From positions 1 through 64,000 of the IMG/VR virus record IMGVR_UViG_3300014502_000004: a stretch of 64,000 bases of DNA, one strand, 5' to 3'. The translations under genes and the position numbers were made by a program. This document shows positions 1 to 64,000 of this stretch, piece after piece. How positions within the stretch are numbered: the stretch's first letter is position 1; each line of letters opens with the position of its first letter. This DNA is from a virus. Below the pieces are notes generated by a model. That model saw only the letters and a list, made by a program, of their open reading frames with translations. It had not been told where the DNA came from and searched no databases.

Positions 1-47
1 CATGATACCCTCTGTGGTGGTGTTCTAGTGGATGAGAGGTGCGATCA

Positions 48-746
48 ATGACCAAGGCAGGTGAGTATTCTAGACGTTATAGGGAAGCTCATCCTGAACG
101 AGCTAAGGCAAATGTTCGACGTTACAGGGAAGCCCACCCTGAATGTTCTAAGGAGGCTGCTCGACGTTATTATGCAGCACATCCTGAACGTGCTAGAGAC
201 AGAGAATTGAGATCACTATATGGTATTACACTAGCTGACTACGAGGAACTTCTAGTCAGCCAAGGTGGACATTGTGCTATATGTGGTCGAATCTCCAATG
301 GCAAAATGTCTTTGTCAGTTGATCATGATCATGTGACTGGTCGGATTCGTGGTTTGTTGTGTCGGCAACACAATAGTTTGTTGGGATATATGGATGATGA
401 TGTTGATCAACTTCGTAAGTCTATTGAATATCTTAAACAATCTTCTATTGATGTGAAGAAGATTATTGGAAAACGTGGTCGTGGGCAAAGAGAATCGGAT
501 CTTCGTAAGTATGGCATAACACAAATGTGTTACAATGCGATTCTAGCTAGTCAAGATGGCCATTGTGCTATTTGTGACAGGACTGTTAGTGATGATGGGA
601 GACTTTTAGATGTAGATCATTGTCATAATACTGGAAAGATTCGTGGTTTGCTTTGTTCACATCATAATATAGCATTAGGTTTGGTTAATGACGATGTTGA
701 TGAGTTGGAGTTAGCAATAAAATACTTGGTGGTGACAAATGGATAA
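48..746 (+). CDS. Tandem two-domain endonuclease VII-like HNH nuclease
   Basis: 232 residues with two successive copies of the recombination endonuclease VII fold. Copy 1 has CAIC at 76-79 and DHDH at 92-95; copy 2 has CAIC at 173-176 and DHCH at 190-193. Each copy is followed by a GLLC..HN segment and an acidic DDVD helix. The N-terminus carries three repeats of the type RRYREAHPE, a probable DNA-contacting basic region. In the family these enzymes resolve branched DNA or act as free-standing homing nucleases. The T-rich codon use differs from the primase next to it, which suggests acquisition. ATG 48 is preferred over GTG 39 because GAGAGG lies just upstream. The end overlaps the primase start by 8 bases. 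Confidence 0.85.
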   Translation: MTKAGEYSRRYREAHPERAKANVRRYREAHPECSKEAARRYYAAHPERARDRELRSLYGITLADYEELLVSQGGHCAICGRISNGKMSLSVDHDHVTGRIRGLLCRQHNSLLGYMDDDVDQLRKSIEYLKQSSIDVKKIIGKRGRGQRESDLRKYGITQMCYNAILASQDGHCAICDRTVSDDGRLLDVDHCHNTGKIRGLLCSHHNIALGLVNDDVDELELAIKYLVVTNG

Positions 747-1848
747 ACTACAGCGGGCTTGCACTCTGTTTGATCTTGAGAAGTACGTCAATCAGACGTT
801 CCACAAGATCAGACCATCTGGCGATGAGCTTAGGATCAACTGTTTCCACTGTGGGGACACCAAACAGCATTTGTGGGTGAACATCGTCAAGAGACGATGG
901 ATCTGCTATAAGTGTGGCTATGGTGATCCTAGACAGCAAGAGGGGACAGGATGGCTTCCTAGATTTATTGCCGATGCAGAGGGCATCCCTATTGTGGAGG
1001 TGTGCAAGCGTCTTCTGGAGAGGGTGGAGCTGACGCCTGCAGATGAGCTTGGAGATCTTCTGATTAATGCATTTGCTCCTGACCCCAACAAGATATCAGC
1101 TGGAGCGTTGAAGCTTCCACCGTCGTTCGTCCCTGTGAGGAAGGGGGGTTCAACAGCGGTTGCATACCATTACGGTTTGCGACGTGGTCTAGAGGAGGGG
1201 TCGCTTCAGTTTCGATTTGATGTGCGGTCCTGTAGTGATGTGCGACAGAGGTTGTGGAAGAACAGGCTGATCTTTCCAGTACGAGATCTGGATGGATGGG
1301 TTCGATCAGCTATTGGGAGGGACATCACTGGCAAAGCCAAGGCGACCTGGCAGGTGTGGCCACGGACAGATATTCAGTCACTGTTATGGCCGCTCTACTG
1401 GTTTGAGAAGATCAACGGTGTCAATGGTGGAACTTCTAGTGTCTCACTGAGAGACATGAATCCACAACACATCGTACTGGTAGAGGGCATCTTCGATTGG
1501 GTGGGAGTCGAGGGAGCTGGCTTTCCAGCATTGGCTACGTTTGGGAAGAAGCTCTCACAACAGCAGGTAGCTGTGCTGCAGGAGCTTGGTCTGCAAGAGG
1601 TGACATTGGCTTGGGATTGGGATGCTCAAGACAAGATGGTCAAGCTGGTAGATCGACTGAGGGGTAGATTCAATAAGGTCTATGTCTTTTCATTTCTGAA
1701 TTCTATCTGGAAGGATAGAGATTTTGGAGACATACCAGGTTGCAAAGATCTACAAGACATCTTCGTCGATGAGATGAAACATCGCATTTTGGTTGACTCA
1801 TATCAGTTTCTGGAGTGGGCTGCAAAAGTAGCTCTGGAGGGTAAATGA
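739..1848 (+). CDS. DNA primase (zinc finger plus TOPRIM)
   Basis: 369 residues. A CHC2-like zinc finger is seen at C35, C38, C56 and C59. A TOPRIM core follows, with the catalytic glutamate at E249 (LVEGIFDW) and the metal-binding DxD at D293/D295 (AWDWDAQ). This is the layout of DnaG-type or phage primases that make RNA primers at the fork. No DnaB-type helicase domain is fused to it and none was seen in the window, so the helicase is probably elsewhere in the genome. The gene is coupled at both ends, overlapping the nuclease upstream and sharing ATGA with the next gene. Confidence 0.85.
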   Translation: MDKLQRACTLFDLEKYVNQTFHKIRPSGDELRINCFHCGDTKQHLWVNIVKRRWICYKCGYGDPRQQEGTGWLPRFIADAEGIPIVEVCKRLLERVELTPADELGDLLINAFAPDPNKISAGALKLPPSFVPVRKGGSTAVAYHYGLRRGLEEGSLQFRFDVRSCSDVRQRLWKNRLIFPVRDLDGWVRSAIGRDITGKAKATWQVWPRTDIQSLLWPLYWFEKINGVNGGTSSVSLRDMNPQHIVLVEGIFDWVGVEGAGFPALATFGKKLSQQQVAVLQELGLQEVTLAWDWDAQDKMVKLVDRLRGRFNKVYVFSFLNSIWKDRDFGDIPGCKDLQDIFVDEMKHRILVDSYQFLEWAAKVALEGK

Positions 1849-2576
1849 AGCTCATGAAGAAAGAAGATGAGCCAAAGGTTCTAGATAAGGATGGGTACGA
1901 GATTGAGAAGGGTGGGCTTGTTCTGCATCAGGAGATGGTGTGGAAGGTAGTTAGGATTGATGAGGATACTATTTCGCCAAGAGCAGATACTCTTTGGCTC
2001 TGGAACATCTATGCCGACAAGACCAAGGTTCCTGCATCCGAGGTTCAGTGGTTGTGTGAGGACACCATCACCAAAGATGAGTCCAAGAAGAAGAGAGATG
2101 AGTCCAAGAAGAAGAAAGATCTCCAGGTTGGAGATTTCGTCCGTCGCAAGAATGGTACTGGACGAGTAGCTAGAATCACCGAAGTCAAGAATACCAGCAC
2201 TGGGCTCGTCATCAAAATGGAGTATTTCTACGATGGGGCCTATTGCACGGGTGAGCTGTTTGCATCCGAGGTGGAACCAGCTGAGCAACCTGACGACTGG
2301 GTCAGGATGAAAAATAAGAGAAGCTCAGGGCTCAAGTCTGGTCGCAATGTTGATACAGATGGACAAGAATTCTGGATTGGTGGATGTGGATCAGACAGAA
2401 GCAAGACCTGGGGATGTCGATATTCGGAGAAGCCCAAGAAGCCAGAGAAGAAGGATTCTATCTCCAGGGGTGATCTGATCCGAGAAGAGGTAGATCGACT
2501 GAAGCAGAATCCAACTGAGGAGAAGAAAGAGGCTGTACCAGTCAAGATCAAAACTCGCAAGCCAGGGGAATGGTGA
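1845..2576 (+). CDS. Hypothetical protein with KOW/SH3-like segment
   Basis: 243 residues, family not recognised. A Lys-rich repeat (DESKKKRDESKKKKD) near residues 79-93 links a first half to a segment reading GDFVRRKNGTGRVARI, which resembles the small beta-barrel (KOW/Tudor-like) openings found in several proteins of this window. The C-terminus is basic. It begins in an ATGA overlap with the primase and so probably belongs to the same transcript. Confidence 0.7.
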   Translation: MKLMKKEDEPKVLDKDGYEIEKGGLVLHQEMVWKVVRIDEDTISPRADTLWLWNIYADKTKVPASEVQWLCEDTITKDESKKKRDESKKKKDLQVGDFVRRKNGTGRVARITEVKNTSTGLVIKMEYFYDGAYCTGELFASEVEPAEQPDDWVRMKNKRSSGLKSGRNVDTDGQEFWIGGCGSDRSKTWGCRYSEKPKKPEKKDSISRGDLIREEVDRLKQNPTEEKKEAVPVKIKTRKPGEW

Positions 2577-2965
2577 TGCCTCCCAAAGATGGCGGCGAGT
2601 GGACTATCGAGGAACTTAAGGAGTGTGCAGTTCTACTGCTCATCGAGTTGATCCAAAATGAAGTGGATCTGTCGAAGGCTGTTCCTCATGCAGCTTTCGC
2701 GGCCAGGGGTAAGATACTAGCAAGTCTACCACTTGAGAAGGTGAAGGAAGAACTGCATCTTTTCGTAAAGGCACTAGAGGAACAGACACCAGAAGAGAAG
2801 AGGAAAGAGGTGCTGCTTAAGTTTGTCGAGCATCTTCAGGAGGCCAAACACTCTTTAGAATTTACCAAAGAGAGAATCGACAGACGAGTTCAGCCTGAAG
2901 GACAAGAGAGATCTGGGCAGCCTTTCCAATCATTCTGCAAGAGGAAGAAGTTGAAGGAGTGGTAA
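2576..2965 (+). CDS. Hypothetical helical protein
   Basis: 129 residues, largely alpha-helical and charged, with no recognised motif. ATG 2576 overlaps the preceding stop as TGATG and lies about seven bases after AGGGGA. ATG 2570 is possible but sits too close to that ribosome site. The stop is directly followed by the ATG of the next gene. Confidence 0.65.
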   Translation: MPPKDGGEWTIEELKECAVLLLIELIQNEVDLSKAVPHAAFAARGKILASLPLEKVKEELHLFVKALEEQTPEEKRKEVLLKFVEHLQEAKHSLEFTKERIDRRVQPEGQERSGQPFQSFCKRKKLKEW

Positions 2966-3499
2966 ATGACTAGGGACAACTGGTTTAGTGGTCCCTCTAA
3001 CCGGATCAAGAAAGAGCCAAAGGCGAAGAAGATAACTTTGGTAGTTCTCGACCCAAGGTTGTTCTCGGTTCGGGACAGTAAGGGCAATCCAACACATGAA
3101 TGGTCTCTTGATACTCTTCGTGCGGCTGTTGGAAAGTGGGAACAGGTTGTGGTGCTGGAGCGGAGGAGTTTCAAGAAAGAGATGAGTGAACAGAATCTGC
3201 TTTTCAACTTCGTTGCTGATAAGGATATCCCTAACATCAAGGTGTTGGTGGTGGGGGATTCTGTACTTCAGACGACTGAAGAGCTGAAGAAGTTGGTGAT
3301 GGATGCTGGTGCCAAGATCAAGCATGTGGGAAATCCTAGGGAAATCACATACTTGAACCTTGACAGCCATGTTTCAGATGCAGAGAACATCCTCTGGATT
3401 CGATCTTGGAATCAGACCGAGGATGCTGGCATCGAGCCAGAAAAGCCCAAGAGCTTCAGTGATTTGAAAGATGCTAGAAAAGTGCGTTCCTACTGGTGA
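2966..3499 (+). CDS. Hypothetical protein with Rossmann-like pattern
   Basis: 177 residues, family not recognised. Alternating hydrophobic strands and helices (ITLVVLDPRLF, QVVVLERR, IKVLVVGDSV, AENILWIRSW) suggest an alpha/beta fold that could bind a nucleotide, but no diagnostic motif is visible. It is the last gene before a 120-base gap holding a regulatory element, so it probably ends the first operon. Confidence 0.65.
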   Translation: MTRDNWFSGPSNRIKKEPKAKKITLVVLDPRLFSVRDSKGNPTHEWSLDTLRAAVGKWEQVVVLERRSFKKEMSEQNLLFNFVADKDIPNIKVLVVGDSVLQTTEELKKLVMDAGAKIKHVGNPREITYLNLDSHVSDAENILWIRSWNQTEDAGIEPEKPKSFSDLKDARKVRSYW

Positions 3500-3505
3500 A
3501 CTTTC

Positions 3506-3542
3506 TTGACTTGGATTTGGCTCCCGTGTTACACCTGTTACA
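3506..3542 (+). promoter_or_regulatory. TTGACTT ... GTTACA-cct-GTTACA element, copy 1
   Basis: TTGACTT (3506-3512) is followed 15 bases later by GTTACACCTGTTACA (3528-3542), a direct repeat of GTTACA with 3-base spacing. The same arrangement recurs at 32745-32780. TTGACT with 18 bases to TGTTACACC could be a sigma70-type promoter with an extended but poor -10, and the tandem hexamers look like a binding site for a regulator. It precedes the CobS-like gene. Confidence 0.5.
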
Positions 3543-3588
3543 CACTTGATCCTAAACCAACCAACAGAAATCTAAGCAATCCCACGAA

Positions 3589-3624
3589 ATGGCTAAAAGC
3601 CAGAAAGATCAATTGTTCAAATGA
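3589..3624 (+). CDS. Possible 11-residue leader peptide
   Basis: ATG 3589 opens an 11-codon frame (MAKSQKDQLFK). Its TGA overlaps the ATG of the CobS-like gene as ATGA, the same coupling used throughout the genome. The CobS-like gene has no visible ribosome site of its own, so coupling is plausible. The leader itself has only a weak ribosome site. Confidence 0.25.
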   Translation: MAKSQKDQLFK

Positions 3625-4898
3625 CGAACAGAACGGCAGCTCAGATCGCGAAGGAAAACGCCCAGGTGGAAGAGACTCTGGAAGAGCAGGTTCATCTGCC
3701 GGTCGCCAAGGGTGGGGGCAAAGTGCAGTGCCAGATTCCAGGGTGCAAGTACGAAGGTCACATCCTGGTCAAGCATCTTCGGGATGAGCACGGGCTCGAC
3801 GTGGAGAGCTACCTCAAGATTCACGCAGGGGCTCCGGTCTTCTCCGAGAAGGGCAAGGCTGAGTACGAGAAGAGGTTTGCCCAGGTCGGTGGTGCTCAGA
3901 GGGTGAAGACTCCTCACCGCAAGAAGCAGATGTTCTCCATCCGTGACACCTTCAAGGTCGACCTTGGGGTGGAGACTGATGATTCTGGAAATCCGGTCAT
4001 TGACCCGAGTACGGGCAAGCCGAAGCTGAAGGACAGGCTGGTGCAGGGCTTCGCAGAGCCCACGGAGTTCACTCCGACCATCAAGCCGGAGTATGTGTTC
4101 CCGGTGGAGGAAACGACGGTCATCCTGATGGGGTTCGCCTGCAAAGACCGCATTCTGATGTGGGGTGATACGGGGACTGGCAAGACTTCACTGATCGAGC
4201 AGATTGCGGCTCGGCTCAACTACAGCTGTGTCAAGATCAACTTTGACGGTAGCATCACGCGCAATGACCTCATCGGTGAGTGGGTGGTCAAGGGCAGGGA
4301 GATGCAGTTCCAGTACGGCATTCTCCCGCTCGCGTTCCGCATGCCGGGGTGTGTGATTCTGCTGGATGAGTGGGACACCATCGGTGAGGAGACGAGCTTC
4401 GTTATCCAGCGTCCTCTTCAGAAGGACGATGGTAAGCTGCTGATCATGGAGACTGGTGGGGAGCTGGTTCCGCTTCACGATGACAACCTCATTGTGGCAA
4501 CCGCCAACACGTTCGGTCAGGGTGATGAATCTGGCCTGTACTCGCAGGGTACACGCATTCAGAACTACAGCCAGATCAATCGATTTGGTCTGACTATCAA
4601 GTTGAAGTACATGGATGCTGACAAAGAGAAGCAGATGATCAGCAATCTGTTTCCCGACCTGGAGAAGACGGAGGCAGACGCTTTCGTGGTTGCCATCAAC
4701 AAGGTTCGTGATGGTCACAGCAATGGGCAGATCAGTGTACCTCTTAGCCCCAGAGATCTGATCAACTGGGTCGACAAGTATCTCAAGATGGGTGACCCCA
4801 TGAGGGCGGCGACTTACTGTTTCCTCAACCGTATGTCGAGTGAGGATGCTCAGGTTACGCAGGGCATCATTCAGCGGGCATTCGAGGATCAGCAGTAA
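3621..4898 (+). CDS. cobS: CobS/MoxR-like AAA+ ATPase with N-terminal zinc finger
   Basis: 425 residues. Walker A GDTGTGKT is at 182-189 and Walker B ILLDEWD at 246-252, followed by a sensor-like VATANTFGQGD. This matches the CobS subunit of aerobic cobaltochelatase and related MoxR ATPases. An unusual N-terminal extension has a C2H2 finger, C37-x4-C42-x9-H52-x4-H57, resembling Ros/MucR DNA-binding fingers. Its presumed partner, a CobT-like VWA protein, lies at 5903-7810. No CobN catalytic subunit is present, so the pair more likely remodels some other protein or complex than makes cobalamin. Confidence 0.85.
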   Translation: MTNRTAAQIAKENAQVEETLEEQVHLPVAKGGGKVQCQIPGCKYEGHILVKHLRDEHGLDVESYLKIHAGAPVFSEKGKAEYEKRFAQVGGAQRVKTPHRKKQMFSIRDTFKVDLGVETDDSGNPVIDPSTGKPKLKDRLVQGFAEPTEFTPTIKPEYVFPVEETTVILMGFACKDRILMWGDTGTGKTSLIEQIAARLNYSCVKINFDGSITRNDLIGEWVVKGREMQFQYGILPLAFRMPGCVILLDEWDTIGEETSFVIQRPLQKDDGKLLIMETGGELVPLHDDNLIVATANTFGQGDESGLYSQGTRIQNYSQINRFGLTIKLKYMDADKEKQMISNLFPDLEKTEADAFVVAINKVRDGHSNGQISVPLSPRDLINWVDKYLKMGDPMRAATYCFLNRMSSEDAQVTQGIIQRAFEDQQ

Positions 4899-4900
4899 AC

Positions 4901-5266
4901 ATGTCTGAAAAGTGGTCTCCCGAGGAAGCGGAGTTTCTTCGTCCTGGTGAAACGATGGAGCTTATGGACAAGCTCTATACCAAGGCCGTGAGTCTTCACA
5001 ATAACTACCTCACAAAATTGGTCTTGAAGAAACACCATCTTGGTGATCCTTTGGAATGGGCAATGGGTTGTTTGGTTGCTTCTATGCATTTGATGGACAT
5101 GGCTATGAAGGGTCACCATGAGACATGGTTCAAATTTGCTATGCAGGTAGCAGCTCGGTTGTGGGGTCCAGAGGAGGCGGTTGCTGCGGTCTTGTCATTC
5201 AATGAGGATCGAGAGTCAGCTATGAAAGAATGGTTTGGTGAGTCGGAACAAGGGAAGGACGCCTAA
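4901..5266 (+). CDS. Hypothetical helical protein between CobS and CobT
   Basis: 121 residues, not recognised. It is rich in Met, His and Trp within predicted helices (WAMGCLVASMHLMDMAMKGHHETWFKF). It starts two bases after the CobS-like stop and probably shares its transcript, so it may work with the CobS/CobT pair; that is inference from position only. Confidence 0.65.
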   Translation: MSEKWSPEEAEFLRPGETMELMDKLYTKAVSLHNNYLTKLVLKKHHLGDPLEWAMGCLVASMHLMDMAMKGHHETWFKFAMQVAARLWGPEEAVAAVLSFNEDRESAMKEWFGESEQGKDA

Positions 5267-5267
5267 C

Positions 5268-5363
5268 ATGGCAAAGCAACCAATGAAGCGGACACCAGCT
5301 GTCGTCGCTGATCCTGTTCAGGAACCCAAGCCGGAACCGAATAAGGAAAGGGTGAGACCATGA
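5268..5363 (+). CDS. Small 31-residue protein
   Basis: ATG 5268 to TGA 5363, a Pro/Lys/Glu-rich peptide beginning MAKQPMKRTP. Its stop overlaps the next start as ATGA, the local style, which supports translation. Function unknown. Confidence 0.45.
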   Translation: MAKQPMKRTPAVVADPVQEPKPEPNKERVRP

Positions 5364-5551
5364 AGATCAAGATCGAGATTGACACCGATAACTCCGCATT
5401 TGAGGGCGGGAATCTCGTGCCGGAGGTTGGGCGGATTCTGCTGGGCGCGGCCAGCTGGATCGGGCGCCCTGCGCGTGGACGCGGCGTCGCGCGCCGAGGA
5501 CTCACGGACATCAACGGAAACACGGTCGGAATGGTGGAGGTGCTCCCGTGA
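5360..5551 (+). CDS. Conserved small phage protein, GC-rich
   Basis: 63 residues, MKIKIEIDTDNSAFE... ending GLTDINGNTVGMVEVLP. The DTDN(S/A)AF start and DINGNTVG end resemble a small protein found in many actinobacterial phages (recalled, not searched). The DNA at 5420-5510 is markedly more GC-rich than its neighbours, with runs such as GGGCGCGGCC, which suggests recent transfer. Overlaps on both sides are four bases. Confidence 0.65.
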   Translation: MKIKIEIDTDNSAFEGGNLVPEVGRILLGAASWIGRPARGRGVARRGLTDINGNTVGMVEVLP

Positions 5552-5745
5552 GGCGATCACAGAAACAGCGCGATGCGAACATCTCCGAGTTGACTGATGA
5601 TCTTCTGTGCCAAAGATGTAGTGATCCACATGTTGTAAGTGGTGATGGTATTCCTGAAAAGATTTGGCACGCTTTGCTCAGCCTTGGTCTGAATAAGTAC
5701 CAGGCATATAGAGCTTGGCAGATCATTGAGGGAGCGAAGTTGTGA
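5548..5745 (+). CDS. Small hypothetical protein
   Basis: 65 residues starting at GTG 5548, which overlaps the previous stop as GTGA; it also ends in a GTGA overlap. It has a CQRCSDPHVVSGDG segment and a helical tail. Function unknown. Confidence 0.55.
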   Translation: MRRSQKQRDANISELTDDLLCQRCSDPHVVSGDGIPEKIWHALLSLGLNKYQAYRAWQIIEGAKL

Positions 5746-5894
5746 AGAAGGTTAACCATGCTGAGTTCGTGCGTGTGATTAAATCACTTGTGAAAGATCT
5801 TCAGTCTTTTGGGACCGAACTGACAACTTTCGAGCAGCAGGCATTGAAGAAAATGCTTATGCTACTCGGACGTGATCCTGGTGTATCTAAATAG
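5742..5894 (+). CDS. Small 50-residue helical protein
   Basis: GTG 5742 to TAG 5894. A predicted amphipathic helix (FVRVIKSLVKDLQSFGTEL) is followed by a second (FEQQALKKMLMLLG). The start shares GTGA with the gene before and the stop lies nine bases before the CobT-like start. Function unknown. Confidence 0.5.
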   Translation: MKKVNHAEFVRVIKSLVKDLQSFGTELTTFEQQALKKMLMLLGRDPGVSK

Positions 5895-5902
5895 GTGATT
5901 TG

Positions 5903-7810
5903 ATGAGCCAGAATATCCTGACCATGACTCAGTATTTGAGCAGATCAAAGGTTCGAGTATTTGAGTCAGCAATGGAGAAGCTCGGACGAATCTTGTCCGA
6001 CAAGTACAAGATCAAGGTCATCTTCCGTCATGACACATGCATGACGGATGGGAAGACGATCTACCTTCCTGTGATCCCTGATAACGCCAGCGACGAGTTC
6101 CTGGCTGCAGTACAGGGCTTCCTAGATCATGAGGTGGCTCATATCATCTTCAGTGATATGAAGGCGATGAAGTCTTTGCAGCGCAAGGACAAGAAGAAGT
6201 GGAATATCTATCAGGGGCTGGAAGATACCCGCATTGAGTTTGCCATGCGGGCTCTGTGGCGAGGAGCTGGGGTCAATCTCAATCGTTGTAATGAGTGGTC
6301 TCTCAAGCAGCTCAAGGAGCATTGGGGGGAGCTGTCTGAGTTTGGCAAGTTCTGCCAGGGGATGACTGTCGTTGGTTGTAATGGTGATGATCACTGGTTC
6401 GCCAAAGAGATTCTAGAACCAGACGCCGCCTTGTGGACTAAGCTGCAGACGGTGAAACAGTTGGTGATGGAGTGCCGTGAGCTTCCAGATTCTGCTTCGA
6501 CCATCAAGCAGGCCGGCTTGGTGATGGATGCTATCGGAGAGAAGGAAGAGGAGCTGCCCCCAGAGGAAGAGGAAGGCGAAGAGGGACAGCCTTCTTCTGG
6601 TGGTGAGGAGGAAGAGGACGAGGAGTTAGGGGAGGGGTCTGAGGGTGAGGAGGAAGAGGACGAGGAGTTAGGGGAGGGGTCTGAGGGTGAGGAGGAAGGT
6701 GAAGGCAGCGAAGAAGAGACTGAGGGAGGTGGTGGAAAGGGTGAGGAGGAGAAAGAGGAAGAGGAGAAGAAGGGTGAGGAGGGGTCTGGGAAGAAGGGTG
6801 TCCTGGATGTTTCTGACGAAGAGATGAAGAAGGACGAGCAGATTGCCAATCGTCACAACATGATCAAGAAGGCGTGCGAGGCAGAGATGCCAAAGGACGA
6901 CCGTTACTTGATCTTCACGACGGAAGGTGATCATATTGAGTACATTGCTGATGGTGACAAGGTAGAGCTGTATGACTTTCTTCGCAGTGCGCGAGGCATG
7001 GTGAATGTGCTGCTGAAGAAGATGCGACTCAACTTGCTGTCTATTGCTGCGTCGAAGTGGGTGTCTGACAAGCGACGTGGGAGCATCAACCCCAAGGCGA
7101 TCTTTCGTGTTTCCATTGGGACCAGCAAGAGAGTCTTTCGCCAGAAGGTGAAGGCTCCCAGTTTCAATACTGCTGCAAGCCTGTGGATCGATCACTCAGG
7201 ATCAATGTCTGGCGGCAAGATGGATATCGCTTGCAAGAGCGCCATTCTGTTTGGTGAGGTGTTGGACGAGCTGGGGATTCCCTTTGAGGTCGTGGGCTAC
7301 AGCACCGTCGATTTCGAAACAGGGAATCGTCGCTATACCAAGGCAACTGCTGAGGAGCGCAAGGTCTACAAGCGGTGGGACGATCTGTGGGTGGGGATGT
7401 ACAAGTCCTTCGATGAGGACTGGAGGATGGTGCGCCACCGTTGTGCAAACATGGGTCGCAATCAGAAGTACAACACACTTGATGGTGAGTGTGTGCGACT
7501 TGCTACAGCAAGACTTCTTCGTCGAACTGAGGATCGAAAGATTCTATTCATGTTCAACGATGGAGAGCCGTGTCCCAATGTGCAGCAATTCATTGGGGAT
7601 CATCAACGGTACCTCAAAGCCATCACCGAGCAGTGTGAGAAGCTGGTGGAGCTTTTTGCTGTGGGTATCTGCAGTGAATCGGTGAAGAGGTATTACAGCA
7701 ATCAGGCAGTGGTTTGGAACGTAGCAGATCTGCCAAAGATCATGGTTACGCAGCTTGATGCACTGCTGAGGAAGGGAAAGAAGCTCACCAAAGTTCGGAA
7801 GGCAGGTTGA
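5903..7810 (+). CDS. cobT: CobT-like protein: HExxH domain, acidic linker, VWA domain
   Basis: 635 residues. The N-terminal domain has HEVAH at 76-80 and a glutamate at 107, a gluzincin-type zinc site. A long Glu/Gly linker (roughly 214-300) contains a 14-residue tandem repeat. The C-terminal von Willebrand A domain carries the metal-binding DHSGSMS near 428-434 and later FNDGEPC. CobT proteins pair with CobS ATPases, and VWA/MoxR pairs act as metal-dependent remodelling machines. The HExxH site suggests the phage version may also be a peptidase; this is inference. ATG 5903 is preferred over TTG 5900. Confidence 0.85.
   Translation: MSQNILTMTQYLSRSKVRVFESAMEKLGRILSDKYKIKVIFRHDTCMTDGKTIYLPVIPDNASDEFLAAVQGFLDHEVAHIIFSDMKAMKSLQRKDKKKWNIYQGLEDTRIEFAMRALWRGAGVNLNRCNEWSLKQLKEHWGELSEFGKFCQGMTVVGCNGDDHWFAKEILEPDAALWTKLQTVKQLVMECRELPDSASTIKQAGLVMDAIGEKEEELPPEEEEGEEGQPSSGGEEEEDEELGEGSEGEEEEDEELGEGSEGEEEGEGSEEETEGGGGKGEEEKEEEEKKGEEGSGKKGVLDVSDEEMKKDEQIANRHNMIKKACEAEMPKDDRYLIFTTEGDHIEYIADGDKVELYDFLRSARGMVNVLLKKMRLNLLSIAASKWVSDKRRGSINPKAIFRVSIGTSKRVFRQKVKAPSFNTAASLWIDHSGSMSGGKMDIACKSAILFGEVLDELGIPFEVVGYSTVDFETGNRRYTKATAEERKVYKRWDDLWVGMYKSFDEDWRMVRHRCANMGRNQKYNTLDGECVRLATARLLRRTEDRKILFMFNDGEPCPNVQQFIGDHQRYLKAITEQCEKLVELFAVGICSESVKRYYSNQAVVWNVADLPKIMVTQLDALLRKGKKLTKVRKAG
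6602..6698 (+). repeat. 42-bp in-frame tandem repeat
   Basis: Two identical 42-base units start at 6602 and 6644, with a 13-base third copy from 6686. Each unit encodes GEEEEDEELGEGSE in the acidic linker of the CobT-like protein. The period is a multiple of three, so gain or loss of a unit keeps the frame. Confidence 0.9.
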
Positions 7811-8334
7811 TGATGATACTCTCGTGTGAACGCATGGTTTACGGCTTTGCCAGAAAGCTGGCACGGGAGTGTCCAGAACTCGATTTCAATGACATCAAGG
7901 GTGATCTGTGGATAGTTGCACTGGACTCACTCAAGAGGTGGAACGGTAAAGACAAGAGCAAGTTCTCCACATTCCTCTTCAATCGACTGGTCTGGAAGCG
8001 ATTGAACATTCTAAAGACAGTGATCAATCACGGAAGGCTTGATCGTTGGTTTGAGGGATTGCTAGATTTTGAGGTTCCTCCCATTGAGAGAAGCTTTGAT
8101 ACCCTTTGTCGCCAGGTAGCCAGCAAACTAGGGGAAGATGAGCGTAGACTGTTTAGTCTCATGGTTGATCCTTCCCCTGGTTTGCTGGAAGCGGCGTCCA
8201 AAAGTAAGACACGCTTCTCCCAGGACAAGATTTGCTACCACCACTACCGGCTGTTGTTGGGTTGGAAGAGAGGAAAGGTGTGGTACGCAATAAAGAAGAT
8301 CAAGCTGGCCGTTGCAGAGGTAGTCAATGGCTAA
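7810..8334 (+). CDS. Sigma-70 region 2-like protein
   Basis: 174 residues. The segment YGFARKLARECPELDFNDIKGDLWIVALDSLKRWNGKDKSKFSTFLFNRLVWKRLN, given here as positions about 12-67, has the pattern of sigma region 2 (the 'D..D..QE....A...F......F.TYL...' layout). No clear region 4 is seen; the C-terminal part is basic. It may be a phage sigma-like factor that directs RNA polymerase to phage promoters, and it is the best local candidate for reading the TTGTACTATAGG promoters. ATG 7810 overlaps the CobT stop as TGATG. Confidence 0.6.
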   Translation: MMILSCERMVYGFARKLARECPELDFNDIKGDLWIVALDSLKRWNGKDKSKFSTFLFNRLVWKRLNILKTVINHGRLDRWFEGLLDFEVPPIERSFDTLCRQVASKLGEDERRLFSLMVDPSPGLLEAASKSKTRFSQDKICYHHYRLLLGWKRGKVWYAIKKIKLAVAEVVNG

Positions 8335-9349
8335 CGAGAAAGGTGAATCTGTGGCGAATGGTGCGGTCGCAAAGCGAGATGAGTTCGATCCAGCCCCGAT
8401 TCTGATCACTCCGCAGATGGGTGGGAAGAAGACCAAGCAGGTAGAGCTGGACGATGAGGATGATGACTTCTACCTTCGTGAAGAAGTCGAAAAGTCATCG
8501 GATGCTGATGTCTTTGCACCTGTGATCAAGAAGATCTCAACAAGCCAGAGCCCTGCAGTGAAAGCGGCTATTGAGGGCACGCCGTGCTTCGCCAAGGTCT
8601 GGTACTCGCAGGAGGATGAGGACTACTGCCCGGAGATGGAGTGTGGGCTTCGTAAGCTCTGTGAGGCTGCATACCATCAAGCTCTGGGGTCGGTTGATGC
8701 AGATATGGAGGTTGCCGAAGAGCTTGAGGGGGTGAAGACTTCTGAGATTGGCAAGCTCATGCATCTCATTGAAGGCAAGGATGATGTGCAGGAAGATGAT
8801 CTTGTCAAAGTGCAGCAGAGTCGAAAGCTGCAGGGCAAGAAGTCGAAGCGGGCAGCTCAAGTCAAGAATCTCAGTGAATCAGAACGAGTAAAACGCAGTC
8901 GTGTTCACTATATTGATCAAGGAAGACACATCGACGCATTGGCTGCAATTCTAGAAACTAATTTGCAGCCTGTTGAGCTTCCTGAGGGGATGTACTTCAC
9001 GGTCAAGACTTTGGAGTTAAGGCAGATCGCAGCAAAGAAGTTTGTTAGTAAGCATGGGACTGGGATGTGTTATTCCAGAAGCCCCTCTTATCACATCTAC
9101 TTCTACAATGGCATGCACGTTCTCCGATTATGGATGAATGCTGCTGGTGTTGGATTGATGGACCTGAATCCAATTCTGGCTGAGGAGATCGAGAAAGAGG
9201 GATTGCTGAGGGTTACCGTAACGCCGATCAAGAGTCCGCGTTGCAACTACAACTTCTTTCCAAAGAGAACCAAGATCAAGACCAGGTATCAGATGGAGGT
9301 TGTAATCGCAGCAATCAAGGCAACCCTTTCCAAAATGGTAGTTCAATGA
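8327..9349 (+). CDS. Hypothetical protein
   Basis: 340 residues, not recognised. An acidic N-terminus (DDEDDDFYLREE) is followed by a Cys cluster (GTPCFAKVW..DYCPEMECGLRKLC) near 85-112 that could bind a metal. The C-terminal domain includes SPSYHIYFYNGMHVLRLWM and a basic patch. It overlaps the sigma-like gene by eight bases and the next gene by four. Confidence 0.7.
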   Translation: MANEKGESVANGAVAKRDEFDPAPILITPQMGGKKTKQVELDDEDDDFYLREEVEKSSDADVFAPVIKKISTSQSPAVKAAIEGTPCFAKVWYSQEDEDYCPEMECGLRKLCEAAYHQALGSVDADMEVAEELEGVKTSEIGKLMHLIEGKDDVQEDDLVKVQQSRKLQGKKSKRAAQVKNLSESERVKRSRVHYIDQGRHIDALAAILETNLQPVELPEGMYFTVKTLELRQIAAKKFVSKHGTGMCYSRSPSYHIYFYNGMHVLRLWMNAAGVGLMDLNPILAEEIEKEGLLRVTVTPIKSPRCNYNFFPKRTKIKTRYQMEVVIAAIKATLSKMVVQ

Positions 9350-9537
9350 ACTACAGGGTGGAGATAACTGGAGAGGAGTTGAACATTCTAAATCAAGCTC
9401 TTGATCAATACATCATGGATCAAGAGACTAAGGAAGGACCACAATCTGAGATCGACAAGATTGAAGGTTTACAGAAGAAACTAAACAGAGAGAGAAACAT
9501 TATTCAAGATCTCATGGAAGCTTCTAGGAGAGGATAA
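9346..9537 (+). CDS. Small helical protein
   Basis: 63 residues from ATG 9346, which overlaps the previous stop as ATGA (MNYRVEITGEELNILNQALD). Charged helices suggest a coiled coil. Function unknown. Confidence 0.6.
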   Translation: MNYRVEITGEELNILNQALDQYIMDQETKEGPQSEIDKIEGLQKKLNRERNIIQDLMEASRRG

Positions 9538-9869
9538 TGAGAGCGTCTGATCTTTTGTGGAACAAAGATGAGCAGTGGCTTCTGGCATTCGTTAAAAACA
9601 ACCCCGATGATGTACTGAGGTTGTTTCTCGTCTACAACGATAGAAAGTTTGGGTTGGATTCAGCTCGCGAGATCTATGATCGAGTGGTTGGTCTAGATTT
9701 CTTCGCTGTGGAAGAGAGTGGCATTGTCTCTAACGAAGAGATCAGAACAGGTGAGCAGCAAGGTATTCATCATGTTGCACCAGTGGTCCCAGAGACGGGG
9801 GAGTACCATTGGTGGGTAGAGATCAGTCTAGATAAAGATCTAGTCGAAGTGATGAAGGTGGTGAAATGA
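9537..9869 (+). CDS. Small hypothetical protein
   Basis: 110 residues, starting in a TAATG overlap. Acidic with no recognised motif. Its stop overlaps the next start. Confidence 0.6.
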   Translation: MRASDLLWNKDEQWLLAFVKNNPDDVLRLFLVYNDRKFGLDSAREIYDRVVGLDFFAVEESGIVSNEEIRTGEQQGIHHVAPVVPETGEYHWWVEISLDKDLVEVMKVVK

Positions 9870-10048
9870 TGTACGGACATAGTTTGGAGAATGAGAAGGA
9901 ACAAGTGATGGCTACCTGTCCGATGTGTTTTGAAGAGGGATTCCTTCTCGGAGTGCTTGGCTGGTTGAGGTGGTTCAGGTGCCGCCAATGCGGGATGGAC
10001 TTCTCAAAGACAATCAAGAAGAAACTGCCAGTGCCAAAGGGGCTGTGA
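9866..10048 (+). CDS. Small zinc-ribbon protein
   Basis: 60 residues with CPMC and CRQC pairs, typical of a zinc ribbon, separated by a hydrophobic stretch (FLLGVLGWLRWF). ATG 9908, which has AAGGA upstream, is an alternative start giving 46 residues that keep the ribbon. Confidence 0.6.
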   Translation: MMYGHSLENEKEQVMATCPMCFEEGFLLGVLGWLRWFRCRQCGMDFSKTIKKKLPVPKGL

Positions 10049-10380
10049 TGGATGAACCAAAGCTGACACTGACTCAGAAGGTTGGCAAACACATGCTTGA
10101 GATGAGGGCCAAGAGATTGGTGCGTCTTCTTGAGCTGAATGCACCAGATCAGATTCTGGCTAACGAAGCTGTGCTCATCCTCAGAGCAGCGTGTCAGATC
10201 AGTCCAGAGCTTACTGGAACGGTACTGGCTGAAGATCTGCGTGACCACTATCTGTTCGAGAAGAAGATCTGCTTTGGTTGTTTTGATGTTGAGGCAACTG
10301 AGGCTGGTGGGTTCTGTCCGAAGTGCTTGGCTGAGCTGAAGGCCGAAGACGCTGAATTAGAGGATGATGATGAAGATTAA
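10048..10380 (+). CDS. Small protein with C-terminal zinc ribbon
   Basis: 110 residues from ATG 10048, which overlaps the previous stop. The helical body is followed by CFGCFDVEATEAGGFCPKC (positions about 77-95) and a highly acidic tail. Possible nucleic-acid or protein adaptor; function unknown. Confidence 0.6.
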   Translation: MDEPKLTLTQKVGKHMLEMRAKRLVRLLELNAPDQILANEAVLILRAACQISPELTGTVLAEDLRDHYLFEKKICFGCFDVEATEAGGFCPKCLAELKAEDAELEDDDED

Positions 10381-10603
10381 GATCACGTTCAAGACTCCTG
10401 ATGCTGTGTACTGCGTTTTGGAAGATGAGCTGGCTACTAATTACGAGGATCGGGCTCCTTCCGAGGCGGATGAGGAAAAGGTGGATGGGATGAGGGCAGA
10501 GTATCTAGAAACTATCAACAAGTTCGTTAAGTACGGTGAGCAGGTCACCATCGAGTTCGACACGAAGAAAGACACAGCGACTGTGATGAAAGTGAAGCGA
10601 TGA
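10370..10603 (+). CDS. Small acidic protein
   Basis: 77 residues. Three consecutive ATG codons (10364, 10367, 10370) are available; the third has the best spacing from AGG. The body is beta-strand then helix (IKITFKTPDAVYCVL). Function unknown. It overlaps the gene before by 11 bases. Confidence 0.55.
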   Translation: MKIKITFKTPDAVYCVLEDELATNYEDRAPSEADEEKVDGMRAEYLETINKFVKYGEQVTIEFDTKKDTATVMKVKR

Positions 10604-10869
10604 GCAAAGGTGGTCTGACAACCAATCTCATTGGTCGAAAGGTGGTTCCTCTTCCTAGTCTTTTTCGACTCTGGCCTCGCAAAGAGAAGGGGCTCAACAA
10701 TGCGAAGAGGGATGACGAGCTGGAGCTGAGCGACTTGGAGTACACCGAGGCTGAGATCGTGGCGGCTTGGGTAGAGAAGGATGGTGGAAGCTCATCGGTG
10801 AAGATCGCATGTGTGTCTCCAACAGGTGATGCCAAGGAGTTCTACCTCACACTGGTGAAGGTAGTTTAA
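10600..10869 (+). CDS. Small hypothetical protein
   Basis: 89 residues, ATGA-coupled to the gene before. It has a basic N-terminus and an acidic middle (DDELELSDLEYTEAE). It is the last gene before a structured-RNA gap and so probably ends a coding block. Confidence 0.55.
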   Translation: MSKGGLTTNLIGRKVVPLPSLFRLWPRKEKGLNNAKRDDELELSDLEYTEAEIVAAWVEKDGGSSSVKIACVSPTGDAKEFYLTLVKVV

Positions 10870-10879
10870 CAGCTCATCT

Positions 10880-10985
10880 GGTGCCGGCGGCTGTGAAGCC
10901 CGAAAGGGTGGAGCCAACGGGGTGAGCCAGGTGAGTGGGGGCGCGGACCCGATACAGCCTACCGGCACCGCGTAGCCGGTAGGTG
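10880..10985 (+). ncRNA. Candidate riboswitch-like structured leader
   Basis: Closing stem P1 pairs 10880-10887 (GGTGCCGG) with 10962-10969 (CCGGCACC), 8 of 8 bp. P2 pairs 10889-10894 with 10954-10959, 6 bp. Inside is a CCC-GAAA-GGG hairpin (10899-10908). A competing hairpin pairs 10958-10965 (CCTACCGG) with 10976-10983 (CCGGTAGG) and would bury the AGGTG ribosome site at 10981-10985. P1 and this hairpin share 10962-10965 and cannot form together. I do not recognise it as a named riboswitch class. Confidence 0.55.
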
Positions 10986-11006
10986 CTAGATGCTGAAAGA
11001 ATTAAA

Positions 11007-11201
11007 GTGACACGCTCTAATAAGATCAACGACGAGGAACGTCGTCAGTGGATTCAGGGTGATGAGGGTCTTTACAACATGCAGAGGTCAAGTGGTCTTT
11101 CGATGAAGACCTATATTCGTCAGAACCGAGCACGAATCGATGAGGTGATTCTCAACATTCGTGATGGCAAGAAGCAGCCGCACTATTTGGTGTACGGATG
11201 A
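11007..11201 (+). CDS. Conserved small phage protein
   Basis: 64 residues from GTG 11007 (MTRSNKINDEERRQWIQGDEGLY...). The 'INDEERRQW...DEGLY...SGLSMKTYIRQNR' pattern resembles a small protein of unknown role in many phages (recalled, not searched). An in-frame GTG at 10983 would also work but lies inside the RNA hairpin. A six-codon frame (10990-11010, MLKELK) ends in a GTGA overlap with GTG 11007 and may couple its translation. Confidence 0.65.
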   Translation: MTRSNKINDEERRQWIQGDEGLYNMQRSSGLSMKTYIRQNRARIDEVILNIRDGKKQPHYLVYG

Positions 11202-11404
11202 CTCTCACTGAGCTGGATGTACTGATCACGAAGCATTGTTCTAGAGTGACGGTACGCTCTGCTCTAAGTGATAGTCAGTGGACTGTTGAGGCCCATATCT
11301 TCGACAAAGGTGATGTGAGCTTTGTTGGTCCTTCTGTGTACAGTGTTCTGAGCGAGCTGTGTGCTAATCTCAGAAGGATAGGCAAAGAACCCAAGGGACT
11401 GTAA
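11198..11404 (+). CDS. Small hypothetical protein
   Basis: 68 residues, ATGA-coupled. The strand/helix pattern (VTVRSALSDSQWTVEAHIF...VYSVLSELCANLRRIG) resembles small phage proteins of unknown role. Confidence 0.55.
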   Translation: MTLTELDVLITKHCSRVTVRSALSDSQWTVEAHIFDKGDVSFVGPSVYSVLSELCANLRRIGKEPKGL

Positions 11405-11634
11405 TGAAAAAGGCAGATTGTGGTCAGTTCATTGGCAAAGACAATCCGTGCTCACTGACCAGGAAGCCGTGTTGCAGAACATTCAAATGCACAGCACCAC
11501 ACCACGTTGGATCAAGAAGTGTTCCATGGTGCTGTGGGGCTGACAACGAGCCAGTGGCTAGAAACTGGTGTGATGAGTGCTGGGCAACCTCGACATTGCC
11601 TGAGTCACCAGAGTTACCACCAGAGGGACTGTGA
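11404..11634 (+). CDS. Small cysteine-rich protein
   Basis: 76 residues with about ten cysteines (CGQF, CSLTRKPCCRTFKC, CCGA, CDECW), pointing to one or two bound zinc ions or, if exported, disulfides. No signal peptide is visible. It starts one base before the previous gene ends. Confidence 0.55.
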   Translation: MKKADCGQFIGKDNPCSLTRKPCCRTFKCTAPHHVGSRSVPWCCGADNEPVARNWCDECWATSTLPESPELPPEGL

Positions 11635-11822
11635 TGGAAGACCGATGGTATAAACTGTGGGACATGGCTACAAGTGAGCCGGATGGTGATGCAGTGATTG
11701 TCCCCAGAGAGGATGTTCCGGATGAGGTGACATTGCGCTGGCCTGATGGAAGTGAAAGCCATCTCTACTGGAAATATAACGAAGCGGAGTGGAGAGATGA
11801 ATCAGAAGGAGTGGATCCATAG
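11634..11822 (+). CDS. Small hypothetical protein
   Basis: 62 residues, acidic, Trp-rich (MEDRWYKLWDMA...TLRWPDG). ATG 11634 overlaps the previous stop as TGATG. Function unknown. Confidence 0.5.
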   Translation: MEDRWYKLWDMATSEPDGDAVIVPREDVPDEVTLRWPDGSESHLYWKYNEAEWRDESEGVDP

Positions 11823-12583
11823 TGATCCTCTCAATTGATTGGGATTACTTTTGCAATGAGAATCCTCTGTGGGACTTAGGGCACAGAGAGAATCAGATGT
11901 TCCTCAACTTCATGTGGCAAACCAGAGGGTGCTTAGCTGGGGAGATGAAAACCTCTGGACAGGAGGTAGGCTTCTGGAGCAGGATTAGAGAGATCGTCGA
12001 TCCGCAGTCATATGAGATTCATGTTTCCGAGTCACATCTGAGTGCGTATCGCCTGGTGGAACGAGAAGAAGGTCCCCTGATCCTGGTGGATGCTCATCAC
12101 GATTGCTGGCCGTTTGCCCTTCGCGGTAAGGACAAATGGCTCATGGAATGTTCCAACTGGGTGTCTGCCTGGATCAGAATTGGCAAGACATACGGTGTGG
12201 AGCGGCAGGTATTCTGGGTCGCACCCTCCAAGGAAGCGGCCAGCTTGTACGAAGGGAAGATCCAGAAGGAGGTGCGAAAGAATGTCTTGACCACAACCAT
12301 GGATGAGCTGGCCCGCACGCTTAGCTTCTTTGTGAAACAGAAGGTCAACATCATCCATGCCTGTCGGTCTGGATGCTGGACACCACCCTGGCTGGATAAG
12401 TCTTGGCTGGCGTTTTTAAAGGCATCTCAGCTGGAGATCAAAGCGATGGACCCTGAGCCCTGGGATGGGATCAGGGAGCGGTGGACAGAAAGTGATCTAC
12501 AGAACGCAATTGCTCTTGACACACAGCTCAGAAGGAAGCTACAAGTGATCCCGGAGATCACTATTCAGGAGGATGAGAAATGA
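11822..12583 (+). CDS. Arginase/UPF0489-like metal hydrolase-fold protein
   Basis: 253 residues from GTG 11822. It begins MILSIDWDYF and has LVDAHHDCW near residues 88-96, the DAHHD metal-ligand pattern of ureohydrolases and UPF0489 proteins. A second cluster (HACRSGCWTPPW) is unlike standard arginases. The substrate cannot be read from the sequence. It is coupled to genes on both sides. Confidence 0.5.
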   Translation: MILSIDWDYFCNENPLWDLGHRENQMFLNFMWQTRGCLAGEMKTSGQEVGFWSRIREIVDPQSYEIHVSESHLSAYRLVEREEGPLILVDAHHDCWPFALRGKDKWLMECSNWVSAWIRIGKTYGVERQVFWVAPSKEAASLYEGKIQKEVRKNVLTTTMDELARTLSFFVKQKVNIIHACRSGCWTPPWLDKSWLAFLKASQLEIKAMDPEPWDGIRERWTESDLQNAIALDTQLRRKLQVIPEITIQEDEK

Positions 12584-13155
12584 GTACCACGAAGGTCGAA
12601 GGGTTCAACAACAAGGAGCAGAAGCTGTTCAACGTCCTGAAGGATGGGGAGTCACATGACATTCGTGAGCTGAAGAAGCTGTTCACGGCGGATGCCAAGG
12701 TTCGCTGTGCGACGACCTACGAGAAGGGTTGGGGCGAGGCAGAGATCGACTCCCAGGCTCAGAGCTTCGTCCGGAATTCGGTGCGTCGTCTTTGTCGTGA
12801 TGGCTGGGTGGATGGTCCCCACAACAAGCCGAAGCTGGGGCGCGGTACCTACCGCCTCAGTGCCAAGGGCAAGGAGTGGGTGGAGAAGGGTGTGTCTGTC
12901 ACGAAGTCGGCTGGGAAGGACAAACCGAAGAAGGATAAGAAGGCGGCCAAGCCCAAGGTCAAGGCCAAGACTGCCACCAAGGCGAAGCCCAAGACAGTGG
13001 CCAAGAAGGTAGCTGCCAAGCCCAAGAACGGTGATGCCAAGGTCAGGGCTAAGGAGGCTGCTAAGCGAGCTGCCAAGAACGTTGTCAAGCAGAAGGCAGT
13101 TGCGGCTTCCGAGCGTGCGACCGAGACTATCAATACTGAGGCTTCCCCCGAGTAG
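12580..13155 (+). CDS. Histone H1-like protein: winged helix plus Lys/Ala-rich tail
   Basis: 191 residues. Residues 1-105 read as a winged-helix domain (helices around FNNKEQKLFNVLKDG and FVRNSVRRLCRDG, wing around GRGTYRLSAKGKEWVEK). Residues 110-178 are almost wholly Lys, Ala, Pro and Val with AKPKVKAKTATKAKPK-type repeats. This domain plan is that of histone H1, and Lys/Ala tails also occur in bacterial nucleoid proteins such as HctB or AlgR3-like factors. A DNA-coating or condensing role is inferred. The gene is more GC-rich at third positions than its neighbours. Confidence 0.65.
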   Translation: MSTTKVEGFNNKEQKLFNVLKDGESHDIRELKKLFTADAKVRCATTYEKGWGEAEIDSQAQSFVRNSVRRLCRDGWVDGPHNKPKLGRGTYRLSAKGKEWVEKGVSVTKSAGKDKPKKDKKAAKPKVKAKTATKAKPKTVAKKVAAKPKNGDAKVRAKEAAKRAAKNVVKQKAVAASERATETINTEASPE

Positions 13156-13161
13156 GCTCCG

Positions 13162-13800
13162 ATGGAATTCGAAGTCGTCTACTGGGATATCCCTGGTTTT
13201 GGGAGATGTACCAGGCGAGACAAGGAGCCTCTTGTGAGAGATGAAAATCCAGCTCCACTGAGAGTTGGTACTGTACTAAGAGAAGGTGGTGCTATCGGGG
13301 TCGTCATCGCAAGAAGGAAGACTCTTGATGGAACAGATATTCATGGACATTCTGTGGCAGTCGAGATTTTGTATTCGACTCTCATGGATAAGTACAGGAT
13401 GTCAAAAGATCTGAAGTACGCTGTCTGGTCTATGGGTCAGTGTGAAGTTCTGAAAGGTGAGACAGCTACTGCCGCAAGAACTGAACCAAAGATGTTCGTC
13501 ACAGCTTTGCTTGAAGCTGAAGCCAAAGCTGAGGCTGAAACTCTGGCAGAGTGGATAAAGAAGCATCCTGTTCCAGAACCTGTAATAGCTACTGTAATAG
13601 CTCCTGTGAGGCGACCTGTAGGTCGAACGGCTATCACTAGAACACCAGTGACAGCAAAGGTTCCAACTCCTGAAAGTCAGTTGTCAGTTCTAGAACCACC
13701 TGTTGTTCGCACGCCAGTTAAGCGAACGCCAGTGGTGAAAGAAGTTGATCCAATTGAGGCAATGAGACAGAAGTTGAGTATGATTTGGAAGACGAAGTAG
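13162..13800 (+). CDS. Hypothetical protein with Pro/Thr/Arg-rich tail
   Basis: 212 residues. A globular N-terminal half of unknown fold includes 'LRVGTVLREGGAIGVVIARR'. The tail after residue 130 repeats RTPV-type motifs (RTAITRTPVTAKVPTP, VRTPVKRTPV). Tail repeats of this type can bind DNA or protein partners; function unknown. Confidence 0.6.
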   Translation: MEFEVVYWDIPGFGRCTRRDKEPLVRDENPAPLRVGTVLREGGAIGVVIARRKTLDGTDIHGHSVAVEILYSTLMDKYRMSKDLKYAVWSMGQCEVLKGETATAARTEPKMFVTALLEAEAKAEAETLAEWIKKHPVPEPVIATVIAPVRRPVGRTAITRTPVTAKVPTPESQLSVLEPPVVRTPVKRTPVVKEVDPIEAMRQKLSMIWKTK

Positions 13801-13811
13801 ATTCATAAAGA

Positions 13812-13997
13812 TGAGATCATCTGCACTACATAGTCGAGGAGGTGCGGTGTCCAAGACCACGCTGAATCGATTAGAGCAGATGGGGTAGAAGGAGCAGCCC
13901 TTTAGGCTAAGCACCTTTATGTGCAGCGTAACCCTCATGTCCCTCACGTAGGAGATCTCATTGGCCACCTGGGCTTCGGCTCATGGTGGCCTTTTTT
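13812..13997 (+). ncRNA. Candidate terminator-ended noncoding RNA
   Basis: A gap of 237 bases between genes folds well. TGAGATC 13812-13818 pairs with GATCTCA 13954-13960 and closes the element. CATCTGC 13818-13824 pairs with GCAGATG 13876-13882. Hairpins lie at 13896-13908 (AGCC/GGCT) and 13911-13924 (GCAC/GTGC). An intrinsic terminator follows directly, suggesting a discrete RNA of roughly 190 nt or a leader with early termination. It is not recognised as a known family. Confidence 0.5.
13963..13997 (+). terminator. Rho-independent terminator
   Basis: GGCCACC (13963-13969) pairs with GGTGGCC (13985-13991), extended by TGGGC/GCTCA around a TTCG loop with one bulged base, and followed by six Ts (13992-13997). 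This is the strongest terminator seen in the window. Confidence 0.85.
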
Positions 13998-14037
13998 CAT
14001 GTCTGATCCGTCTTTGATACCCTTTGGGAGGCCCGCT

Positions 14038-14310
14038 ATGCCGCATAAGCTAGTAGATCTTGAATGTCAGTCCTGTGGTCACAAGTGGGAAGACCTTGTG
14101 ATGCCTGGGGAGTCTAGAGAGGACTTGCATGGATGTCCTGAATGTGGTTCAACCAAGGTCGTCCTGCTGCCTGGTGGAGTCGCTACAAAACTGCATGACC
14201 CTGCTGTGAGAGATGAAGCTCTCAAGAAGCGTAGCATTGATCACTCCAACAAGCATGCAAAGGAGAATCTAGAAAAGTTGCAGCACAAGGGTGTGCTCAG
14301 GATGAAGTAG
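14038..14310 (+). CDS. FmdB-like zinc-ribbon protein
   Basis: 90 residues from ATG 14038, preceded by GGGAGG. Two Cys pairs, CQSCG and CPECG, with HKW and an 'LECQSCGHKWEDL' opening match small FmdB/regulatory zinc-ribbon proteins. The tail is basic and helical. Longer in-frame starts run into the terminator and are unlikely. Confidence 0.7.
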   Translation: MPHKLVDLECQSCGHKWEDLVMPGESREDLHGCPECGSTKVVLLPGGVATKLHDPAVRDEALKKRSIDHSNKHAKENLEKLQHKGVLRMK

Positions 14311-14350
14311 TTGCATTACCAAGACCTGCTTAGCAGGCACAAGGACAAGC

Positions 14351-16411
14351 ATGCAAAGACCATCAATGTGGCCAGCTCCACTGAAAGCAAGAGTCTGGGA
14401 TGGAGTAGCTGGGGGAAAGTATCGACTGATAAATACTCTGCCGCTCTGGCAAGAGTTCTTCCCGAGACTGAATGAAAAGATGCTGGTAGGTTGTGATACT
14501 GAATCTACCAGTCTGTCCTATCTTGAGGGTCACATCATTGGGTTGAGTTTTAGCTGGGGAGCAGCCGACTCTTACTACATACCTATTCGGCATGAGACCA
14601 CTGAGAAGCAGATTGACATAGAGAAGATCAGACCAGACCTGCAAGAGTTCTACTATCATCCCAAACGAGTGACCACCTGGCATAACTACAAGCATGATGG
14701 TCACTTTCTCAGAGAAGAGAAACTAGAGCCACGAGGGATCAAGCACGACACCCGCCTGATGCAATCCCTCATTGATGAAACCAGTCTCACAGCTCTCAAG
14801 AAGCTCGCCTGCAAAGAAATCCATCCTGATGCTGCCAAGTGGGAGAAAGCTGTTGACGAGTGGAGGACTCTTTACGCTCGCAAGAACAAGATGCACAAGA
14901 ACGATGTGCATTACGGTTTGATCCCGCTCGATATCATGACCCCATACGCCAGCAGCGATGCTCACTACGAGTGGACACTCTATAAGAAGAAGCTTCCTCT
15001 CATCGTTAATGATCCTTATCTATTGGAACTGTACCTTGTCGAGATCAGACTCATGGAAGTGCTTCTCGACATCGAGCATCGTGGGGTGTTCATCAACAAG
15101 AAGTATCTAGAATCTGCTGGCCCAGAGCTGGAGGCAGAAGCCAACAAGTTGAAGCAACAGATCATCAAGCAGCTGGGGAAGGTGAACGTGGGCAGCAATG
15201 CTCAGGTCATCCCAGCTATGGAGAGGATTGGAGTCGAGTTCAAGAAGAAGACCAAGAGCGGTGAGAAGTTCTCCCTGGACCACGAGGTGCTGGAAGCCCT
15301 TGCATCACGGTACCAGGTCTGTGAGGATTTGCTGGAGTATCGTAGTGCCACTAAGATCAAGACCACCTATGTTGATTCAATACTTGAGAAGCTGATACAA
15401 GACCAAGAGCTTCACTGTACTTACAACCAGAATGTCTCTACTGGTAGAATGAGTAGCAAGAAGCCCAACCTTACCAATATACCTGCTAAAGATAAAACCA
15501 TCCGTAGATCATTTGTTCCTCCAAAAGAAGTGGCTTGTACTTCATGTGGATATTTAGGTAAACTGTACATTGTCCCTTCTGTGTGTCCAAAGTGTGGTGG
15601 TCAGGTTGTCTCTAGTGATTCATACGTTATGACTTTCTTTGATTATTCTCAAATGGAGGTGAGGTGTACTGCACATTATTCAGAAGACCCTGTTCTCCTG
15701 GATGTGTACAATGTCACTGGTGAGGATGTTCACCTCAGAACAATGTGTGAGGTGTTTGGCTACGACTACAATGAGTCACTAAAGATACTGGCTGATGAGA
15801 AGCATCCTGAGTACGCTGAGCTTTCGTTTATGCGGAAGGTCGCCAAGATGACCAACTTCTTGATCATCTATGGTGGCTCAGGCAAAACTCTTGCTGTCAG
15901 AATCAGCACCCCTAAGAAGCAATATACAGAGAAGCAATGCAACAAGTTCATTGATCAATACTTCGCCAAACTGAAGGGTGTGAAGCGATGGATCAATGAA
16001 ACCAAGATGTCTTTGCGTCAGATGCATGAAGTGCAGAACTTCTTTGGTCGATACCGTAGGTTTCCTGAGCTGACACAGCTCATGAGAAGTATCACTAGTG
16101 GTTTTGGTGGAACCAAGTGGAAGATTGAGCGGTGCGAGCGGCAAGCGGTCAACTTTCTGATCCAAGGTACTTGTGCCGATCTGTTCAAAATCTCTATGGT
16201 TCGGGTTGGTGACATCATCGCAGGAAAGAGATCAGTCATGGTCATGCCCATCCATGATGAACTGATCTTCTACATACACAAAGATGAGTTTGATCTCTTG
16301 CCTACAATCAAGAGTGAGATGGAACGCTTCAACTTCAAGGTGCCAATGACGGTGGATATTTCTGTTAGTACCACCAATTGGGCAGATAAAAAGGCACTAC
16401 ACAACGTGTAA
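14351..16411 (+). CDS. polA: Family A DNA polymerase with 3'-5' exonuclease and inserted zinc ribbon
   Basis: 686 residues. The exonuclease domain has CDTEST (Exo I), HNYKHD (Exo II) and YASSDAHY (Exo III). The polymerase domain has FDYSQMEVR (motif A, about 433-441), KMTNFLIIYG (motif B) and MPIHDELIF (motif C). No 5'-3' exonuclease domain is present. Between RRSFVPP and motif A sits an unusual four-Cys module, C396-x2-C399 and C412-x2-C415, in A/T-richer DNA. AAGGA lies five bases before ATG 14351. It is the main replicative polymerase candidate. Confidence 0.93.
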   Translation: MQRPSMWPAPLKARVWDGVAGGKYRLINTLPLWQEFFPRLNEKMLVGCDTESTSLSYLEGHIIGLSFSWGAADSYYIPIRHETTEKQIDIEKIRPDLQEFYYHPKRVTTWHNYKHDGHFLREEKLEPRGIKHDTRLMQSLIDETSLTALKKLACKEIHPDAAKWEKAVDEWRTLYARKNKMHKNDVHYGLIPLDIMTPYASSDAHYEWTLYKKKLPLIVNDPYLLELYLVEIRLMEVLLDIEHRGVFINKKYLESAGPELEAEANKLKQQIIKQLGKVNVGSNAQVIPAMERIGVEFKKKTKSGEKFSLDHEVLEALASRYQVCEDLLEYRSATKIKTTYVDSILEKLIQDQELHCTYNQNVSTGRMSSKKPNLTNIPAKDKTIRRSFVPPKEVACTSCGYLGKLYIVPSVCPKCGGQVVSSDSYVMTFFDYSQMEVRCTAHYSEDPVLLDVYNVTGEDVHLRTMCEVFGYDYNESLKILADEKHPEYAELSFMRKVAKMTNFLIIYGGSGKTLAVRISTPKKQYTEKQCNKFIDQYFAKLKGVKRWINETKMSLRQMHEVQNFFGRYRRFPELTQLMRSITSGFGGTKWKIERCERQAVNFLIQGTCADLFKISMVRVGDIIAGKRSVMVMPIHDELIFYIHKDEFDLLPTIKSEMERFNFKVPMTVDISVSTTNWADKKALHNV

Positions 16412-16437
16412 AACCGATAGCTCACTTGTACTATAGG
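16407..16437 (+). promoter_or_regulatory. Phage-type bipartite promoter, copy 1
   Basis: TGTAAAA (16407-16413), 12 bases, then TTGTACTATAGG (16426-16437). Identical blocks and spacing occur at 37110 and 44897. The upstream block overlaps the polymerase stop codon. Transcription would start near the GG, leaving a 5' leader of about 35 bases before the next gene. Confidence 0.8.
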
Positions 16438-16471
16438 GGCAACGGGTTAGAGCATACAGACGGGGAAACAT

Positions 16472-17119
16472 ATGACTCGAAATTTCAAGGGCTTAGACGT
16501 TTCAGTGACTTTCAACGGGATCACTTATCAGTCAAGCCTTGAAGAAGACATCACAATTAACCCAGTTGATCTTGATGTTGAATTTGTTGAACAATCTCGG
16601 AAGTATGCGTGGTGGGCCATTCTAACTGAGGTGGCCAAAGACCTGGTGGGTCAGAAGAAGTACCAGGTGGAGTTGCTCTATGCCAAGCTGGACCATGAGA
16701 AGCGCACAGCAGCTCTGGTCAACAAGGTCAAACTCACTGAAAAGATGGTGGAAAACGAGGTCATCACTGATCCTCGATATCAGAAAACCATGACAGAATA
16801 CCTCTCAATTAAGAAGGATCACGGTATGCTGCAGGCTGGAAGAGAGGCATTCACACAGCGAAAGGAGATGTTGATCTCATTGGGGGCTAACTACAGGGCC
16901 GAAGGAAATGCAGATCCTGTCATCCTCCAGGAGGTCGCCAAGCAGAAAGCCGTGGCCATGGCGCGAGCCAGAGCCCAACAGAAGGTTACAAGCTTCGTCA
17001 AAGAGGAAGATGACGTTAGAGCCCAGCAGAAGACTCTAGAACCAGTTCGGAGTTCGGCAGCACGGACTCCGGCAAAGACAGGCAAGCAGCCGGTCAAGGC
17101 TGCCCCCAAGGAGGCTTGA
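16472..17119 (+). CDS. Hypothetical protein upstream of SSB
   Basis: 215 residues. It is a mostly helical, charged protein (WWAILTEVAKDLVGQKKYQVELLYAKLDHEKR) with a basic Ala/Gln/Pro tail. Not recognised. Genes in this position in other phages often accompany the SSB, so a role in replication or recombination is possible by context only. It follows phage promoter copy 1. Confidence 0.65.
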   Translation: MTRNFKGLDVSVTFNGITYQSSLEEDITINPVDLDVEFVEQSRKYAWWAILTEVAKDLVGQKKYQVELLYAKLDHEKRTAALVNKVKLTEKMVENEVITDPRYQKTMTEYLSIKKDHGMLQAGREAFTQRKEMLISLGANYRAEGNADPVILQEVAKQKAVAMARARAQQKVTSFVKEEDDVRAQQKTLEPVRSSAARTPAKTGKQPVKAAPKEA

Positions 17120-17121
17120 AG

Positions 17122-18264
17122 ATGGCTTTGAAGGTTGACATGAAGAAGGCGAAGAAGAAGGCTGCTGAGGAGGCAACCAAGGCCGCCTCGCGTGGCAGCG
17201 GTCGGTTCAGCTACTGGAAGCCAGCACAGGGGAAGAGTCGCATCAGGATTCTGCCGCCATGGTCTGAGAAGGGACCCAACGCGCTCCAGTTCTGGCGCGA
17301 GGTGTTCGTTCACTGGGGTGTGGGACCGGATGAGGAAAACCAGGTTCACCTCCCTTGCCCTAGACTCTCACAGGATGGTCCCAAGGGGAAGTGTCCAGTC
17401 TGTGAGGAGGTCGAGCGGCTCAAGGCAACCAAGGACCCCTCCAATCTGGAGTTGTCCAAGAGCATCAGGGCGAAGCAGCGGGCCTACTCCAACATCATCG
17501 ATCTGGAAGACCCGATCTGGAAGCAGGAAGACATCGATGAGCAGGTTGCTGCTGGTGCTGATGCAACCACGCTTCCCAAGGTTGGGACCCCCAAGATTCA
17601 GGTCTTCTCCTACGGTCCCAAGATCATGAAGCAGCTCCTCGACTTCTACACAGAGGAGATCGATTTCACTGATCTAGAAGCTGGTCACGATGTGGTCATC
17701 ACTCGTGAGGGTCAGGGGCTTCAGACCGACTATCGAGTGATCCTCAACACCAAGCAGACCAAGGCTCCCATCAAGGGTGAGCCAACACTGCATGACCTGG
17801 ACAAGATTCTCCCCTTCCGCGAGCCCTACGAGATGAAGGCTCTCCTGGAAGGTCTGGACCCGAGTGAGGTCAAGGCTCTGGAGGAGGGCACCGAGGCAAG
17901 CACGGAAGAGCCCGCCGAAGAGGAGACTGCTGCTGAGGAGGAGGCTGAGGAGAGCGGTGGGAACGGGGAGAGCGAGGTTCCCGAGGAGGAGATCGAGGCA
18001 GCGGCTGAGGTTCAGTACCCACCGTGCTTTGGCACCGAGTGTGACCCCAAGGATTCGGTGTGCAACACGGACTGTCAGCTGTTCCCTGAGTGCAAGACCA
18101 AGTGTGGCATCGTGGATGAGCCGCCCAAGCCCAAGAGGCAAGCGGCAAAGTCTGCAGCTCCAGCTGGGAAGCCTGCGGCAAAGGCATCTCCCGCAGCAGG
18201 AAAGGCTGTTGCTGGAGCTGATGATCTGATCGCTCAAATGAAGGCAGCGGTCGAAGGAAAGTAG
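17122..18264 (+). CDS. gp32-like single-stranded DNA-binding protein
   Basis: 380 residues. An N-terminal basic segment is followed by RFSYWKPAQGKSRIRILPPW and a zinc-binding LPCP...CPVCEEVERL, as in T4 gp32-type SSBs. The core includes PKIQVFSYGPKIMKQLL. An acidic Glu/Ala linker (about 250-290) is followed by a second Cys cluster (YPPCFGTECDPKDSVCNTDC) and a Lys/Ala tail. ATG 17122 is chosen because GGAGG is at 17110-17114. Acidic tails in SSBs recruit partner enzymes. Confidence 0.8.
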   Translation: MALKVDMKKAKKKAAEEATKAASRGSGRFSYWKPAQGKSRIRILPPWSEKGPNALQFWREVFVHWGVGPDEENQVHLPCPRLSQDGPKGKCPVCEEVERLKATKDPSNLELSKSIRAKQRAYSNIIDLEDPIWKQEDIDEQVAAGADATTLPKVGTPKIQVFSYGPKIMKQLLDFYTEEIDFTDLEAGHDVVITREGQGLQTDYRVILNTKQTKAPIKGEPTLHDLDKILPFREPYEMKALLEGLDPSEVKALEEGTEASTEEPAEEETAAEEEAEESGGNGESEVPEEEIEAAAEVQYPPCFGTECDPKDSVCNTDCQLFPECKTKCGIVDEPPKPKRQAAKSAAPAGKPAAKASPAAGKAVAGADDLIAQMKAAVEGK

Positions 18265-18278
18265 AGAGGAGAACGGAA

Positions 18279-18584
18279 ATGGGAGCAAAGGAAGAGAAAG
18301 AGAAGCAGGAGAAGGTCAACGCGCTCGTGGCTCGTTACCAGGAGAGGCTGGAGAAGCGAGTGGCTTCGGGCAAGGATCTGCCTGAGCCCGGCAATCGCCG
18401 TGGTCGACTTCCCACGGGTGTGGCAGAGAAGGACATGGAGCGGTACGTCGCTCTGCGTGAGCAGCTGGGGCAGCTGAAGGATCTGCGCCGGAATTCGGTC
18501 GACAAGCTTCGTGAGATCAAGAAGCAGATGGATGATCTTCGCGGTGGGTCCAAGCCCACCAAGAAGAAGGCAGCGAAGAAGTAA
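18279..18584 (+). CDS. Small coiled-coil protein with basic tail
   Basis: 101 residues with heptad-like charged helices and a KPTKKKAAKK end. GAGGAG precedes ATG 18279. It follows the SSB and could be a small DNA-associated factor; the function is not known. Confidence 0.6.
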   Translation: MGAKEEKEKQEKVNALVARYQERLEKRVASGKDLPEPGNRRGRLPTGVAEKDMERYVALREQLGQLKDLRRNSVDKLREIKKQMDDLRGGSKPTKKKAAKK

Positions 18585-18600
18585 GATCAACGAAATCCGG

Positions 18601-18718
18601 TGGAACGCCGCTTCGGTTGGACAGTCGGAGGATTGTCCAAAAGGGTAACTCAGCTCAACTAGGCGTGACAGCTCGGAGAGACGGCATTAACCAACGCCCG
18701 TGCGGGGGAATGTCGGGC
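18601..18718 (+). ncRNA. Candidate structured leader RNA
   Basis: The 147-base gap holds a perfect 8-bp hairpin, GGACAGTC 18619-18626 with GATTGTCC 18631-18638 around GGAG. ACGCC 18605-18609 pairs with GGCGT 18662-18666, and GCCCG 18696-18700 with CGGGC 18714-18718. A ribosome site AAAGGAG follows at once for the next gene. Some alternative pairings compete (GTTGG 18616-18620 with CCAAC 18691-18695). Confidence 0.4.
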
Positions 18719-18731
18719 AAAGGAGATGAGG

Positions 18732-18923
18732 ATGAGTTCTACTCAGGAGAAGATGAACACTCTGGCCTGCTACGCAGAGATGCTTCGGCGAAATATCGAA
18801 ATCGCCAGGCATATCAACAACCACCCGGAAAAGTCTGCGCCGTTAGTAATCGACAGCGCCGAGAAGTTGGTGGAGGCCAACTCGCTAGGCAAAAAGATCA
18901 TCATCGCTGAGTTTAACGTCTGA
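18732..18923 (+). CDS. Small helical protein
   Basis: 63 residues from ATG 18732, chosen for its spacing from AAAGGAG; ATG 18726 is too close. MSSTQEKMNTLACYAEMLRRN suggests a helical bundle. Function unknown. Confidence 0.55.
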   Translation: MSSTQEKMNTLACYAEMLRRNIEIARHINNHPEKSAPLVIDSAEKLVEANSLGKKIIIAEFNV

Positions 18924-18981
18924 GTTAAGCATTTGACTCATTGTTTGCAAAGCAGAGTAGTCGCCACGCCGGTCAATGGCA

Positions 18982-18996
18982 CCTGGAGTCTCCAGG
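18982..18996. promoter_or_regulatory. Palindrome upstream of HNH gene
   Basis: CCTGGAGTCTCCAGG is a perfect inverted repeat with a single central base. It lies in the 124-base gap before the HNH gene and could be an operator or a short hairpin. Confidence 0.35.
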
Positions 18997-19031
18997 GGAG
19001 CAAGTGAGCAAAAGAGTTGTAAGTAGAATTC

Positions 19032-19102
19032 TGCATGGGGATACTTGATGATCGAAAGATTATGCCAGAAGTGTGGTAGATCATTTAAAGTATCCCCATG
19101 CA
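19032..19102 (+). promoter_or_regulatory. 15-bp hairpin masking the HNH ribosome site
   Basis: TGCATGGGGATACTT (19032-19046) is the exact reverse complement of 19088-19102. The GGGG (19037-19040) that would serve as ribosome site for ATG 19048 is inside the stem, and the start codon is at the edge of the 41-base loop. Hairpins of this kind silence homing endonuclease genes in T4 until a later transcript starts inside the stem. Confidence 0.65.
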
Positions 19103-19602
19103 TAATTCGTTCTGGCCATGGCATTTTTTGTAGTAAAAGTTGTTCTGCAAAGTCAAGAAAGAATCCTGCTGGACCACAGAATGGTCCTAACAATCATAAC
19201 TGGAAGGGAGGAGTGATTCTTTCTACCAAGGGATACTGGTATGTCTGGAGACCCGATCATGTTAGGGCAGATAAGAAAGGTTATGTAAAACGAGCTGATT
19301 TGATTATGGAAGAAGTGTTAGGTAGATCGCTAGAGAGTGATGAGGTTGTACATCACGGTCCTGGTGGTAAGGAAGATGATTCTCCAGGTAATTTAAGTGT
19401 AATGATCTCTAAGGACCATTCTAGTTATCATTGTAAGAATAATCAAAGATTGAAAAGATATAAATGGCCCTCTGATGAGCAATTGTTAGAATTCAGAAAG
19501 AAATTGTCATTTCGAGAATTGGCTAAAATTGTTGGCTGTAGTGACAGTACAGTACGCCAACATATTAAGCGAATTCTTGAATCTCGGAGGATCAATGGCT
19601 AG
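19048..19602 (+). CDS. HNH homing endonuclease with C-terminal helix-turn-helix
   Basis: 184 residues. An N-terminal zinc finger (CQKCGRSF...FCSKSC) is followed by the HNH core (VVHHGPGGKEDDSPGNLSVM, near residues 106-125) and a C-terminal HTH (FRELAKIVGCSDSTVRQHIKRI) that would select the target. The A/T-rich codon use differs from the flanks. It overlaps the recA start by eight bases, the usual placement of free-standing phage homing endonucleases beside conserved genes. Confidence 0.85.
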   Translation: MIERLCQKCGRSFKVSPCIIRSGHGIFCSKSCSAKSRKNPAGPQNGPNNHNWKGGVILSTKGYWYVWRPDHVRADKKGYVKRADLIMEEVLGRSLESDEVVHHGPGGKEDDSPGNLSVMISKDHSSYHCKNNQRLKRYKWPSDEQLLEFRKKLSFRELAKIVGCSDSTVRQHIKRILESRRING

Positions 19603-20806
19603 GCAAGCAGTCTCGAAGAAACCAGATAACTCCTCTCTCAGAGAGCTAGAAGCAGAACTGAAAGCGATGGGTGTGGTGGGTGAGGAAGCTGAAGCTCTCC
19701 TCAATCAAGCTCAGGGTGGGAAGATTCCAACTTCTCTGAAACCACGACCATCAGATCCTGCACGGGAGAAGGATGCTGCATTCATTACTAGCGTGGTCAA
19801 AAGGATGGAGAAACAGTTCGGCGAGGGAGCAGCTCTTACTCCAACGTCTGAGACTGTACTTTGTAAAGTAGAACACTGGGTCTCCACACGCAACTTCCTG
19901 ATTGACTCAGCGATTGCTGGTGGCCTGCCAATGCCTCGTCCATTGGTCCCGTTTGGTCGCATGACGGAGATCTCTGGATTGAACACCACAGGCAAGACAA
20001 CGTTGATGGGCATGATCATCGCTGAGACTCAGGCGACAGGTGGCATTGCTGCTGTTTCTGATACAGAGGAAGCTCTTGATCTAGCCTACTGGGAGCAGAT
20101 TGGTGTGGACCTGTCTCGCCTCATCATCATACCTGCGCTCACGATTGAAGAGGTGTTCACCAAGGTCGAGTCCATGGTGGATGTCATTCGAGAGATGGGT
20201 GACGAACGCCTCATCTGCATTGGATGGGATTCTCTTGGTGGTACTCCAACCAAAGAACAAGAAGCTGCAGCAGCTGATGATAAGTTCTACGCTTCAGCTG
20301 CAAAGGTGGTTGGACAGAACCTTCAACGCATCATTGGCAAGATCAGCAAGAAGCGCATTGCCTTGGTGATCAACAATCACCTCTACCGCAAGATGGATGT
20401 GAAGTACGGTGACCCTTGGGAGACCTATGGTGGCGAGAAGATGAAGTTCTTCGCTACACTTCGCATTCGTTTGCAACAGATTGGCCAGATCAATGAAGGT
20501 TCTGATGAAGAGAAGCAGACCATTGGTCATTTGGTCAAGGTCAAGATCATCAAGAACAAGATGGCTCCAATCCTTCGCTCTGTTGAAGTGCCCTGCATTG
20601 GTGGCTATGGTTTCAGCCTTGACTACTCCGTGTACGAGCACGCGCAGAAGCAAGGTCTCATCACAGGGAAGCAATGGAAAGAGTGGAATGGGACCAAGTT
20701 CCAGGGATGGCGTGGATTCCGAGATAAGATCATGACGCTTAGTGACTACCCAGAGTTGGTTCAGAAAGTGATCAACAACTACCACACCAAGATGACTGTA
20801 AAATAG
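19595..20806 (+). CDS. recA: RecA/UvsX-like recombinase
   Basis: 403 residues. Walker A GLNTTGKT is at 128-135, followed by AVSDTEEALD and the Walker B region CIGWDSLGG. A later IALVINNHLYRKMDVKYGDPWETYGG segment corresponds to the RecA L2 region. It polymerises on ssDNA, normally loaded by SSB, for strand exchange and recombination-dependent replication. ATG 19595 follows CGGAGG; longer in-frame starts overlap the HNH gene. It is followed by a 230-base structured RNA. Confidence 0.88.
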   Translation: MARQAVSKKPDNSSLRELEAELKAMGVVGEEAEALLNQAQGGKIPTSLKPRPSDPAREKDAAFITSVVKRMEKQFGEGAALTPTSETVLCKVEHWVSTRNFLIDSAIAGGLPMPRPLVPFGRMTEISGLNTTGKTTLMGMIIAETQATGGIAAVSDTEEALDLAYWEQIGVDLSRLIIIPALTIEEVFTKVESMVDVIREMGDERLICIGWDSLGGTPTKEQEAAAADDKFYASAAKVVGQNLQRIIGKISKKRIALVINNHLYRKMDVKYGDPWETYGGEKMKFFATLRIRLQQIGQINEGSDEEKQTIGHLVKVKIIKNKMAPILRSVEVPCIGGYGFSLDYSVYEHAQKQGLITGKQWKEWNGTKFQGWRGFRDKIMTLSDYPELVQKVINNYHTKMTVK

Positions 20807-20812
20807 AAGGGA

Positions 20813-21017
20813 TTTCCTACTGGCCAGGCAAGGGCCAGTGAAAGCGGGGATAACGACAGTTACCTGTGGTGTGATGCATAAGCACCTATCCATAGGGAAC
20901 CGCTGGCGAAGGCACCCGACGTAGGAAAAGACGATAACGAAACCGGGACCAGATCAAGAGCCATGGCAACTCTTGGGTCTGGTGGCTGTGGAGCGACAAG
21001 GCAGGGGCGACCACAGC
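20813..21017 (+). ncRNA. Candidate large structured RNA between recA and sbcD
   Basis: P1 pairs TTTCCTAC 20813-20820 with GTAGGAAA 20921-20928 and encloses hairpins at 20821-20837 (TGGCC/GGCCA), 20843-20904 (AGCGG/CCGCT), 20856-20867 (ACAG/CTGT) and 20868-20886 (GGTG/CACC). Downstream, 20948-20983 forms a 12-bp hairpin (ACCAGA/TCTGGT plus CAAGAG/CTCTTG), and GCTGTGG 20985-20991 pairs with CCACAGC 21011-21017. GATAACGA occurs twice (20849, 20933). It ends just before the sbcD ribosome site. Not a family I recognise. Confidence 0.6.
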
Positions 21018-21036
21018 ATTTCATGGAGTGGATGCC

Positions 21037-22146
21037 ATGCGAGTTCTTCTCTTCTCAGATCTACACGCACATCAATTCAAGCCATACTCCACAGTTCTGT
21101 CAAACGGGCTCAACTCTAGGTTCCAGGATGTCCTGAACATACTGGACCAGATTAGAGTCATTGCTGGGGCAGAGAAGGTTGGTCTGATTCTGTTCGGTGG
21201 TGACTTGTTCCATGTGCGTCGGGTCATCAATGTTCAGACCTTCAACTTCGTGTTTGAAGCCATCGCACGATTGAAACTGGCTCGCAAAGGCTCACCAGGT
21301 TGTCAATTGGGACTTCTGGTGGGTAACCACGATCAGACCGACAGGTCTGGTGGCATTCATAGCATCTACGCATTTGGTGCTATGGTTGAAGTCATGGATA
21401 GGATCAAATGGCATACCTTTGCCGTGGGTCAGGATCGGTTGAATGTGCTAGCTGTCCCTTACTTTGGGAACAAGCAGGAGGCATTGAAACAGATCAACGA
21501 AGCCGTACAATCCGCACAGCTCCAGGGTCCATCGATTCTCCTTGGCCATTTTGGTATCAGTGGGGCTTTGGCTGGATCAAACTTTGTGTTAGTGGACAAG
21601 GAACTCATGGAGCTTGAGGACATCAAACCAGATCAATTCGATCAGGTGTTCCTTGGCCACTACCATGAGTCACAGCAGCTGGCCCCCAACGTCCGCTACA
21701 TTGGGGCTCCCATGCATCACAACTGGGGAGACTTTGGCCAGGAGCGAGGCTGTTTGATCTGGGATACGGATTCCAACAGGGTCGACTTCATCCCGCTGCT
21801 ATACCCATCGTTTGTGAAGATGAGCCTGGATGAGCTGCAGCATCTCCCTAATGTAAAAGTACAAGGGGACTTCATTAGGGTGTTTTGCCTACACGGGGTA
21901 AGACCTCAAGGAGAAGAGAAGGTTAAGGACGATCTGGTAAATCAGCTGGGTGCAAGGTCAGTGGAATTCATCGATGAGGCTGTAGAAAACCAGAAACTTG
22001 CTGAGGCTGGTCCATACCAACCAGGCACAGACATTGAGACTATGATCCAGCACTTTGTTTCTAGCAACGACGGTGACCTGGACCCTGAGATGCTAATCGA
22101 AGCTGGACTGGACCTCTACCGTGCTGCTGTGTCAAAGGAGAAGTGA
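21037..22146 (+). CDS. sbcD: SbcD/gp47-like recombination exonuclease subunit
   Basis: 369 residues. Calcineurin-like metallophosphatase motifs appear in order: FSDLHAH, LFGGDLFH, LVGNHDQ, LLGHFG and LGHYHES. It pairs with the SbcC-like ATPase at 23160 to process DNA ends and hairpins, as T4 gp47 does with gp46. ATG 21037 follows GGAG at 21025-21028; GTG 21028 is an alternative. Confidence 0.88.
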   Translation: MRVLLFSDLHAHQFKPYSTVLSNGLNSRFQDVLNILDQIRVIAGAEKVGLILFGGDLFHVRRVINVQTFNFVFEAIARLKLARKGSPGCQLGLLVGNHDQTDRSGGIHSIYAFGAMVEVMDRIKWHTFAVGQDRLNVLAVPYFGNKQEALKQINEAVQSAQLQGPSILLGHFGISGALAGSNFVLVDKELMELEDIKPDQFDQVFLGHYHESQQLAPNVRYIGAPMHHNWGDFGQERGCLIWDTDSNRVDFIPLLYPSFVKMSLDELQHLPNVKVQGDFIRVFCLHGVRPQGEEKVKDDLVNQLGARSVEFIDEAVENQKLAEAGPYQPGTDIETMIQHFVSSNDGDLDPEMLIEAGLDLYRAAVSKEK

Positions 22147-22592
22147 TGAATTCGGTACTACAAGATTGGGTGATGGAGCTGCCACGTCGTGAGCAGGGTA
22201 CGCTGCTGACAGGGATTCGGGGCTGTGACCTTGCTCCGAAACGATCAGGAGAAGAGTCCTCTGAACGACGGCTAGTCGCCTTCCTTCGTTACTGTGTGAT
22301 GAACCCTGCAGATTCTAGGGAGGTGGATATTCCCCAGGCGTTCTTTCAGTCTACTCCACCCAGTAGCTGGAAGCCGTCTGAGTTTGGTCACTACCCTCAG
22401 CACTGGTACGCGCATCTGATGCATTGCTTCGAGGTTGTTGGTTATCGTCACCCATATCATCCGCTCGCGCATGCAGCTAATGAGATTTATTTGCGGCTCG
22501 TCAAGAATCTTCATCTCAATCCTGAAAGCAAAAAGGAGATGGTCGCTATGTTGTCGTTAGATCGAATCGCTAACGGAACAGTGGTGTCATGA
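22146..22592 (+). CDS. Conserved phage protein of unknown function
   Basis: 148 residues. The pattern 'ELPRREQGTLLTGIRGCD...LRYCVMNPAD' resembles a family common in phages, without known role (recalled, not searched). A C-terminal helical part follows 'HYPQHWYAHLMHCFEVVGYRHPYHP'. It is coupled to sbcD (TGATG) and to the kinase gene (ATGA). Confidence 0.65.
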   Translation: MNSVLQDWVMELPRREQGTLLTGIRGCDLAPKRSGEESSERRLVAFLRYCVMNPADSREVDIPQAFFQSTPPSSWKPSEFGHYPQHWYAHLMHCFEVVGYRHPYHPLAHAANEIYLRLVKNLHLNPESKKEMVAMLSLDRIANGTVVS

Positions 22593-23146
22593 AACGATTG
22601 ATTATTGCTTTTGGTCATCGTCGGGAGAGAGGCAAGAACACAGCATCGTTGACAACCAAACAGTTCCTCAAAGATCGATATGTCCGAGAGGACTCATTTG
22701 CACGCTCACTCAAAGAGACTTGCAAGGCTGTCTTTAGCTTCAGTGAGGAGCAGGTAAACGGCAAGCTGAAGGGTGTTACTGACGAGTATTGGGGCTTCAC
22801 TCCTCGGTGGGCACTTCAGACTGTAGGGACTGAGTTGTTTCGTCAGCATATAGATCCAGCTATCTGGGCCAAGTCTCTAGTGCGACGCATTATGCTGCAT
22901 CCAGAACATCATTTCTTGATCACAGACTTACGATTCACCAATGAGGCTGAGGCTATCAAAGCATGTGGTGGCTTTGTGGTCCGTTGTGATCGAGACATAC
23001 CTTTTGATCCAGAGATAGATTCTCATCAATCAGAAATTGATCTTCTTAACTATACAAACTGGGATTTCATCATTGACAATAATGGTAGCTTTGAAGATCT
23101 GTCTAAACAGATCAAGACCATGATCAAGACCATGCTATACCTCTGA
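22589..23146 (+). CDS. Deoxynucleoside monophosphate kinase
   Basis: 185 residues. P-loop GHRRERGKNT is at 9-18, with DSFARSLKE, a WALQTVGTELFR segment and FLITDLRFTNEAEAIK, as in T4 gp1-type dNMP kinases that phosphorylate dNMPs for phage DNA synthesis. It lies within the recombination cluster and upstream of thyX. Confidence 0.8.
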   Translation: MKRLIIAFGHRRERGKNTASLTTKQFLKDRYVREDSFARSLKETCKAVFSFSEEQVNGKLKGVTDEYWGFTPRWALQTVGTELFRQHIDPAIWAKSLVRRIMLHPEHHFLITDLRFTNEAEAIKACGGFVVRCDRDIPFDPEIDSHQSEIDLLNYTNWDFIIDNNGSFEDLSKQIKTMIKTMLYL

Positions 23147-23159
23147 TCAGGGCAGATAA

Positions 23160-25073
23160 ATGATCTTTGAATTCATTGAGATTGAGAACTTCTTTCGCAT
23201 TCGAGAGAAGGTGGTCATACCTCTCTGTGATCAAGGACTGGTGCTTATCACAGGAGAGAATGGCAACGGCAAGAGCACCATCTTTGAAGCTCTGGTGTGG
23301 TGTCTCTTTGGTGAGACAGTCAGGGGATACAAAGCTGATCAGGTCGTCAACAGGGATGTGGGGGAAGGATGTGCTGTCACTGTCAAGATGTCTACTGGAG
23401 TGATTTCTTACCGAGTCACTAGATGTCGCAAACACAAGACAGGCAAGAACAAGCTTGAGTTATTCTCATATGATCATCTTACGCCCGGTGCAGTGGAAGT
23501 TGATCTGACTCAACAGACCAACGATGATACTCAGCACAAGCTGCAAGAGATCATGGGTATTGACTTCGATACCTTCATCAACGGCCCCATGATGCCTCAG
23601 GGTAGCTTCAAACGCTTCAGTGAGATGACAGACTCCGAGATCAAGGATATCTTGGAGAAGGCAGTACAGATCGAAGTCATTGCTAAGGCTCAGAACATAA
23701 CAAAGCAGAATCTGGCAATCGTTGAGTTGAAGCTACGTCAATTTGATTACGACTTCAACAGGTACGGTCAAGAATTTGATGAGAAGCAGTCTCAGTTAGA
23801 AGACTTTGAGCGTGAGCATTTAGACTGGGATAACCAGAAGAAGGCTGAGATTGATCGTACAACTTCTCGTGTACAGGAGTTTGAAGATCGTCTGACTCGA
23901 CTGCGGGTCGGCTGTGCAGACCCCAAGGAGCTGTTCAACCAGCTTGTTGAAGCGAAGCAGGCACACAGCAAGATCAGTGAGATTTACGAAGATTCTAGAA
24001 AAGATTGGGAGAAGAAGGAAGATGAAGCTCGCTCTGATGAAGCTCATGCAGTAACACAGCACATGCTGTTATCCAAAGAGTGTGAACGACTCAAAGATAC
24101 TAGAGACAAGATCAAAAGTCTGACAGGTACTTGCCCTAAGTGTGGTCAGGACATTCCTGCATCTCATGTGGAGAAACTGTTTGCTGAGGCAGACAATCAG
24201 TTCCAGGAAGCCAATACAGAGCTGAAGACTAAGCTTGTCCCTGCGGTCAAGGTTGCTCAGGATGTTGTGCAACAGGTGAAACTGGACAGGGACAAGGCTC
24301 TGGAGCGTGCTAAGGAGATCTGGCTGGTGTCCCTTGGCAAGCTACATGAGCTTGAGAAGGAACTTGAGATCAATACAAATCAGATCTCTGTCATTCAGCA
24401 GTGTCAGTCTGACATCAAGAGAGCACAAGAGAGTCTAGATATTGCTGTGAAAGTTACCTCACCATTTGAGTCAATGATCAAAAACAACAAGGAAGCACAA
24501 GAAGAGATCAAGAAGGACATCAAACGAATTCTTCCTAAGCTGAAGTCCTGTGGCATCGAAGCAGAGCATTTTCGGTTCTGGGTGGACGGCTTCAGCAATC
24601 GAGGTCTCAAGAGTTTTGTCCTGGGTTCTGTGGTGCCATACATGAACTCCAAGGCTGCAGAGTACAGCCAGGTGCTCACAGATGGGGAGCTGGAGATCCG
24701 CTTCCATACGCAGACGACTCTGAAGAGCGGTGAGACTCGTGAGAAGTTCTACGTTGAGGTGTCCAACAAAGCCGGTGCTGAGGATTACATTGGAAGTTCT
24801 GGCGGCGAGCGCAGGAGGGCTGATCTCGCTATCAGCTTTACTCTGTCTGATCTATTCTCGTCGCGTTCCAAGAAAGCATTTCCTCAGCGTTGGTTTGATG
24901 AGCCTTTCGAGAATCTTGACGAAGCTGGAGTCGAGGCTGTCATGCAGTTACTCCGAAGCATGGAAGCGCAGTCTGGGTCCATTTTCGTAGTGACTCACCA
25001 AGATCACCTCAAGTCCATGTTCAACAAAGTGATCCAGGTTGAAAAGATCAACGGTGAGACAAGGATAAGCTAA
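23160..25073 (+). CDS. sbcC: SbcC/gp46-like SMC-type ATPase subunit
   Basis: 637 residues. Walker A GENGNGKST is at 32-40. A central coiled coil carries the zinc hook CPKC (C325, C328). The C-terminus has the signature GSSGGERRRADLA and Walker B-like RWFDEPFENLDEAG, plus a final VVTHQDHL. Short coiled coils are usual for phage versions. It forms the exonuclease complex with the SbcD-like protein. Confidence 0.9.
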   Translation: MIFEFIEIENFFRIREKVVIPLCDQGLVLITGENGNGKSTIFEALVWCLFGETVRGYKADQVVNRDVGEGCAVTVKMSTGVISYRVTRCRKHKTGKNKLELFSYDHLTPGAVEVDLTQQTNDDTQHKLQEIMGIDFDTFINGPMMPQGSFKRFSEMTDSEIKDILEKAVQIEVIAKAQNITKQNLAIVELKLRQFDYDFNRYGQEFDEKQSQLEDFEREHLDWDNQKKAEIDRTTSRVQEFEDRLTRLRVGCADPKELFNQLVEAKQAHSKISEIYEDSRKDWEKKEDEARSDEAHAVTQHMLLSKECERLKDTRDKIKSLTGTCPKCGQDIPASHVEKLFAEADNQFQEANTELKTKLVPAVKVAQDVVQQVKLDRDKALERAKEIWLVSLGKLHELEKELEINTNQISVIQQCQSDIKRAQESLDIAVKVTSPFESMIKNNKEAQEEIKKDIKRILPKLKSCGIEAEHFRFWVDGFSNRGLKSFVLGSVVPYMNSKAAEYSQVLTDGELEIRFHTQTTLKSGETREKFYVEVSNKAGAEDYIGSSGGERRRADLAISFTLSDLFSSRSKKAFPQRWFDEPFENLDEAGVEAVMQLLRSMEAQSGSIFVVTHQDHLKSMFNKVIQVEKINGETRIS

Positions 25074-25324
25074 TGCCAGGACCAGTATCTTCAAGCTATG
25101 ATCCAGAGTTTGGCACAGGTGAACGTGCAAGCATTGTCTGTGAGGCAGTGACCAAAATGCGGGATAAAGTTAGTAGGGTCCTAGGCAAGGCTAATGCAGA
25201 GCTGCTACCTATTGTGGATGTGTGTGAAGGTAGAAACAAGTTGCCTAAGAGAGGGTTGATTCTCTGTGAGCGAGAGTTAAGGATACTTAGGTTTGCTTTG
25301 AACAGAGCTTTGGAGTCGTTGTGA
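25073..25324 (+). CDS. Small hypothetical protein
   Basis: 83 residues, starting in a one-base overlap with sbcC (TAATG). Helical C-terminus (LILCERELRILRFALNRALESL). It ends eight bases before the tRNA gene. Confidence 0.55.
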   Translation: MPGPVSSSYDPEFGTGERASIVCEAVTKMRDKVSRVLGKANAELLPIVDVCEGRNKLPKRGLILCERELRILRFALNRALESL

Positions 25325-25331
25325 TCAAGTT

Positions 25332-25403
25332 GCCCGCATAGCTCAGTGGCAGAGCAATGGTTTTGTAAACCATAGGTCTGGGGTTCGATCCCCCAAGCGG
25401 GCT
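25332..25403 (+). tRNA. tRNA-Thr (anticodon TGT)
   Basis: A 72-base cloverleaf. Acceptor GCCCGC pairs with GCGGGC; the seventh pair is A-A. The D arm is GCTC..GAGC, the anticodon stem ATGGT/ACCAT with loop TTTGTAA, and the T arm TGGGG/CCCCA with loop TTCGATC. The anticodon TGT reads ACA threonine codons. CCA is not encoded (CCG follows the discriminator base T). It lies between two coding genes on the same strand. Confidence 0.93.
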
Positions 25404-25423
25404 CCGAAAGGTGAGTCATTGTA

Positions 25424-25624
25424 ATGCCTGATCCTGCAAAGTTTCCAAATTCCAAAGTAATCAGAGACACTGGTAAGGCTCTGCTGGTAGAGATCGAGGG
25501 GGAAGAGCATTGGATACCTCACTCTCAGATCCACGATGACTCTGAAGTTTTTGATGCAGAGGACAACAGCGAGGGCATGCTGGTGGTTCAGTTCTGGTTT
25601 GCAGACAAGGAAGGGTTGATCTAA
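25424..25624 (+). CDS. Conserved small phage protein
   Basis: 66 residues. The pattern 'KALLVEIEGEEHWIPHSQIHDDSEV' is that of a small beta-barrel protein common in phages; role unknown (recalled, not searched). It overlaps the thyX start by one base. Confidence 0.65.
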   Translation: MPDPAKFPNSKVIRDTGKALLVEIEGEEHWIPHSQIHDDSEVFDAEDNSEGMLVVQFWFADKEGLI

Positions 25625-26289
25625 TGAAGATCGTTCCGCAGAGTGTGCAGTTAGAGTTCATCACCCCTAATGCAGCTAAGTTAATTGAGAGAGCTGGTCG
25701 ATGTTGCTATAAGAGTGAGGACAAGATCACAGATGAGAGCGCAGTCGAGTTTATTAAGATGCTTCTCACCAGAGAGCACCACTCTGTGATCGAGCATGCC
25801 CATGCAACCTTCAGAGTGGTGTGTGATCGAGGAGTCAGTCACGAGTTTGTTCGTCATCGGCTGATGAGCTACAGCCAAGAGAGCACCAGATATTGCAACT
25901 ACTCCAAGGAGAAGTACGGGAACGAGATCACTGTCATCGAACCTCCAGGGTTGGAAGGTAACGACCGATTGTGCTGGACCAACGCCATTGAGGTGGCCGA
26001 GATGCAATACATGAGCTTGATCAAATATGGGATCAAGCCAGAGATTGCTCGCTCGGTGCTGCCGACATGCCTCAAGACTGAGCTGGTAGCAACAGCCAAC
26101 TTCCGCGAGTGGATGCACTTCCTCAAGATGAGGACCAGTTCCAAGGCTCATCCTCAGATGCGTGAGGTGGCCATGATGATTGGTCTCAGTTTGGTCAATG
26201 AGTGTCAGCCTCTGTACGGTCCATACATGGACTTTCTGCTTCGTGGTGGTGACTTAAAGGATTACCTCATCCAAGGAGGATCGAAATGA
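25624..26289 (+). CDS. thyX: FAD-dependent thymidylate synthase
   Basis: 221 residues. The ThyX signature RHRxxSxxxxSxRY is complete at 77-90 (RHRLMSYSQESTRY). The enzyme makes dTMP from dUMP using FAD and methylenetetrahydrofolate. It complements the dNMP kinase and the deoxynucleoside kinase of this genome to feed DNA synthesis. Confidence 0.95.
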   Translation: MKIVPQSVQLEFITPNAAKLIERAGRCCYKSEDKITDESAVEFIKMLLTREHHSVIEHAHATFRVVCDRGVSHEFVRHRLMSYSQESTRYCNYSKEKYGNEITVIEPPGLEGNDRLCWTNAIEVAEMQYMSLIKYGIKPEIARSVLPTCLKTELVATANFREWMHFLKMRTSSKAHPQMREVAMMIGLSLVNECQPLYGPYMDFLLRGGDLKDYLIQGGSK

Positions 26290-26687
26290 GCGACAAAGTT
26301 GGATCACCACTTACCCTTGTCGGCTATGAAGACGACATGGATCTAAGAAGCATCTCCTGGAACCAGGATTTGCTAGAACAGGAGGCCAGGGAGTACAAGC
26401 TCAAGCATGGTGAAGCTGTTGTCTACAGCAACGTGGCTCAAACCAAGGTCAGGCTCATCGCTGTGTTTTATGGGATGGCTGTGCTCATCCTCCCTCCTAT
26501 TGATCCAGCAGACAAGATTAGTCTGTACCTTAAGGTCAATCAGTTCCTGCGACTGTTCAAGGATGGAACAGCAGGAGTGATGATAGGTCACCTTGATAAA
26601 GAGATCGCTGGAGCACAGGAGCGACTGGAGAGGATCAAGAAGCGAAAGGCATTGGCTGCACAGGCTGCTAAGAGGAGAAGCAAATGA
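26286..26687 (+). CDS. Hypothetical protein
   Basis: 133 residues, ATGA-coupled to thyX. A hydrophobic strand region (VRLIAVFYGMAVLILPP) is followed by a charged C-terminal coiled coil ending KKRKALAAQAAKRRSK. Not recognised. Confidence 0.6.
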   Translation: MSDKVGSPLTLVGYEDDMDLRSISWNQDLLEQEAREYKLKHGEAVVYSNVAQTKVRLIAVFYGMAVLILPPIDPADKISLYLKVNQFLRLFKDGTAGVMIGHLDKEIAGAQERLERIKKRKALAAQAAKRRSK

Positions 26688-27022
26688 AGAAGAGAACACG
26701 ATGCATGTACACCAAAGAGAAAGCCATCAAGATCTGGCAGCTCTGCAACTTCGATAAGATGACACAGGCTCAAGCCTCCAAGATCGTTGGATGCAACAAG
26801 GGTGCTGCAAATCGTTGGTTCAATCTTGTTAAAGACACTCCCGCCTTATTGGCGGAAGCAAAGAAGGGTGGGAAGGGGAAGAGTCGTAAAATCAAGGATG
26901 AAGCTCCTATCAAGAAGATCAATGAGCTGGATTCTTTGCGTGATGAAAACGAGTTTCTGCAGTGGTGGAACAAGGGTGAGCGTCAAGGCTGGGTGGATCT
27001 GCTATTGAAGAGAATGGAATAG
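26684..27022 (+). CDS. Small helix-turn-helix protein
   Basis: 112 residues. The segment MTQAQASKIVGCNKGAANRWFNLV (about 24-47) reads as an HTH. A basic linker follows, then an acidic C-terminus. A phage regulator or terminase-small-like adaptor is possible; it sits just before a sigma70-like promoter. Confidence 0.5.
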   Translation: MKKRTRCMYTKEKAIKIWQLCNFDKMTQAQASKIVGCNKGAANRWFNLVKDTPALLAEAKKGGKGKSRKIKDEAPIKKINELDSLRDENEFLQWWNKGERQGWVDLLLKRME

Positions 27023-27051
27023 TTGACTCTAGAATCTGCCAGGCGTAGGAT
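27023..27051 (+). promoter_or_regulatory. Sigma70-like promoter
   Basis: TTGACT (27023-27028), 17 bases, TAGGAT (27046-27051), in the 57-base gap before the resolvase. The same TTGACW-N17/18-TARGRT shape is seen at 45132 and 46116. Confidence 0.5.
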
Positions 27052-27079
27052 TCATCCGTGATCTTATTAGGAGAAACTC

Positions 27080-27667
27080 ATGGCCCATTGGCTATCAGTT
27101 GGGATCGACGGTGGACTACATGGGGCTGTAGTAGGAATCAACGACAGCCTTGAGGTAGTTGGCTTTTTCGATACACCCATCATAGATCTCGGCAAGAAGA
27201 CCAAGAGTGGCAAGGTGGGCACCAACAACGCCTTCCTGGAAGCCGAAATGGTGTCTCGGTTTCAATTTCTCATTGAAGGCTGGCCCAAGCTCACCAATCA
27301 GCCTCACATCTTCCTGGAGAAGGCTCAGAGCATGCCCAAGCAGGGCGTTGCCTCTGTTTTCAAGACAGGGGAAGGCTTTGGACTGTGGAAGGGCATCCTG
27401 GCTGCTCTGAAGCTTCCCTACAGCATCGTGGCGGTCCAGACGTGGCAGAAGAAGGTGATGGTTGGTGTGACTGGGCTCGACCCTAAAGCCAAGTCCATCG
27501 CTCGCTGTCAGCGTCTATTCCCTACGTTGTCGTTGACTCTTCCCAATGGGAAGAAGGCATCTCTGGATGGAAGATCAGATGCAGCCTTGATCGCTTACTA
27601 CGGTTTGCTGGAGAATGGCTGTGTCCAGGATCGACGTCCTAAGCGCACACCGTTCAAAATGAAGTGA
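27080..27667 (+). CDS. RuvC-like Holliday junction resolvase
   Basis: 195 residues. An RNase H-like core has an Asp in VGIDGG (residue 10), a Glu in IFLEKAQSMP, and the final acidic site in DGRSDAALIAYYG. This matches phage RuvC-family resolvases that cut branched DNA before packaging. AGGAG lies before ATG 27080. It is followed by the terminase cluster. Confidence 0.8.
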   Translation: MAHWLSVGIDGGLHGAVVGINDSLEVVGFFDTPIIDLGKKTKSGKVGTNNAFLEAEMVSRFQFLIEGWPKLTNQPHIFLEKAQSMPKQGVASVFKTGEGFGLWKGILAALKLPYSIVAVQTWQKKVMVGVTGLDPKAKSIARCQRLFPTLSLTLPNGKKASLDGRSDAALIAYYGLLENGCVQDRRPKRTPFKMK

Positions 27668-27674
27668 GGATCAG

Positions 27675-27824
27675 ATGGACGATAAAGACAAAACACCAGT
27701 GCTGGCACCTAAGCCAAGGCTAGAACCGACCAAGCCAGTCACCATTCCGATCTGCCCTACCTGCAAGAAGCCCCTTACTCAATGTGCCTGCACTCACAAT
27801 GACCTTTCAAAAGGTAAGAAGTGA
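27675..27824 (+). CDS. Small zinc-binding peptide (49 residues)
   Basis: ATG 27675 to TGA 27824. A Pro/Lys-rich start is followed by CPTCKKPLTQCAC, a likely zinc knuckle. The stop shares GTGA with the NYN gene, supporting translation. Confidence 0.5.
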   Translation: MDDKDKTPVLAPKPRLEPTKPVTIPICPTCKKPLTQCACTHNDLSKGKK

Positions 27825-28381
27825 GTGAGATAGCTGAAAAGGTTTACGTTGCTGTAGATGTGAACAATCTATGGCACAGTTGTCGAGACATCTTTGGTTC
27901 GACAACAAGGGTGAACTATGACCAGCTCTTGAAGAAGATCAGAACTGGTGGTTACAGGGGTGTGCCCAGAGAAGTCACTGCAGTCGCCTACACCATCACA
28001 TCCCCTCATCGTCGCACCTCTGAGACTGGCCGCACACGAGAAGAGCCCTCACGCAACTCACGCTTTCTAGAATCTCTCCAGAAGTTTGGCTACCAGGTGA
28101 AGACTAGGCAGATGAGATACGAGAAGGGTGTGGACAAACCATTCCACACTGACTGGGATGTGGGCATCTCAGTTGATGCAATCACTGATCAAGATCAGTT
28201 TGATACTTTCATCATGGTTAGTGGTGATGGTGATTTCATTCCATTGATTAAGAGGTTGCAGGACAAAGATAAGAGAGTAGAAATCTATACTTTTGAGAGA
28301 ACAGCTTCACAGAACTTATACTCTGTGGCTGACAACATCGTGTTTCTTACTGTAGAAGATACCTATCAAGAAAAGATATGA
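27821..28381 (+). CDS. NYN-domain (LabA/DUF88-like) protein, predicted RNase
   Basis: 186 residues from GTG 27821. PIN-fold motifs: VAVDVNNLWH, TDWDVGISVDAI and MVSGDGDFIPLIKRL, which place the acidic residues of NYN nucleases. Such domains cut RNA or, in LabA-like proteins, act in signalling. It couples directly to the terminase gene by ATGA. The link to packaging is positional only. Confidence 0.75.
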   Translation: MSEIAEKVYVAVDVNNLWHSCRDIFGSTTRVNYDQLLKKIRTGGYRGVPREVTAVAYTITSPHRRTSETGRTREEPSRNSRFLESLQKFGYQVKTRQMRYEKGVDKPFHTDWDVGISVDAITDQDQFDTFIMVSGDGDFIPLIKRLQDKDKRVEIYTFERTASQNLYSVADNIVFLTVEDTYQEKI

Positions 28382-31278
28382 GTCCACCAACTCCCAAGAG
28401 GACGCCTTACAAGCCCATTCAACAGGTGTCTCGGACACCTGTGCAGATACCTCAGACTGAGAGTGAGATCACCAAGCTCTTCTCTAACATCGCACCAGGT
28501 GGATTGAACCTCTCAGCTCTTGGGAATGTGCCTCAGTCAATCTCCGAAGAGGATGTCAAAGCTCTCACCAATGCCAACTTCGCTCTGTGGGCATCCACGA
28601 GTGGCATCAAAGTTGATCACAGACCATTTGATTTTGGACTCCATCGATATCTGTTGCCTCTATACTTAGATCAAGCTCAAGAGATCATCATGATGAAGGC
28701 AGCTCAGATGGGTGCAACCATCTGGGTGCTGCTGCGTTTGCTTCACTTCTGCATGAATAATGATGCCAAGGCATGCCTGTTCTTCCCTACACAAGATGGT
28801 GTCACTCTATTATCTAAAGACCGCATGACACCACTAATTGATTCCAATGCTCAATTGAAAGAAGCTGTGAAGGACTCTGATACATTGGGTTACAAGCAGG
28901 TGGGAGCAAACAGTGCGCTCTACCTACGACACCTTGGTGGCATCGCATCAAAAGATTCTACACCATTCGACATGCTGGCCTTTGATGAGGTGAGGCTTCT
29001 GAATGCAGCTGATATTGATCAGGCTCGTGAACGTGTTAGTCACAGTTCATTCAAGAACATTCTACAGGTCAGCACTGCTGGCTACCCAAACTGTCTTCAT
29101 GGTGATACTAAAGTCGTAGTTCGTAAGAAGTCTAACCGTCAGATTCTTCCAATGTCTATCGCTGATCTTCTTGTAACATATGATCAATATGAGGCCCTGT
29201 CTTACAATAGAAGGGGTGGTAATAGGCCACGATGGAGGTCAATTACTGGAGCAATATGCCGTGGTAAAAGATCCATGGTAAGAGTTGGACTATGGGGTGG
29301 GCATGAGATTCGTTGTACTGCTGATCATTGCTTCGCAACAGAGTGCTCTGTTCCTCGTGGTTTTGGAATCGATTGGTCTCCTATCTCTGAAGTGGAATTG
29401 GTTCCTAATAGATTTGGTGGTTATGTTGGACCAAGTAATGGAGTTCTAGTAGTAAACTCGATACAAGACTATGAAAACAACCGATGGAATGAATTTGTAG
29501 TAGCCGCTCCTTATGACAAACTTACTCTGGCCATGGTGGGAGCTTTTGTGGCTGAGGGGACTCTGGGGCAGAGTGGAGAAGTACAGATCTGGCAGGCTTC
29601 ACACAATTTGCCAATCAGAAATCTAGTAAAAGAGTGGGCTGATTGTCAGGGACTAACTTACCGTGGGAATGCTGAGGGAGTTTTTGTTCAGGCAAGGACA
29701 AGACCTGATCTTGTAGCTTTGTTTAGATCTTGTGGTGAAAATGCTTTGACAAAAGTTATTCCAGAGTCTGTTTTATCTGGAACCCCAGATCAGTTAGATA
29801 TAGTTTTGAACTGGATTATAGAAGGTGATGGTCATAGACGATGTGAGAGAAAGAACTCTCATGAAAGTTGTCGTAAATGGGATATTTATACCTCTAGTGA
29901 GAGGCTTGCTTCACAGCTTAGGTTCATAGGTTTAAGAACCAATAAACCACACTCAATATCTATTAGAGATCGTGACGGAGTACAAAGACAGTTTGTGTTG
30001 TCGTACAATCCGTCTGCGTTTAGAATGCAAGAGGTCTTGCCAGCTCTTGGTCGTCTCGCAGTAGGTGAACGAGTCCCTTGCGAAGATGACTACGCTTTTG
30101 ATCTTGAGATTGAGGAGACCCCATGGTTTGTGCTAGCTGAGAGTGGATGTCTTGTTCATAACAGTGACATACATAAACAATTCCTAAGGGGTACGCAAAA
30201 CTATTTCCACTCAAAATGCAATTGCCCAGACGGAATTGTGTTATCAGATGTATTCCCTGATTGCATCGCTACATCACCAAAGAAGGAAGTCTATTATCGA
30301 TGTCCACGATGCAAGATGAAGATTGTTGATCCACAGAATGGTCGTTACATAGAGCATAACCCTGGTGCGCGAGTACAGAGCTATCACATCCATCAGATGT
30401 TGTCGAAGTTCATCTCTGCTGCCGAGATCTGGGAGGCTTATCAGATCACACAGAACGTCAAGGAGTTCTTCAACGCGAAGCTTGGCAAGCCTTACGTAGA
30501 TGAGGACAACGTTCCTGTCACTGATGATGATCTTTTAGCATGTGAGAACACTGATCTGATGTGGGACCATGGCAAGACTCACACAGCCATGGGTGTAGAT
30601 CAGATGAGTGGTCTTCTCTACATAACCATCTGTCAGCGATTTGGAAACAAGAAGAGAATTGTCCACTATGAGATTGTGGACGATATGAATCATATCTATT
30701 TTGAAGCTGGCAAGAGGCAGCCATCTTTCAAACGTCTCTATCAGCTCATGAAAGAGTTTGACGTAGATCTGTGCATCATTGATGCAATGCCTAACGCTAA
30801 CGAAGCTATGGAGTTCGCACGAGCATTTCCCAAGCGTGTGTTCGTGGCCTGGTACCTTGAGCAACAGCGTGAGGTAGCCCAGTGGGGCGACAGGCCCAAG
30901 CCCAAGGTGGCTGTGAGAAAAGGTGGACCCAAGATCAAATTCAAGCACAGCGTTCTGCTCAGTCGCTACCTCAGCATCGAAATGGCCATGAAAGAGATCG
31001 CTGACCGCAACGTGGAGTGGCCAAATCCCCGAGCCCTTGTGCAGATCTGTCGGAATCAAAAGACAGGACACTTTGAGCCACTACACATCTTTGAGACTCA
31101 CTTCTATCTACATTGCAAGTCCATTGTGAAACAGAAGACTATACTTGATGATGAGACTGGTCGATTCAAGATGGAGTGGGTAAACCTTGGATTAGATCCC
31201 CATTCAGTGCATTCCTGGAATTACTGTAATATTGCTATGGAAAGGCTAAGAAGACAGCCAATCTTTACGATGGTGTAG
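28378..31278 (+). CDS. terL: Terminase large subunit (GpA family) interrupted by an intein
   Basis: 966 residues encoded, 609 after intein removal. The N-extein holds the ATPase (MKAAQMGATIWVLL as Walker A-like near 103-116 and LAFDEVRLL as Walker B). Motif III reads LQVSTAGYPN, where the intein inserts. The C-extein begins SDIHKQFLRG and includes YYRCPRCKMKI and the nuclease part (GVDQMSGLLYITI). The arrangement matches lambda GpA-like packaging motors. The intein must splice for the motor to work. Confidence 0.88.
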   Translation: MSPPTPKRTPYKPIQQVSRTPVQIPQTESEITKLFSNIAPGGLNLSALGNVPQSISEEDVKALTNANFALWASTSGIKVDHRPFDFGLHRYLLPLYLDQAQEIIMMKAAQMGATIWVLLRLLHFCMNNDAKACLFFPTQDGVTLLSKDRMTPLIDSNAQLKEAVKDSDTLGYKQVGANSALYLRHLGGIASKDSTPFDMLAFDEVRLLNAADIDQARERVSHSSFKNILQVSTAGYPNCLHGDTKVVVRKKSNRQILPMSIADLLVTYDQYEALSYNRRGGNRPRWRSITGAICRGKRSMVRVGLWGGHEIRCTADHCFATECSVPRGFGIDWSPISEVELVPNRFGGYVGPSNGVLVVNSIQDYENNRWNEFVVAAPYDKLTLAMVGAFVAEGTLGQSGEVQIWQASHNLPIRNLVKEWADCQGLTYRGNAEGVFVQARTRPDLVALFRSCGENALTKVIPESVLSGTPDQLDIVLNWIIEGDGHRRCERKNSHESCRKWDIYTSSERLASQLRFIGLRTNKPHSISIRDRDGVQRQFVLSYNPSAFRMQEVLPALGRLAVGERVPCEDDYAFDLEIEETPWFVLAESGCLVHNSDIHKQFLRGTQNYFHSKCNCPDGIVLSDVFPDCIATSPKKEVYYRCPRCKMKIVDPQNGRYIEHNPGARVQSYHIHQMLSKFISAAEIWEAYQITQNVKEFFNAKLGKPYVDEDNVPVTDDDLLACENTDLMWDHGKTHTAMGVDQMSGLLYITICQRFGNKKRIVHYEIVDDMNHIYFEAGKRQPSFKRLYQLMKEFDVDLCIIDAMPNANEAMEFARAFPKRVFVAWYLEQQREVAQWGDRPKPKVAVRKGGPKIKFKHSVLLSRYLSIEMAMKEIADRNVEWPNPRALVQICRNQKTGHFEPLHIFETHFYLHCKSIVKQKTILDDETGRFKMEWVNLGLDPHSVHSWNYCNIAMERLRRQPIFTMV
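29092..30162 (+). mobile_element. Intein with LAGLIDADG endonuclease inside terL
   Basis: 357 residues (239-595 of the precursor). It starts at Cys (CLHGDTKVV) and ends VHN, with Ser as the first C-extein residue, so all splicing residues are present. Block B-like CTADHCF is visible. Two LAGLIDADG-type helices, VGAFVAEGTL and VLNWIIEGDGH, mark an endonuclease that could home into intein-free alleles. The DNA is more A/T-rich than the exteins. Confidence 0.9.
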
Positions 31279-31291
31279 AAGGAGATGACAG

Positions 31292-31762
31292 ATGTTAGGT
31301 GATACAATGGGACTTCCAAATCAACCAGATGCAGAAATAGACAAGAAGGAGAACAAGATGTCATACGACTTCAAGAATGTTCCCATTGCGGAGTGTTTCA
31401 AGCTGGAGTTCTTCGCAATGATTTGCAAGAGATGTGGAGCAACACATCCATTCTATGTCAATCACAAGGGACAGCCTGTGTTTCCTTGGGGCTTGCCTGA
31501 TTCTGCTGTGGCCAAATTCTGTCAGGATAATGATCTGACCCTACAGGACATAATTCAGAACAACTGTTTCGTGTGCAGCTGTGGCTTCCCCATTCGCTTC
31601 CCTGGTGTGGACGAGAAGGAGAGGAAGGCTGACAACAAGGAGAAGGCAGCCAAGCTCAAGCGTCGGGGCTCAGGCAGGCGAGTCATCTCCCCAAAGCTAT
31701 CTGTGGTCACTGAGGCTCAAGCCAAGAAGATTCTTGAGGCAGGCGAGAAGGCTACTAAATGA
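31292..31762 (+). CDS. Hypothetical zinc-ribbon protein
   Basis: 156 residues. Two Cys pairs, ICKRCGA and CFVCSCGF, frame a domain after which the tail is basic. Both ATG 31292 and in-frame ATG 31349 have AAGGAG at good distance, so two start sites are possible. Function unknown; it follows terL. Confidence 0.6.
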   Translation: MLGDTMGLPNQPDAEIDKKENKMSYDFKNVPIAECFKLEFFAMICKRCGATHPFYVNHKGQPVFPWGLPDSAVAKFCQDNDLTLQDIIQNNCFVCSCGFPIRFPGVDEKERKADNKEKAAKLKRRGSGRRVISPKLSVVTEAQAKKILEAGEKATK

Positions 31763-31971
31763 ACATCTCTTATGAGACTTTGAAGAGGATCGAGGCACAA
31801 CTAGATCGTCTAGAGGGGCTTATACCCAATGCTGGCCACAAAGATTGTCAACACAGGGAAGCATGGCTTTTGGCAGGTTGGAGACCAAATGACATTGGGG
31901 ACAATTGGATCAATCTCCATGGTGATGAGATTACTTATGCAACAGTTTTAGCCACAATGCCAAAGCATTGA
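31759..31971 (+). CDS. Small hypothetical protein
   Basis: 70 residues, ATGA-coupled. A helical start (LKRIEAQLDRLEGLIPN) is followed by a His/Cys-containing part. Not recognised. Confidence 0.5.
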   Translation: MNISYETLKRIEAQLDRLEGLIPNAGHKDCQHREAWLLAGWRPNDIGDNWINLHGDEITYATVLATMPKH

Positions 31972-31980
31972 TTATTGGTC

Positions 31981-32484
31981 ATGTATATCATAAATACAGA
32001 TGCAAGTATTGAGCCCTGCAATCCAGGTGGAGTAATGGCATGGGCTTTCATCGTTCGCAGTATTGGTAAAGAGAAAGGTGAGATCTATAGGGCTTCAGGT
32101 ATTTCAGGGAGAGGACCAGAGACAACTAATAATATATCAGAGTACCTTGCAGTGATTGCTGCTATTCTGTGGCTACTTAAGATGCCAGAGGAGAAACGTC
32201 AACCTGTGATCATACAGTCTGACTCACAGCTCATCGTGAAACAATGCTCTGGTGTGTGGGATTGCAAGGATGAGGAGCTTCGCAAACTACACAAGCTGGT
32301 CTTGGCTGGTGTGAACAGGTTTGGCAAGTCAATTACATTCAAATGGATACCACGAGACAAGAACGCTGAGGCCGACGAGCTATCACGTAATCCATACAAC
32401 AATAATGAAGTACAAGAAGAGATTAAAGCAATACACGAGCATAAGTTTGAAGAGAACTATAAAGACGACGATCTGTCCTGGTGA
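31981..32484 (+). CDS. rnhA: Ribonuclease HI-like protein
   Basis: 167 residues. The four acidic sites of RNase HI are seen in NTDAS, ISEYLAV, QSDSQLIV and KNAEADELS. The enzyme would remove RNA from RNA-DNA hybrids such as primers. ATG 31981 is used rather than TTG 31975. Confidence 0.85.
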   Translation: MYIINTDASIEPCNPGGVMAWAFIVRSIGKEKGEIYRASGISGRGPETTNNISEYLAVIAAILWLLKMPEEKRQPVIIQSDSQLIVKQCSGVWDCKDEELRKLHKLVLAGVNRFGKSITFKWIPRDKNAEADELSRNPYNNNEVQEEIKAIHEHKFEENYKDDDLSW

Positions 32485-32487
32485 TTT

Positions 32488-32748
32488 GTGCCTAAAGAAC
32501 CATGCCACAAGCCTAAGCCTTTTGAATATGGTTCAGTTAATGATTCGCGTGGCAAGTTCATGCGGAAACTTGAGAAGGTCAAGAAGGCTATCATACGGGC
32601 AGCCAAAGGCAGAGTGTGTGGGGACTGCAAGTTTTACTTCAGATTTGGATGCTCCAAGTTCAGTAGTGAGATGACAGGATCAGACCTGGAGTGCCATGAG
32701 ACCAGCGTGGCCTGCAAGAGCTTTGAGGTACACGACAGTACCCCTTGA
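32488..32748 (+). CDS. Small cysteine-rich basic protein
   Basis: 86 residues from GTG 32488. CGDCKFYFRFGCSKF and CHETSVAC suggest a zinc site. The end overlaps the TTGACTT element at 32745. The weak ribosome site makes the start uncertain. Confidence 0.5.
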   Translation: MPKEPCHKPKPFEYGSVNDSRGKFMRKLEKVKKAIIRAAKGRVCGDCKFYFRFGCSKFSSEMTGSDLECHETSVACKSFEVHDSTP

Positions 32749-32780
32749 CTTCCTACTTATCTAATGTTACACCTGTTACA
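32745..32780 (+). promoter_or_regulatory. TTGACTT ... GTTACA-cct-GTTACA element, copy 2
   Basis: TTGACTT (32745-32751), 14 bases, GTTACACCTGTTACA (32766-32780). It matches copy 1 at 3506-3542 apart from one base of spacing. TTGACT to TGTTACACC is 17 bases. It lies 16 bases before the terminase-small-like gene. Confidence 0.55.
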
Positions 32781-32795
32781 TAGGGTGCAACGTAA

Positions 32796-33500
32796 ATGTC
32801 CAGAACTCCAGTCAAATCCAAGCCCATTGCATCTCGCTCCATAGCTGGTCCACAGCTGGTCAACATACCCAAAAAGAAGCCCTCTGGGATCAAACCAGCC
32901 AAGGCTTCTAGAGAAGAGATTGAAGATCGCAGAAAGCAAGTTGGCCGATTGAGAATGCGTGGTCTAGGCTATCGCTCCATTGCTAAGCTTCTAGGTGTTG
33001 GTTTCATGACCGTGAAGCGTGACCTTGAAGCCATACGTGAGGATAACAAGAAACGAGTTAGTGCTTTTGAACAAGAGCAACATTTAGGTGAGAGTCTTTC
33101 GGTGTTTGAAGAGTGTGAACTAAGAGCTTGGCAGGATTACCACGAGGCTGGAGCCGGGACCATACAACGCAAACACTTCCTCGACACTATACAGGATGCT
33201 AGAAACAATCAGATCAAACTACTGACTGATGTTGGGCTCATTAGCAAAGAGCCTGCAAAGGTCGATGTGAGAGTTAGATCTGAATTGATACAGCATTGGT
33301 CGCCAGAGGCACAGGCTTTAGTTGCTATGGCGATCCTCAAGTCCAAACTACCAGCTGCAGCAGAACCGATACCAGATAGAAATTTGATTGAAGCTCACTC
33401 AAACAATGTAATTGATATAGAGGAAGAATCAGATGCCACCGAAGAGCCAGTCATTCCAGCAACCCAAGCTGCCCCTGCTGCTGGCTCACCTCACGAGTGA
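32796..33500 (+). CDS. Terminase small subunit-like HTH protein
   Basis: 234 residues. A basic N-terminus precedes an HTH (MRGLGYRSIAKLLGVGFMTVKRDLEAI, about 50-76). The central helical region and Pro/Ala tail resemble small terminase-type DNA-recognition proteins. It lies 1.5 kb after terL, which supports but does not prove the assignment; a transcription regulator is the alternative. Confidence 0.45.
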   Translation: MSRTPVKSKPIASRSIAGPQLVNIPKKKPSGIKPAKASREEIEDRRKQVGRLRMRGLGYRSIAKLLGVGFMTVKRDLEAIREDNKKRVSAFEQEQHLGESLSVFEECELRAWQDYHEAGAGTIQRKHFLDTIQDARNNQIKLLTDVGLISKEPAKVDVRVRSELIQHWSPEAQALVAMAILKSKLPAAAEPIPDRNLIEAHSNNVIDIEEESDATEEPVIPATQAAPAAGSPHE

Positions 33501-34035
33501 GCTGAAGAAGTCTGGCATTCATGTTACCAATCTGACTCTGGATAGCACCAGAGATCCCCATACCCATGTTGCTAAGAATACTCTACACCTAGAGCTTGTG
33601 CTGATCAAACTCGATCCGTTAGCACCTACGTACATTTCTCACAACTATCGTTGTCAAATGAATGTTGATCTAGTCAAGTACGAAATACCACAACAATCAA
33701 TGTCACTCGTACCACTTGTGTCGATTCCTCTCATGAAGCCAGGCGAAATGGTTGATCGAGTAGTCGACCCAAACAAGTTGGCTGGTTGGATGCCACCAAA
33801 GATCGACATGAAAGGAAAGCCTCTCACAGAAGAGGACATGGAAGAGGCAATCCGATTGGCGGCTGGACAGGAGCCATATTCAGACCCACGCTATAGTAGC
33901 TACATACCAGCCAAATCTACACATCACTGTGATGGTACTAATGTGAAAGCAAAGCCTAAGAAGAAGCCACCTAAGCGTACTGATACATACTGGAACATAC
34001 GTGGCAAACCAAAGACCACAAAGCCAGCAAAGTAA
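33433..34035 (+). CDS. Hypothetical protein
   Basis: 200 residues, overlapping the previous gene by 68 bases in another frame; AGGAAG is seven bases before ATG 33433. Pro- and Lys-rich tail. The DNA becomes A/C-rich and G-poor here, the beginning of the trend that peaks at 35-36 kb. Not recognised. Confidence 0.55.
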   Translation: MPPKSQSFQQPKLPLLLAHLTSELKKSGIHVTNLTLDSTRDPHTHVAKNTLHLELVLIKLDPLAPTYISHNYRCQMNVDLVKYEIPQQSMSLVPLVSIPLMKPGEMVDRVVDPNKLAGWMPPKIDMKGKPLTEEDMEEAIRLAAGQEPYSDPRYSSYIPAKSTHHCDGTNVKAKPKKKPPKRTDTYWNIRGKPKTTKPAK

Positions 34036-34039
34036 ACCA

Positions 34040-34603
34040 ATGCGTGGCTTCAAACGTGGTGATCGTGTGCAGGTGCGCGGAGGCAGCGTGCTGCTTGGGG
34101 CATACGGTACAGTCGTGTCGGATGCAGGTCGAGGCTATGGCAAGGTGGACGTGATATTCCATGGTCATCCCAGACCACGATTGATGGATGCTTCACGATT
34201 GGTGGTGACTGAGGAATCAACACCAACTAGAGAAGATGAAATGAAGGCATTACTGGCCAATCTACCACAGCCAGTGAAGCCTGTGAGCATACTATCTCCG
34301 CTCAACAGTGGTCCAACTCCACAACCAACAAAGCCATACACAGTAGCACCTAAGACACAATGGCAAATAGACAACGAGAATAGAGAACGCGAGCAAGCAA
34401 AAGTAACTCGTGAAGCAAGAGAGAAGCAGGTAGCTACATACAAGCAAGCCAAGGTCAAAGCCAAGGAAGTGCTGGCACGATTGAAGGAAGCATACCCCAC
34501 ACAAGCTGACTTAGATCGTGAGGAAGCATTCATACACATGAACTATGAAGTGTGGAAACGAAAGAACAAAGAACGATTGCAGCACGCCTATTGGAGCAAA
34601 TGA
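34040..34603 (+). CDS. KOW-like domain protein with helical tail
   Basis: 187 residues. The first 60 residues (KRGDRVQVRGGSVLLGAYGTVV) look like a KOW/SH3-type barrel. The remainder is a charged helix rich in Lys and Glu. Related barrels occur in the products at 34728 and 38646. Function unknown. Confidence 0.55.
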   Translation: MRGFKRGDRVQVRGGSVLLGAYGTVVSDAGRGYGKVDVIFHGHPRPRLMDASRLVVTEESTPTREDEMKALLANLPQPVKPVSILSPLNSGPTPQPTKPYTVAPKTQWQIDNENREREQAKVTREAREKQVATYKQAKVKAKEVLARLKEAYPTQADLDREEAFIHMNYEVWKRKNKERLQHAYWSK

Positions 34604-34605
34604 AC

Positions 34606-34724
34606 ATGAAAGTTATCTACATTGCAGGTCCATTCCGAGACAAGCAAGGATTGATCGTACAATGCAATCAGCAATGGCTGCGACAGAGGAAATGGCTAAC
34701 AGAGCGACAAAGTTGCGAGGGTGA
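34606..34724 (+). pseudogene. Frameshifted remnant of a DUF4406-like (deoxyribosyltransferase-fold) gene
   Basis: Frame 1 from ATG 34606 reads MKVIYIAGPFRDKQGLIVQ, the start of DUF4406/nucleoside 2-deoxyribosyltransferase-like proteins. The matching continuation, SAMAATEEMANRATKLRG, is in another frame and stops at 34724. So there is a frameshift around 34650-34665, and the rest of the gene is missing. This is decay at the edge of the CATACA repeat region. Confidence 0.6.
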
Positions 34725-34727
34725 TTC

Positions 34728-35897
34728 ATGTCATACAAGATAGGTAAATTGCCACTAATACAAGTCAAGACAGAGTTTGAAGAGCACAACACTACACTGA
34801 AGGACACAATAAACAAAGCCATACATGCAGCGATGCTCAAAGGGTATCAGCCAACTATTCCGGCTCCCCAAAGGGTATCAACGCCTCCTAACTATCCAAA
34901 TCCACCACTACATACAACTCAATTAGAGGTGGGCAGAGTAGTGATATACAAGCCATACCCAAACAGTGTTGAAGAGCATACAGCAACGATTGTTGCAGGC
35001 CCATTTGATACACCATATGGTAAGTCTGACCCGGGATGGCAGATTAGACCAAACCATGGTGGCTCACCATACACGGTCCCACAAAGCAAGCTAATACTAA
35101 CACCAACACCATACATACAAGCTTCAACACCACGAACGCCAGAGCAGCAAGACAAGATAACACAAATCATACAGTTAATGCAGAACGGTCTCATTACAAA
35201 GGAGAAGGCAACAGAGCTTCTAAAGCCGCTTGGCTATTTCTTCACTCTGCCGCCTGCCATACCAGCCGAACCAGCTCCACAAGCCACCATACAAGCCCCC
35301 CAGAAGCCCCCACAAGCCACGCAAGCCATACATACAAGCCCGCTCACCGCTCGGGTGAAGCAAAGGGCTTTGAGAGCCTTTTGGGGCGCCGCAGAGGTTT
35401 CTAGAAACAAAGGCATACATACACAAGCCGCTTTAAAAGCCACATCTGAATGCCCCGGCTTAGACCATTTAAAAGCCGCCATACAAGCCACGAAAGCTCC
35501 ACATACAACTAACTCACAGGACATACGCAATCTAATAGCCCAATACCATGACCATACACTAAACACTTACCCGTTCCCATGTGGGTCAATCATACAAGTC
35601 GCACTCGATGCTTTGAATCCAGCTCAGCTTAATATCGAGGCCCGTGTGCTATTCGATTACCTGCAACGGATATCTTGCCAACTAGGTTACTACATACATA
35701 CTTCATTTGAGGAAACATCTAAGATTGGTGCCGAGGAATTGATTCGAAGGATAGAAGATTACCTCACACCATACATCCAAAATTGTCTATGTGGCCCACT
35801 TTACGGCATACCAATTGAGATAACCATACAATGGCACCTTCACGTTTTCGATCATGCAAGCGAAGTTCTGCAGGTCAAGCTATCGACGAACCACTAG
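34728..35897 (+). CDS. Repeat-laden hypothetical protein with barrel domain
   Basis: 389 residues; GAGGG precedes ATG 34728. Residues about 60-130 (VGRVVIYKPYP...ATIVAGPFDTPYG) resemble the barrel in the 38646 product. After that the protein is shaped by the underlying CATACA/AAGCC repeats, giving IHT, IQA and TIQ runs (QATIQAPQKPPQATQAIHT). It may be translated, but the strange codon choice suggests the DNA repeats matter more than the protein. Its last third lacks visible domains. Confidence 0.5.
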   Translation: MSYKIGKLPLIQVKTEFEEHNTTLKDTINKAIHAAMLKGYQPTIPAPQRVSTPPNYPNPPLHTTQLEVGRVVIYKPYPNSVEEHTATIVAGPFDTPYGKSDPGWQIRPNHGGSPYTVPQSKLILTPTPYIQASTPRTPEQQDKITQIIQLMQNGLITKEKATELLKPLGYFFTLPPAIPAEPAPQATIQAPQKPPQATQAIHTSPLTARVKQRALRAFWGAAEVSRNKGIHTQAALKATSECPGLDHLKAAIQATKAPHTTNSQDIRNLIAQYHDHTLNTYPFPCGSIIQVALDALNPAQLNIEARVLFDYLQRISCQLGYYIHTSFEETSKIGAEELIRRIEDYLTPYIQNCLCGPLYGIPIEITIQWHLHVFDHASEVLQVKLSTNH

Positions 35898-36319
35898 AAG
35901 ATCATCTGTCGTCTTACCACATACACTCACATACACGCTCTGCCATCACATACAAGCACCACTACAATCGAGCAGTACAAGCCGTCAATTACCTTCACCA
36001 TACAAGGTCTCTGTCGCTAGCTTGTCGAACCGGGTTTCAAGCTCCGGCCCTTCTCATACAAGGTCATACAATAGAATCTAGAATCTTCACTGATCTTGAA
36101 GATCTTAATCATCTTCCATACATACATAATCGTCACTCTCACTACGAACGATAAAAGCCACAAGCTAGTTCACCATACAAGCCGTCAAAGCATCGGCACC
36201 ATACATACACTAGTCGTTTCAAGCTTGAACTGTTACTTTGCTTCACTCGATACACCATACATACAAGTCCAATCATACAGTAAGACAAAGCGAAGTAAAT
36301 CCCCCATCATACATACATG
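34818..36319 (+). repeat. Dispersed CATACA / CATACATACAAGCC repeats
   Basis: More than 30 copies of CATACA occur on the + strand between 34820 and 36320, many extended to CATACATACAAG(C/T)CC, for example near 35110, 35330, 35413, 35480, 36173, 36199 and 36254. They run through a coding gene and on into noncoding DNA without change. The strand is rich in A and C and poor in G. Only scattered single copies are seen elsewhere in the window. Confidence 0.85.
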
Positions 36320-37109
36320 CATTCGCATTGCATAACGAATTGCATACGACATTGCAAAGCATCGCATTAGAGCACATTACAGAGCAAGCTCTTTCACAAG
36401 TCAAAAGCATCGCATTAGGTCGCATTGCATTGCCAGTCTAAGGGGCTACCTCAGGAGACAAGGACAGAACAGAGTCAAAGGAGAGACAAGCTCCACACCA
36501 GTCAAGGGAAGAAGAGCAGAGACAAGGGAGCGAAGGACACAAGCCTACCAGGGCAAGCTCCACAAGCAAGGAAGCAAGGCAAGCCTTCCTCCATGAGAGA
36601 CAAGACAAGGAAGGCCACTAGAAGGCAAGCCAGGGTTATTGAGAGCCCATTCTATTCGGTCCAGAGCTATCCTCTAGACTATCCTCCTCAATTGGCCCCA
36701 AGAGCCAGAGCGATTCACCCTCTCACGCGAGGGTGGGGGTCTGATAAGCACGTCAGGCCCTAGACCACCCTTAGCCACAGGACTTCCCAAGAGATGGTGG
36801 TTTTTAATAGGTTTACCCTGTTGGCCAGACCAGGATGACCCTTTAAATGCAGCTCCTGGTAACCCACTTTAAATGCCCCTACCCACGAATTCCCTAAAAG
36901 CACCCTTTCGTTTGGGCCAGAAAATATAATGTAGATTTTATTGTGATTTTGTTCTGCTAATAAAGATGGTTTTAATATGATATTCTAGAATCGTCATGTG
37001 CAGAAGGAATGCACATCTAGAATCTTGATGAGTTATTTAAATAGCGATGCCCAGGAACTTGAATAAGCGATATCGGTTCTTAAAGGTAGGTCACCCCCAG
37101 AGGAAATGC
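35898..37109. other. Long noncoding region
   Basis: About 1.2 kb with no credible gene; open frames here are repeat-driven. 35898-36320 continues the CATACA repeats. 36325-36435 has GCATT-type repeats (CATCGCATTAG twice). 36440-36630 is rich in GAGACAAG. A hairpin ACCCTC/GAGGGT lies near 36718-36735. CTTTAAATGC occurs near 36841 and with one change near 36869. 36920-37080 is A/T-rich. It could be a replication origin or packaging-related region. Confidence 0.5.
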
Positions 37110-37140
37110 TGTAAAACGATGGGTTGGGTTGTACTATAGG
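37110..37140 (+). promoter_or_regulatory. Phage-type bipartite promoter, copy 2
   Basis: TGTAAAA (37110-37116), 12 bases, TTGTACTATAGG (37129-37140). It sits at the end of the long noncoding region, about 16 bases before the first gene of the 37-44 kb block. Confidence 0.8.
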
Positions 37141-37155
37141 GTCTGGAGAGTAGAC

Positions 37156-37569
37156 ATGACTAGGAATACGAAGATACTAGGGATTTCAGTGAGCCGGTTG
37201 AGGAGGGTTCGATGCTACCTGACCCTGAAGGGAGCCCACAGGCTAAGTGCCTGCTCGCCTGCCATGAAGCAGTGGAAGAGAGAGGGGTGGGGGAAGATAG
37301 AGGCAGGATGGATTCTGGAGAGGTTCATCAAACACTGCCCATGGTGTTTTGCCACGAACGCTCATGATTTACTGAATAGATGTAGATGGGGTAACGGGGG
37401 TAGAGATTATAGATGGCTTGAAGGTACTGACCTATGCACCTGCGAAAACTGGGGTAACAGGAACATGGTTGAGAGAGCCAGCAAAGCTGAGAAAGAGAAG
37501 CTCACTTTGCTATTGAGAGCTGTCATTATCAGGGCAAGTGAGAGTCTTGTAGATGAGCCGGACCTGTGA
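37156..37569 (+). CDS. Hypothetical Cys/Trp-rich protein
   Basis: 137 residues from ATG 37156 after GGAGAG. CPWCFATNAHDLLNRCRWG and CTCENWG suggest a zinc-binding domain. It is the first gene after phage promoter copy 2. Not recognised. Confidence 0.6.
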   Translation: MTRNTKILGISVSRLRRVRCYLTLKGAHRLSACSPAMKQWKREGWGKIEAGWILERFIKHCPWCFATNAHDLLNRCRWGNGGRDYRWLEGTDLCTCENWGNRNMVERASKAEKEKLTLLLRAVIIRASESLVDEPDL

Positions 37570-37580
37570 GGATGAGACAG

Positions 37581-37898
37581 ATGAAGATCTACAAGTACGA
37601 ATTGAAGAGAGACTATGGGAAACAGATCATCATCATGCCGGCTACTTCTATTCCTTTCAGTTTTGGCCATGACCCAACAGGTCAGATTTGTGTCTGGGCT
37701 CATGTTGAAGAACCTAACTTCAAAAATGGTGATGCCCCTCAGATGGAGCATGTCTTCTTTGTGGGTCTGACAGGACAGGATGGACCTGAGCTTCCAGGGG
37801 ATATTCTGCGGCGATCCCTGGTGAATCTTGGAACCGTGAACGATGGTGGTTTCATGCTTCATTGTTTCTACCTTGGACGAAGAGAGAAACAGGGATGA
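37581..37898 (+). CDS. Conserved small phage protein (DUF7352-like)
   Basis: 105 residues from ATG 37581. The pattern MKIYKYELKRDYGKQIIIMPA...VWAHVEEP ending GGFMLHCFYLG resembles a small beta-rich phage family recalled as DUF7352. ATG 37572 is an alternative start. Confidence 0.5.
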   Translation: MKIYKYELKRDYGKQIIIMPATSIPFSFGHDPTGQICVWAHVEEPNFKNGDAPQMEHVFFVGLTGQDGPELPGDILRRSLVNLGTVNDGGFMLHCFYLGRREKQG

Positions 37899-38173
37899 GA
37901 AGCTTGGTTTTGATGCTACTCGTCACTCAACCCGTGATCAAAGAGTACGATTGCGGGAAGCCCATCTATGACGAAGATGCTACCTGCGTGAAGATCTGCA
38001 TGAACCAACTCAAGAAGAAGGTTTATGCCGTGAAGCCTTTGTCCTGGCCAGTCACAGATGCAGAGAAAGAAGCTGTTCCTCAAGGCAGGGTCTGCGCCTG
38101 CTACACGGAGCGAGTGCTGATTGTCGATGGAATTGTGCCAACGTCTGAGATGCCACCAGAGGTGATCAAATGA
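37895..38173 (+). CDS. Small Cys-containing protein with hydrophobic N-terminus
   Basis: 92 residues. MRSLVLMLLVTQPVIKEYDCGK could be a short signal or anchor sequence, followed by six cysteines, which would suit an exported disulfide protein. Alternatively the start is an internal strand. ATGA overlaps on both sides. Confidence 0.5.
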   Translation: MRSLVLMLLVTQPVIKEYDCGKPIYDEDATCVKICMNQLKKKVYAVKPLSWPVTDAEKEAVPQGRVCACYTERVLIVDGIVPTSEMPPEVIK

Positions 38174-38283
38174 GAGCCTGCGAGAAGTGCCATGGTCCAG
38201 GCCCCTGTCTCTGGTCCAATGACCACCAAGACTACGGAGAGAGAGATGAAGTGCCACGCTGGGATGGAGACCCCAAGAAATGA
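38170..38283 (+). CDS. Small 37-residue Cys-containing peptide
   Basis: ATG 38170 to TGA 38283 (MRACEKCHGPGPCLWSNDHQ...). CEKC and a later C suggest a metal site. It shares ATGA at both ends, in keeping with real coupled genes here. Confidence 0.5.
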   Translation: MRACEKCHGPGPCLWSNDHQDYGERDEVPRWDGDPKK

Positions 38284-38483
38284 AGTCCCTGGAAGAGATA
38301 GCCAGGGAGGCAGTCTGGCAAGTTCCAGCCTTCCGGAGCGCGGTCCGGGACCGTATTTTCCAGCTCTGGAAGCTAGGGTCTGAGGCCAGAAAACAGGGTC
38401 AAATTGAGCAGGCTGACGACCTGTTCAGGGAGGCAGCCGAGCTGACGGCTGCCTGGCAGATCTACAGCCCGGAGGAGCTGTGA
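38280..38483 (+). CDS. Small helical protein
   Basis: 67 residues, mostly one or two charged helices (SLEEIAREAVWQVPAFRSAVRDRIFQLWKLG). Function unknown; coupled on both sides. Confidence 0.5.
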   Translation: MKSLEEIAREAVWQVPAFRSAVRDRIFQLWKLGSEARKQGQIEQADDLFREAAELTAAWQIYSPEEL

Positions 38484-38668
38484 TGGACACCAGATACGGG
38501 GTGATGAAGACCGAGTGCTGGCCCTGTGAGTGGTACGGAGGTCCGATCTTCAACGGGCAGAAGGTCAGCAACTGGACCTGCTACTACTGGCGAACCTGGA
38601 ACGAGGCTCAGAGCTACTGTGACAAGATGAACAAGAGGCTGGACAATGATCATAGATCAGAAGTCTGA
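38483..38668 (+). CDS. Small Trp/Cys-rich protein
   Basis: 61 residues (MDTRYGVMKTECWPCEWYGG...CYYWRTW). Starts in a TGATG overlap and overlaps the next gene by 23 bases. Function unknown. Confidence 0.45.
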   Translation: MDTRYGVMKTECWPCEWYGGPIFNGQKVSNWTCYYWRTWNEAQSYCDKMNKRLDNDHRSEV

Positions 38669-39086
38669 TCTCAAGCTTCTCCGCAAGGCCATCAACTCCA
38701 GTCTTCGGATGGGTTGCATCGTCAACATGCCAGATGAGGACGAAGCTCGTCTGATTCGGATTCTGGTGGACATCGAAGATGAGCTGACAGGTCACAAGGA
38801 ACCAAAGTTCAAGATCGGTAGCAGAGTGAGTCATGGACCACCTCACAGCAAAGGACCAAGAAGGTTTGGTGGGATCGTGGAAGGACCATTTGATAACGGT
38901 CCTTATGGTCCGTCATGGAAAGTGGAGCTGCTACCTGACGATGATCATCCCAGAGAGATCATCAACGTACCTGAAGAACACTTGCAGCAGAGATGCAACT
39001 GCTGTGAGAGAGGCGATGAGTACAACGGATTTCACACAGGGCCTCATCTTTTCGAGTGCCCCAAACAATGTGCCTGTCACGACTAG
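38646..39086 (+). CDS. Barrel-domain protein with C-terminal Cys cluster
   Basis: 146 residues. The middle (KIGSRVSHGPPHSKGPRRFGGIVEGPFDNGPYG) resembles the barrel domain of the 34728 product. The end has CNCCERGDEYNGFHTGPHLFECPKQCACHD, likely zinc-binding. Function unknown. Confidence 0.55.
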   Translation: MIIDQKSDLKLLRKAINSSLRMGCIVNMPDEDEARLIRILVDIEDELTGHKEPKFKIGSRVSHGPPHSKGPRRFGGIVEGPFDNGPYGPSWKVELLPDDDHPREIINVPEEHLQQRCNCCERGDEYNGFHTGPHLFECPKQCACHD

Positions 39087-39092
39087 GAGATC

Positions 39093-39422
39093 ATGATGAA
39101 GATGCTTGACCCTGAGAACTTCGACCCAGCTACCAGAGCCTACCCCTTCCCTGATGGAGAGGTCTCTCCTGGGATCAGTGTCACCACGGACATTGTTGCC
39201 TTCCGTGGCCAGCGTGGACCCATCAAAGAGGTGGGTGCCAACGGGTGTCAGATCGATGACATGATCAAGTTCGCCCGTATGACCATCGAGGTCTTCAACA
39301 AGAAGTTCCCCTGTCGTGAGAATGCTCTGGCCATCACCAAGCTGGAGGAAGCCGAGATGTGGCTCCAGCGCAGGACAGAGAATCGGACGGCTCGAGGGGT
39401 CGAGGGTAGGAACGAGAAATGA
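39093..39422 (+). CDS. Acb2/Tad1-hairpin-like protein, candidate anti-defence sponge
   Basis: 109 residues. The pattern 'QRGPIKEVGANGCQIDDMI' followed by a helical hairpin 'CRENALAITKLEEAEMWLQRRTENRTARGVEG' fits the family I recall as the Acb2/Tad1 hairpin domain (DUF7681). Characterised members bind cyclic nucleotide or cADPR signals and block CBASS or Thoeris immunity. I assign by pattern memory only; the ligand is unknown. Three nearby ATG codons (39093, 39096, 39102) make the exact start uncertain. Confidence 0.5.
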   Translation: MMKMLDPENFDPATRAYPFPDGEVSPGISVTTDIVAFRGQRGPIKEVGANGCQIDDMIKFARMTIEVFNKKFPCRENALAITKLEEAEMWLQRRTENRTARGVEGRNEK

Positions 39423-39820
39423 CGACCAAGAAGGTTGTTCCCATGAATGATGAGCTGAAGAAGCAGTTGCCCAAGGAGAAGCTGACTGAACCTTGTCCAG
39501 TCAAGCTCTTCAACAACGTCGTGGATGCGGTGGCCACAGCAGCTCTGAGTCGCAGACCCCAGCTGATGGCAGCAGCCCTGAGTCAGATCACAGACCCCAA
39601 CATGCATTTGACTCATGAAGAGTCAGTGGCTGTTCTCAAGATCACCCAGGAGCTGATTGTTCAGTTGGAGGAGAAAGAGAACCAGAACCAGCTGCGGGCC
39701 ATGAACGAGAGGATCTTGACTCTGATGGAGAAGTATCGGAGTCTGGTGCCTGGCATGATCACCAACGCCTTCGATGAGATCACGGAGAAGCTCTGCGAGC
39801 CACTGCCAAAGGGGGTGTGA
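39419..39820 (+). CDS. Hypothetical helical protein
   Basis: 133 residues, strongly helical and charged, no recognised motif. ATGA-coupled to the Acb2-like gene, so it may be co-produced with it. Confidence 0.55.
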   Translation: MTTKKVVPMNDELKKQLPKEKLTEPCPVKLFNNVVDAVATAALSRRPQLMAAALSQITDPNMHLTHEESVAVLKITQELIVQLEEKENQNQLRAMNERILTLMEKYRSLVPGMITNAFDEITEKLCEPLPKGV

Positions 39821-39822
39821 AG

Positions 39823-40080
39823 ATGTGGTGGCTGTCTTTTGCTGATCCCGACAGACCTGAAGGCACCCAGTTCTTGGGTGCAGCCATCGTCAGAGCGATG
39901 AGTTTCCTGGAGGCAGTCCAGGTAGCCCATCATTTGGGGATCAACTCAGGTGGTGAGGTTCAGTCTCTGCAGATTCCTCCAGAGATGAAGATTCCTGAGA
40001 AGTGGATCGAACGCCTGCTCACCAAGGCAGAGTGCGAGGAGTTCGACACGGAGATGTTGAGTGCCCAAGTCCAACTGTGA
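39823..40080 (+). CDS. Conserved small phage protein
   Basis: 85 residues. MWWLSFADPDRPEGTQFLGAAIV and 'GINSGGEVQ' match a small protein widespread in phages, of unknown function (recalled). ATG 39823 is preferred over GTG 39817. Confidence 0.65.
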   Translation: MWWLSFADPDRPEGTQFLGAAIVRAMSFLEAVQVAHHLGINSGGEVQSLQIPPEMKIPEKWIERLLTKAECEEFDTEMLSAQVQL

Positions 40081-40282
40081 CTGTGACGGACGCTGCCCCC
40101 GCTGCTGCCATGCCCGTGGGGAGGAGATGGCAGCGTCTGATCTTGATGATCTGAAGAGGATGACTTGTTTGGTTTGTGAAACCAAATTGACGATGCCTGG
40201 GGGCTACTACGGGACAGGAATGTGTGGCCCTTGCTGCACAGGAGAGTCTGCGACCCTTCAGGAGAAAGGGATCAATTGGTGA
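40061..40282 (+). CDS. Small zinc-binding protein
   Basis: 73 residues from GTG 40061. Cys clusters CDCDGRCPRCC and CLVCETKL...CGPCCTG suggest two zinc sites. The second half 'PGGYYGTGMCGPCCTGES' is a pattern shared by small phage proteins (recalled). An internal ATG 40127 could start a shorter form. Confidence 0.55.
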   Translation: MPKSNCDCDGRCPRCCHARGEEMAASDLDDLKRMTCLVCETKLTMPGGYYGTGMCGPCCTGESATLQEKGINW

Positions 40283-40554
40283 TGGAGAAACATCTGGGAA
40301 GGAGCCAGCAAGCGGTCTTGGACTTTGTTCTGGCTCAGGACCATCCTGTTGACGCTGTGGAGGTTGGGTTGTCTCTCTATGAGAAGACGAGCAACGGTGC
40401 TCATCTCAGAACGTTCTGGTCCAAAGATCACAACTCTCGGTGTTGGGCTGGGAAGGTTCTGAATCTGTTGGTGCGGAGGGGCTACCTGCAGCGATGTGAG
40501 AAGAAAGGGTATTATGAGCCAGTTCCTCCTGCTGAGTGGTCACCTCATAAATAG
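40282..40554 (+). CDS. Winged-helix-like small protein
   Basis: 90 residues. 'RSQQAVLDFVLAQDHPVDAVEVGLSLYE...AGKVLNLLVRRGYLQRC' reads like a winged helix, possibly a regulator. ATG 40282 overlaps the previous stop as TGATG. Confidence 0.5.
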   Translation: MEKHLGRSQQAVLDFVLAQDHPVDAVEVGLSLYEKTSNGAHLRTFWSKDHNSRCWAGKVLNLLVRRGYLQRCEKKGYYEPVPPAEWSPHK

Positions 40555-40564
40555 GAGAAGGTTG

Positions 40565-40993
40565 ATGCCAGATGAATTGAAGTGGGGTTGGATGTACATC
40601 GATGCTGAAGCGGCTCATGGTGAGTTTGATACTAGAGAAGAAGCAATCAAAGATGCGATGAATGACAAAGATGAGAATGGTGTTGTAACTGATGATTCTT
40701 TTGAGCTTGTAGTTGGCAGGTGTGTGTATCCTGATCCAACCAATTATCTCGATGATGATCTAGATGATCTTCTAGAAAGAATGGATCAGAGAGCTTGTGA
40801 TGGTGATTTTGGTTTCTGGGAGGACGAGATCTTTACTGTTGCCGATCCTAAAGCTGCCCAAGAAGACCTGACCAAAGCTCTTGCAGAGTGGGCCAAGAAG
40901 CATATCCGGAAGCCAGATTGTTGGACGTTGGAGTCCACTGAGAAAGTGATTATTGGAAAAGTAGATGACAGATCAATTGAAGAGAAAGTATGA
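40565..40993 (+). CDS. Hypothetical acidic protein
   Basis: 142 residues from ATG 40565 after AGGAG. Many Asp and Glu residues, with 'WGWMYIDAEAAHGEFDTREEAIKDAM' at the start, a pattern seen in small phage proteins. Function unknown. Confidence 0.55.
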   Translation: MPDELKWGWMYIDAEAAHGEFDTREEAIKDAMNDKDENGVVTDDSFELVVGRCVYPDPTNYLDDDLDDLLERMDQRACDGDFGFWEDEIFTVADPKAAQEDLTKALAEWAKKHIRKPDCWTLESTEKVIIGKVDDRSIEEKV

Positions 40994-41621
40994 TGAGATT
41001 GCAGCTTACATCTATTCATTCTGTAAAAAGATGGGTTGTACTCCTAATGGAAAGTTGACAGGTCTTTGCTGCGATCATTTTACTTGTGATCTTATGCAAG
41101 AACAAGCTGGTCAGAAGTTCGAGATTGAGCTTGATTTTGAGAAGATGAATACGTTTGTCAATAGCGGTCATTGTATTGTCCCACCACATCTCAGACCACT
41201 GTGCTCTGTTCACGCATGTGAGAGACTGCAGTTGTGGGCTCCAGGTTTCTTTGATAAGTGGATGAGAATGCGTGAAGTTATTGAAGAGATGGAATACAGG
41301 GAGAGAAAGAAAATGAGTAAGAAGGTTAAGAGAGAAACGTTCAAGGTGGGTGACAAGGTTTGCTGGAGCAGTCAGGCAGGTAGCTACTGGAAAAAGAAGG
41401 AAGGGGTGGTCATCAGGGTTGTTGGAGCGGGTGAGCCATGTAACTGTACTGGTGATGAGATGGCTGAGTTCGATACTACGGCTGTGGGTTGCTTCTCTCG
41501 TGATCATGAGAGCTACGTGGTTTCAGTAACGAGTAACAAGGCAGGTAGGATCCCCAAGCTGTATCGTCCTGTGGTGGGCAGGCTCAAGCTTGTGGAGAGT
41601 GTAGGATCTGCGAATGAGTGA
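40965..41621 (+). CDS. Hypothetical protein with barrel-like C-terminus
   Basis: 218 residues. The N-terminal half has paired Cys (CKKMGCTPNGKLTGLCCDHFTC). The second half (FKVGDKVCWSSQAGSYWKKKEGVVIRVV) looks like a KOW/SH3-type domain. The A/T-rich first half contrasts with the later part. Not recognised. Confidence 0.55.
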   Translation: MTDQLKRKYDEIAAYIYSFCKKMGCTPNGKLTGLCCDHFTCDLMQEQAGQKFEIELDFEKMNTFVNSGHCIVPPHLRPLCSVHACERLQLWAPGFFDKWMRMREVIEEMEYRERKKMSKKVKRETFKVGDKVCWSSQAGSYWKKKEGVVIRVVGAGEPCNCTGDEMAEFDTTAVGCFSRDHESYVVSVTSNKAGRIPKLYRPVVGRLKLVESVGSANE

Positions 41622-41817
41622 GTTGGAGCAGACGGAGAAGATGCTGCTTCACGCAGATATCAAATACATCAAGACAGAAGGAGTAGACAAGGATTGGTCA
41701 GTGACCCATGGTGTCTGGTGGCTTCGGATTCCAACAAGTCGTGAAGTAGTGGTCTACACGTTCAATAAAGGTGATGGTAGACTTGTGCAACTCACGGTGG
41801 AGAACGATGACGACTGA
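41614..41817 (+). CDS. Small hypothetical protein
   Basis: 67 residues, alpha plus beta (WSVTHGVWWLRIPTSREVVVYTF). Overlaps the previous and following genes by 8 and 11 bases. Confidence 0.5.
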   Translation: MSELEQTEKMLLHADIKYIKTEGVDKDWSVTHGVWWLRIPTSREVVVYTFNKGDGRLVQLTVENDDD

Positions 41818-41986
41818 AGAGAAGAAGGTTATTGATAAGATTCATGATATGTTTGGCTACACCTGGTTTACATCCAGGATGGTGAAGGTGAAGCTGGATG
41901 TATTGGGGCAGATGGAGAAGAAGAATCTGTTGGAGTCTGGTAGGGCTGTGGCAGGTGGTGCTACTATATTCCGTATCAAACCATAA
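41807..41986 (+). CDS. Small hypothetical protein
   Basis: 59 residues from ATG 41807. 'EEKKVIDKIHDMFGYTWFTSRMVKVKLDVLGQMEKKNLLES' could be a winged helix. It is followed by a 102-base gap in which no clear feature is seen. Confidence 0.45.
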   Translation: MTTEEKKVIDKIHDMFGYTWFTSRMVKVKLDVLGQMEKKNLLESGRAVAGGATIFRIKP

Positions 41987-42088
41987 TGTAGTTAGTGTGA
42001 TCCTATGTAGTATCCCCAATAAAAAGATGGTGTTGTGAGTCAAATTGCTAAGGCTGCAATTAAATCAACATCGTAGTGGAGATTATAA

Positions 42089-42535
42089 ATGGATGTCACT
42101 GTGGAATGTACTGGACAGGAAGTAGTCAATGCTGGCAAAGGTGAAGATACTGTCAAGGAGGCAAGTGAGGTCTGCTACAGAGAATGGCTATCTAGCATGC
42201 CATTCTGCACATCTTTTGTTAGTTCCAGTGCTGGTTGGGTTAGTACAGATGATAATTATCAGAATGATGTGTTTGAGATCTCGTTCATCATGTTTGACGG
42301 TGAAAATCAATTCAACATCGATCATAAGATCCACGAACGTGAAGATGCTTATGAAGCACTAGAAGCTATGGATCGTATTCGACGGGCTCTGGATTTTCTG
42401 GAGCGACGAATGAAGGAGTCTGGTTTTGGAAGAGAAGAAAATACAGCAGATGAGCCTCCCGCTGGTACCAAAGAACCCGGAGGAGGTACGAAGGGCAGCC
42501 CTTCTGGCGAATCAGTTTCTAAAGTTTCTGGATAA
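42089..42535 (+). CDS. Hypothetical protein
   Basis: 148 residues; GGAG precedes ATG 42089. 'WVSTDDNYQNDVFEISFIMFDGE' is beta-rich and the tail is Gly/Ser/Pro-rich. Not recognised. Confidence 0.55.
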   Translation: MDVTVECTGQEVVNAGKGEDTVKEASEVCYREWLSSMPFCTSFVSSSAGWVSTDDNYQNDVFEISFIMFDGENQFNIDHKIHEREDAYEALEAMDRIRRALDFLERRMKESGFGREENTADEPPAGTKEPGGGTKGSPSGESVSKVSG

Positions 42536-42644
42536 TGAGGGGTATAGGATTGAGCTTCTTCAAACGGAGGAGTTTCTTAGACTGACGGGGTGTCACGAGG
42601 GTGAGTTATACTTTGCGATGCGTTGCAAGGTGTTCAAGAAGTAG
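42450..42644 (+). CDS. Small hypothetical protein
   Basis: 64 residues from ATG 42450, overlapping the previous gene in another frame (MSLPLVPKNPEEVRRAALLAN). It ends just before the repeated ribosome-site segment at 42638. Confidence 0.45.
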   Translation: MSLPLVPKNPEEVRRAALLANQFLKFLDNEGYRIELLQTEEFLRLTGCHEGELYFAMRCKVFKK

Positions 42645-42658
42645 GAGATGACGATGCA
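42638..42658 (+). repeat. 21-bp repeated translation-start segment, copy 1
   Basis: The 21 bases from 42638, which include GTAGGAGATGACGATGCA, recur exactly at 42825-42845. Each copy supplies the ribosome site and start codons of the following gene. Confidence 0.8.
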
Positions 42659-42851
42659 AACTATTATTGTTGATTCGGACAAGCATGATCCCGACAGAAT
42701 CATGATCACTATAAGAGAAGCCAGTGGTTTTGGTCACACTGTCAGAGTCGAGAAGATACTTATACCACAGTTGATTATTGATCTAGAACATCAACTTCCA
42801 GAAGAGTCAATAGTGGTTGACGACGAAGTAGGAGATGACGATGCAGGTTAG
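42648..42851 (+). CDS. Small acidic protein
   Basis: 67 residues, start at ATG 42648 or 42654. It has a beta-rich start (TIIVDSDKHDPDRIMITIRE) and an acidic end. Shares its start segment with the next gene. Confidence 0.5.
   Translation: MTMQTIIVDSDKHDPDRIMITIREASGFGHTVRVEKILIPQLIIDLEHQLPEESIVVDDEVGDDDAG
42825..42845 (+). repeat. 21-bp repeated translation-start segment, copy 2
   Basis: Exact copy of 42638-42658; it forms the start region of the gene at 42841. Confidence 0.8.
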
Positions 42852-43287
42852 ACTTTCGCCAGGTGAGTCCGTGTTTGTGACTTTTGATGATGCTGACGGG
42901 TCAGACGACGGGATCAGAATCGAGTACGATGTCAATAGAAGCAACAAGTTGGTGTTAACAGCCAGCTACGAGGACGATGACGGTAGACACGGAGAGATCT
43001 ACTGTGCTACCTTCGACGACGATCCCAAAATGAACCTTGGAAAGAAGATCACTTCTGTTGCAGATGACCGGGATGAAGTCCTCAAGGTCATCATCTGCAC
43101 CAGCTGCGGGGGCAAGTTTGACTTCACCAAAGGTGAAGAGCGTTTCATGAGGACGGTTTTCAAGGACAATTATCACGATCCAGTTCGCTGCCATCGTTGC
43201 CGAAAGATTCGGATGAGCCGTCGGCAGGAGGCAGAAAAGAAAGTCGATAATGATGAAGATCAAAAAGTGCCCGGTGACGATAATTGA
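42841..43287 (+). CDS. Hypothetical protein with C-terminal zinc ribbon
   Basis: 148 residues. A beta-rich acidic N-terminal domain (VRLSPGESVFVTFDDADG) precedes a zinc ribbon with CTSCGGKFDF and CHRCRKIR near 92-122, common in small phage RNA- or DNA-contacting proteins. Overlaps the kinase gene by 38 bases. Confidence 0.55.
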   Translation: MQVRLSPGESVFVTFDDADGSDDGIRIEYDVNRSNKLVLTASYEDDDGRHGEIYCATFDDDPKMNLGKKITSVADDRDEVLKVIICTSCGGKFDFTKGEERFMRTVFKDNYHDPVRCHRCRKIRMSRRQEAEKKVDNDEDQKVPGDDN

Positions 43288-43963
43288 AGGATTGATTGGG
43301 TCTGGTAAATCGACGTTGGCTAATGAACTTGGTGATGCTCTAGGACCAACAACTTTGGTTCTGAAGGAGCCTGACGAGAAGGGAGCAGCCAATCCCTACC
43401 TGGCTGACTACTACAAAGACTCCAAGAGATGGTCTCTGACCATGCAGCTTCATTTGTTGGGCAAGCGTTTCAGTATGCATCAGGATGCTCAGTGGCATGC
43501 TTTGAACGGCAGAGGCCCAGCTGTTCTTGATCGAAGCTATTATGGGGACACTTCTTTTGCTCGTGTTCAGAGATCAATGGGTTTGATGTCAGAGAGGGAG
43601 TTCGAGACATACCAGGTGCTCTACCATGAGATGACAGCCTTCGTTCTCTACCCAACATTCTGTGTCAGAATACTTGTTGATCCTGAAGTATGTAACCAAA
43701 GGATTCAAAACAGGATGGAGAAGGAGCAGGGAAGGAAGTGTGAGCAGGCGATTGACCTGGACTACCTAAGAAATCTGGACAGAGAAATAGGTCATGTGGT
43801 ATCAGTATTGAGGAGTCAGGGTGTGATCATCATCGATATGCCTTGGGACACAGACAGAGAAACCAAAGAACAGCGTGAACGTTCAGTACAAAGCTTAGCG
43901 TCTAGAATCATGTCTGTTGATCCTCCAGATATGTTCCTGGACCTTCACCGAAGGACACTTTGA
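43250..43963 (+). CDS. Deoxynucleoside kinase
   Basis: 237 residues. P-loop EGLIGSGKST is near 14-23, with KEPDEKG, LDRSYYGDTSFAR and a C-terminal LID-like region (RIQNRMEKEQGRK). This matches the dCK/dGK/TK2 family that phosphorylates deoxynucleosides, and so feeds the dNTP pool with ThyX and dNMP kinase. ATG 43250 and 43253 are both possible starts. Confidence 0.8.
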   Translation: MMKIKKCPVTIIEGLIGSGKSTLANELGDALGPTTLVLKEPDEKGAANPYLADYYKDSKRWSLTMQLHLLGKRFSMHQDAQWHALNGRGPAVLDRSYYGDTSFARVQRSMGLMSEREFETYQVLYHEMTAFVLYPTFCVRILVDPEVCNQRIQNRMEKEQGRKCEQAIDLDYLRNLDREIGHVVSVLRSQGVIIIDMPWDTDRETKEQRERSVQSLASRIMSVDPPDMFLDLHRRTL

Positions 43964-44376
43964 TGAATCAGTACGAGACAGTTGAGATTCTTGAGAAGAT
44001 CGAGGGGTTAGTTAACAACCGACCTGTTTCCTTGGCTCTTGAGCTTCAATCGAAGATCAATGAGGATGGCAGGAAGGGTAATCCCTATCCGATTTTGAAG
44101 GTGAACATCAACGGGAGAGAGCAGTTCTACTTCATCGACATTGCTGAAAAGGTCCATGAGATGCTTGGGCAGCTTCTCCCCAAGGCGCTACAGATCAAGT
44201 CTGAGCACGACGCAGCTTTCAAGTCTCGCCGGGAAGCATGGGAGAAGCGTCAGCAGAGCAACCCCAATATTGGTCAGGGACGTATTGTGGTTCCTCCCCC
44301 AGTCGAAGAGGAGCCTGCCAAGCCTCCTCGTCGGAATGGGAAGGATAGAAGGGATAGGGACGAGCAGGACGATTGA
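43963..44376 (+). CDS. Hypothetical protein
   Basis: 137 residues. The N-terminal domain includes PYPILKVNINGREQFYFIDIAEKVHEML; the Pro/Arg/Asp-rich tail looks disordered. Coupled on both sides (TGATG). Confidence 0.55.
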   Translation: MNQYETVEILEKIEGLVNNRPVSLALELQSKINEDGRKGNPYPILKVNINGREQFYFIDIAEKVHEMLGQLLPKALQIKSEHDAAFKSRREAWEKRQQSNPNIGQGRIVVPPPVEEEPAKPPRRNGKDRRDRDEQDD

Positions 44377-44687
44377 TGCTTCGCCATAGTTATCGTCGCC
44401 GCCCTGGGGTGACACATGACGACAGGATAAAGGCAGCCTGGCTCCAGGCCAAGTTTTCATCTTGGCCTCCTCACATTGGAACGAAGGTAAAGATGTGGTG
44501 GCCCGAGCTACGAGGGAAGGTAGCCCTTGTAGTGGCTACGGAGCAGTACATCAAGCTGGGGTTCAAGAGCGTTCGGGTTGGCACCAACAAGGTGCGAATT
44601 CAATGTGGGGCTTTGGTGGCTCTTGTGCGAGATGTTGATGTCTTTCCTCCTGAGTTCTCCGTCAAAGACATCTTGAAGATTCTCTAG
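44376..44687 (+). CDS. Small hypothetical basic protein
   Basis: 103 residues from ATG 44376. 'GTKVKMWWPELRGKVALVVATEQYIKLGFKSVRVG' suggests a barrel-type domain. It is the last gene of the block before the regulatory gap of the histone gene. Confidence 0.5.
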   Translation: MLRHSYRRRPGVTHDDRIKAAWLQAKFSSWPPHIGTKVKMWWPELRGKVALVVATEQYIKLGFKSVRVGTNKVRIQCGALVALVRDVDVFPPEFSVKDILKIL

Positions 44688-44752
44688 AACCGTATTCCAT
44701 ACTCCATCAGCTCAATCCTCGGTGTTGTAGGCCGGCTCGTTGATCATTCTAG

Positions 44753-44814
44753 GTTTCTAGAAACTGTGGCGGTCAGTGGACTACGCATGCGTAGTTAGGG
44801 ACTTACCTTAACTA
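44753..44814. promoter_or_regulatory. Palindromes upstream of the histone gene
   Basis: Perfect palindromes GTTTCTAGAAAC (44753-44764) and ACTACGCATGCGTAGT (44780-44795) are followed by a hairpin TAGTTAGGG 44792-44800 with CCTTAACTA 44806-44814. They are candidates for operator sites or a transcript-end structure; no T-run follows the hairpin. Confidence 0.45.
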
Positions 44815-44861
44815 CTGTTGGATAACTATTTGAAGTTATTGGGATATCTTCTGTAACCTCC

Positions 44862-44910
44862 GTAAAATGCCTCTTTAAAAGTAGAAAGAAAGGGGCTGTA
44901 AAATGCCTCT
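44862..44910 (+). repeat. Direct repeat GTAAAATGCCTCT
   Basis: The 13-base unit occurs at 44862-44874 and 44898-44910, 36 bases apart. The second copy overlaps the TGTAAAA block of the phage promoter, so the first may be a duplicated half-promoter or a regulator site. Confidence 0.7.
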
Positions 44911-44927
44911 CTCGTTTGTACTATAGG
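44897..44927 (+). promoter_or_regulatory. Phage-type bipartite promoter, copy 3
   Basis: TGTAAAA (44897-44903), 12 bases, TTGTACTATAGG (44916-44927), 18 bases before the histone-fold gene. Confidence 0.8.
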
Positions 44928-44945
44928 ATTACAGGAGGTTGACCC

Positions 44946-45122
44946 ATGATTCTTGTTGTGGTTTCCAAGCTTAAGGCGCTTGTTAAGGCTGGAGGTCTCA
45001 GAACTTCTGCTGAATTCGTAGAAGCTCTCAACTCCAAGGTGGCAGAAATTGTGATCCAAGCTGCCCAGAATTGCAAAGAAGACGGAGATCGAAAGACGCT
45101 GAAACCAAAAGATCTGGCTTGA
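44946..45122 (+). CDS. Phage-encoded histone-fold protein
   Basis: 58 residues, ATG 44946 after a strong AGGAGG. It reads MILVVVSKLKALVKAGGLRT (1-20), then a long helix SAEFVEALNSKVAEIVIQAA (21-40), and ends RKTLKPKDL near 50-57. A short helix, a long central helix of about 26 residues and a final RKTxxxxDL loop are the histone fold; R-x-T...D is the archaeal L2 motif. Length and the hydrophobic start resemble the single-domain bacterial histones (Bdellovibrio Bd0055 type). It would bind DNA as a dimer. It has its own promoter and upstream palindromes, implying separate and strong expression. Confidence 0.82.
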   Translation: MILVVVSKLKALVKAGGLRTSAEFVEALNSKVAEIVIQAAQNCKEDGDRKTLKPKDLA

Positions 45123-45131
45123 GTTTTCTAG

Positions 45132-45160
45132 TTGACACTGGAGATGGTGTTAGCTAGGGT
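45132..45160 (+). promoter_or_regulatory. Sigma70-like promoter for the 45.2-kb RNA
   Basis: TTGACA (45132-45137), 17 bases, TAGGGT (45155-45160). It lies ten bases after the histone stop and faces a structured region that ends in a terminator-like hairpin. Confidence 0.5.
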
Positions 45161-45361
45161 GGAGTTTCATGGCTGCTTGGTTTGATAGCACTTTGTTCTT
45201 TCCGCTGGTGCTAGTCACCAACCTGAGGATCAATAGTGTCAGTCGGAATCAAGTTTGTTGGTATGAGCTGTGAAGAGTTACCTAGCCCGTAGCCCTCCCA
45301 CAGCTCGCCAGCAGTAGGACGGGGAGGCACACCTGGCCAAATGGTGTCTCATTTTCTTCTT
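45161..45361 (+). ncRNA. Candidate small RNA between histone and KTSC genes
   Basis: No coding frame is evident. TGGTG/CACCA (45206-45220) and the 8-bp GAGCTGTG/CACAGCTC (45265-45272 with 45299-45306) form stems. A final stem GAG-gc-ACACC/GGTGT-CTC (45324-45350) is followed by ATTTTCTTCTT, resembling an intrinsic terminator. With the promoter at 45132 it makes a complete transcription unit of roughly 195 nt. Confidence 0.45.
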
Positions 45362-45378
45362 ACTATCTGGTGAAATTG

Positions 45379-45606
45379 ATGAATCCATATGGAACATCAG
45401 AGTGGACTGATGTTGATACATCTTCTCTCATCACTGGTCTTGGCATCATCGAAGATGATCTTGTGGTCAGATTCAAAAATGGTGATGCGTATTTATATCC
45501 AGGTCTTGCATCGGATTACAAAGCTCTACTCGAAGCGTCTTCCGCCGGAGGATATTTCCATCAGTGGGTCAGAAAACAACGATGTCAAAAGTTACCTAGA
45601 GAGTGA
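45379..45606 (+). CDS. KTSC-domain protein
   Basis: 75 residues. VDTSSLITGLGIIEDDLVVRFKNGDAYLYPGL and AGGYFHQWVR fit the KTSC domain, a small beta-rich domain of unclear function common in phages. GTG 45370 is an alternative start. Confidence 0.65.
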   Translation: MNPYGTSEWTDVDTSSLITGLGIIEDDLVVRFKNGDAYLYPGLASDYKALLEASSAGGYFHQWVRKQRCQKLPRE

Positions 45607-45613
45607 GGAATGC

Positions 45614-45829
45614 ATGGAAGTGATTGATCTTGTCAAGAGGAGGAAGGAAGATTTGTTTTTGCTAGGGTGTGCCAGGAAGTTGTTTCCGTGTGCAGAGGTG
45701 ATTATTCCTGTTCCAGATCTACCCTCTATGATCATTTCGAGAGAAGGCGGGCTTATTGCCTACGGTTGGGTCAACGAAAAGGGGCACGCTGAGTTCAAGT
45801 TGGCGGTCCCTCACGCGGAGCTGAGCTGA
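45614..45829 (+). CDS. Small hypothetical protein
   Basis: 71 residues from ATG 45614, seven bases after GAGG. Beta-rich (VIIPVPDLPSMIISREGGLIAYGWVNEKG). Function unknown. Confidence 0.5.
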   Translation: MEVIDLVKRRKEDLFLLGCARKLFPCAEVIIPVPDLPSMIISREGGLIAYGWVNEKGHAEFKLAVPHAELS

Positions 45830-46119
45830 TGCTGCTGGAAGATTGTCCTCTGTGCAAGCTGATTGCAGAAAATCGATCTTTGCAGAAGGGGAATTACTGC
45901 TGCAAGATCGATAAGGACGGTAACACTCTTGTAGTGGGTTCTGATCACAAAGCCCATGCGGGTTTCCAGGGGTATTTAGAAGCTTGTGATCTCTTGCTTG
46001 GGGATGGAAAGTCTCCAGCCAATGGCATCATCAAAGAGGTCATGGATTGGCCTGGCCATTGGGCTGTGGAGCTGAAGATCCTCAGCGAGGGTGCTGGAAA
46101 ATCTATCGCAAATTCTTGA
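45829..46119 (+). CDS. Small hypothetical protein with Cys pairs
   Basis: 96 residues. It has CPLCK near the start and CC at 28-29, and a HIT-like look in 'DCPLCKLIAENRSL' and 'VGSDHKAHAG', but the full HIT triad (HxHxH) is absent. Function unknown; its end overlaps a promoter-like sequence. Confidence 0.5.
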   Translation: MLLEDCPLCKLIAENRSLQKGNYCCKIDKDGNTLVVGSDHKAHAGFQGYLEACDLLLGDGKSPANGIIKEVMDWPGHWAVELKILSEGAGKSIANS

Positions 46120-46145
46120 CAACTTCCTAGAAACTGGCGTAAGGT
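46116..46145 (+). promoter_or_regulatory. Sigma70-like promoter
   Basis: TTGACA (46116-46121), 18 bases, TAAGGT (46140-46145), in the gap before the lipoprotein/metallopeptidase genes. Confidence 0.45.
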
Positions 46146-46177
46146 GATCTCTCTTGGGCTAGGTAAGCGAGATCTCC
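46143..46177 (+). promoter_or_regulatory. Leader hairpin before 46178 gene
   Basis: GGTGATCTC (46143-46151) pairs with GAGATCTCC (46169-46177) with one T-T mismatch. The stem ends at the base before the TTG start and could restrain its translation. Confidence 0.35.
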
Positions 46178-46405
46178 TTGTCACTATTCGACCAAACCAC
46201 CTTTCCTGTTCCATTCGTCTGTCCACATTGCAACAAGAGTCTGTGGGAAGAGAACGGGGCTGTTCCTGTTTGTGGATGCCCAGAGTCTCAGGCTGCTGAA
46301 GTGAAGTTCCGTGAGGCCAGTAAGGCTCTAGCTCGACAGAGGCAGGAACAGGAGCCCTCATTCTTTGAGATCAGAATGATGAGAAAGTTGAGGACCAGAC
46401 GATGA
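46178..46405 (+). CDS. Small zinc-finger protein
   Basis: 75 residues from TTG 46178. CPHCNKSLWEENGAVPVCGCP is a likely zinc site; the tail is basic. No conventional ribosome site is seen, and the start lies next to a hairpin, so the true start is uncertain. Confidence 0.45.
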   Translation: MSLFDQTTFPVPFVCPHCNKSLWEENGAVPVCGCPESQAAEVKFREASKALARQRQEQEPSFFEIRMMRKLRTRR

Positions 46406-46644
46406 TGTCCATGGTGCGCTGGTTTCTGATCCTTGTCGTGTTGAGTGGTTGTGGTTCACCTTGTCCGCAAATCAAAGACACTCGCTGTTCTGGGAGTGTT
46501 GTGCAGGTTTGTGGTTCCAACAAGAAGTGGCAGCGTGTTATGGACTGCTCACAGATCAAGGTGATCAAAGCTGGTGTGCCACAGATATGGAACTGTTCTG
46601 AGGCGCCGGGCAAAGGTTGCACCTGTGTTCCGGGAGGTAAGTGA
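46402..46644 (+). CDS. Small cysteine-rich lipoprotein
   Basis: 80 residues. A short basic/hydrophobic signal (VRWFLILVVLSGC) has the lipobox LSGC, so Cys is probably lipidated and the protein anchored in a membrane. The mature part has a 'RCSGSVVQVCGSNKKWQRVMDC' pattern (quoted here as positions about 27-49) seen in secreted proteins of Myxococcota-like bacteria. Possible roles are superinfection exclusion or an outer-membrane spanin subunit; neither is proven. Confidence 0.65.
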   Translation: MMSMVRWFLILVVLSGCGSPCPQIKDTRCSGSVVQVCGSNKKWQRVMDCSQIKVIKAGVPQIWNCSEAPGKGCTCVPGGK

Positions 46645-47234
46645 TGCTTACTCAACAGAAGGTGGAAGATTTCTGGACTTTTATGCTGGGTAAGTTTGGA
46701 AGTTCAGTTGAGCAGAAGAACGATGCTTTAGTTATGCAGGTAGCTGCGGAACTTCTCAATGCTCTGAAGATTCAGGATAAGGATCAGTTCCTGAAGGATT
46801 TCGTAACCACTCTTTTCAATACGATATACATCCCATTCATAATTGGAGTTGAGGACAGTCGTTGGTCTCTTTGGGGTCAGGTACGGGTTTGTGTTCACGA
46901 GCATCAACACGTCATTCAAGGTGGAAGGGATGGATGGGCTCAATTTAGTTCGAAGTATCTTACTTCATCATCATTTCGAGCAGGGTGCGAGGGAGAAGCT
47001 TTTGGGTGTGATCTAGAGATGGAGTTCTGGAGAACTGGTCAGATCCTGAATATTGATCAGAGGGCTTCTGTTTTGAAGGGGTATGGGTGCAGTGATGAGG
47101 ACATTGAGATGGTGAAGCAGATGTTGAACATCAGAGCTGATGTAGTGAGACAGGGTGTGATTGAAACTGAATCAGCTAAGGTTGCCATTGATTGGTTAGA
47201 GGCTCATGTAGATGGGCTACGAGAGCTTCGGTAG
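46644..47234 (+). CDS. Predicted zinc metallopeptidase (HExxH)
   Basis: 196 residues. VCVHEHQHVIQGG (HEHQH near 90-94) is an HExxH zinc site, and CEGEAFGCDLEMEFW about 25 residues later offers the third ligand glutamate, as in gluzincins. No signal peptide is visible. The substrate is unknown. It is ATG-coupled to the lipoprotein gene, so the two may act together. Confidence 0.6.
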   Translation: MLTQQKVEDFWTFMLGKFGSSVEQKNDALVMQVAAELLNALKIQDKDQFLKDFVTTLFNTIYIPFIIGVEDSRWSLWGQVRVCVHEHQHVIQGGRDGWAQFSSKYLTSSSFRAGCEGEAFGCDLEMEFWRTGQILNIDQRASVLKGYGCSDEDIEMVKQMLNIRADVVRQGVIETESAKVAIDWLEAHVDGLRELR

Positions 47235-47258
47235 ATAAACTCAGATCGGAGGAAGACC

Positions 47259-48116
47259 ATGAAGATCAAGATCCAAGGTGAAATTCCGCAGCACATCATG
47301 GAAGAGGTGGAGAAGTTGAAGCCATCCTCCGATCCTGCATATTGGGCCAAGAAGGGATGCAAGGATTGCAATGGACGGGGGGTCATTGGAACCCAGACAA
47401 CCACATTGAAGGGAAACAATAAGATCACCAACAGTCTTCTCTGTGTTTGCACCAGGAAGCGATACAAGGTGTGGGTCGAGAAGACGGCTGCAGAGGTGAA
47501 GGCGAAGCTCAGTTCCAATAGTGAGGAGAAGATCCAGAATGAGACTGTTCCTTCCAATGGGAATGGGAAGAAGGAAGACGGTGAGAAGGCTCTACGGATT
47601 CGTCTGGAAAGCCTTGAGGATGCCATCAGCAGTGCCCGTGTTGAGATCACTCGTGAGGATAAGGAGATCAATTCCTATCCTCACCACAAGATTCTGGAGG
47701 AGATCGGTACTCGTCAGAAGGTTGCCAATGAAGATTACCAGAAAGCAGTAGGTCAAATAGAGGGGCTAGACAAGAAGGCTACTGATCTTCTGGAGCGTTC
47801 ACAGCGTCTGCTGACAGCTGCCAAGAGCCTTGCTCGTGATGCAGACATTGTGCGTCAGGAGAAGGATGCTCTCTCCAGGACCACGGTGTCTGAGTGCAGA
47901 GTGACGCTGGAAACCATCCAGGCCGAGTACCGTGGTGTAGAGAAGGATCTGAATGAAAAGACGCACAAGGCTAAGCGTCGTCGACGTATCATTCTGGACA
48001 AGTTGGACAAGTTTCTGGATAGGCGTTGCAAGGTTATCCGAGAGGCTGGTTTCGATCCCACTACTTTCGTTGAATCCATTGCTCTTGAGACTGATGAGTC
48101 AACTTCAGATTCCTAA
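47259..48116 (+). CDS. Coiled-coil protein with N-terminal Cys motif
   Basis: 285 residues. The N-terminal CKDCNGRGVIG...CVC resembles half a DnaJ-type zinc finger. Residues about 110-250 form a long coiled coil. AGATCGGAGGAAG precedes ATG 47259. Possible scaffold or structural adaptor at the edge of the virion genes; not recognised. Confidence 0.6.
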   Translation: MKIKIQGEIPQHIMEEVEKLKPSSDPAYWAKKGCKDCNGRGVIGTQTTTLKGNNKITNSLLCVCTRKRYKVWVEKTAAEVKAKLSSNSEEKIQNETVPSNGNGKKEDGEKALRIRLESLEDAISSARVEITREDKEINSYPHHKILEEIGTRQKVANEDYQKAVGQIEGLDKKATDLLERSQRLLTAAKSLARDADIVRQEKDALSRTTVSECRVTLETIQAEYRGVEKDLNEKTHKAKRRRRIILDKLDKFLDRRCKVIREAGFDPTTFVESIALETDESTSDS

Positions 48117-48193
48117 GTGTAGTTGACAAGTTAGACTTTCACTGCAATCCTGAAACCGGATAAATCACACCTGGTGGACAGACAGGAGGTCCT

Positions 48194-48880
48194 ATGTCGT
48201 CGTTCAACCCCAATCCCCGTGCAGGTAGTAGTCGCAGAGTCAGAGTACAGGACCCACACGGTGGGCGGAAGCACAGTCAGATCGTGGGTAGGACAGGTCC
48301 ACGAGCTACTTCACTGGTGGATCTGTCAAATAAGGAAATCACTCCAGATGGTTGGAGAATTCCCATTTTTAGCGGTTCCGATTTTGATGTCAGCTACCGC
48401 TACCTCTGTGCCAGGAATAGCTCAGGTCAGGTCAAGCACGAGACGAAGGATCGAGTGGTACGTGTACTCGCTGGTCGTCTGTTCGTCATGGTCGACGGTG
48501 AGACCCAGGAGCTGAATGCCAACCAAAGCATCGCTCTTGAACGTGGTGTAGTGCATGAGATAGCTACGTCTGGTACTGAGGATGCCGAGTTGATTCTCTG
48601 CCAGAGCCATGACTACGAGAAGGATCTGCAGCAGATTGTTTCATCTAGTGCTGTGACTTCAGCAAAGATGTCACCTGTTCCAACTGCAGCTCCCCAGATA
48701 TCTAGAAGATCAGAGTCGAAGGCTCTAGAACAAGCGGCTCAGTTAGGGGCGGTTCGTGAAGTGAATCGAAAGGCAGCCAGAACTCCATTCCAGGGTCGGG
48801 CTCCTCTTGCAGGTCAGCAAGTGTCTGGGCTGAATCCACGTCCTGCTGGTCCTGGTGGGTTTGGCGGTCCGGAGGATTGA
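48194..48880 (+). CDS. Cupin-domain protein at the start of the virion block
   Basis: 228 residues; AGGAGG precedes ATG 48194. Residues about 65-140 form a cupin (KHETKDRVVRVLAGRLFVMVDGETQELNANQSIALERGVVHEI). The usual metal-ligand histidines are only partly present. The rest is basic or Pro/Gly-rich. Cupins in virion gene blocks may serve as decoration or binding modules; inference only. Confidence 0.65.
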   Translation: MSSFNPNPRAGSSRRVRVQDPHGGRKHSQIVGRTGPRATSLVDLSNKEITPDGWRIPIFSGSDFDVSYRYLCARNSSGQVKHETKDRVVRVLAGRLFVMVDGETQELNANQSIALERGVVHEIATSGTEDAELILCQSHDYEKDLQQIVSSSAVTSAKMSPVPTAAPQISRRSESKALEQAAQLGAVREVNRKAARTPFQGRAPLAGQQVSGLNPRPAGPGGFGGPED

Positions 48881-48883
48881 TCC

Positions 48884-49864
48884 ATGTACGTTCCACTGCT
48901 GCACTACATTGCGGTAGAGGGGATCGAGAAATCGTATCAAGATCCATTCACCGTGCTGATGAAGGCAGCGGTGGATCTATCCAAAGCTGATGCGAAGGCA
49001 GTGCAAAGAACGGTTGAGAGAGTAAGTGCTCAGCCTGGATTCCGAGGTAGAGTAGGATCAAGAACTCGATCTGCTTCTTCATCGAAACCACCTGCAGATA
49101 TGCCATCTGGGTTTCGTGGTAGAGTCGAAACCTCCTCAAAACCAGCAAGTATAAGTGGTGAGGCAAAGAAGCCTGCTACCATGGCTTCGCCGATAGTAAT
49201 GGCAAGTGCTGCTGGTCATATTGCTAAACCAGGAGCACAGGTTGTTTCTCCCTCACGAGCTTTAGTGAGTCCTACCGGGCAGTCTGTTTCATCAAAGCAG
49301 CCGATAGAGATTCCTTCTGGTCATCGTGGTGCGGTTGATATCACACCAAAGAAACCAGTTAGTGCAATTTCAACTTCAGAGACTCCATCTTCGAGGCGCA
49401 GTGCAGAAGAAGTTCGTGCTGCACCAGTGCAGCAGAAGATGGAAGGTTTCAGATCAAAGCAAGCAGCTGTTCAAGCAGCAAGACCAAAAGCAGCTGCAGC
49501 CCAGACACCGAGTATTGCAAGTCCACCAACAAGTTCTCCTGCAGAAGCTGGTGCTGAAGAAGCAGCAAAGCCTCCTGCAAAAGTCAAAGAGAAGAAGCCT
49601 TCGCTGTTCTTTCGGCCTGAAGGTGAAGAGGCCAAGCCAACAGCTAAGAAGCGGGGCTATGCCAACATCATGGGTGCTTACTCCACTGGAGTTTCAATGT
49701 CTCCTGGTGGAGCTGGTGCAGGTGCCAGAGTTCTGAGTGTTGCTGGTTGGAAGACAGCTCTTCGTGCTCATCGGTTGTTGAATGCCCGTAGTGGAGGTGG
49801 TGGAGGAATGCGTCAGATCACCACCCAGATGGGACCACGAATTCGAACGGGATCTATGCGATGA
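48884..49864 (+). CDS. Low-complexity virion-region protein
   Basis: 326 residues rich in Ala, Pro, Ser and Lys. GFRGRV motifs recur (PGFRGRVGS, SGFRGRVETS, SGHRGAVDI). The C-terminal part is glycine-rich (SMSPGGAGAGA, SGGGGGM). Mostly disordered; perhaps an internal or scaffold-like protein. Confidence 0.5.
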   Translation: MYVPLLHYIAVEGIEKSYQDPFTVLMKAAVDLSKADAKAVQRTVERVSAQPGFRGRVGSRTRSASSSKPPADMPSGFRGRVETSSKPASISGEAKKPATMASPIVMASAAGHIAKPGAQVVSPSRALVSPTGQSVSSKQPIEIPSGHRGAVDITPKKPVSAISTSETPSSRRSAEEVRAAPVQQKMEGFRSKQAAVQAARPKAAAAQTPSIASPPTSSPAEAGAEEAAKPPAKVKEKKPSLFFRPEGEEAKPTAKKRGYANIMGAYSTGVSMSPGGAGAGARVLSVAGWKTALRAHRLLNARSGGGGGMRQITTQMGPRIRTGSMR

Positions 49865-50490
49865 AATCAAATCCGAGATTGTATCTATTGGTGAAGGCAG
49901 GAGCAGATCAGGAATCTGGTGGCCGCACTACGATGCCTTCTGGGGGTCAGGCCAAGCGTGAAGATGAGCACAGCTACTCTCGGCAGCCTGAAGGGGAGAG
50001 TGGTGATCCTACCGCAGACACTGCCGAGGAACGATGGCATGGTTCTGGAACCGAGACTGATGAGGATGACCCTCACAAAGATGACAATGAGCAGACTGGT
50101 GAGGAGCGGGATGTTCAGAAGGTGTGGTCCAATCCTCAGGTTCCTTTCCAGCAGAAGGATGTAGCTGAGGCTCCTGCGGAGGCACCCGGGGATGCACCTG
50201 GGGCAGCCCCCGGAGTCATTCCTGGGCAGCAGCAGGCCCCTCCAGGAGAGCAAGCTTCTGTCGTGAAGAGCCTGATGGCTCAAGCCATGAAGGCATTTGC
50301 TGGGGCTCCTCGTTTTGCTCAGGGTCCATTGGTTCCTCCTCGTGAGAAAGAGTGGCTCAAGACTCAGGGGTATTCCCCCGATGAGATCGATTCAGGTCAG
50401 GTTCAAATCACTTCTCGAATGAGGGGTGAGTTCAATCGTTGGCTTCAAGGAACCATCAGGAAGTCTCTTGGTGGTTTGATGAGGGGATAA
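49861..50490 (+). CDS. Low-complexity virion-region protein
   Basis: 209 residues. An acidic first half (TDEDDPHKDDNEQTGEERD) is followed by Pro/Ala/Gly repeats and a C-terminal helical part with a motif 'EKEWLKTQGYSPDEIDSG'. It sits directly before the portal gene. Function unknown. Confidence 0.5.
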   Translation: MKSNPRLYLLVKAGADQESGGRTTMPSGGQAKREDEHSYSRQPEGESGDPTADTAEERWHGSGTETDEDDPHKDDNEQTGEERDVQKVWSNPQVPFQQKDVAEAPAEAPGDAPGAAPGVIPGQQQAPPGEQASVVKSLMAQAMKAFAGAPRFAQGPLVPPREKEWLKTQGYSPDEIDSGQVQITSRMRGEFNRWLQGTIRKSLGGLMRG

Positions 50491-50492
50491 CG

Positions 50493-52409
50493 ATGATTGC
50501 TCCCCCTGTGGACTACACTGAGATTCAGAAGTCGATCTCAGCTCAAGAGATGCAAGAAGCCTATCAGGAAGTGGGACGGTTAAGAAATGTCACTTCCCAC
50601 ATTCCTGTTGCTGCTAGAAAAGAGCCAGGGGCTCTTCAGAAGGCATATCGTGGTCTTTCAGATATGGGTCCTAATCGTGGTCCCAAGTCTGCCTTCTTCG
50701 ATCCTCTCTCACTTCAGTATGCGATGGGGTACAAGGACCGTCGCTATTCTCTGACCTATGATGTTCTCAAGCGATGTGCAACTCAGCTCTCAATTGTTGC
50801 TGCTATTGTCAATACTCGAATTGCTCAGATTGCATCGTTTGCTGCTCCGTATCGAACCACGAAGTCTCTGGGGTACATGGTCAAGCACAAAGACCCAGAG
50901 CACATGACAACTCGTGCTGAGCGTGAGTTCATCAAACAGCTTGAAGCATTCGTTGCTAACTGTGGTGAGCCTGGAAAGAAGAATATCTACAGTAGAACTT
51001 CAAGGGATGATTTTGAGTCATTCTTGAAGAAGGTTGTTAGAGACACATTGGTCTATGATCAGCTTTGTTTCGAGATCGTTCCTAGAAACAATAGAATCCC
51101 ATTTGAGTTTCTAGCAATTGATGCAGCCACGATCAGAATTGCATCTACAGATCGCGATGCTGGTATTGGTTTTAGCTACCATGCTCGAAATCCTGTGGCC
51201 CCTCTTGGTGGTCGTTTCGCTGCCCTCTATGAGAACAAGCAGTATGGGGCATTGACAGGAAGCGGCTACGGTGGATTCTCTGATCCTGTCACCGATCAAG
51301 ATGTGCAGTTTGTTCAGATCATCAATGGTCAGATCGAGAACGTCTACAGTGAGAGCGAGCTGGCTTTTGGTGTTCGGAATCCTCGTACTGACATCTACAT
51401 TCAGCAGTACGGTTATGGTGAGATTGAACAGCTCATCACCATCGTGACTTCTCTCCTCTTCTCTGAGGAATACAACCGTCGATATTTCACCCAAGGTTCT
51501 CACCCCAAGGGTTTGCTTAACTTCAAGGGTGATAACTGGACACCAGATCAGCTTGAGGCATTCCGTCGGCAGTGGGTTGCTACTGTGGCGGGTGTTGAGA
51601 ATGCATGGAAGACTCCAATCACTCAGTCTGAAGGAATTGAGTGGATCAACCTTCAGATGACCAACAAGGATATGGAGTTCTCCACCTGGATTGAGTATCT
51701 AATCAAGATCATTTGTGGTGTGTACCTGATTGACCCAGCAGAAATCAACTTCGACCTTCATGGTGGTGTGCAGCAGACGCCACTTTTTGAATCAAGTCAG
51801 GAGTGGAAGCTCAAGGCATCTCGTGATCGTGGTCTGAAGCCGCTCCTTAGGTTCATTGCCAAGCTTATCAACAAGCATGTCATTGACAAGATCGATGATC
51901 ATTTCGTGTTCGAGTTCGTTGGGCTTGATGAGCTGACGGAACAAGAAAAGCACGAGATGATCAAGGAGCAGATCGCAAGCTACATGACTCTTAATGAAGC
52001 TCGTCGGTCTCTCGATCTTCCTGACATTCCGCTGGGTGATGTTCCACAGAATCCTACCTATGTTCAACTGTTGCAGATCTACAACCAGAACATTCAGCAG
52101 CAGCAAGCTCAGCAGCAGCAACAGCAGCAGATGGAACAGCAGCAAGCGATGGCAGCTCAGCAGGGTCAACTTCCTCCTGGGGCCGAGCAGCAGGGTCAGC
52201 TTCCTCCTGGTGCTGAGTCCCCCCAGGGTGGACAGGTTGTGAGGGCTCCCGGTCAGCCCGGTGAGGGAGGCATTCCTGCTGGTCAAGGTCCAGTTCCAGG
52301 CGAGAGGCCAGGAGCCACACCTAAGTACACAGCCAATTTCGGTAAGTCGATGAAAGAAATCGTTGTGACTTTCGACGATTGGATTGATCAAAAGAGGAGT
52401 GACAAATGA
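50493..52409 (+). CDS. Portal protein
   Basis: 638 residues from ATG 50493. The portal-type core includes YDVLKRCATQLSIVAAIVNTRIAQIASF, a wing region, and VTSLLFSEEYNRRYFTQGSHPKGLLNFKG, then a stem/crown region. The Gln-rich tail has QGQLPPGAE twice and a QQQ run. The portal is the ring at the head vertex that works with the terminase. It has GATAACG as its start context and is coupled (ATGA) to the next gene. Confidence 0.85.
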   Translation: MIAPPVDYTEIQKSISAQEMQEAYQEVGRLRNVTSHIPVAARKEPGALQKAYRGLSDMGPNRGPKSAFFDPLSLQYAMGYKDRRYSLTYDVLKRCATQLSIVAAIVNTRIAQIASFAAPYRTTKSLGYMVKHKDPEHMTTRAEREFIKQLEAFVANCGEPGKKNIYSRTSRDDFESFLKKVVRDTLVYDQLCFEIVPRNNRIPFEFLAIDAATIRIASTDRDAGIGFSYHARNPVAPLGGRFAALYENKQYGALTGSGYGGFSDPVTDQDVQFVQIINGQIENVYSESELAFGVRNPRTDIYIQQYGYGEIEQLITIVTSLLFSEEYNRRYFTQGSHPKGLLNFKGDNWTPDQLEAFRRQWVATVAGVENAWKTPITQSEGIEWINLQMTNKDMEFSTWIEYLIKIICGVYLIDPAEINFDLHGGVQQTPLFESSQEWKLKASRDRGLKPLLRFIAKLINKHVIDKIDDHFVFEFVGLDELTEQEKHEMIKEQIASYMTLNEARRSLDLPDIPLGDVPQNPTYVQLLQIYNQNIQQQQAQQQQQQQMEQQQAMAAQQGQLPPGAEQQGQLPPGAESPQGGQVVRAPGQPGEGGIPAGQGPVPGERPGATPKYTANFGKSMKEIVVTFDDWIDQKRSDK

Positions 52410-53671
52410 GCAGACTCAATATGATCAAGTCGAAGAAGAAGCACACTCCTCTTAATCTAGACGAAAAGAAGAGTGCTCGTTTGGTTCCAGAAGCTGGTGC
52501 TCAGATCATGAAAGACTTTGAGCACATGGCTGGAGAGTACAAGAAGATCGATGCAGCAGGTCCGTCAGCCAAACCCCAGCATGTGATGGAAACAGCTCAG
52601 ATGCATGGTTGGTCTACCCCGGCCATGGGTCAGGTCGGCGAAGAGAAGAAGCAGGCTTTAGGTATTCGAACCGGATCAAAACAAACTACTCCCAGGATGG
52701 CTGGAGCTTCTGGTGCCCACACTGTGTCTCATGGTGGTGATGTGATCTCTTCTGCACCAGCAGAGACAAAGACCAAGCCTTATACAAAGCCGTTGAAGCC
52801 AGGATCAACTTTTACAATGCAGTCAGTAGCTAAGCCGGAGAGTGAGAAGAAGGTTGCCTCTATGAGCGGACCTCCTGAGGGTACGCTTCAGGCCGCCTCA
52901 GCAAAGGCTTTCAAGGCTCTGAAGAAGGCTGCCGAGGATCAGGAAAAGCATTATGGGATCCACTATGGGACGAAAGACCCCAAGGGCTCTTTGTCTAGAA
53001 TCAAGAAGTACAAGACCAAACGTGGGAAGATCAAGAATCCGCCCAAGAGTGCAGAGGGTAAGAATGACATGGCTTCTGAGATGATTGCTCACCACATGCA
53101 TCATCTTGGTCGTCATCCAGGTGGTCAGAAGCAAGCAATCGCTATTGGCTTGAATCAGGCCGGTGAGAGCAGAAATGACAAGTCCATGGTCCAGGGCAGT
53201 CCTCAGTATGCCCCCCTTCGACCTAGCCACAAAATGGGTATAGGAGAAAAGTCGATGGAGTCCACCAAGAAGTCGTTTGATGAGTTGATGGATCTGAGCA
53301 AGGCTGTCACGGCGAGGTCGCTGCCTCGTATCCCCCGTGCCCTGCAGCCGCAGAAGGACATCTTCCGTTCTGCCATGGACATCCCCACTAACAAGGATTC
53401 TAGGCTCGCCAAGGACATCCCTTCGATGCACGCTGGGTATCTGAAACCTGATGTGCTAGCTCAGGTTCGTCGGGATGAGGAAGAGCGGACTCACCGTGAG
53501 GTGAACAAGAGCGGTGAACTGCAGGATTGTGATGTCTGTGGTCGTGTGTTCTCCAAGAGCTTCGATGCTTGTCCAACCTGTCAGATTAGCAAGGCGGCCA
53601 TGTGCAAGGCATGTGGGCATCAGATGGTGAAGGGACGAGACGGCGAGCTTCATTGCTCCATCTGCGGGTGA
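52406..53671 (+). CDS. Virion-region protein with C-terminal zinc ribbons
   Basis: 421 residues. A middle segment (GSLSRIKKYKTKRGKIKNPPKS...GGQKQAIAIGLNQAG) matches the 'KQAIAI' motif of DUF6496-like basic proteins. The C-terminus has CDVCGRVFSKSFDACPTC and CKACGHQMVKG...CSICG, two zinc ribbons. Disordered linkers dominate. It is probably virion-associated, judged by position. Confidence 0.5.
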   Translation: MSRLNMIKSKKKHTPLNLDEKKSARLVPEAGAQIMKDFEHMAGEYKKIDAAGPSAKPQHVMETAQMHGWSTPAMGQVGEEKKQALGIRTGSKQTTPRMAGASGAHTVSHGGDVISSAPAETKTKPYTKPLKPGSTFTMQSVAKPESEKKVASMSGPPEGTLQAASAKAFKALKKAAEDQEKHYGIHYGTKDPKGSLSRIKKYKTKRGKIKNPPKSAEGKNDMASEMIAHHMHHLGRHPGGQKQAIAIGLNQAGESRNDKSMVQGSPQYAPLRPSHKMGIGEKSMESTKKSFDELMDLSKAVTARSLPRIPRALQPQKDIFRSAMDIPTNKDSRLAKDIPSMHAGYLKPDVLAQVRRDEEERTHREVNKSGELQDCDVCGRVFSKSFDACPTCQISKAAMCKACGHQMVKGRDGELHCSICG

Positions 53672-53675
53672 GGTC

Positions 53676-54959
53676 ATGCTCCTGACTGCGACTCAGCTTT
53701 TCGATCTGGCGAGTGACTTGCTCAAGTCTAAGCAGCATCCGACTCAGACGGGGCCACGGGGAGGTAAGTTCTACCTCACGCAGTCAGGGGAGAAGATCTA
53801 TGTTGAGGAAGGTGTGGTTGGAAAGAAGATCAAGGGTGAGACAGAGCCTCCTCAGCTTCTTCTTCACACTACGAGTGCTCCTCATCTTGTTGAGTCCAAG
53901 AAGGATGTTGAGGTTAAGATCGTACCTGGGAAGAAGGAGCTTCCAGCTAGATTCCAATCCAAGATGAAGGTTGGCCATCCTAAGCGAAGCTACATTCGAG
54001 CCCAGGAAAGCAGCAACTGGCCAGCCTATTTTTGTCGAAACTGTAATTCAGCAATCGTCCCTAATCATGATCACCCTGTGACAGTTCAGAGGGTAATTAG
54101 GAATCCACGAACGAATCAGGTTGAAGGTCGTGTTGGGGAGACTGTAGGTAATACAACTGATGTGACACAGATCAATCCCAAAACTGGAGAGAAGAAGTAC
54201 ATCGATCCTCCAGATCCTGCTGCTGTGGCTCAGAAACTCTGCCCCACTTGTTTCAAGCAGCATGCGGTCCAGAGTCGTGAGGTCACAGGTCGTGTTCCAG
54301 CTCTTAAGCTGACTGTAGCGAGCCGGACCAAGATGAAGGAAGTCAAGGCTGCTGCCAAGCTTCTTGAGGGAGCACTGAAGAAGCTTCCGATCAAACGGTC
54401 TAAGGAGGAGCAGAGGTCAATTAGGGAGCATGAGGCTACCCAGGCTACTCAGGCCAGAGCAGAAGCCAAAAGGCTCAAAGCTGCTGGTCTTCCAACGACT
54501 GTGCGTCGTGAGCGAGAAGCAGCTGCAATGAATAGGGAAGAGACAGAGGCTCAGGCAAAGATCAGAACTAGGTTCAAGAATCATCTCATCAGACAGGGGA
54601 CGGATGAGGCTACGGCTAGTGAGTCAGCCAACAAGATGACCCCTGTTGAGATTCGACAGTTCCGTGATCAGTCTGCTCATGAAGAGTCAGTTAGAGGTGA
54701 GGAGACACGGCAGAGGTTAGGGAAGGAGCTGGAAGGAAAGAAGCTAGTCCGTGTTGTAGGAATGAGCCAGCTCATGGATTTGATGGAACGTCGCAAGCAT
54801 GGTGTTCCTGGAAGTGAAGAGGAGCATGGTGCTACATTCGAGGGGTTGAACCCAACCAAGGCTCGTCAGGATGAAGCGACACGGACAGAGAAGTTACGAG
54901 ATCGTCAAGAGAAGGAATCCAAGATCAAGAAGAGTGTTGGTCTTTGGATGTCCGTATAG
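53676..54959 (+). CDS. Virion-region protein with GGKF motif and zinc site
   Basis: 427 residues. It begins with TGPRGGKFYLTQSGEKIYVEE (positions about 27-47), a variant of a motif found in four proteins of this block. A zinc-type domain follows (YFCRNCNSAIV...LCPTCFKQH). The rest is a charged helical region. Function unknown; the same GGK motif suggests shared virion loading. Confidence 0.5.
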   Translation: MLLTATQLFDLASDLLKSKQHPTQTGPRGGKFYLTQSGEKIYVEEGVVGKKIKGETEPPQLLLHTTSAPHLVESKKDVEVKIVPGKKELPARFQSKMKVGHPKRSYIRAQESSNWPAYFCRNCNSAIVPNHDHPVTVQRVIRNPRTNQVEGRVGETVGNTTDVTQINPKTGEKKYIDPPDPAAVAQKLCPTCFKQHAVQSREVTGRVPALKLTVASRTKMKEVKAAAKLLEGALKKLPIKRSKEEQRSIREHEATQATQARAEAKRLKAAGLPTTVRREREAAAMNREETEAQAKIRTRFKNHLIRQGTDEATASESANKMTPVEIRQFRDQSAHEESVRGEETRQRLGKELEGKKLVRVVGMSQLMDLMERRKHGVPGSEEEHGATFEGLNPTKARQDEATRTEKLRDRQEKESKIKKSVGLWMSV

Positions 54960-54969
54960 GAGAAGATAG

Positions 54970-55437
54970 ATGCCTCACAACCCGTATGCAGGCCACATTC
55001 CCCTCAATCTCCGCAACAGCAAGACTGATGAGGAGCTGAGCAAGTCCACGAGCTATCGAGAGGGGATCACGCACCCAACTGAGTACCGCACACCCCAGCA
55101 GGACCCTTCTCTGCTGAGGAACGAAGGCTGCACTCCTCTTCGTCGCTACCCTGATGGCAGGCTCGACACCGAGTTTGTGGCCAGCCAGGTTATCGACATG
55201 ATCCACAAGGCTGAGAGTGGTGGCAACCTGACTAGCTTTGAGCAGTCCATTCTCACTCTGATCCTCCCTCAGAAGTTCCAGCTGGTGAATCCCAAGATTG
55301 CTGGAACCATGGCCAGGATGACAGAGGAGGAGCGGGGTCTGGTTTCTCTTCGTGTGCTTCGACATATGAATGAGGAGCTGAACTGGAACACCGGCAGGGG
55401 CGGTTCGGTGCCGTTCCACCATGTCACAAAGAGTTAG
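54970..55437 (+). CDS. Hypothetical protein
   Basis: 155 residues. The N-terminal HNPYAGHIPLNLRNSKTDEEL is followed by helical segments. Not recognised. It overlaps the next gene by 17 bases. Confidence 0.55.
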   Translation: MPHNPYAGHIPLNLRNSKTDEELSKSTSYREGITHPTEYRTPQQDPSLLRNEGCTPLRRYPDGRLDTEFVASQVIDMIHKAESGGNLTSFEQSILTLILPQKFQLVNPKIAGTMARMTEEERGLVSLRVLRHMNEELNWNTGRGGSVPFHHVTKS

Positions 55438-55657
55438 GCTTCAGGTTCCTGAGGACTTGAGCACCGATGATGTGATCAAGTCTTTGGAGGCAACCATCGA
55501 GACGCTGAGGAAGGGTGGTCCAGATCCCGACCTCAGTGTTTTGTTATCTGGAGAGAACCCTGCAGCGTCTCATCTGGTGAAGTTTGTAGATGATTCATTT
55601 GATATCATGATGAATAGTCTGGCCAAGGAAATATCCAAGGTACTTAGCTCAAAATGA
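55421..55657 (+). CDS. Small hypothetical protein
   Basis: 78 residues, helical (DDVIKSLEATIETLRKGG). Coupled to the following small gene by ATGA. Confidence 0.5.
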   Translation: MSQRVRLQVPEDLSTDDVIKSLEATIETLRKGGPDPDLSVLLSGENPAASHLVKFVDDSFDIMMNSLAKEISKVLSSK

Positions 55658-55830
55658 AGTCTACTATTTCTCAGAGACTTACTGTAAAGAAATCACTGTC
55701 TACAGATGGTGATCGTATTTTGAAACTTCTGGTTAATGAGTATCATATGCAGCACATGGATGCAGTTAAGTTGATGATGGACGGTGGACCGATGTTAGCT
55801 GTGGCGTTGATTAAACTTACACAGGGGTAG
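55654..55830 (+). CDS. Small 58-residue helical protein
   Basis: ATG 55654 to TAG 55830 (MKSTISQRLTVKKSLSTDGD...). A helix LLVNEYHMQHMDAVKLMMDG is seen. The ATGA overlap supports translation. Function unknown. Confidence 0.5.
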   Translation: MKSTISQRLTVKKSLSTDGDRILKLLVNEYHMQHMDAVKLMMDGGPMLAVALIKLTQG

Positions 55831-55833
55831 AGC

Positions 55834-57174
55834 ATGCTCATCTATCTTGATGAGGGTCTGTTTAAGATTTCAGACAAATTGTGGAAAGCTCTACCTAAGG
55901 GTAAAGAGGCATTTGGTAGTCGTCTGTCCAGATACGATGAGCCGGCTACACCAAAGGTGGCGAAACCTGCTGTTGCTGCAGTTCCAAAACCTACTACTCC
56001 TGCTCCCGTGCGTGGGCCAGACGTTTCGTCTCCAGGTCATCAGCTGGCCACACACGAAGCAGCTGCTGGTCATGCCCAACATGGGTACATGATGCACATG
56101 CTGAATAATGAACCAGAACATGCCAGAAAAATGTTGGGCATGTATCAGACTCACACTGCTCGTGCTGGTATTCTGAAGCAGCAGGGAGCTGTGACTACTC
56201 CACAACATCACGAAGATTTAGCTGTTCATTATCACTTGAATCGAGATCAGTATTCTGGGAGTAAGACTCCTGTTTATTCTAGAATCAAAGCTCATCTTCA
56301 GCACGCTGGTCATCCTCCTGGGACTGACATCAATGATGTAGCGGAAGCTCATGCTACCAAGACCAAAGAATCTGCAGAAGGGGGGTATGGTCCGTATAGT
56401 TCCAGCAACAATAAGATGGGGACAGCGGCTCCTTATGCAGATAAGCCGATTGGTGCTGAGGAAGGGACTTCAGTTAGGCGTCGGGTAGCGAAGTCTTTGA
56501 TTGATTGGGATTGTGATCTCATCAAAGCTAAGGTTGGTAGACATATTGATCTTTCCAAGGATGCTTTGCAGAGGAAGCTCAACGGTGGTCACTATTCTTT
56601 GGTGTCAGCTGGCAGGAACATAGAAGACCCAGAAGAGAAGGATCTGCCAGAGAATCATCCCAAGTTCTTAGCCAGGCATGAGAAGCTTAGAAGTGATCTA
56701 ATCAACCATGGATTAGATCACACTGAGGTTGAAGGTCATTGGGGTGGTAAAGAGAAGTCATTTCTAGTTCATCATGTACCAAAGGCTAAGGTTGCCACTC
56801 CTAGGAATGTGATGACAAAGACATTCATGGTTCATCACAATGATCCTAGTGAGCATAGCACTGTCAGAGATCTGGCTAAGAAGTACAATCAGAATAGTGT
56901 CATCCACTCAAAAGGTGGATATCATGAGTGCCATTATGTAACTGGTGCAGATGCAGGAACCCATAACAAAGGCGCAGGTCATACTCTGAAGCCTGAAGCT
57001 ACAGACTTGTACACTGAAGTTCCTCATCCCAACAAGACATCAACCAAGTTTGAGCTGAAGTTGGATTGGAATAACAAGCATCCTGCAAAGACTGCTGTAC
57101 TGAAATCACTGACAAGACTGTACATCAACAAGACGAGTCTGAAGAAGGCGTTTCCTCTCTTCATTCGTCTGTAG
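55834..57174 (+). CDS. Multi-part virion-region protein with DUF3293-like end
   Basis: 446 residues. A short N-terminal domain (YLDEGLFKISDKLWKALPKG) and Pro/Ala linker precede a His-rich helical region. Residues about 245-390 (GHYSLVSAGRNIEDPEE...HPKFLARHEKLRSDLINHGL...FLVHHV...LAKKYNQNSVIHSKGG) fit the DUF3293 layout. Domain mosaics of this type are typical of proteins carried in the virion. Confidence 0.5.
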   Translation: MLIYLDEGLFKISDKLWKALPKGKEAFGSRLSRYDEPATPKVAKPAVAAVPKPTTPAPVRGPDVSSPGHQLATHEAAAGHAQHGYMMHMLNNEPEHARKMLGMYQTHTARAGILKQQGAVTTPQHHEDLAVHYHLNRDQYSGSKTPVYSRIKAHLQHAGHPPGTDINDVAEAHATKTKESAEGGYGPYSSSNNKMGTAAPYADKPIGAEEGTSVRRRVAKSLIDWDCDLIKAKVGRHIDLSKDALQRKLNGGHYSLVSAGRNIEDPEEKDLPENHPKFLARHEKLRSDLINHGLDHTEVEGHWGGKEKSFLVHHVPKAKVATPRNVMTKTFMVHHNDPSEHSTVRDLAKKYNQNSVIHSKGGYHECHYVTGADAGTHNKGAGHTLKPEATDLYTEVPHPNKTSTKFELKLDWNNKHPAKTAVLKSLTRLYINKTSLKKAFPLFIRL

Positions 57175-57183
57175 GAGAAGACC

Positions 57184-57801
57184 ATGCGTAGCGACATGAT
57201 TGGCCCCCGAAGGCTTCAGCCTGCCAAGACGGAAGACACATGCAATCCTATTTTCGTTCTTGTGAACGAAGATCCTCATCGTGTGCTCAAGTCTCAGGTG
57301 ATGCCTGGTGTCACTGAGGGGCAGATGAATGGGGCGTTGCCTCGGATTCCAAGTACCCGTCCTGGGCTGTATCTGGAGGAGAAGGTTGAGAAGGCTCAGG
57401 TAGTGGAGAAGGACTTTGACAGTGGCGAATCTCAGGAGGTCGAAGCTGCGTTGCGGAGCAAGCCTGTTGGTATTCCTCATCTTGGTATTGATCGTCCTGG
57501 GACTCGTGCGGAGGCTGAAAAGAAGAAGAAGCGTATGCTAGTTGGTCCAGTTATAAAGAAGGCCAAGATACATTCAGCTCATTCATCATTGACGGAAGCT
57601 GAGTTGGAAAAGCATCCAATTGGTACGGTGTTAAGGATTCATCGTCCTGGTAGGCGACCTCAGACACTAACTAGGGAAGACTATCAGCATCATATGACTG
57701 GTAAGACTCATTGGCGACATAACTCTGGTGATAGAATGTCACACATGGGTGTTGAAAGGCAACTGGGTGAAATGGGATATAAGGTGATTGGTAAGGACTA
57801 A
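57184..57801 (+). CDS. Hypothetical virion-region protein
   Basis: 205 residues. Two parts: an N-terminal region with 'NPIFVLVNEDPHRVLKSQVMPG' and a C-terminal basic region 'HPIGTVLRIHRPGRRPQTLTREDYQHHMTG'. Not recognised. Confidence 0.5.
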   Translation: MRSDMIGPRRLQPAKTEDTCNPIFVLVNEDPHRVLKSQVMPGVTEGQMNGALPRIPSTRPGLYLEEKVEKAQVVEKDFDSGESQEVEAALRSKPVGIPHLGIDRPGTRAEAEKKKKRMLVGPVIKKAKIHSAHSSLTEAELEKHPIGTVLRIHRPGRRPQTLTREDYQHHMTGKTHWRHNSGDRMSHMGVERQLGEMGYKVIGKD

Positions 57802-57806
57802 GGTGA

Positions 57807-59210
57807 ATGGTTCTTACCAGAGCCCAGATCGAGAAGCTTGCTGAGATCATCCGTCAACATGCTACCTGGTTTGCTTGGCGGGTTTTCGGAGAGCAAGAGA
57901 TCTCAGACAAGGATTTGCAGCAGCTCAAGTCGAGCGGCAAGCTGCCAATGGATGTCCATGCCCAGTCGATCAAGTATGCCTATGTCCTGGGTAAGCTAGA
58001 GTCTGTCCTCAAGGAAGGTGAGTACAAGAATCTGAGCTGGACCCAGCTGCAGGAGGCTGCAGAGGGCAGGTACACGACGGTCGACAAGCTGGCCATTGAT
58101 GCTGCTGAGCTGTCTGCTCACACGAGGTTCAGGAACCTCATTGATGATATGAGGAATGGTCTGTACCAGAAACTGTCCCAGGCCACCAACCAGACCATTT
58201 CAGAAGCCAGCATCAAAGAGACCATCGCTGATAAGATCAGAACTGGTGTAGATCTGAGCCAAGCCTACACCAAGGTTGCTAATGAGCTGGTAGATGCTCT
58301 GCAGGAAACCAAGAGGAATTGGTCACGAGTAGCAGCCACAGAGATGCACTCAGCCCGTCAACGTGGGATTGCTGCTGCCATCATTCAGAAGGAAGACATC
58401 TACAAGTATTCTGACGGTATTGATAGCAATGTAGCTGTGGTCCATGACTACGATATGTGTGATGACTGCAGGCGTTTGTACTATGATCCTAAGACAGGTA
58501 ATCCAAAGATCTTCAAGCTGAAGGAGCTGCTTGATAACGAGGGTTCAAATTATCGTAGACCATGGCGACAGAATGCTAAACCTGTACTCCCACCAGCTCA
58601 CCCCCACTGTTATGGAAGACTTCATTATGTTCCTGCTGGATGGGGATGGGATGACCAGCATGAGTTCACTCTTCTAGATCCAGCTGAAGCCTATCCTGAA
58701 GTGGTGAAGGGCAAGATTCTAGACGTTCCCAGCTACAGGCAGAAAGAGAAGTACACCTGTGGCCCATCTGCATTTCTTGCTGTGCTTGAGTATTACAAGT
58801 TCAAGGATGTTCCTGATGAGAAGAAGCTAGCTGAAGCCCTTGGATCAACTGAAGAGGGTGGAACAAGACCAGAGGATATCGAGAAGCTGGCGAACAAGTG
58901 TGGTCTCAAGGCTTCGATTCAAGAACCAATGGAGATTGATGATCTTGAGAAGCTGACTGATGATGGTGTGCCGGTCATTGTTGCTATGCAGGCATGGCGG
59001 GACACGAAGGCTACACCTTGGGCGAGTGATTGGGATGATGGTCACTACGAAGTGGTGATCGGTGTGGACAAAGATGAGATCCATTTCGAGGACCCATCTG
59101 TGTCGAAGAAGAGAGCGTTCATCCACAGAGATGAGTTTTTGAAACGTTGGCATGATGTTGATCGAGATGGAAAGAAACGAATCCATCTTGGGATAGTGAT
59201 ACGACCATGA
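57807..59210 (+). CDS. MuF-like head protein fused to a C39-type peptidase
   Basis: 467 residues. Residues about 1-285 match MuF/gp7-type minor head proteins, ending in the zinc-type YDMCDDCRRLYYD...PPAHPHCYGRLHYVP. Residues about 305-460 form a C39-like papain-fold peptidase: catalytic Cys in YTCGPSAFLAVLEYYKF (about 318), His in DGHYEVVIG (about 412) and Asp in FEDPS. The peptidase may process head proteins or act after injection; this is inference. Confidence 0.75.
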   Translation: MVLTRAQIEKLAEIIRQHATWFAWRVFGEQEISDKDLQQLKSSGKLPMDVHAQSIKYAYVLGKLESVLKEGEYKNLSWTQLQEAAEGRYTTVDKLAIDAAELSAHTRFRNLIDDMRNGLYQKLSQATNQTISEASIKETIADKIRTGVDLSQAYTKVANELVDALQETKRNWSRVAATEMHSARQRGIAAAIIQKEDIYKYSDGIDSNVAVVHDYDMCDDCRRLYYDPKTGNPKIFKLKELLDNEGSNYRRPWRQNAKPVLPPAHPHCYGRLHYVPAGWGWDDQHEFTLLDPAEAYPEVVKGKILDVPSYRQKEKYTCGPSAFLAVLEYYKFKDVPDEKKLAEALGSTEEGGTRPEDIEKLANKCGLKASIQEPMEIDDLEKLTDDGVPVIVAMQAWRDTKATPWASDWDDGHYEVVIGVDKDEIHFEDPSVSKKRAFIHRDEFLKRWHDVDRDGKKRIHLGIVIRP

Positions 59211-60313
59211 ATCCATTCGATGAGCTTGAGATGATCTCCAAGGGTGAGTTGATTCCTGGTGGCAAGGCTTCAGGAAAGCCAAAGCCCCAGGATGATCATG
59301 AGTCCAAGAAGACTGGTCGTGAGATTGAAATGGAGCATGTGGAAGGCGGTCCTTTGCCCAAGAAGGTGAAGGAAGCTGTAGCTGATGAGATCCACGATGA
59401 TCACGTCGAAGAACATCCTGGTTACTATGATGACAAGATTGGTCTTCCAGCCATGGAGCGCCAATTGGACAAGGTGGGGAAGTCTGATTCAGGCTCGTTC
59501 CGTGGTGGTGATCCTGAGCTGGCTCAGCAGAAGCAGCAGGAAGCCAAGGATGAGGCTGCAGATCAAGATATGGGTGGGGATGATGCTGGGGATGATGCTG
59601 GGGATGCAGCTGAGCCAGATGAGGATGCTGAGATCGCTCAGCAGGACAAAGATGATACGAAGTCTGACAAGATGGCGAGCCTGACGAAGGCTGGTGGATT
59701 CCCATCTATTCCAATGGGCAGTCAGGAAGTTTCGCCTGTCAACACGGATGAGGACTACTTTGATGACAGAGATCCCAAGCGGAACGTCAACAATTACTAT
59801 CTTCAGTTCCGTGGTCGTCAAGCCCCATTCAAAGAGCCTTGTCCGTTGGATCGCCGTGAACACCAACATGAGGTCTGGTCAGAGGCTCTGGGTTACCGAA
59901 TCCCCCTTGAGGGGAACCCCGCTATGTATCTCCGTAGGTTCAATTTAGCTGGGGACAAGGAAGGATATGAGCAGGCTTTGAAGGAGGTTTTTAAATCAGA
60001 CCAGGATGAACAAGAACCAGATCAGAATCCTGAGCAAGATTCTGAGCAGGGTGAGTCTAATGAAGAGGAGCCACCTGGCCCCAAGATGTTGCTTCAGCAT
60101 CTAAATGAATTTAGCAAAGATCAATTGATTCAGATTTCCAAGAAGATCTGGGGTGACGACTACAATTATCAGGATTGGATGGATGACGATTATATTAGAA
60201 ATGATATTGCTGGTTCACTGATGGATCTACTGGAAGGTGATGGAGATAATCCATTTGAGGATGGAATGGATCAGCAGCCTGAGGAATCGGAAAGTGCTTC
60301 CTCTGCTGATTGA
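59207..60313 (+). CDS. Acidic virion-region protein with DUF5661-like segment
   Basis: 368 residues. Residues about 38-88 (REIEMEHVEGGPLPKKVKEAVADEIHDDHVEEHPGYYDDKI) fit the DUF5661 pattern. A strongly acidic Asp/Glu/Gln region follows, then a helical C-terminus. Overlaps the polyvalent gene by 20 bases. Confidence 0.5.
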   Translation: MNPFDELEMISKGELIPGGKASGKPKPQDDHESKKTGREIEMEHVEGGPLPKKVKEAVADEIHDDHVEEHPGYYDDKIGLPAMERQLDKVGKSDSGSFRGGDPELAQQKQQEAKDEAADQDMGGDDAGDDAGDAAEPDEDAEIAQQDKDDTKSDKMASLTKAGGFPSIPMGSQEVSPVNTDEDYFDDRDPKRNVNNYYLQFRGRQAPFKEPCPLDRREHQHEVWSEALGYRIPLEGNPAMYLRRFNLAGDKEGYEQALKEVFKSDQDEQEPDQNPEQDSEQGESNEEEPPGPKMLLQHLNEFSKDQLIQISKKIWGDDYNYQDWMDDDYIRNDIAGSLMDLLEGDGDNPFEDGMDQQPEESESASSAD

Positions 60314-63300
60314 CATAACCAAGGCTCGCAAGGGTGAGCATGTTGGTGGCAAGTACATTCTTCGTTGGTGGAAGAGTGAACGCTGGAACTATAAGTATTC
60401 AGATCTACAGAATCCGAATCATGGTCCAGCCAGTACAGCTACTGAGAAGCACACCATTGATGTACATCCTCAATCACTGAGGTCCGAGCATTCCCCTGAG
60501 CAGGCGTTTCACTATGCCAGGCATCAAGCTCTGAGAGGAACAAAAGAGCACACTGCAGTTATTCTGTCCAAGAAGGGGGCTCCAAAGTACAAGGTCCTGG
60601 TTCGCCCATCCTCTGTCAGACCGATCATCATTCTGCCTCCAAACTCAAACCAAGCTCAGGATGCTATCACTACCCTTCCAAACTTTGCATCGTTGGATAA
60701 CTGGGCTCATCGGAGAAGGACAACTAGAACTGTCCGTGACGCTCAAGGGAAGCCTTGGTTTGAGTTGAGGGACCGTGGACCTACCAGGGACAATCCCAGT
60801 GGCAAGATGAGTGTCAGGTACTGCGCTAGCAGTCCTCACAATCCCTTCCCTGGTGAGCCTCCTCAGTGGGCTGCCAGCCCATTCACGAAGGAGACGGCCA
60901 AGGAGTGGATAAAGGAGCAGCGGAGGCAGCAGAGAGCCTCTGGGCAGCGTGTGAAGCCTGCCAAGAGGTTTCCTATCGATAGGGATAGGCCAGCCACTAC
61001 AGCTCTTGAGCAAGGTCGAATCACTTGGACCAGAGTTCGTAAGCCGTACTCCATTGTGTTCCATGAGAGGACTGGCAAGACCACACAGCGTCGTGGGACT
61101 AGACCCATAAGACATGCTCAGTTCAAATCTGATGAAGATCGAAAGAACTTCTATGCCAAGGTTGTGAAGGAGCATTTTGGTCAGATAGTGCTGTACGCAG
61201 AACGTCAATTGAAGATGTACAATATATTTGATGTAGAGCAAATGGCTAGACTTCTTGGCTACTACGGTGGTCCTGGTCGTTCTTCCAATATCCAGATTGA
61301 ACCAGAGTCACCTACCATGACTGCTGTTGAGAGAGCAGTCAATTCTTATGATCCTGAGAAGGGTTGGAAGTTCAATACCTATCTTGGTCATTGCCTGTGG
61401 TGGGAAAACTTCAAAGAGACAAAGAAGATACTTGGTGAATTAAAGGAACGGCAGAAGATGGTCACGACGTTGGACCACAGTGGTCACACCCATGATGTGA
61501 TCACGAATCTTCAACGCAAGGATATGCATCCTGACCATGAGGCAATTGTCAGTGTAGGGGCACACACAGGTGAGCCAGATGTGAACCTGCTGGCGAAGCA
61601 GGAGAAGCTGAAGGATTGGTCCACCAGGCAAGAGGACAAGATTGCTCGCTTCACAGCAGCAGCTGGTGATGACCACGAGAGGCAGGTAACATCCTTTCTT
61701 GCTGCCACTGATCTACATGAGATCAAATCTCCTGAGCAGGCTCAGGCATTCATTGCTCACTGGCAGTCTGATGGTGGGGACGAGTTCGTGGAGCCCTATG
61801 AGGCTGAGGAAGTATCTAGACCCAAGGTCAAGATTCCTGCCAGCGAGAAGAAGTCCTGGGTGACCATGGTGACAGAGCATCCTCTGCTTTCTTCGGCTGA
61901 GAAGGCGGCTCTACTGACCTTTGCTCCTAAAGGTGATCTTCAGAACATTCGACCGTTCACAGAGGTGTCGCTGGAGTTGGCGAAGAAGCATTCGAAAGAG
62001 TTTTCTCGTCCACCGTCTGAGCATCAATTGGTTGACATCTTTCTGAGTGCCCACCAGAAGCTGGCCGGTCTACCGGAGTTTGAGGCAATGCAAGCAAAGC
62101 TCTCTCCAGTGATGAAGGCGATCAATCTCATTCGAAAGCTTCAGCTCGACAAGATCTCCCAGGCTTCAGATATTCTTAGGAAGGCCAAGAAGGGGGAGAA
62201 GGTTCAAGGCTACAAGTATTGGAAGCGGGAGGGGGTTCCTGGTCACTACAAGTATTACTATCATGATGCAAAGGGAAACATCATTGAAGGGACTAATGCT
62301 CCGGAGGATCATAAGCATCATCAGCCGTCATTAGGTTCTCCTCAGGTGGCCAAGAACGAGCCAACTCAGAAGGAAAACCCTGAGTATTTTGATGCCAAGG
62401 GTCGGAAGATGAATCGGGCAGTTCCAGATCATGCTGAGTGGAATCCTGAGTATGACAAGGATACTCACAGCAAGAGATGGGCAGCTCGTTGGCCTAAGGA
62501 AGATGGGTCTGACTACGAGTACGGTTATCCTGATTCTGATGTTCAGGAGAACAAGGAACTCTCAATCAATACCAGCAACAAGCATCTGGATGAGCAGCTG
62601 CCAAAGGTTCGCAAGGCTTACAAGTCACTGATGGGTTCTGATGCTCTTTCAGATCGTGCTCTTGGTTTGATGGTTGCTTTGCTTGACCAGGCTTTCATGA
62701 GAGTAGGTAAAAAGGCTCATGAGCAAGCAACAGGTCATGTGGCTTTGGTTTCTCTCAAGAAGTCCAATGTCAGTGTGAAGGGTAATGTTGTTTCGTTCTC
62801 TTATATTGGTAAGCGTGGAATGGAACAGAATCAGAATGTGGTTCTTGATTCTAAAGCCATGGGGATTGTCAAAGATCTCCTGACTGCACCCGGAAAGAAG
62901 GACAAGGATTACTTCTTCTCTGTGCCAGTAAAGCGTGGTGGTAGGACCAAGTACCAGGAGATCGGCTACAACAAGCTCGTGAGAAACCTGCAGAGCCTTG
63001 GTGTTCAGGCAAAGCAGTTTCGTTCTTATCATGGCACCAGGCTCTACTCAGAGTATTTCGAGGAACTGGCTGAGAAGATCAAGGGTAAGCCAACAGGACA
63101 GATGCTGGACAAGATCTCTGAAGCCGCAGCTATGAAGGTAGCCGCAGCTCTGGGTCACTTCAAGAAGGAAGGCGAAGATCAGAAGACTCACACAGCTAAT
63201 GCCTTCAGTAGCTACATCGATCCTGTTGTGGTGAAGACTCTCTATCTCAATTCGCTGCATCCTGATTTCAACAAGTCGATTGAGGAAGTTGAGAAATCTC

Positions 63301-63734
63301 ATCCTGTCGAAGAGAAGGTTTCATATGATGGGGTGAAGATCGATATAGAGAACAAGAAGGGGAGCACCAGGAACTGGTACGATCCGAATGAGGACAAAGA
63401 GGGCAAGACCAGGATGAACTACGACTATGGGTTCATTCCTCACACGGAGGGTGTGGATGGGGATGGGGTTGATGTGTATATTGGTCCAAGCAAAGATTCG
63501 GCTCGTGTGTTTGTGATCCGCCAGATGAAGGGGCCTGACTTCAAGAAGTATGATGAAGACAAGGTGATGATGGGGTTCAGCTCACCTGAGGAAGCCAAAG
63601 CAGCCTACATGAAGCAGTATGATGACCCCAAGTTCTTTGGTGACATGAAAGAGATGACCATTCCGGAGTTGAAAGAGAAGATCAAGGATAAGAAGTACGA
63701 AGGCAAGATGCTCAAGTGCGTTAGTCTGGGGTGA
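60294..63734 (+). CDS. Polyvalent protein: GGKY module, sigma-like region, topoisomerase IB, InPase-like domain
   Basis: 1146 residues from GTG 60294, eight bases after GAGGA; a start at 60237 would overlap more. Near residue 15 is GEHVGGKYILRWWKSERWNYKY. Residues about 343-376 resemble sigma region 2 (VNSYDPEKGWKFNTYLGHCLWW). A second GYKYWKREGVPGHYKYYY module opens the topoisomerase IB domain, whose catalytic set R803, K840, R910, H955 and Y974 is intact. The C-terminal 130 residues (GDGVDVYIGPSKDSARVFVI) match the phage InPase-like domain. Proteins of this kind are thought to be injected with phage DNA. Confidence 0.75.
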   Translation: MLPLLIDITKARKGEHVGGKYILRWWKSERWNYKYSDLQNPNHGPASTATEKHTIDVHPQSLRSEHSPEQAFHYARHQALRGTKEHTAVILSKKGAPKYKVLVRPSSVRPIIILPPNSNQAQDAITTLPNFASLDNWAHRRRTTRTVRDAQGKPWFELRDRGPTRDNPSGKMSVRYCASSPHNPFPGEPPQWAASPFTKETAKEWIKEQRRQQRASGQRVKPAKRFPIDRDRPATTALEQGRITWTRVRKPYSIVFHERTGKTTQRRGTRPIRHAQFKSDEDRKNFYAKVVKEHFGQIVLYAERQLKMYNIFDVEQMARLLGYYGGPGRSSNIQIEPESPTMTAVERAVNSYDPEKGWKFNTYLGHCLWWENFKETKKILGELKERQKMVTTLDHSGHTHDVITNLQRKDMHPDHEAIVSVGAHTGEPDVNLLAKQEKLKDWSTRQEDKIARFTAAAGDDHERQVTSFLAATDLHEIKSPEQAQAFIAHWQSDGGDEFVEPYEAEEVSRPKVKIPASEKKSWVTMVTEHPLLSSAEKAALLTFAPKGDLQNIRPFTEVSLELAKKHSKEFSRPPSEHQLVDIFLSAHQKLAGLPEFEAMQAKLSPVMKAINLIRKLQLDKISQASDILRKAKKGEKVQGYKYWKREGVPGHYKYYYHDAKGNIIEGTNAPEDHKHHQPSLGSPQVAKNEPTQKENPEYFDAKGRKMNRAVPDHAEWNPEYDKDTHSKRWAARWPKEDGSDYEYGYPDSDVQENKELSINTSNKHLDEQLPKVRKAYKSLMGSDALSDRALGLMVALLDQAFMRVGKKAHEQATGHVALVSLKKSNVSVKGNVVSFSYIGKRGMEQNQNVVLDSKAMGIVKDLLTAPGKKDKDYFFSVPVKRGGRTKYQEIGYNKLVRNLQSLGVQAKQFRSYHGTRLYSEYFEELAEKIKGKPTGQMLDKISEAAAMKVAAALGHFKKEGEDQKTHTANAFSSYIDPVVVKTLYLNSLHPDFNKSIEEVEKSHPVEEKVSYDGVKIDIENKKGSTRNWYDPNEDKEGKTRMNYDYGFIPHTEGVDGDGVDVYIGPSKDSARVFVIRQMKGPDFKKYDEDKVMMGFSSPEEAKAAYMKQYDDPKFFGDMKEMTIPELKEKIKDKKYEGKMLKCVSLG

Positions 63735-63737
63735 CCT

Positions 63738-64000
63738 ATGGACCTCTTCATTGATCTTATGAAGGCAGCAAGAGCCAGGGCAACTGGGGCAACTCAGCAT
63801 ACTTCTGGTGGTGATTTTGTCTGGAACGATTCTGTTGGGGCTTGGACCAGAAAAACACCACAGGGTGGTACACGCCCTCTTGAGAAGGTTAGTGATGCTA
63901 AAAAGCCAGTATCGTCACCAGAACCTTCTGAGAAGCCGCAGGGTGGTCATCAGCTAGAGCCATGTCAATTTGGTGGAGGCATGGAATGTATCAAACATGG
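63738..64000 (+). CDS. Partial gene with GGDF-W module
   Basis: Starts ATG 63738 and is open at the window edge (87 codons seen). MDLFIDLMKAARARATG is followed by GGDFVWNDSVGAWTRK, a variant of the GGKY module. The end holds CQFGGGMEC. The remainder lies outside the window. Confidence 0.6.
   Translation, partial: MDLFIDLMKAARARATGATQHTSGGDFVWNDSVGAWTRKTPQGGTRPLEKVSDAKKPVSSPEPSEKPQGGHQLEPCQFGGGMECIKH

Follow-up and report, generated by a model that had tools for sequence, protein, structure and literature searches.

The α3 histone superfamily comprises proteins with a histone fold in which helix 3 is truncated to 3-4 residues and helix 2 falls four to five residues short of its length in nucleosomal histones (PMC11390915). 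Within it, the bacterial dimer histones have been described as exclusive to bacteria, with Elusimicrobiota among the listed phyla; the RKT...D motif is used here as defined in the same work (PMC11390915). HBb (Bd0055) of Bdellovibrio bacteriovorus (PDB 8FVX, 8CMP, 9EZZ and 9F0E) is a bacterial dimer that touches only the DNA backbone, which suggests non-specific binding (PMC11317129), and HLp of Leptospira perolatii (PDB 9QT0) is a face-to-face (FtF) α3 histone. Schwab et al. (2024) described 'phage histones' in which a tetramerisation helix stands at the C-terminus and RxTxxxD is missing, and for which DNA bridging is predicted (PMC11390915). Among the open papers searched, none was found that describes HBb-type histones standing alone in phages; a review from 2025 on prokaryotic and viral histones (cited in PMC12701072), which is outside that scope, could mention them. 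The more general notion of small histones in phages is already latent in public data, as viral predicted structures include short α3-like proteins from uncultured Caudovirales such as A0A6J5QYV5 (64 residues, TM 0.80).

We analysed a window of 64,000 bases, which corresponds to positions 1-64,000 of the IMG/VR virus record IMGVR_UViG_3300014502_000004 (77,563 bases). Judged by its gene content, the record is that of a tailed phage: it encodes a terminase, a portal ~41% identical to that of SPO1 and ~40% to portals of the SPO1 group, a family A DNA polymerase, RecA and a gp32-like SSB. The terminase, portal, DNA polymerase and RecA genes lie within the window, and the major capsid (major head protein) gene is in the remainder of the record. 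The terminase large subunit (28378-31278) has 966 residues here versus 619 in the relative phage G003, and it gave a sub-threshold intein-splicing match (E 0.0078) together with a split pair of terminase matches, which suggests that it carries an inserted intein. The first ORF of the window (39-746) has two apparent HNH-type endonuclease repeats, judged by eye only.

The gene under study, at 44946-45122 on the + strand, encodes a 58-residue protein, P0001 (MILVVVSKLKALVKAGGLRTSAEFVEALNSKVAEIVIQAAQNCKEDGDRKTLKPKDLA), which phmmer, AlphaFold2 (AF2), Foldseek, viral homologues and synteny assign to the stand-alone α3 histones of bacterial-dimer type. Because a TGA stands in frame at 44940-44942, the ATG at 44946 was taken as the start codon; a perfect Shine-Dalgarno sequence, AGGAGG (44933-44938, + strand), ends 7 bases before it. 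The coordinates of the ORF are exactly those of the original prediction, which had also named the AGGAGG. The downstream neighbour (45370-45606, + strand) is a KTSC-domain gene (Pfam KTSC, E 2.8e-6). A search with the kinase that neighbours the histone gene gave no viral relatives.

When P0001 was compared with solved structures by phmmer, the top three matches were two HBb sequences from Bdellovibrio (8fvx/8cmp), both at E 3e-6, and HLp from Leptospira (9qt0, E 1.5e-5). The Pfam Histone model matched below threshold (E 0.016; 15.9 bits versus a cut-off of 26.4), and histone models were the only ones matched; a PHROGs search gave weak helix matches only. The AF2 model, a monomer built from an input alignment of 43 related proteins, had a mean pLDDT of 89.8 and predicted helices at residues 6-15, 22-45 and 54-57. 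In Foldseek searches against the PDB, HBb or HLp chains filled ranks 1-6 (TM 0.84-0.89, probability 1.00), with modest E-values (2e-3) as expected at 58 residues, and eukaryotic and archaeal histones ranked after them; superposition on HBb gave a TM-score of 0.89. A histone fold and histone similarity, the absence of either of which had been named beforehand as speaking against a histone, were thus both found with AF2, phmmer and Foldseek, and the proposed likeness to single-domain histones of the Bdellovibrio type proved right. The long helix, first placed at about residues 21-46, is close to the predicted one but has a length of ~24 residues rather than 26. The final RKTLKPKDL segment does contain R49, K50, T51 and D56, yet it had been called a loop and in fact holds the truncated helix 3, predicted to be four residues long (54-57). 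On the agreement of sequence, predicted fold and motif, P0001 is a one-domain histone of the Bdellovibrio/Elusimicrobia kind. The HU/IHF family of type II DNA-binding proteins, to which SPO1 TF1 belongs, was also considered and rejected; P0001 matched histone models only, and no PF00216 match was found in the record, which may be a fragment.

P0001 is assigned to the α3 histones by its truncated helix 3, as modelled, and by its R49-K50-T51...D56 motif. The features of bacterial dimers that it has are the RKTxxx(x)D motif and the helix-1 lysines K8, K10 and K14, which correspond to K10, K12 and K16 of HBb. P0001 also shares with HBb a single ~60-residue domain, the helix lengths, the RKT...D spacing and most DNA-contact residues. 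It differs from HBb in being phage-encoded and 38% identical, with a shorter N-terminus, one residue fewer in loop 1, one extra residue before RKT in loop 2, and loss of the helix-1 threonine contact. The Elusimicrobiota histones (e.g. L015, L021 and L072) are nearest in trees, with identity of up to 57% over 56 columns, and they share with P0001 the stretches GLRT and KTL as well as the additional residue in loop 2; unlike P0001, they are chromosomal (L021 lies in a complete chromosome) and have KKKT where P0001 has DRKT. With HLp, P0001 shares the fold (TM 0.84), the RD clamp and a KT-type loop, but it has N42/C43 and D46/G47 at the positions of the conserved HLp tetramer residues R49 and N53, and because these are replaced P0001 is unlike the face-to-face histones. 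The phage histones of Schwab et al. (2024) have the α3 fold and also come from tailed-phage genomes (PMC11390915); in contrast to them, P0001 has RKTxxxxD and stops at residue 58, two past D56, without a C-terminal helix. By sequence, P0001 resembles and belongs with the bacterial dimers, and the bacteria-only category as drawn excludes a phage-encoded member.

We overlaid an alignment with HBb on the DNA-contact residues from HBb simulations and on the HBb dimer-interface residues (PMC11317129). Among the ten top DNA-contact residues, seven are identical in P0001 (S7, K8, K10, K14, S21, K50 and T51), two have basic replacements (R19 and K55) and one is lost (V6). In helix α1 (residues ~6-15; 44961-44990, + strand), S7, K8, K10 and K14 match the HBb contacts S9, K10, K12 and K16. 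The predicted dimerisation helix α2 (residues ~22-45; 45009-45080, + strand) has L28, V32 and I35 where the HBb interface has L31, I35 and L38, and P0001 has a hydrophobic residue at every HBb dimer-interface position (L9, L28, V32, I35 and L57). The loop 2 motif R49-K50-T51-x4-D56, which combines the RD clamp and the KT DNA-binding motif, lies at 45090-45113 (+ strand).

A profile-derived search of IMG/VR found six further viral contigs (G001-G006) with stand-alone histones of 59-68 residues. In G003 (115 kb), most structural and replication genes are collinear with the window phage, and the portal is ~70% and the major capsid 76% identical; by these comparisons G003 is a true relative. Its histone gene (37,913-38,119) lies between homologous neighbours, upstream of the KTSC-domain gene (G003:39539-39781) and the portal, so that the gene and its neighbourhood are both kept. 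The other five contigs represent at least three further lineages: G002 and G004 are mutually related, with no detectable kinship to the window phage; G001 encodes its own terminase, primase and DNA polymerase; and G002 has a terminase match. The viral status of G004, G005 and G006 follows the IMG/VR classification and, for G004, also kinship to G002. Searches with P0001 as a single sequence detected nothing close in either the viral collection or a set of 50,697 phage records, and HBb and one viral homologue as queries gave nothing in the latter, so no phage in that 50,697-record collection has a copy detectable with these three queries. A plasmid search gave partial matches to haloarchaeal proteins. 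A third relative phage, L103, was found by a portal-based search; its contig starts at the downstream neighbour and is therefore uninformative on histone presence. In L103, the protein upstream of the portal (L103:4364-5455) has an N-terminal stretch that resembles, judged by eye only, a four-helix domain of the ferritin type.

Upstream of the histone gene, a bipartite motif, GTAAAA-N12-TTGTACTATAGG (44898-44927, + strand), ends 18 bases before the ATG, where a phage promoter had originally been predicted. The motif has 18 fixed letters, and exact copies with the same spacing occur twice elsewhere, each just upstream of a + strand ORF: one (16408-16437, + strand) precedes the genes for a phrog_1069 protein, the gp32-like SSB and RecA, and the other (37111-37140, + strand) an ORF of unknown function. 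Six first-order Markov shuffles of the genome contained no site at four or fewer mismatches. The two further copies and their absence from the shuffles strengthen the promoter claim, and GTAAAA-N12-TTGTACTATAGG is likely to be a phage-specific promoter class; the exact motif is absent from G003. Since the motif resembles ACTATAGG, a T7-type RNA polymerase was sought; no match was found, but the control genomes also gave none, so this result is empty. A small protein encoded at 7807-8334 has a weak match to sigma-70 region 2 (E 5.5e-4, below cut-off) and is a candidate phage sigma factor, one possible reader of the motif.

We infer that the phage makes its own chromatin protein, and the role that we consider probable is that of a dimeric, sequence-independent DNA-bending nucleoid protein that organises replicating phage DNA. 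The one-domain α3 histone would pair head-to-tail via its long middle helix, and the dimer would hold the backbone of any DNA by the helix-1 ends and the loop-1/loop-2 (TS and RKT) surfaces and would bend the bound DNA, as HBb does. Its gene would be transcribed from the class of phage promoter that also precedes the SSB/RecA genes, and the protein would be produced alongside those for replication and recombination. It may thus serve the phage as HU-type TF1, abundant and DNA-organising, is thought to serve SPO1 as its own nucleoid protein. Another abundant phage-coded DNA-organising protein is φ29 p6 (PMC11894785); the likeness of P0001 to TF1 and p6 lies in the proposed role, and their folds are unrelated to that of P0001. 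Besides the motif shared with the SSB/RecA genes, the nucleoid reading is supported by the seven records, among which no HU-family protein was found, several of them, that of the window included, being possible fragments. Against it count the net charge of P0001, which is only ~+3, the sub-threshold Pfam Histone score, the lack of the exact promoter motif in G003, and the replacement of RKT by RGT in the G003 histone, with the loss of one DNA-contact lysine.

The ancestry of the gene raises the alternative that the histone acts on the host, forming mixed dimers with, or displacing, a host α3 histone and so disrupting host chromatin or transcription. On a tree of 89 rows, one strongly supported branch (100/91) held Elusimicrobiota histones together with six of the seven viral ones, P0001 among them, and a thinned 72-row tree with extra paralogues gave the same grouping (97/91), the trees being limited to 57 columns with long viral branches and an AU test that merely fails to reject the grouping. 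The branch in the thinned tree also takes in a histone from an Elusimicrobiota genome that lies 3-4 kb from an integrase gene. The main cellular histones of Elusimicrobiota stand in a separate clade next to the viral ones, so the viral genes were not copied recently from any host gene in the sample. Such a histone is carried by 48 of 199 sampled Elusimicrobiota genomes, and a related partner would thus be present for any phage that infects the phylum's histone-bearing members. However, searching the 199 genomes with the portal gave a single match, at 26%, and did not reveal the host, and a host in or near Elusimicrobiota is a reasonable guess, no more. Moreover, the DNA-binding residues are kept, which a purely dominant-negative protein would not need. 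We regard action on the host as unlikely.

Extra histone copies in six Elusimicrobiota genomes, checked as possible prophage genes, were mostly chromosomal paralogues in a separate clade, with one beside an integrase. A divergent stand-alone histone in an Elusimicrobiota genome (L106:7995-8159; G086:C13:37292-37447) has an integrase, a HerA-like ATPase and an SNF2/N6-methylase fusion within a few kb and looks as if it sits on an integrated mobile element. A second, separate clade of Elusimicrobiota chromosomal histones (L105, L107, L109 and L110) has RKTVR..D, and some of its members adjoin threonine-pathway genes. Tandem double α3 histones of ~126-135 residues, with an RKT...D motif in each half, were seen in gammaproteobacterial and Bacteriovoracaceae genomes (L083, L086 and L094).

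A different alternative is that the histone is not a bulk coat and works as an IHF-like accessory factor directed to particular sites of the phage, where it would aid recombination, packaging or transcription. The promoter motif shared with recombination genes would fit such a factor, as would two perfect palindromes 150-190 bases upstream, a possible autoregulatory site: one of 12 bases (GTTTCTAGAAAC, 44753-44764) and one of 16 bases (ACTACGCATGCGTAGT, 44780-44795). The palindromes exist as first described but cannot be tied to the gene: across the genome, palindromes of such length occur at close to chance frequency, about one of 16 bases is expected per 77.5 kb, and no palindrome of at least 10 bases occurs in the 600 bases before the G003 histone, so a function for them is unsupported. 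In addition, the backbone-only contacts of HBb suggest non-specific binding (PMC11317129), and a site-directed role appears distinctly improbable. That the gene is a chance ORF, or bacterial DNA mis-assigned to a virus, as its shortness and a Pfam score under the curated cut-off might suggest, is hardly credible given the phage genes of the record, the syntenic copy in the collinear G003, six viral homologues, a strong ribosome-binding site and the fold match.

Since both related and unrelated phages carry the gene, some phages probably organise their DNA with a histone of their own. A wider proposal, which we put forward tentatively and which may well not hold, is that tailed phages of histone-bearing bacteria repeatedly took up stand-alone bacterial histones, or exchanged them with their hosts, and that their DNA is packaged or replicated as viral chromatin bound to histones. 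If true, this would be the equivalent, in bacteria, of the nucleosomes of giant viruses, and would differ from the bridging phage histones already published. It was not until 2023-2025 that bacterial histones were accepted as genuine chromatin proteins, and those reported so far from phages are of a different, longer type; short histone genes score under standard family cut-offs and are easily missed in annotation. Several phage lineages with histones of the stand-alone HBb type would make a small system in which to study virus chromatin in bacteria experimentally, and would raise the question of whether phages of histone-using bacteria match the chromatin of their hosts. Such phage histones would also offer a route for the movement of histones between bacterial phyla.
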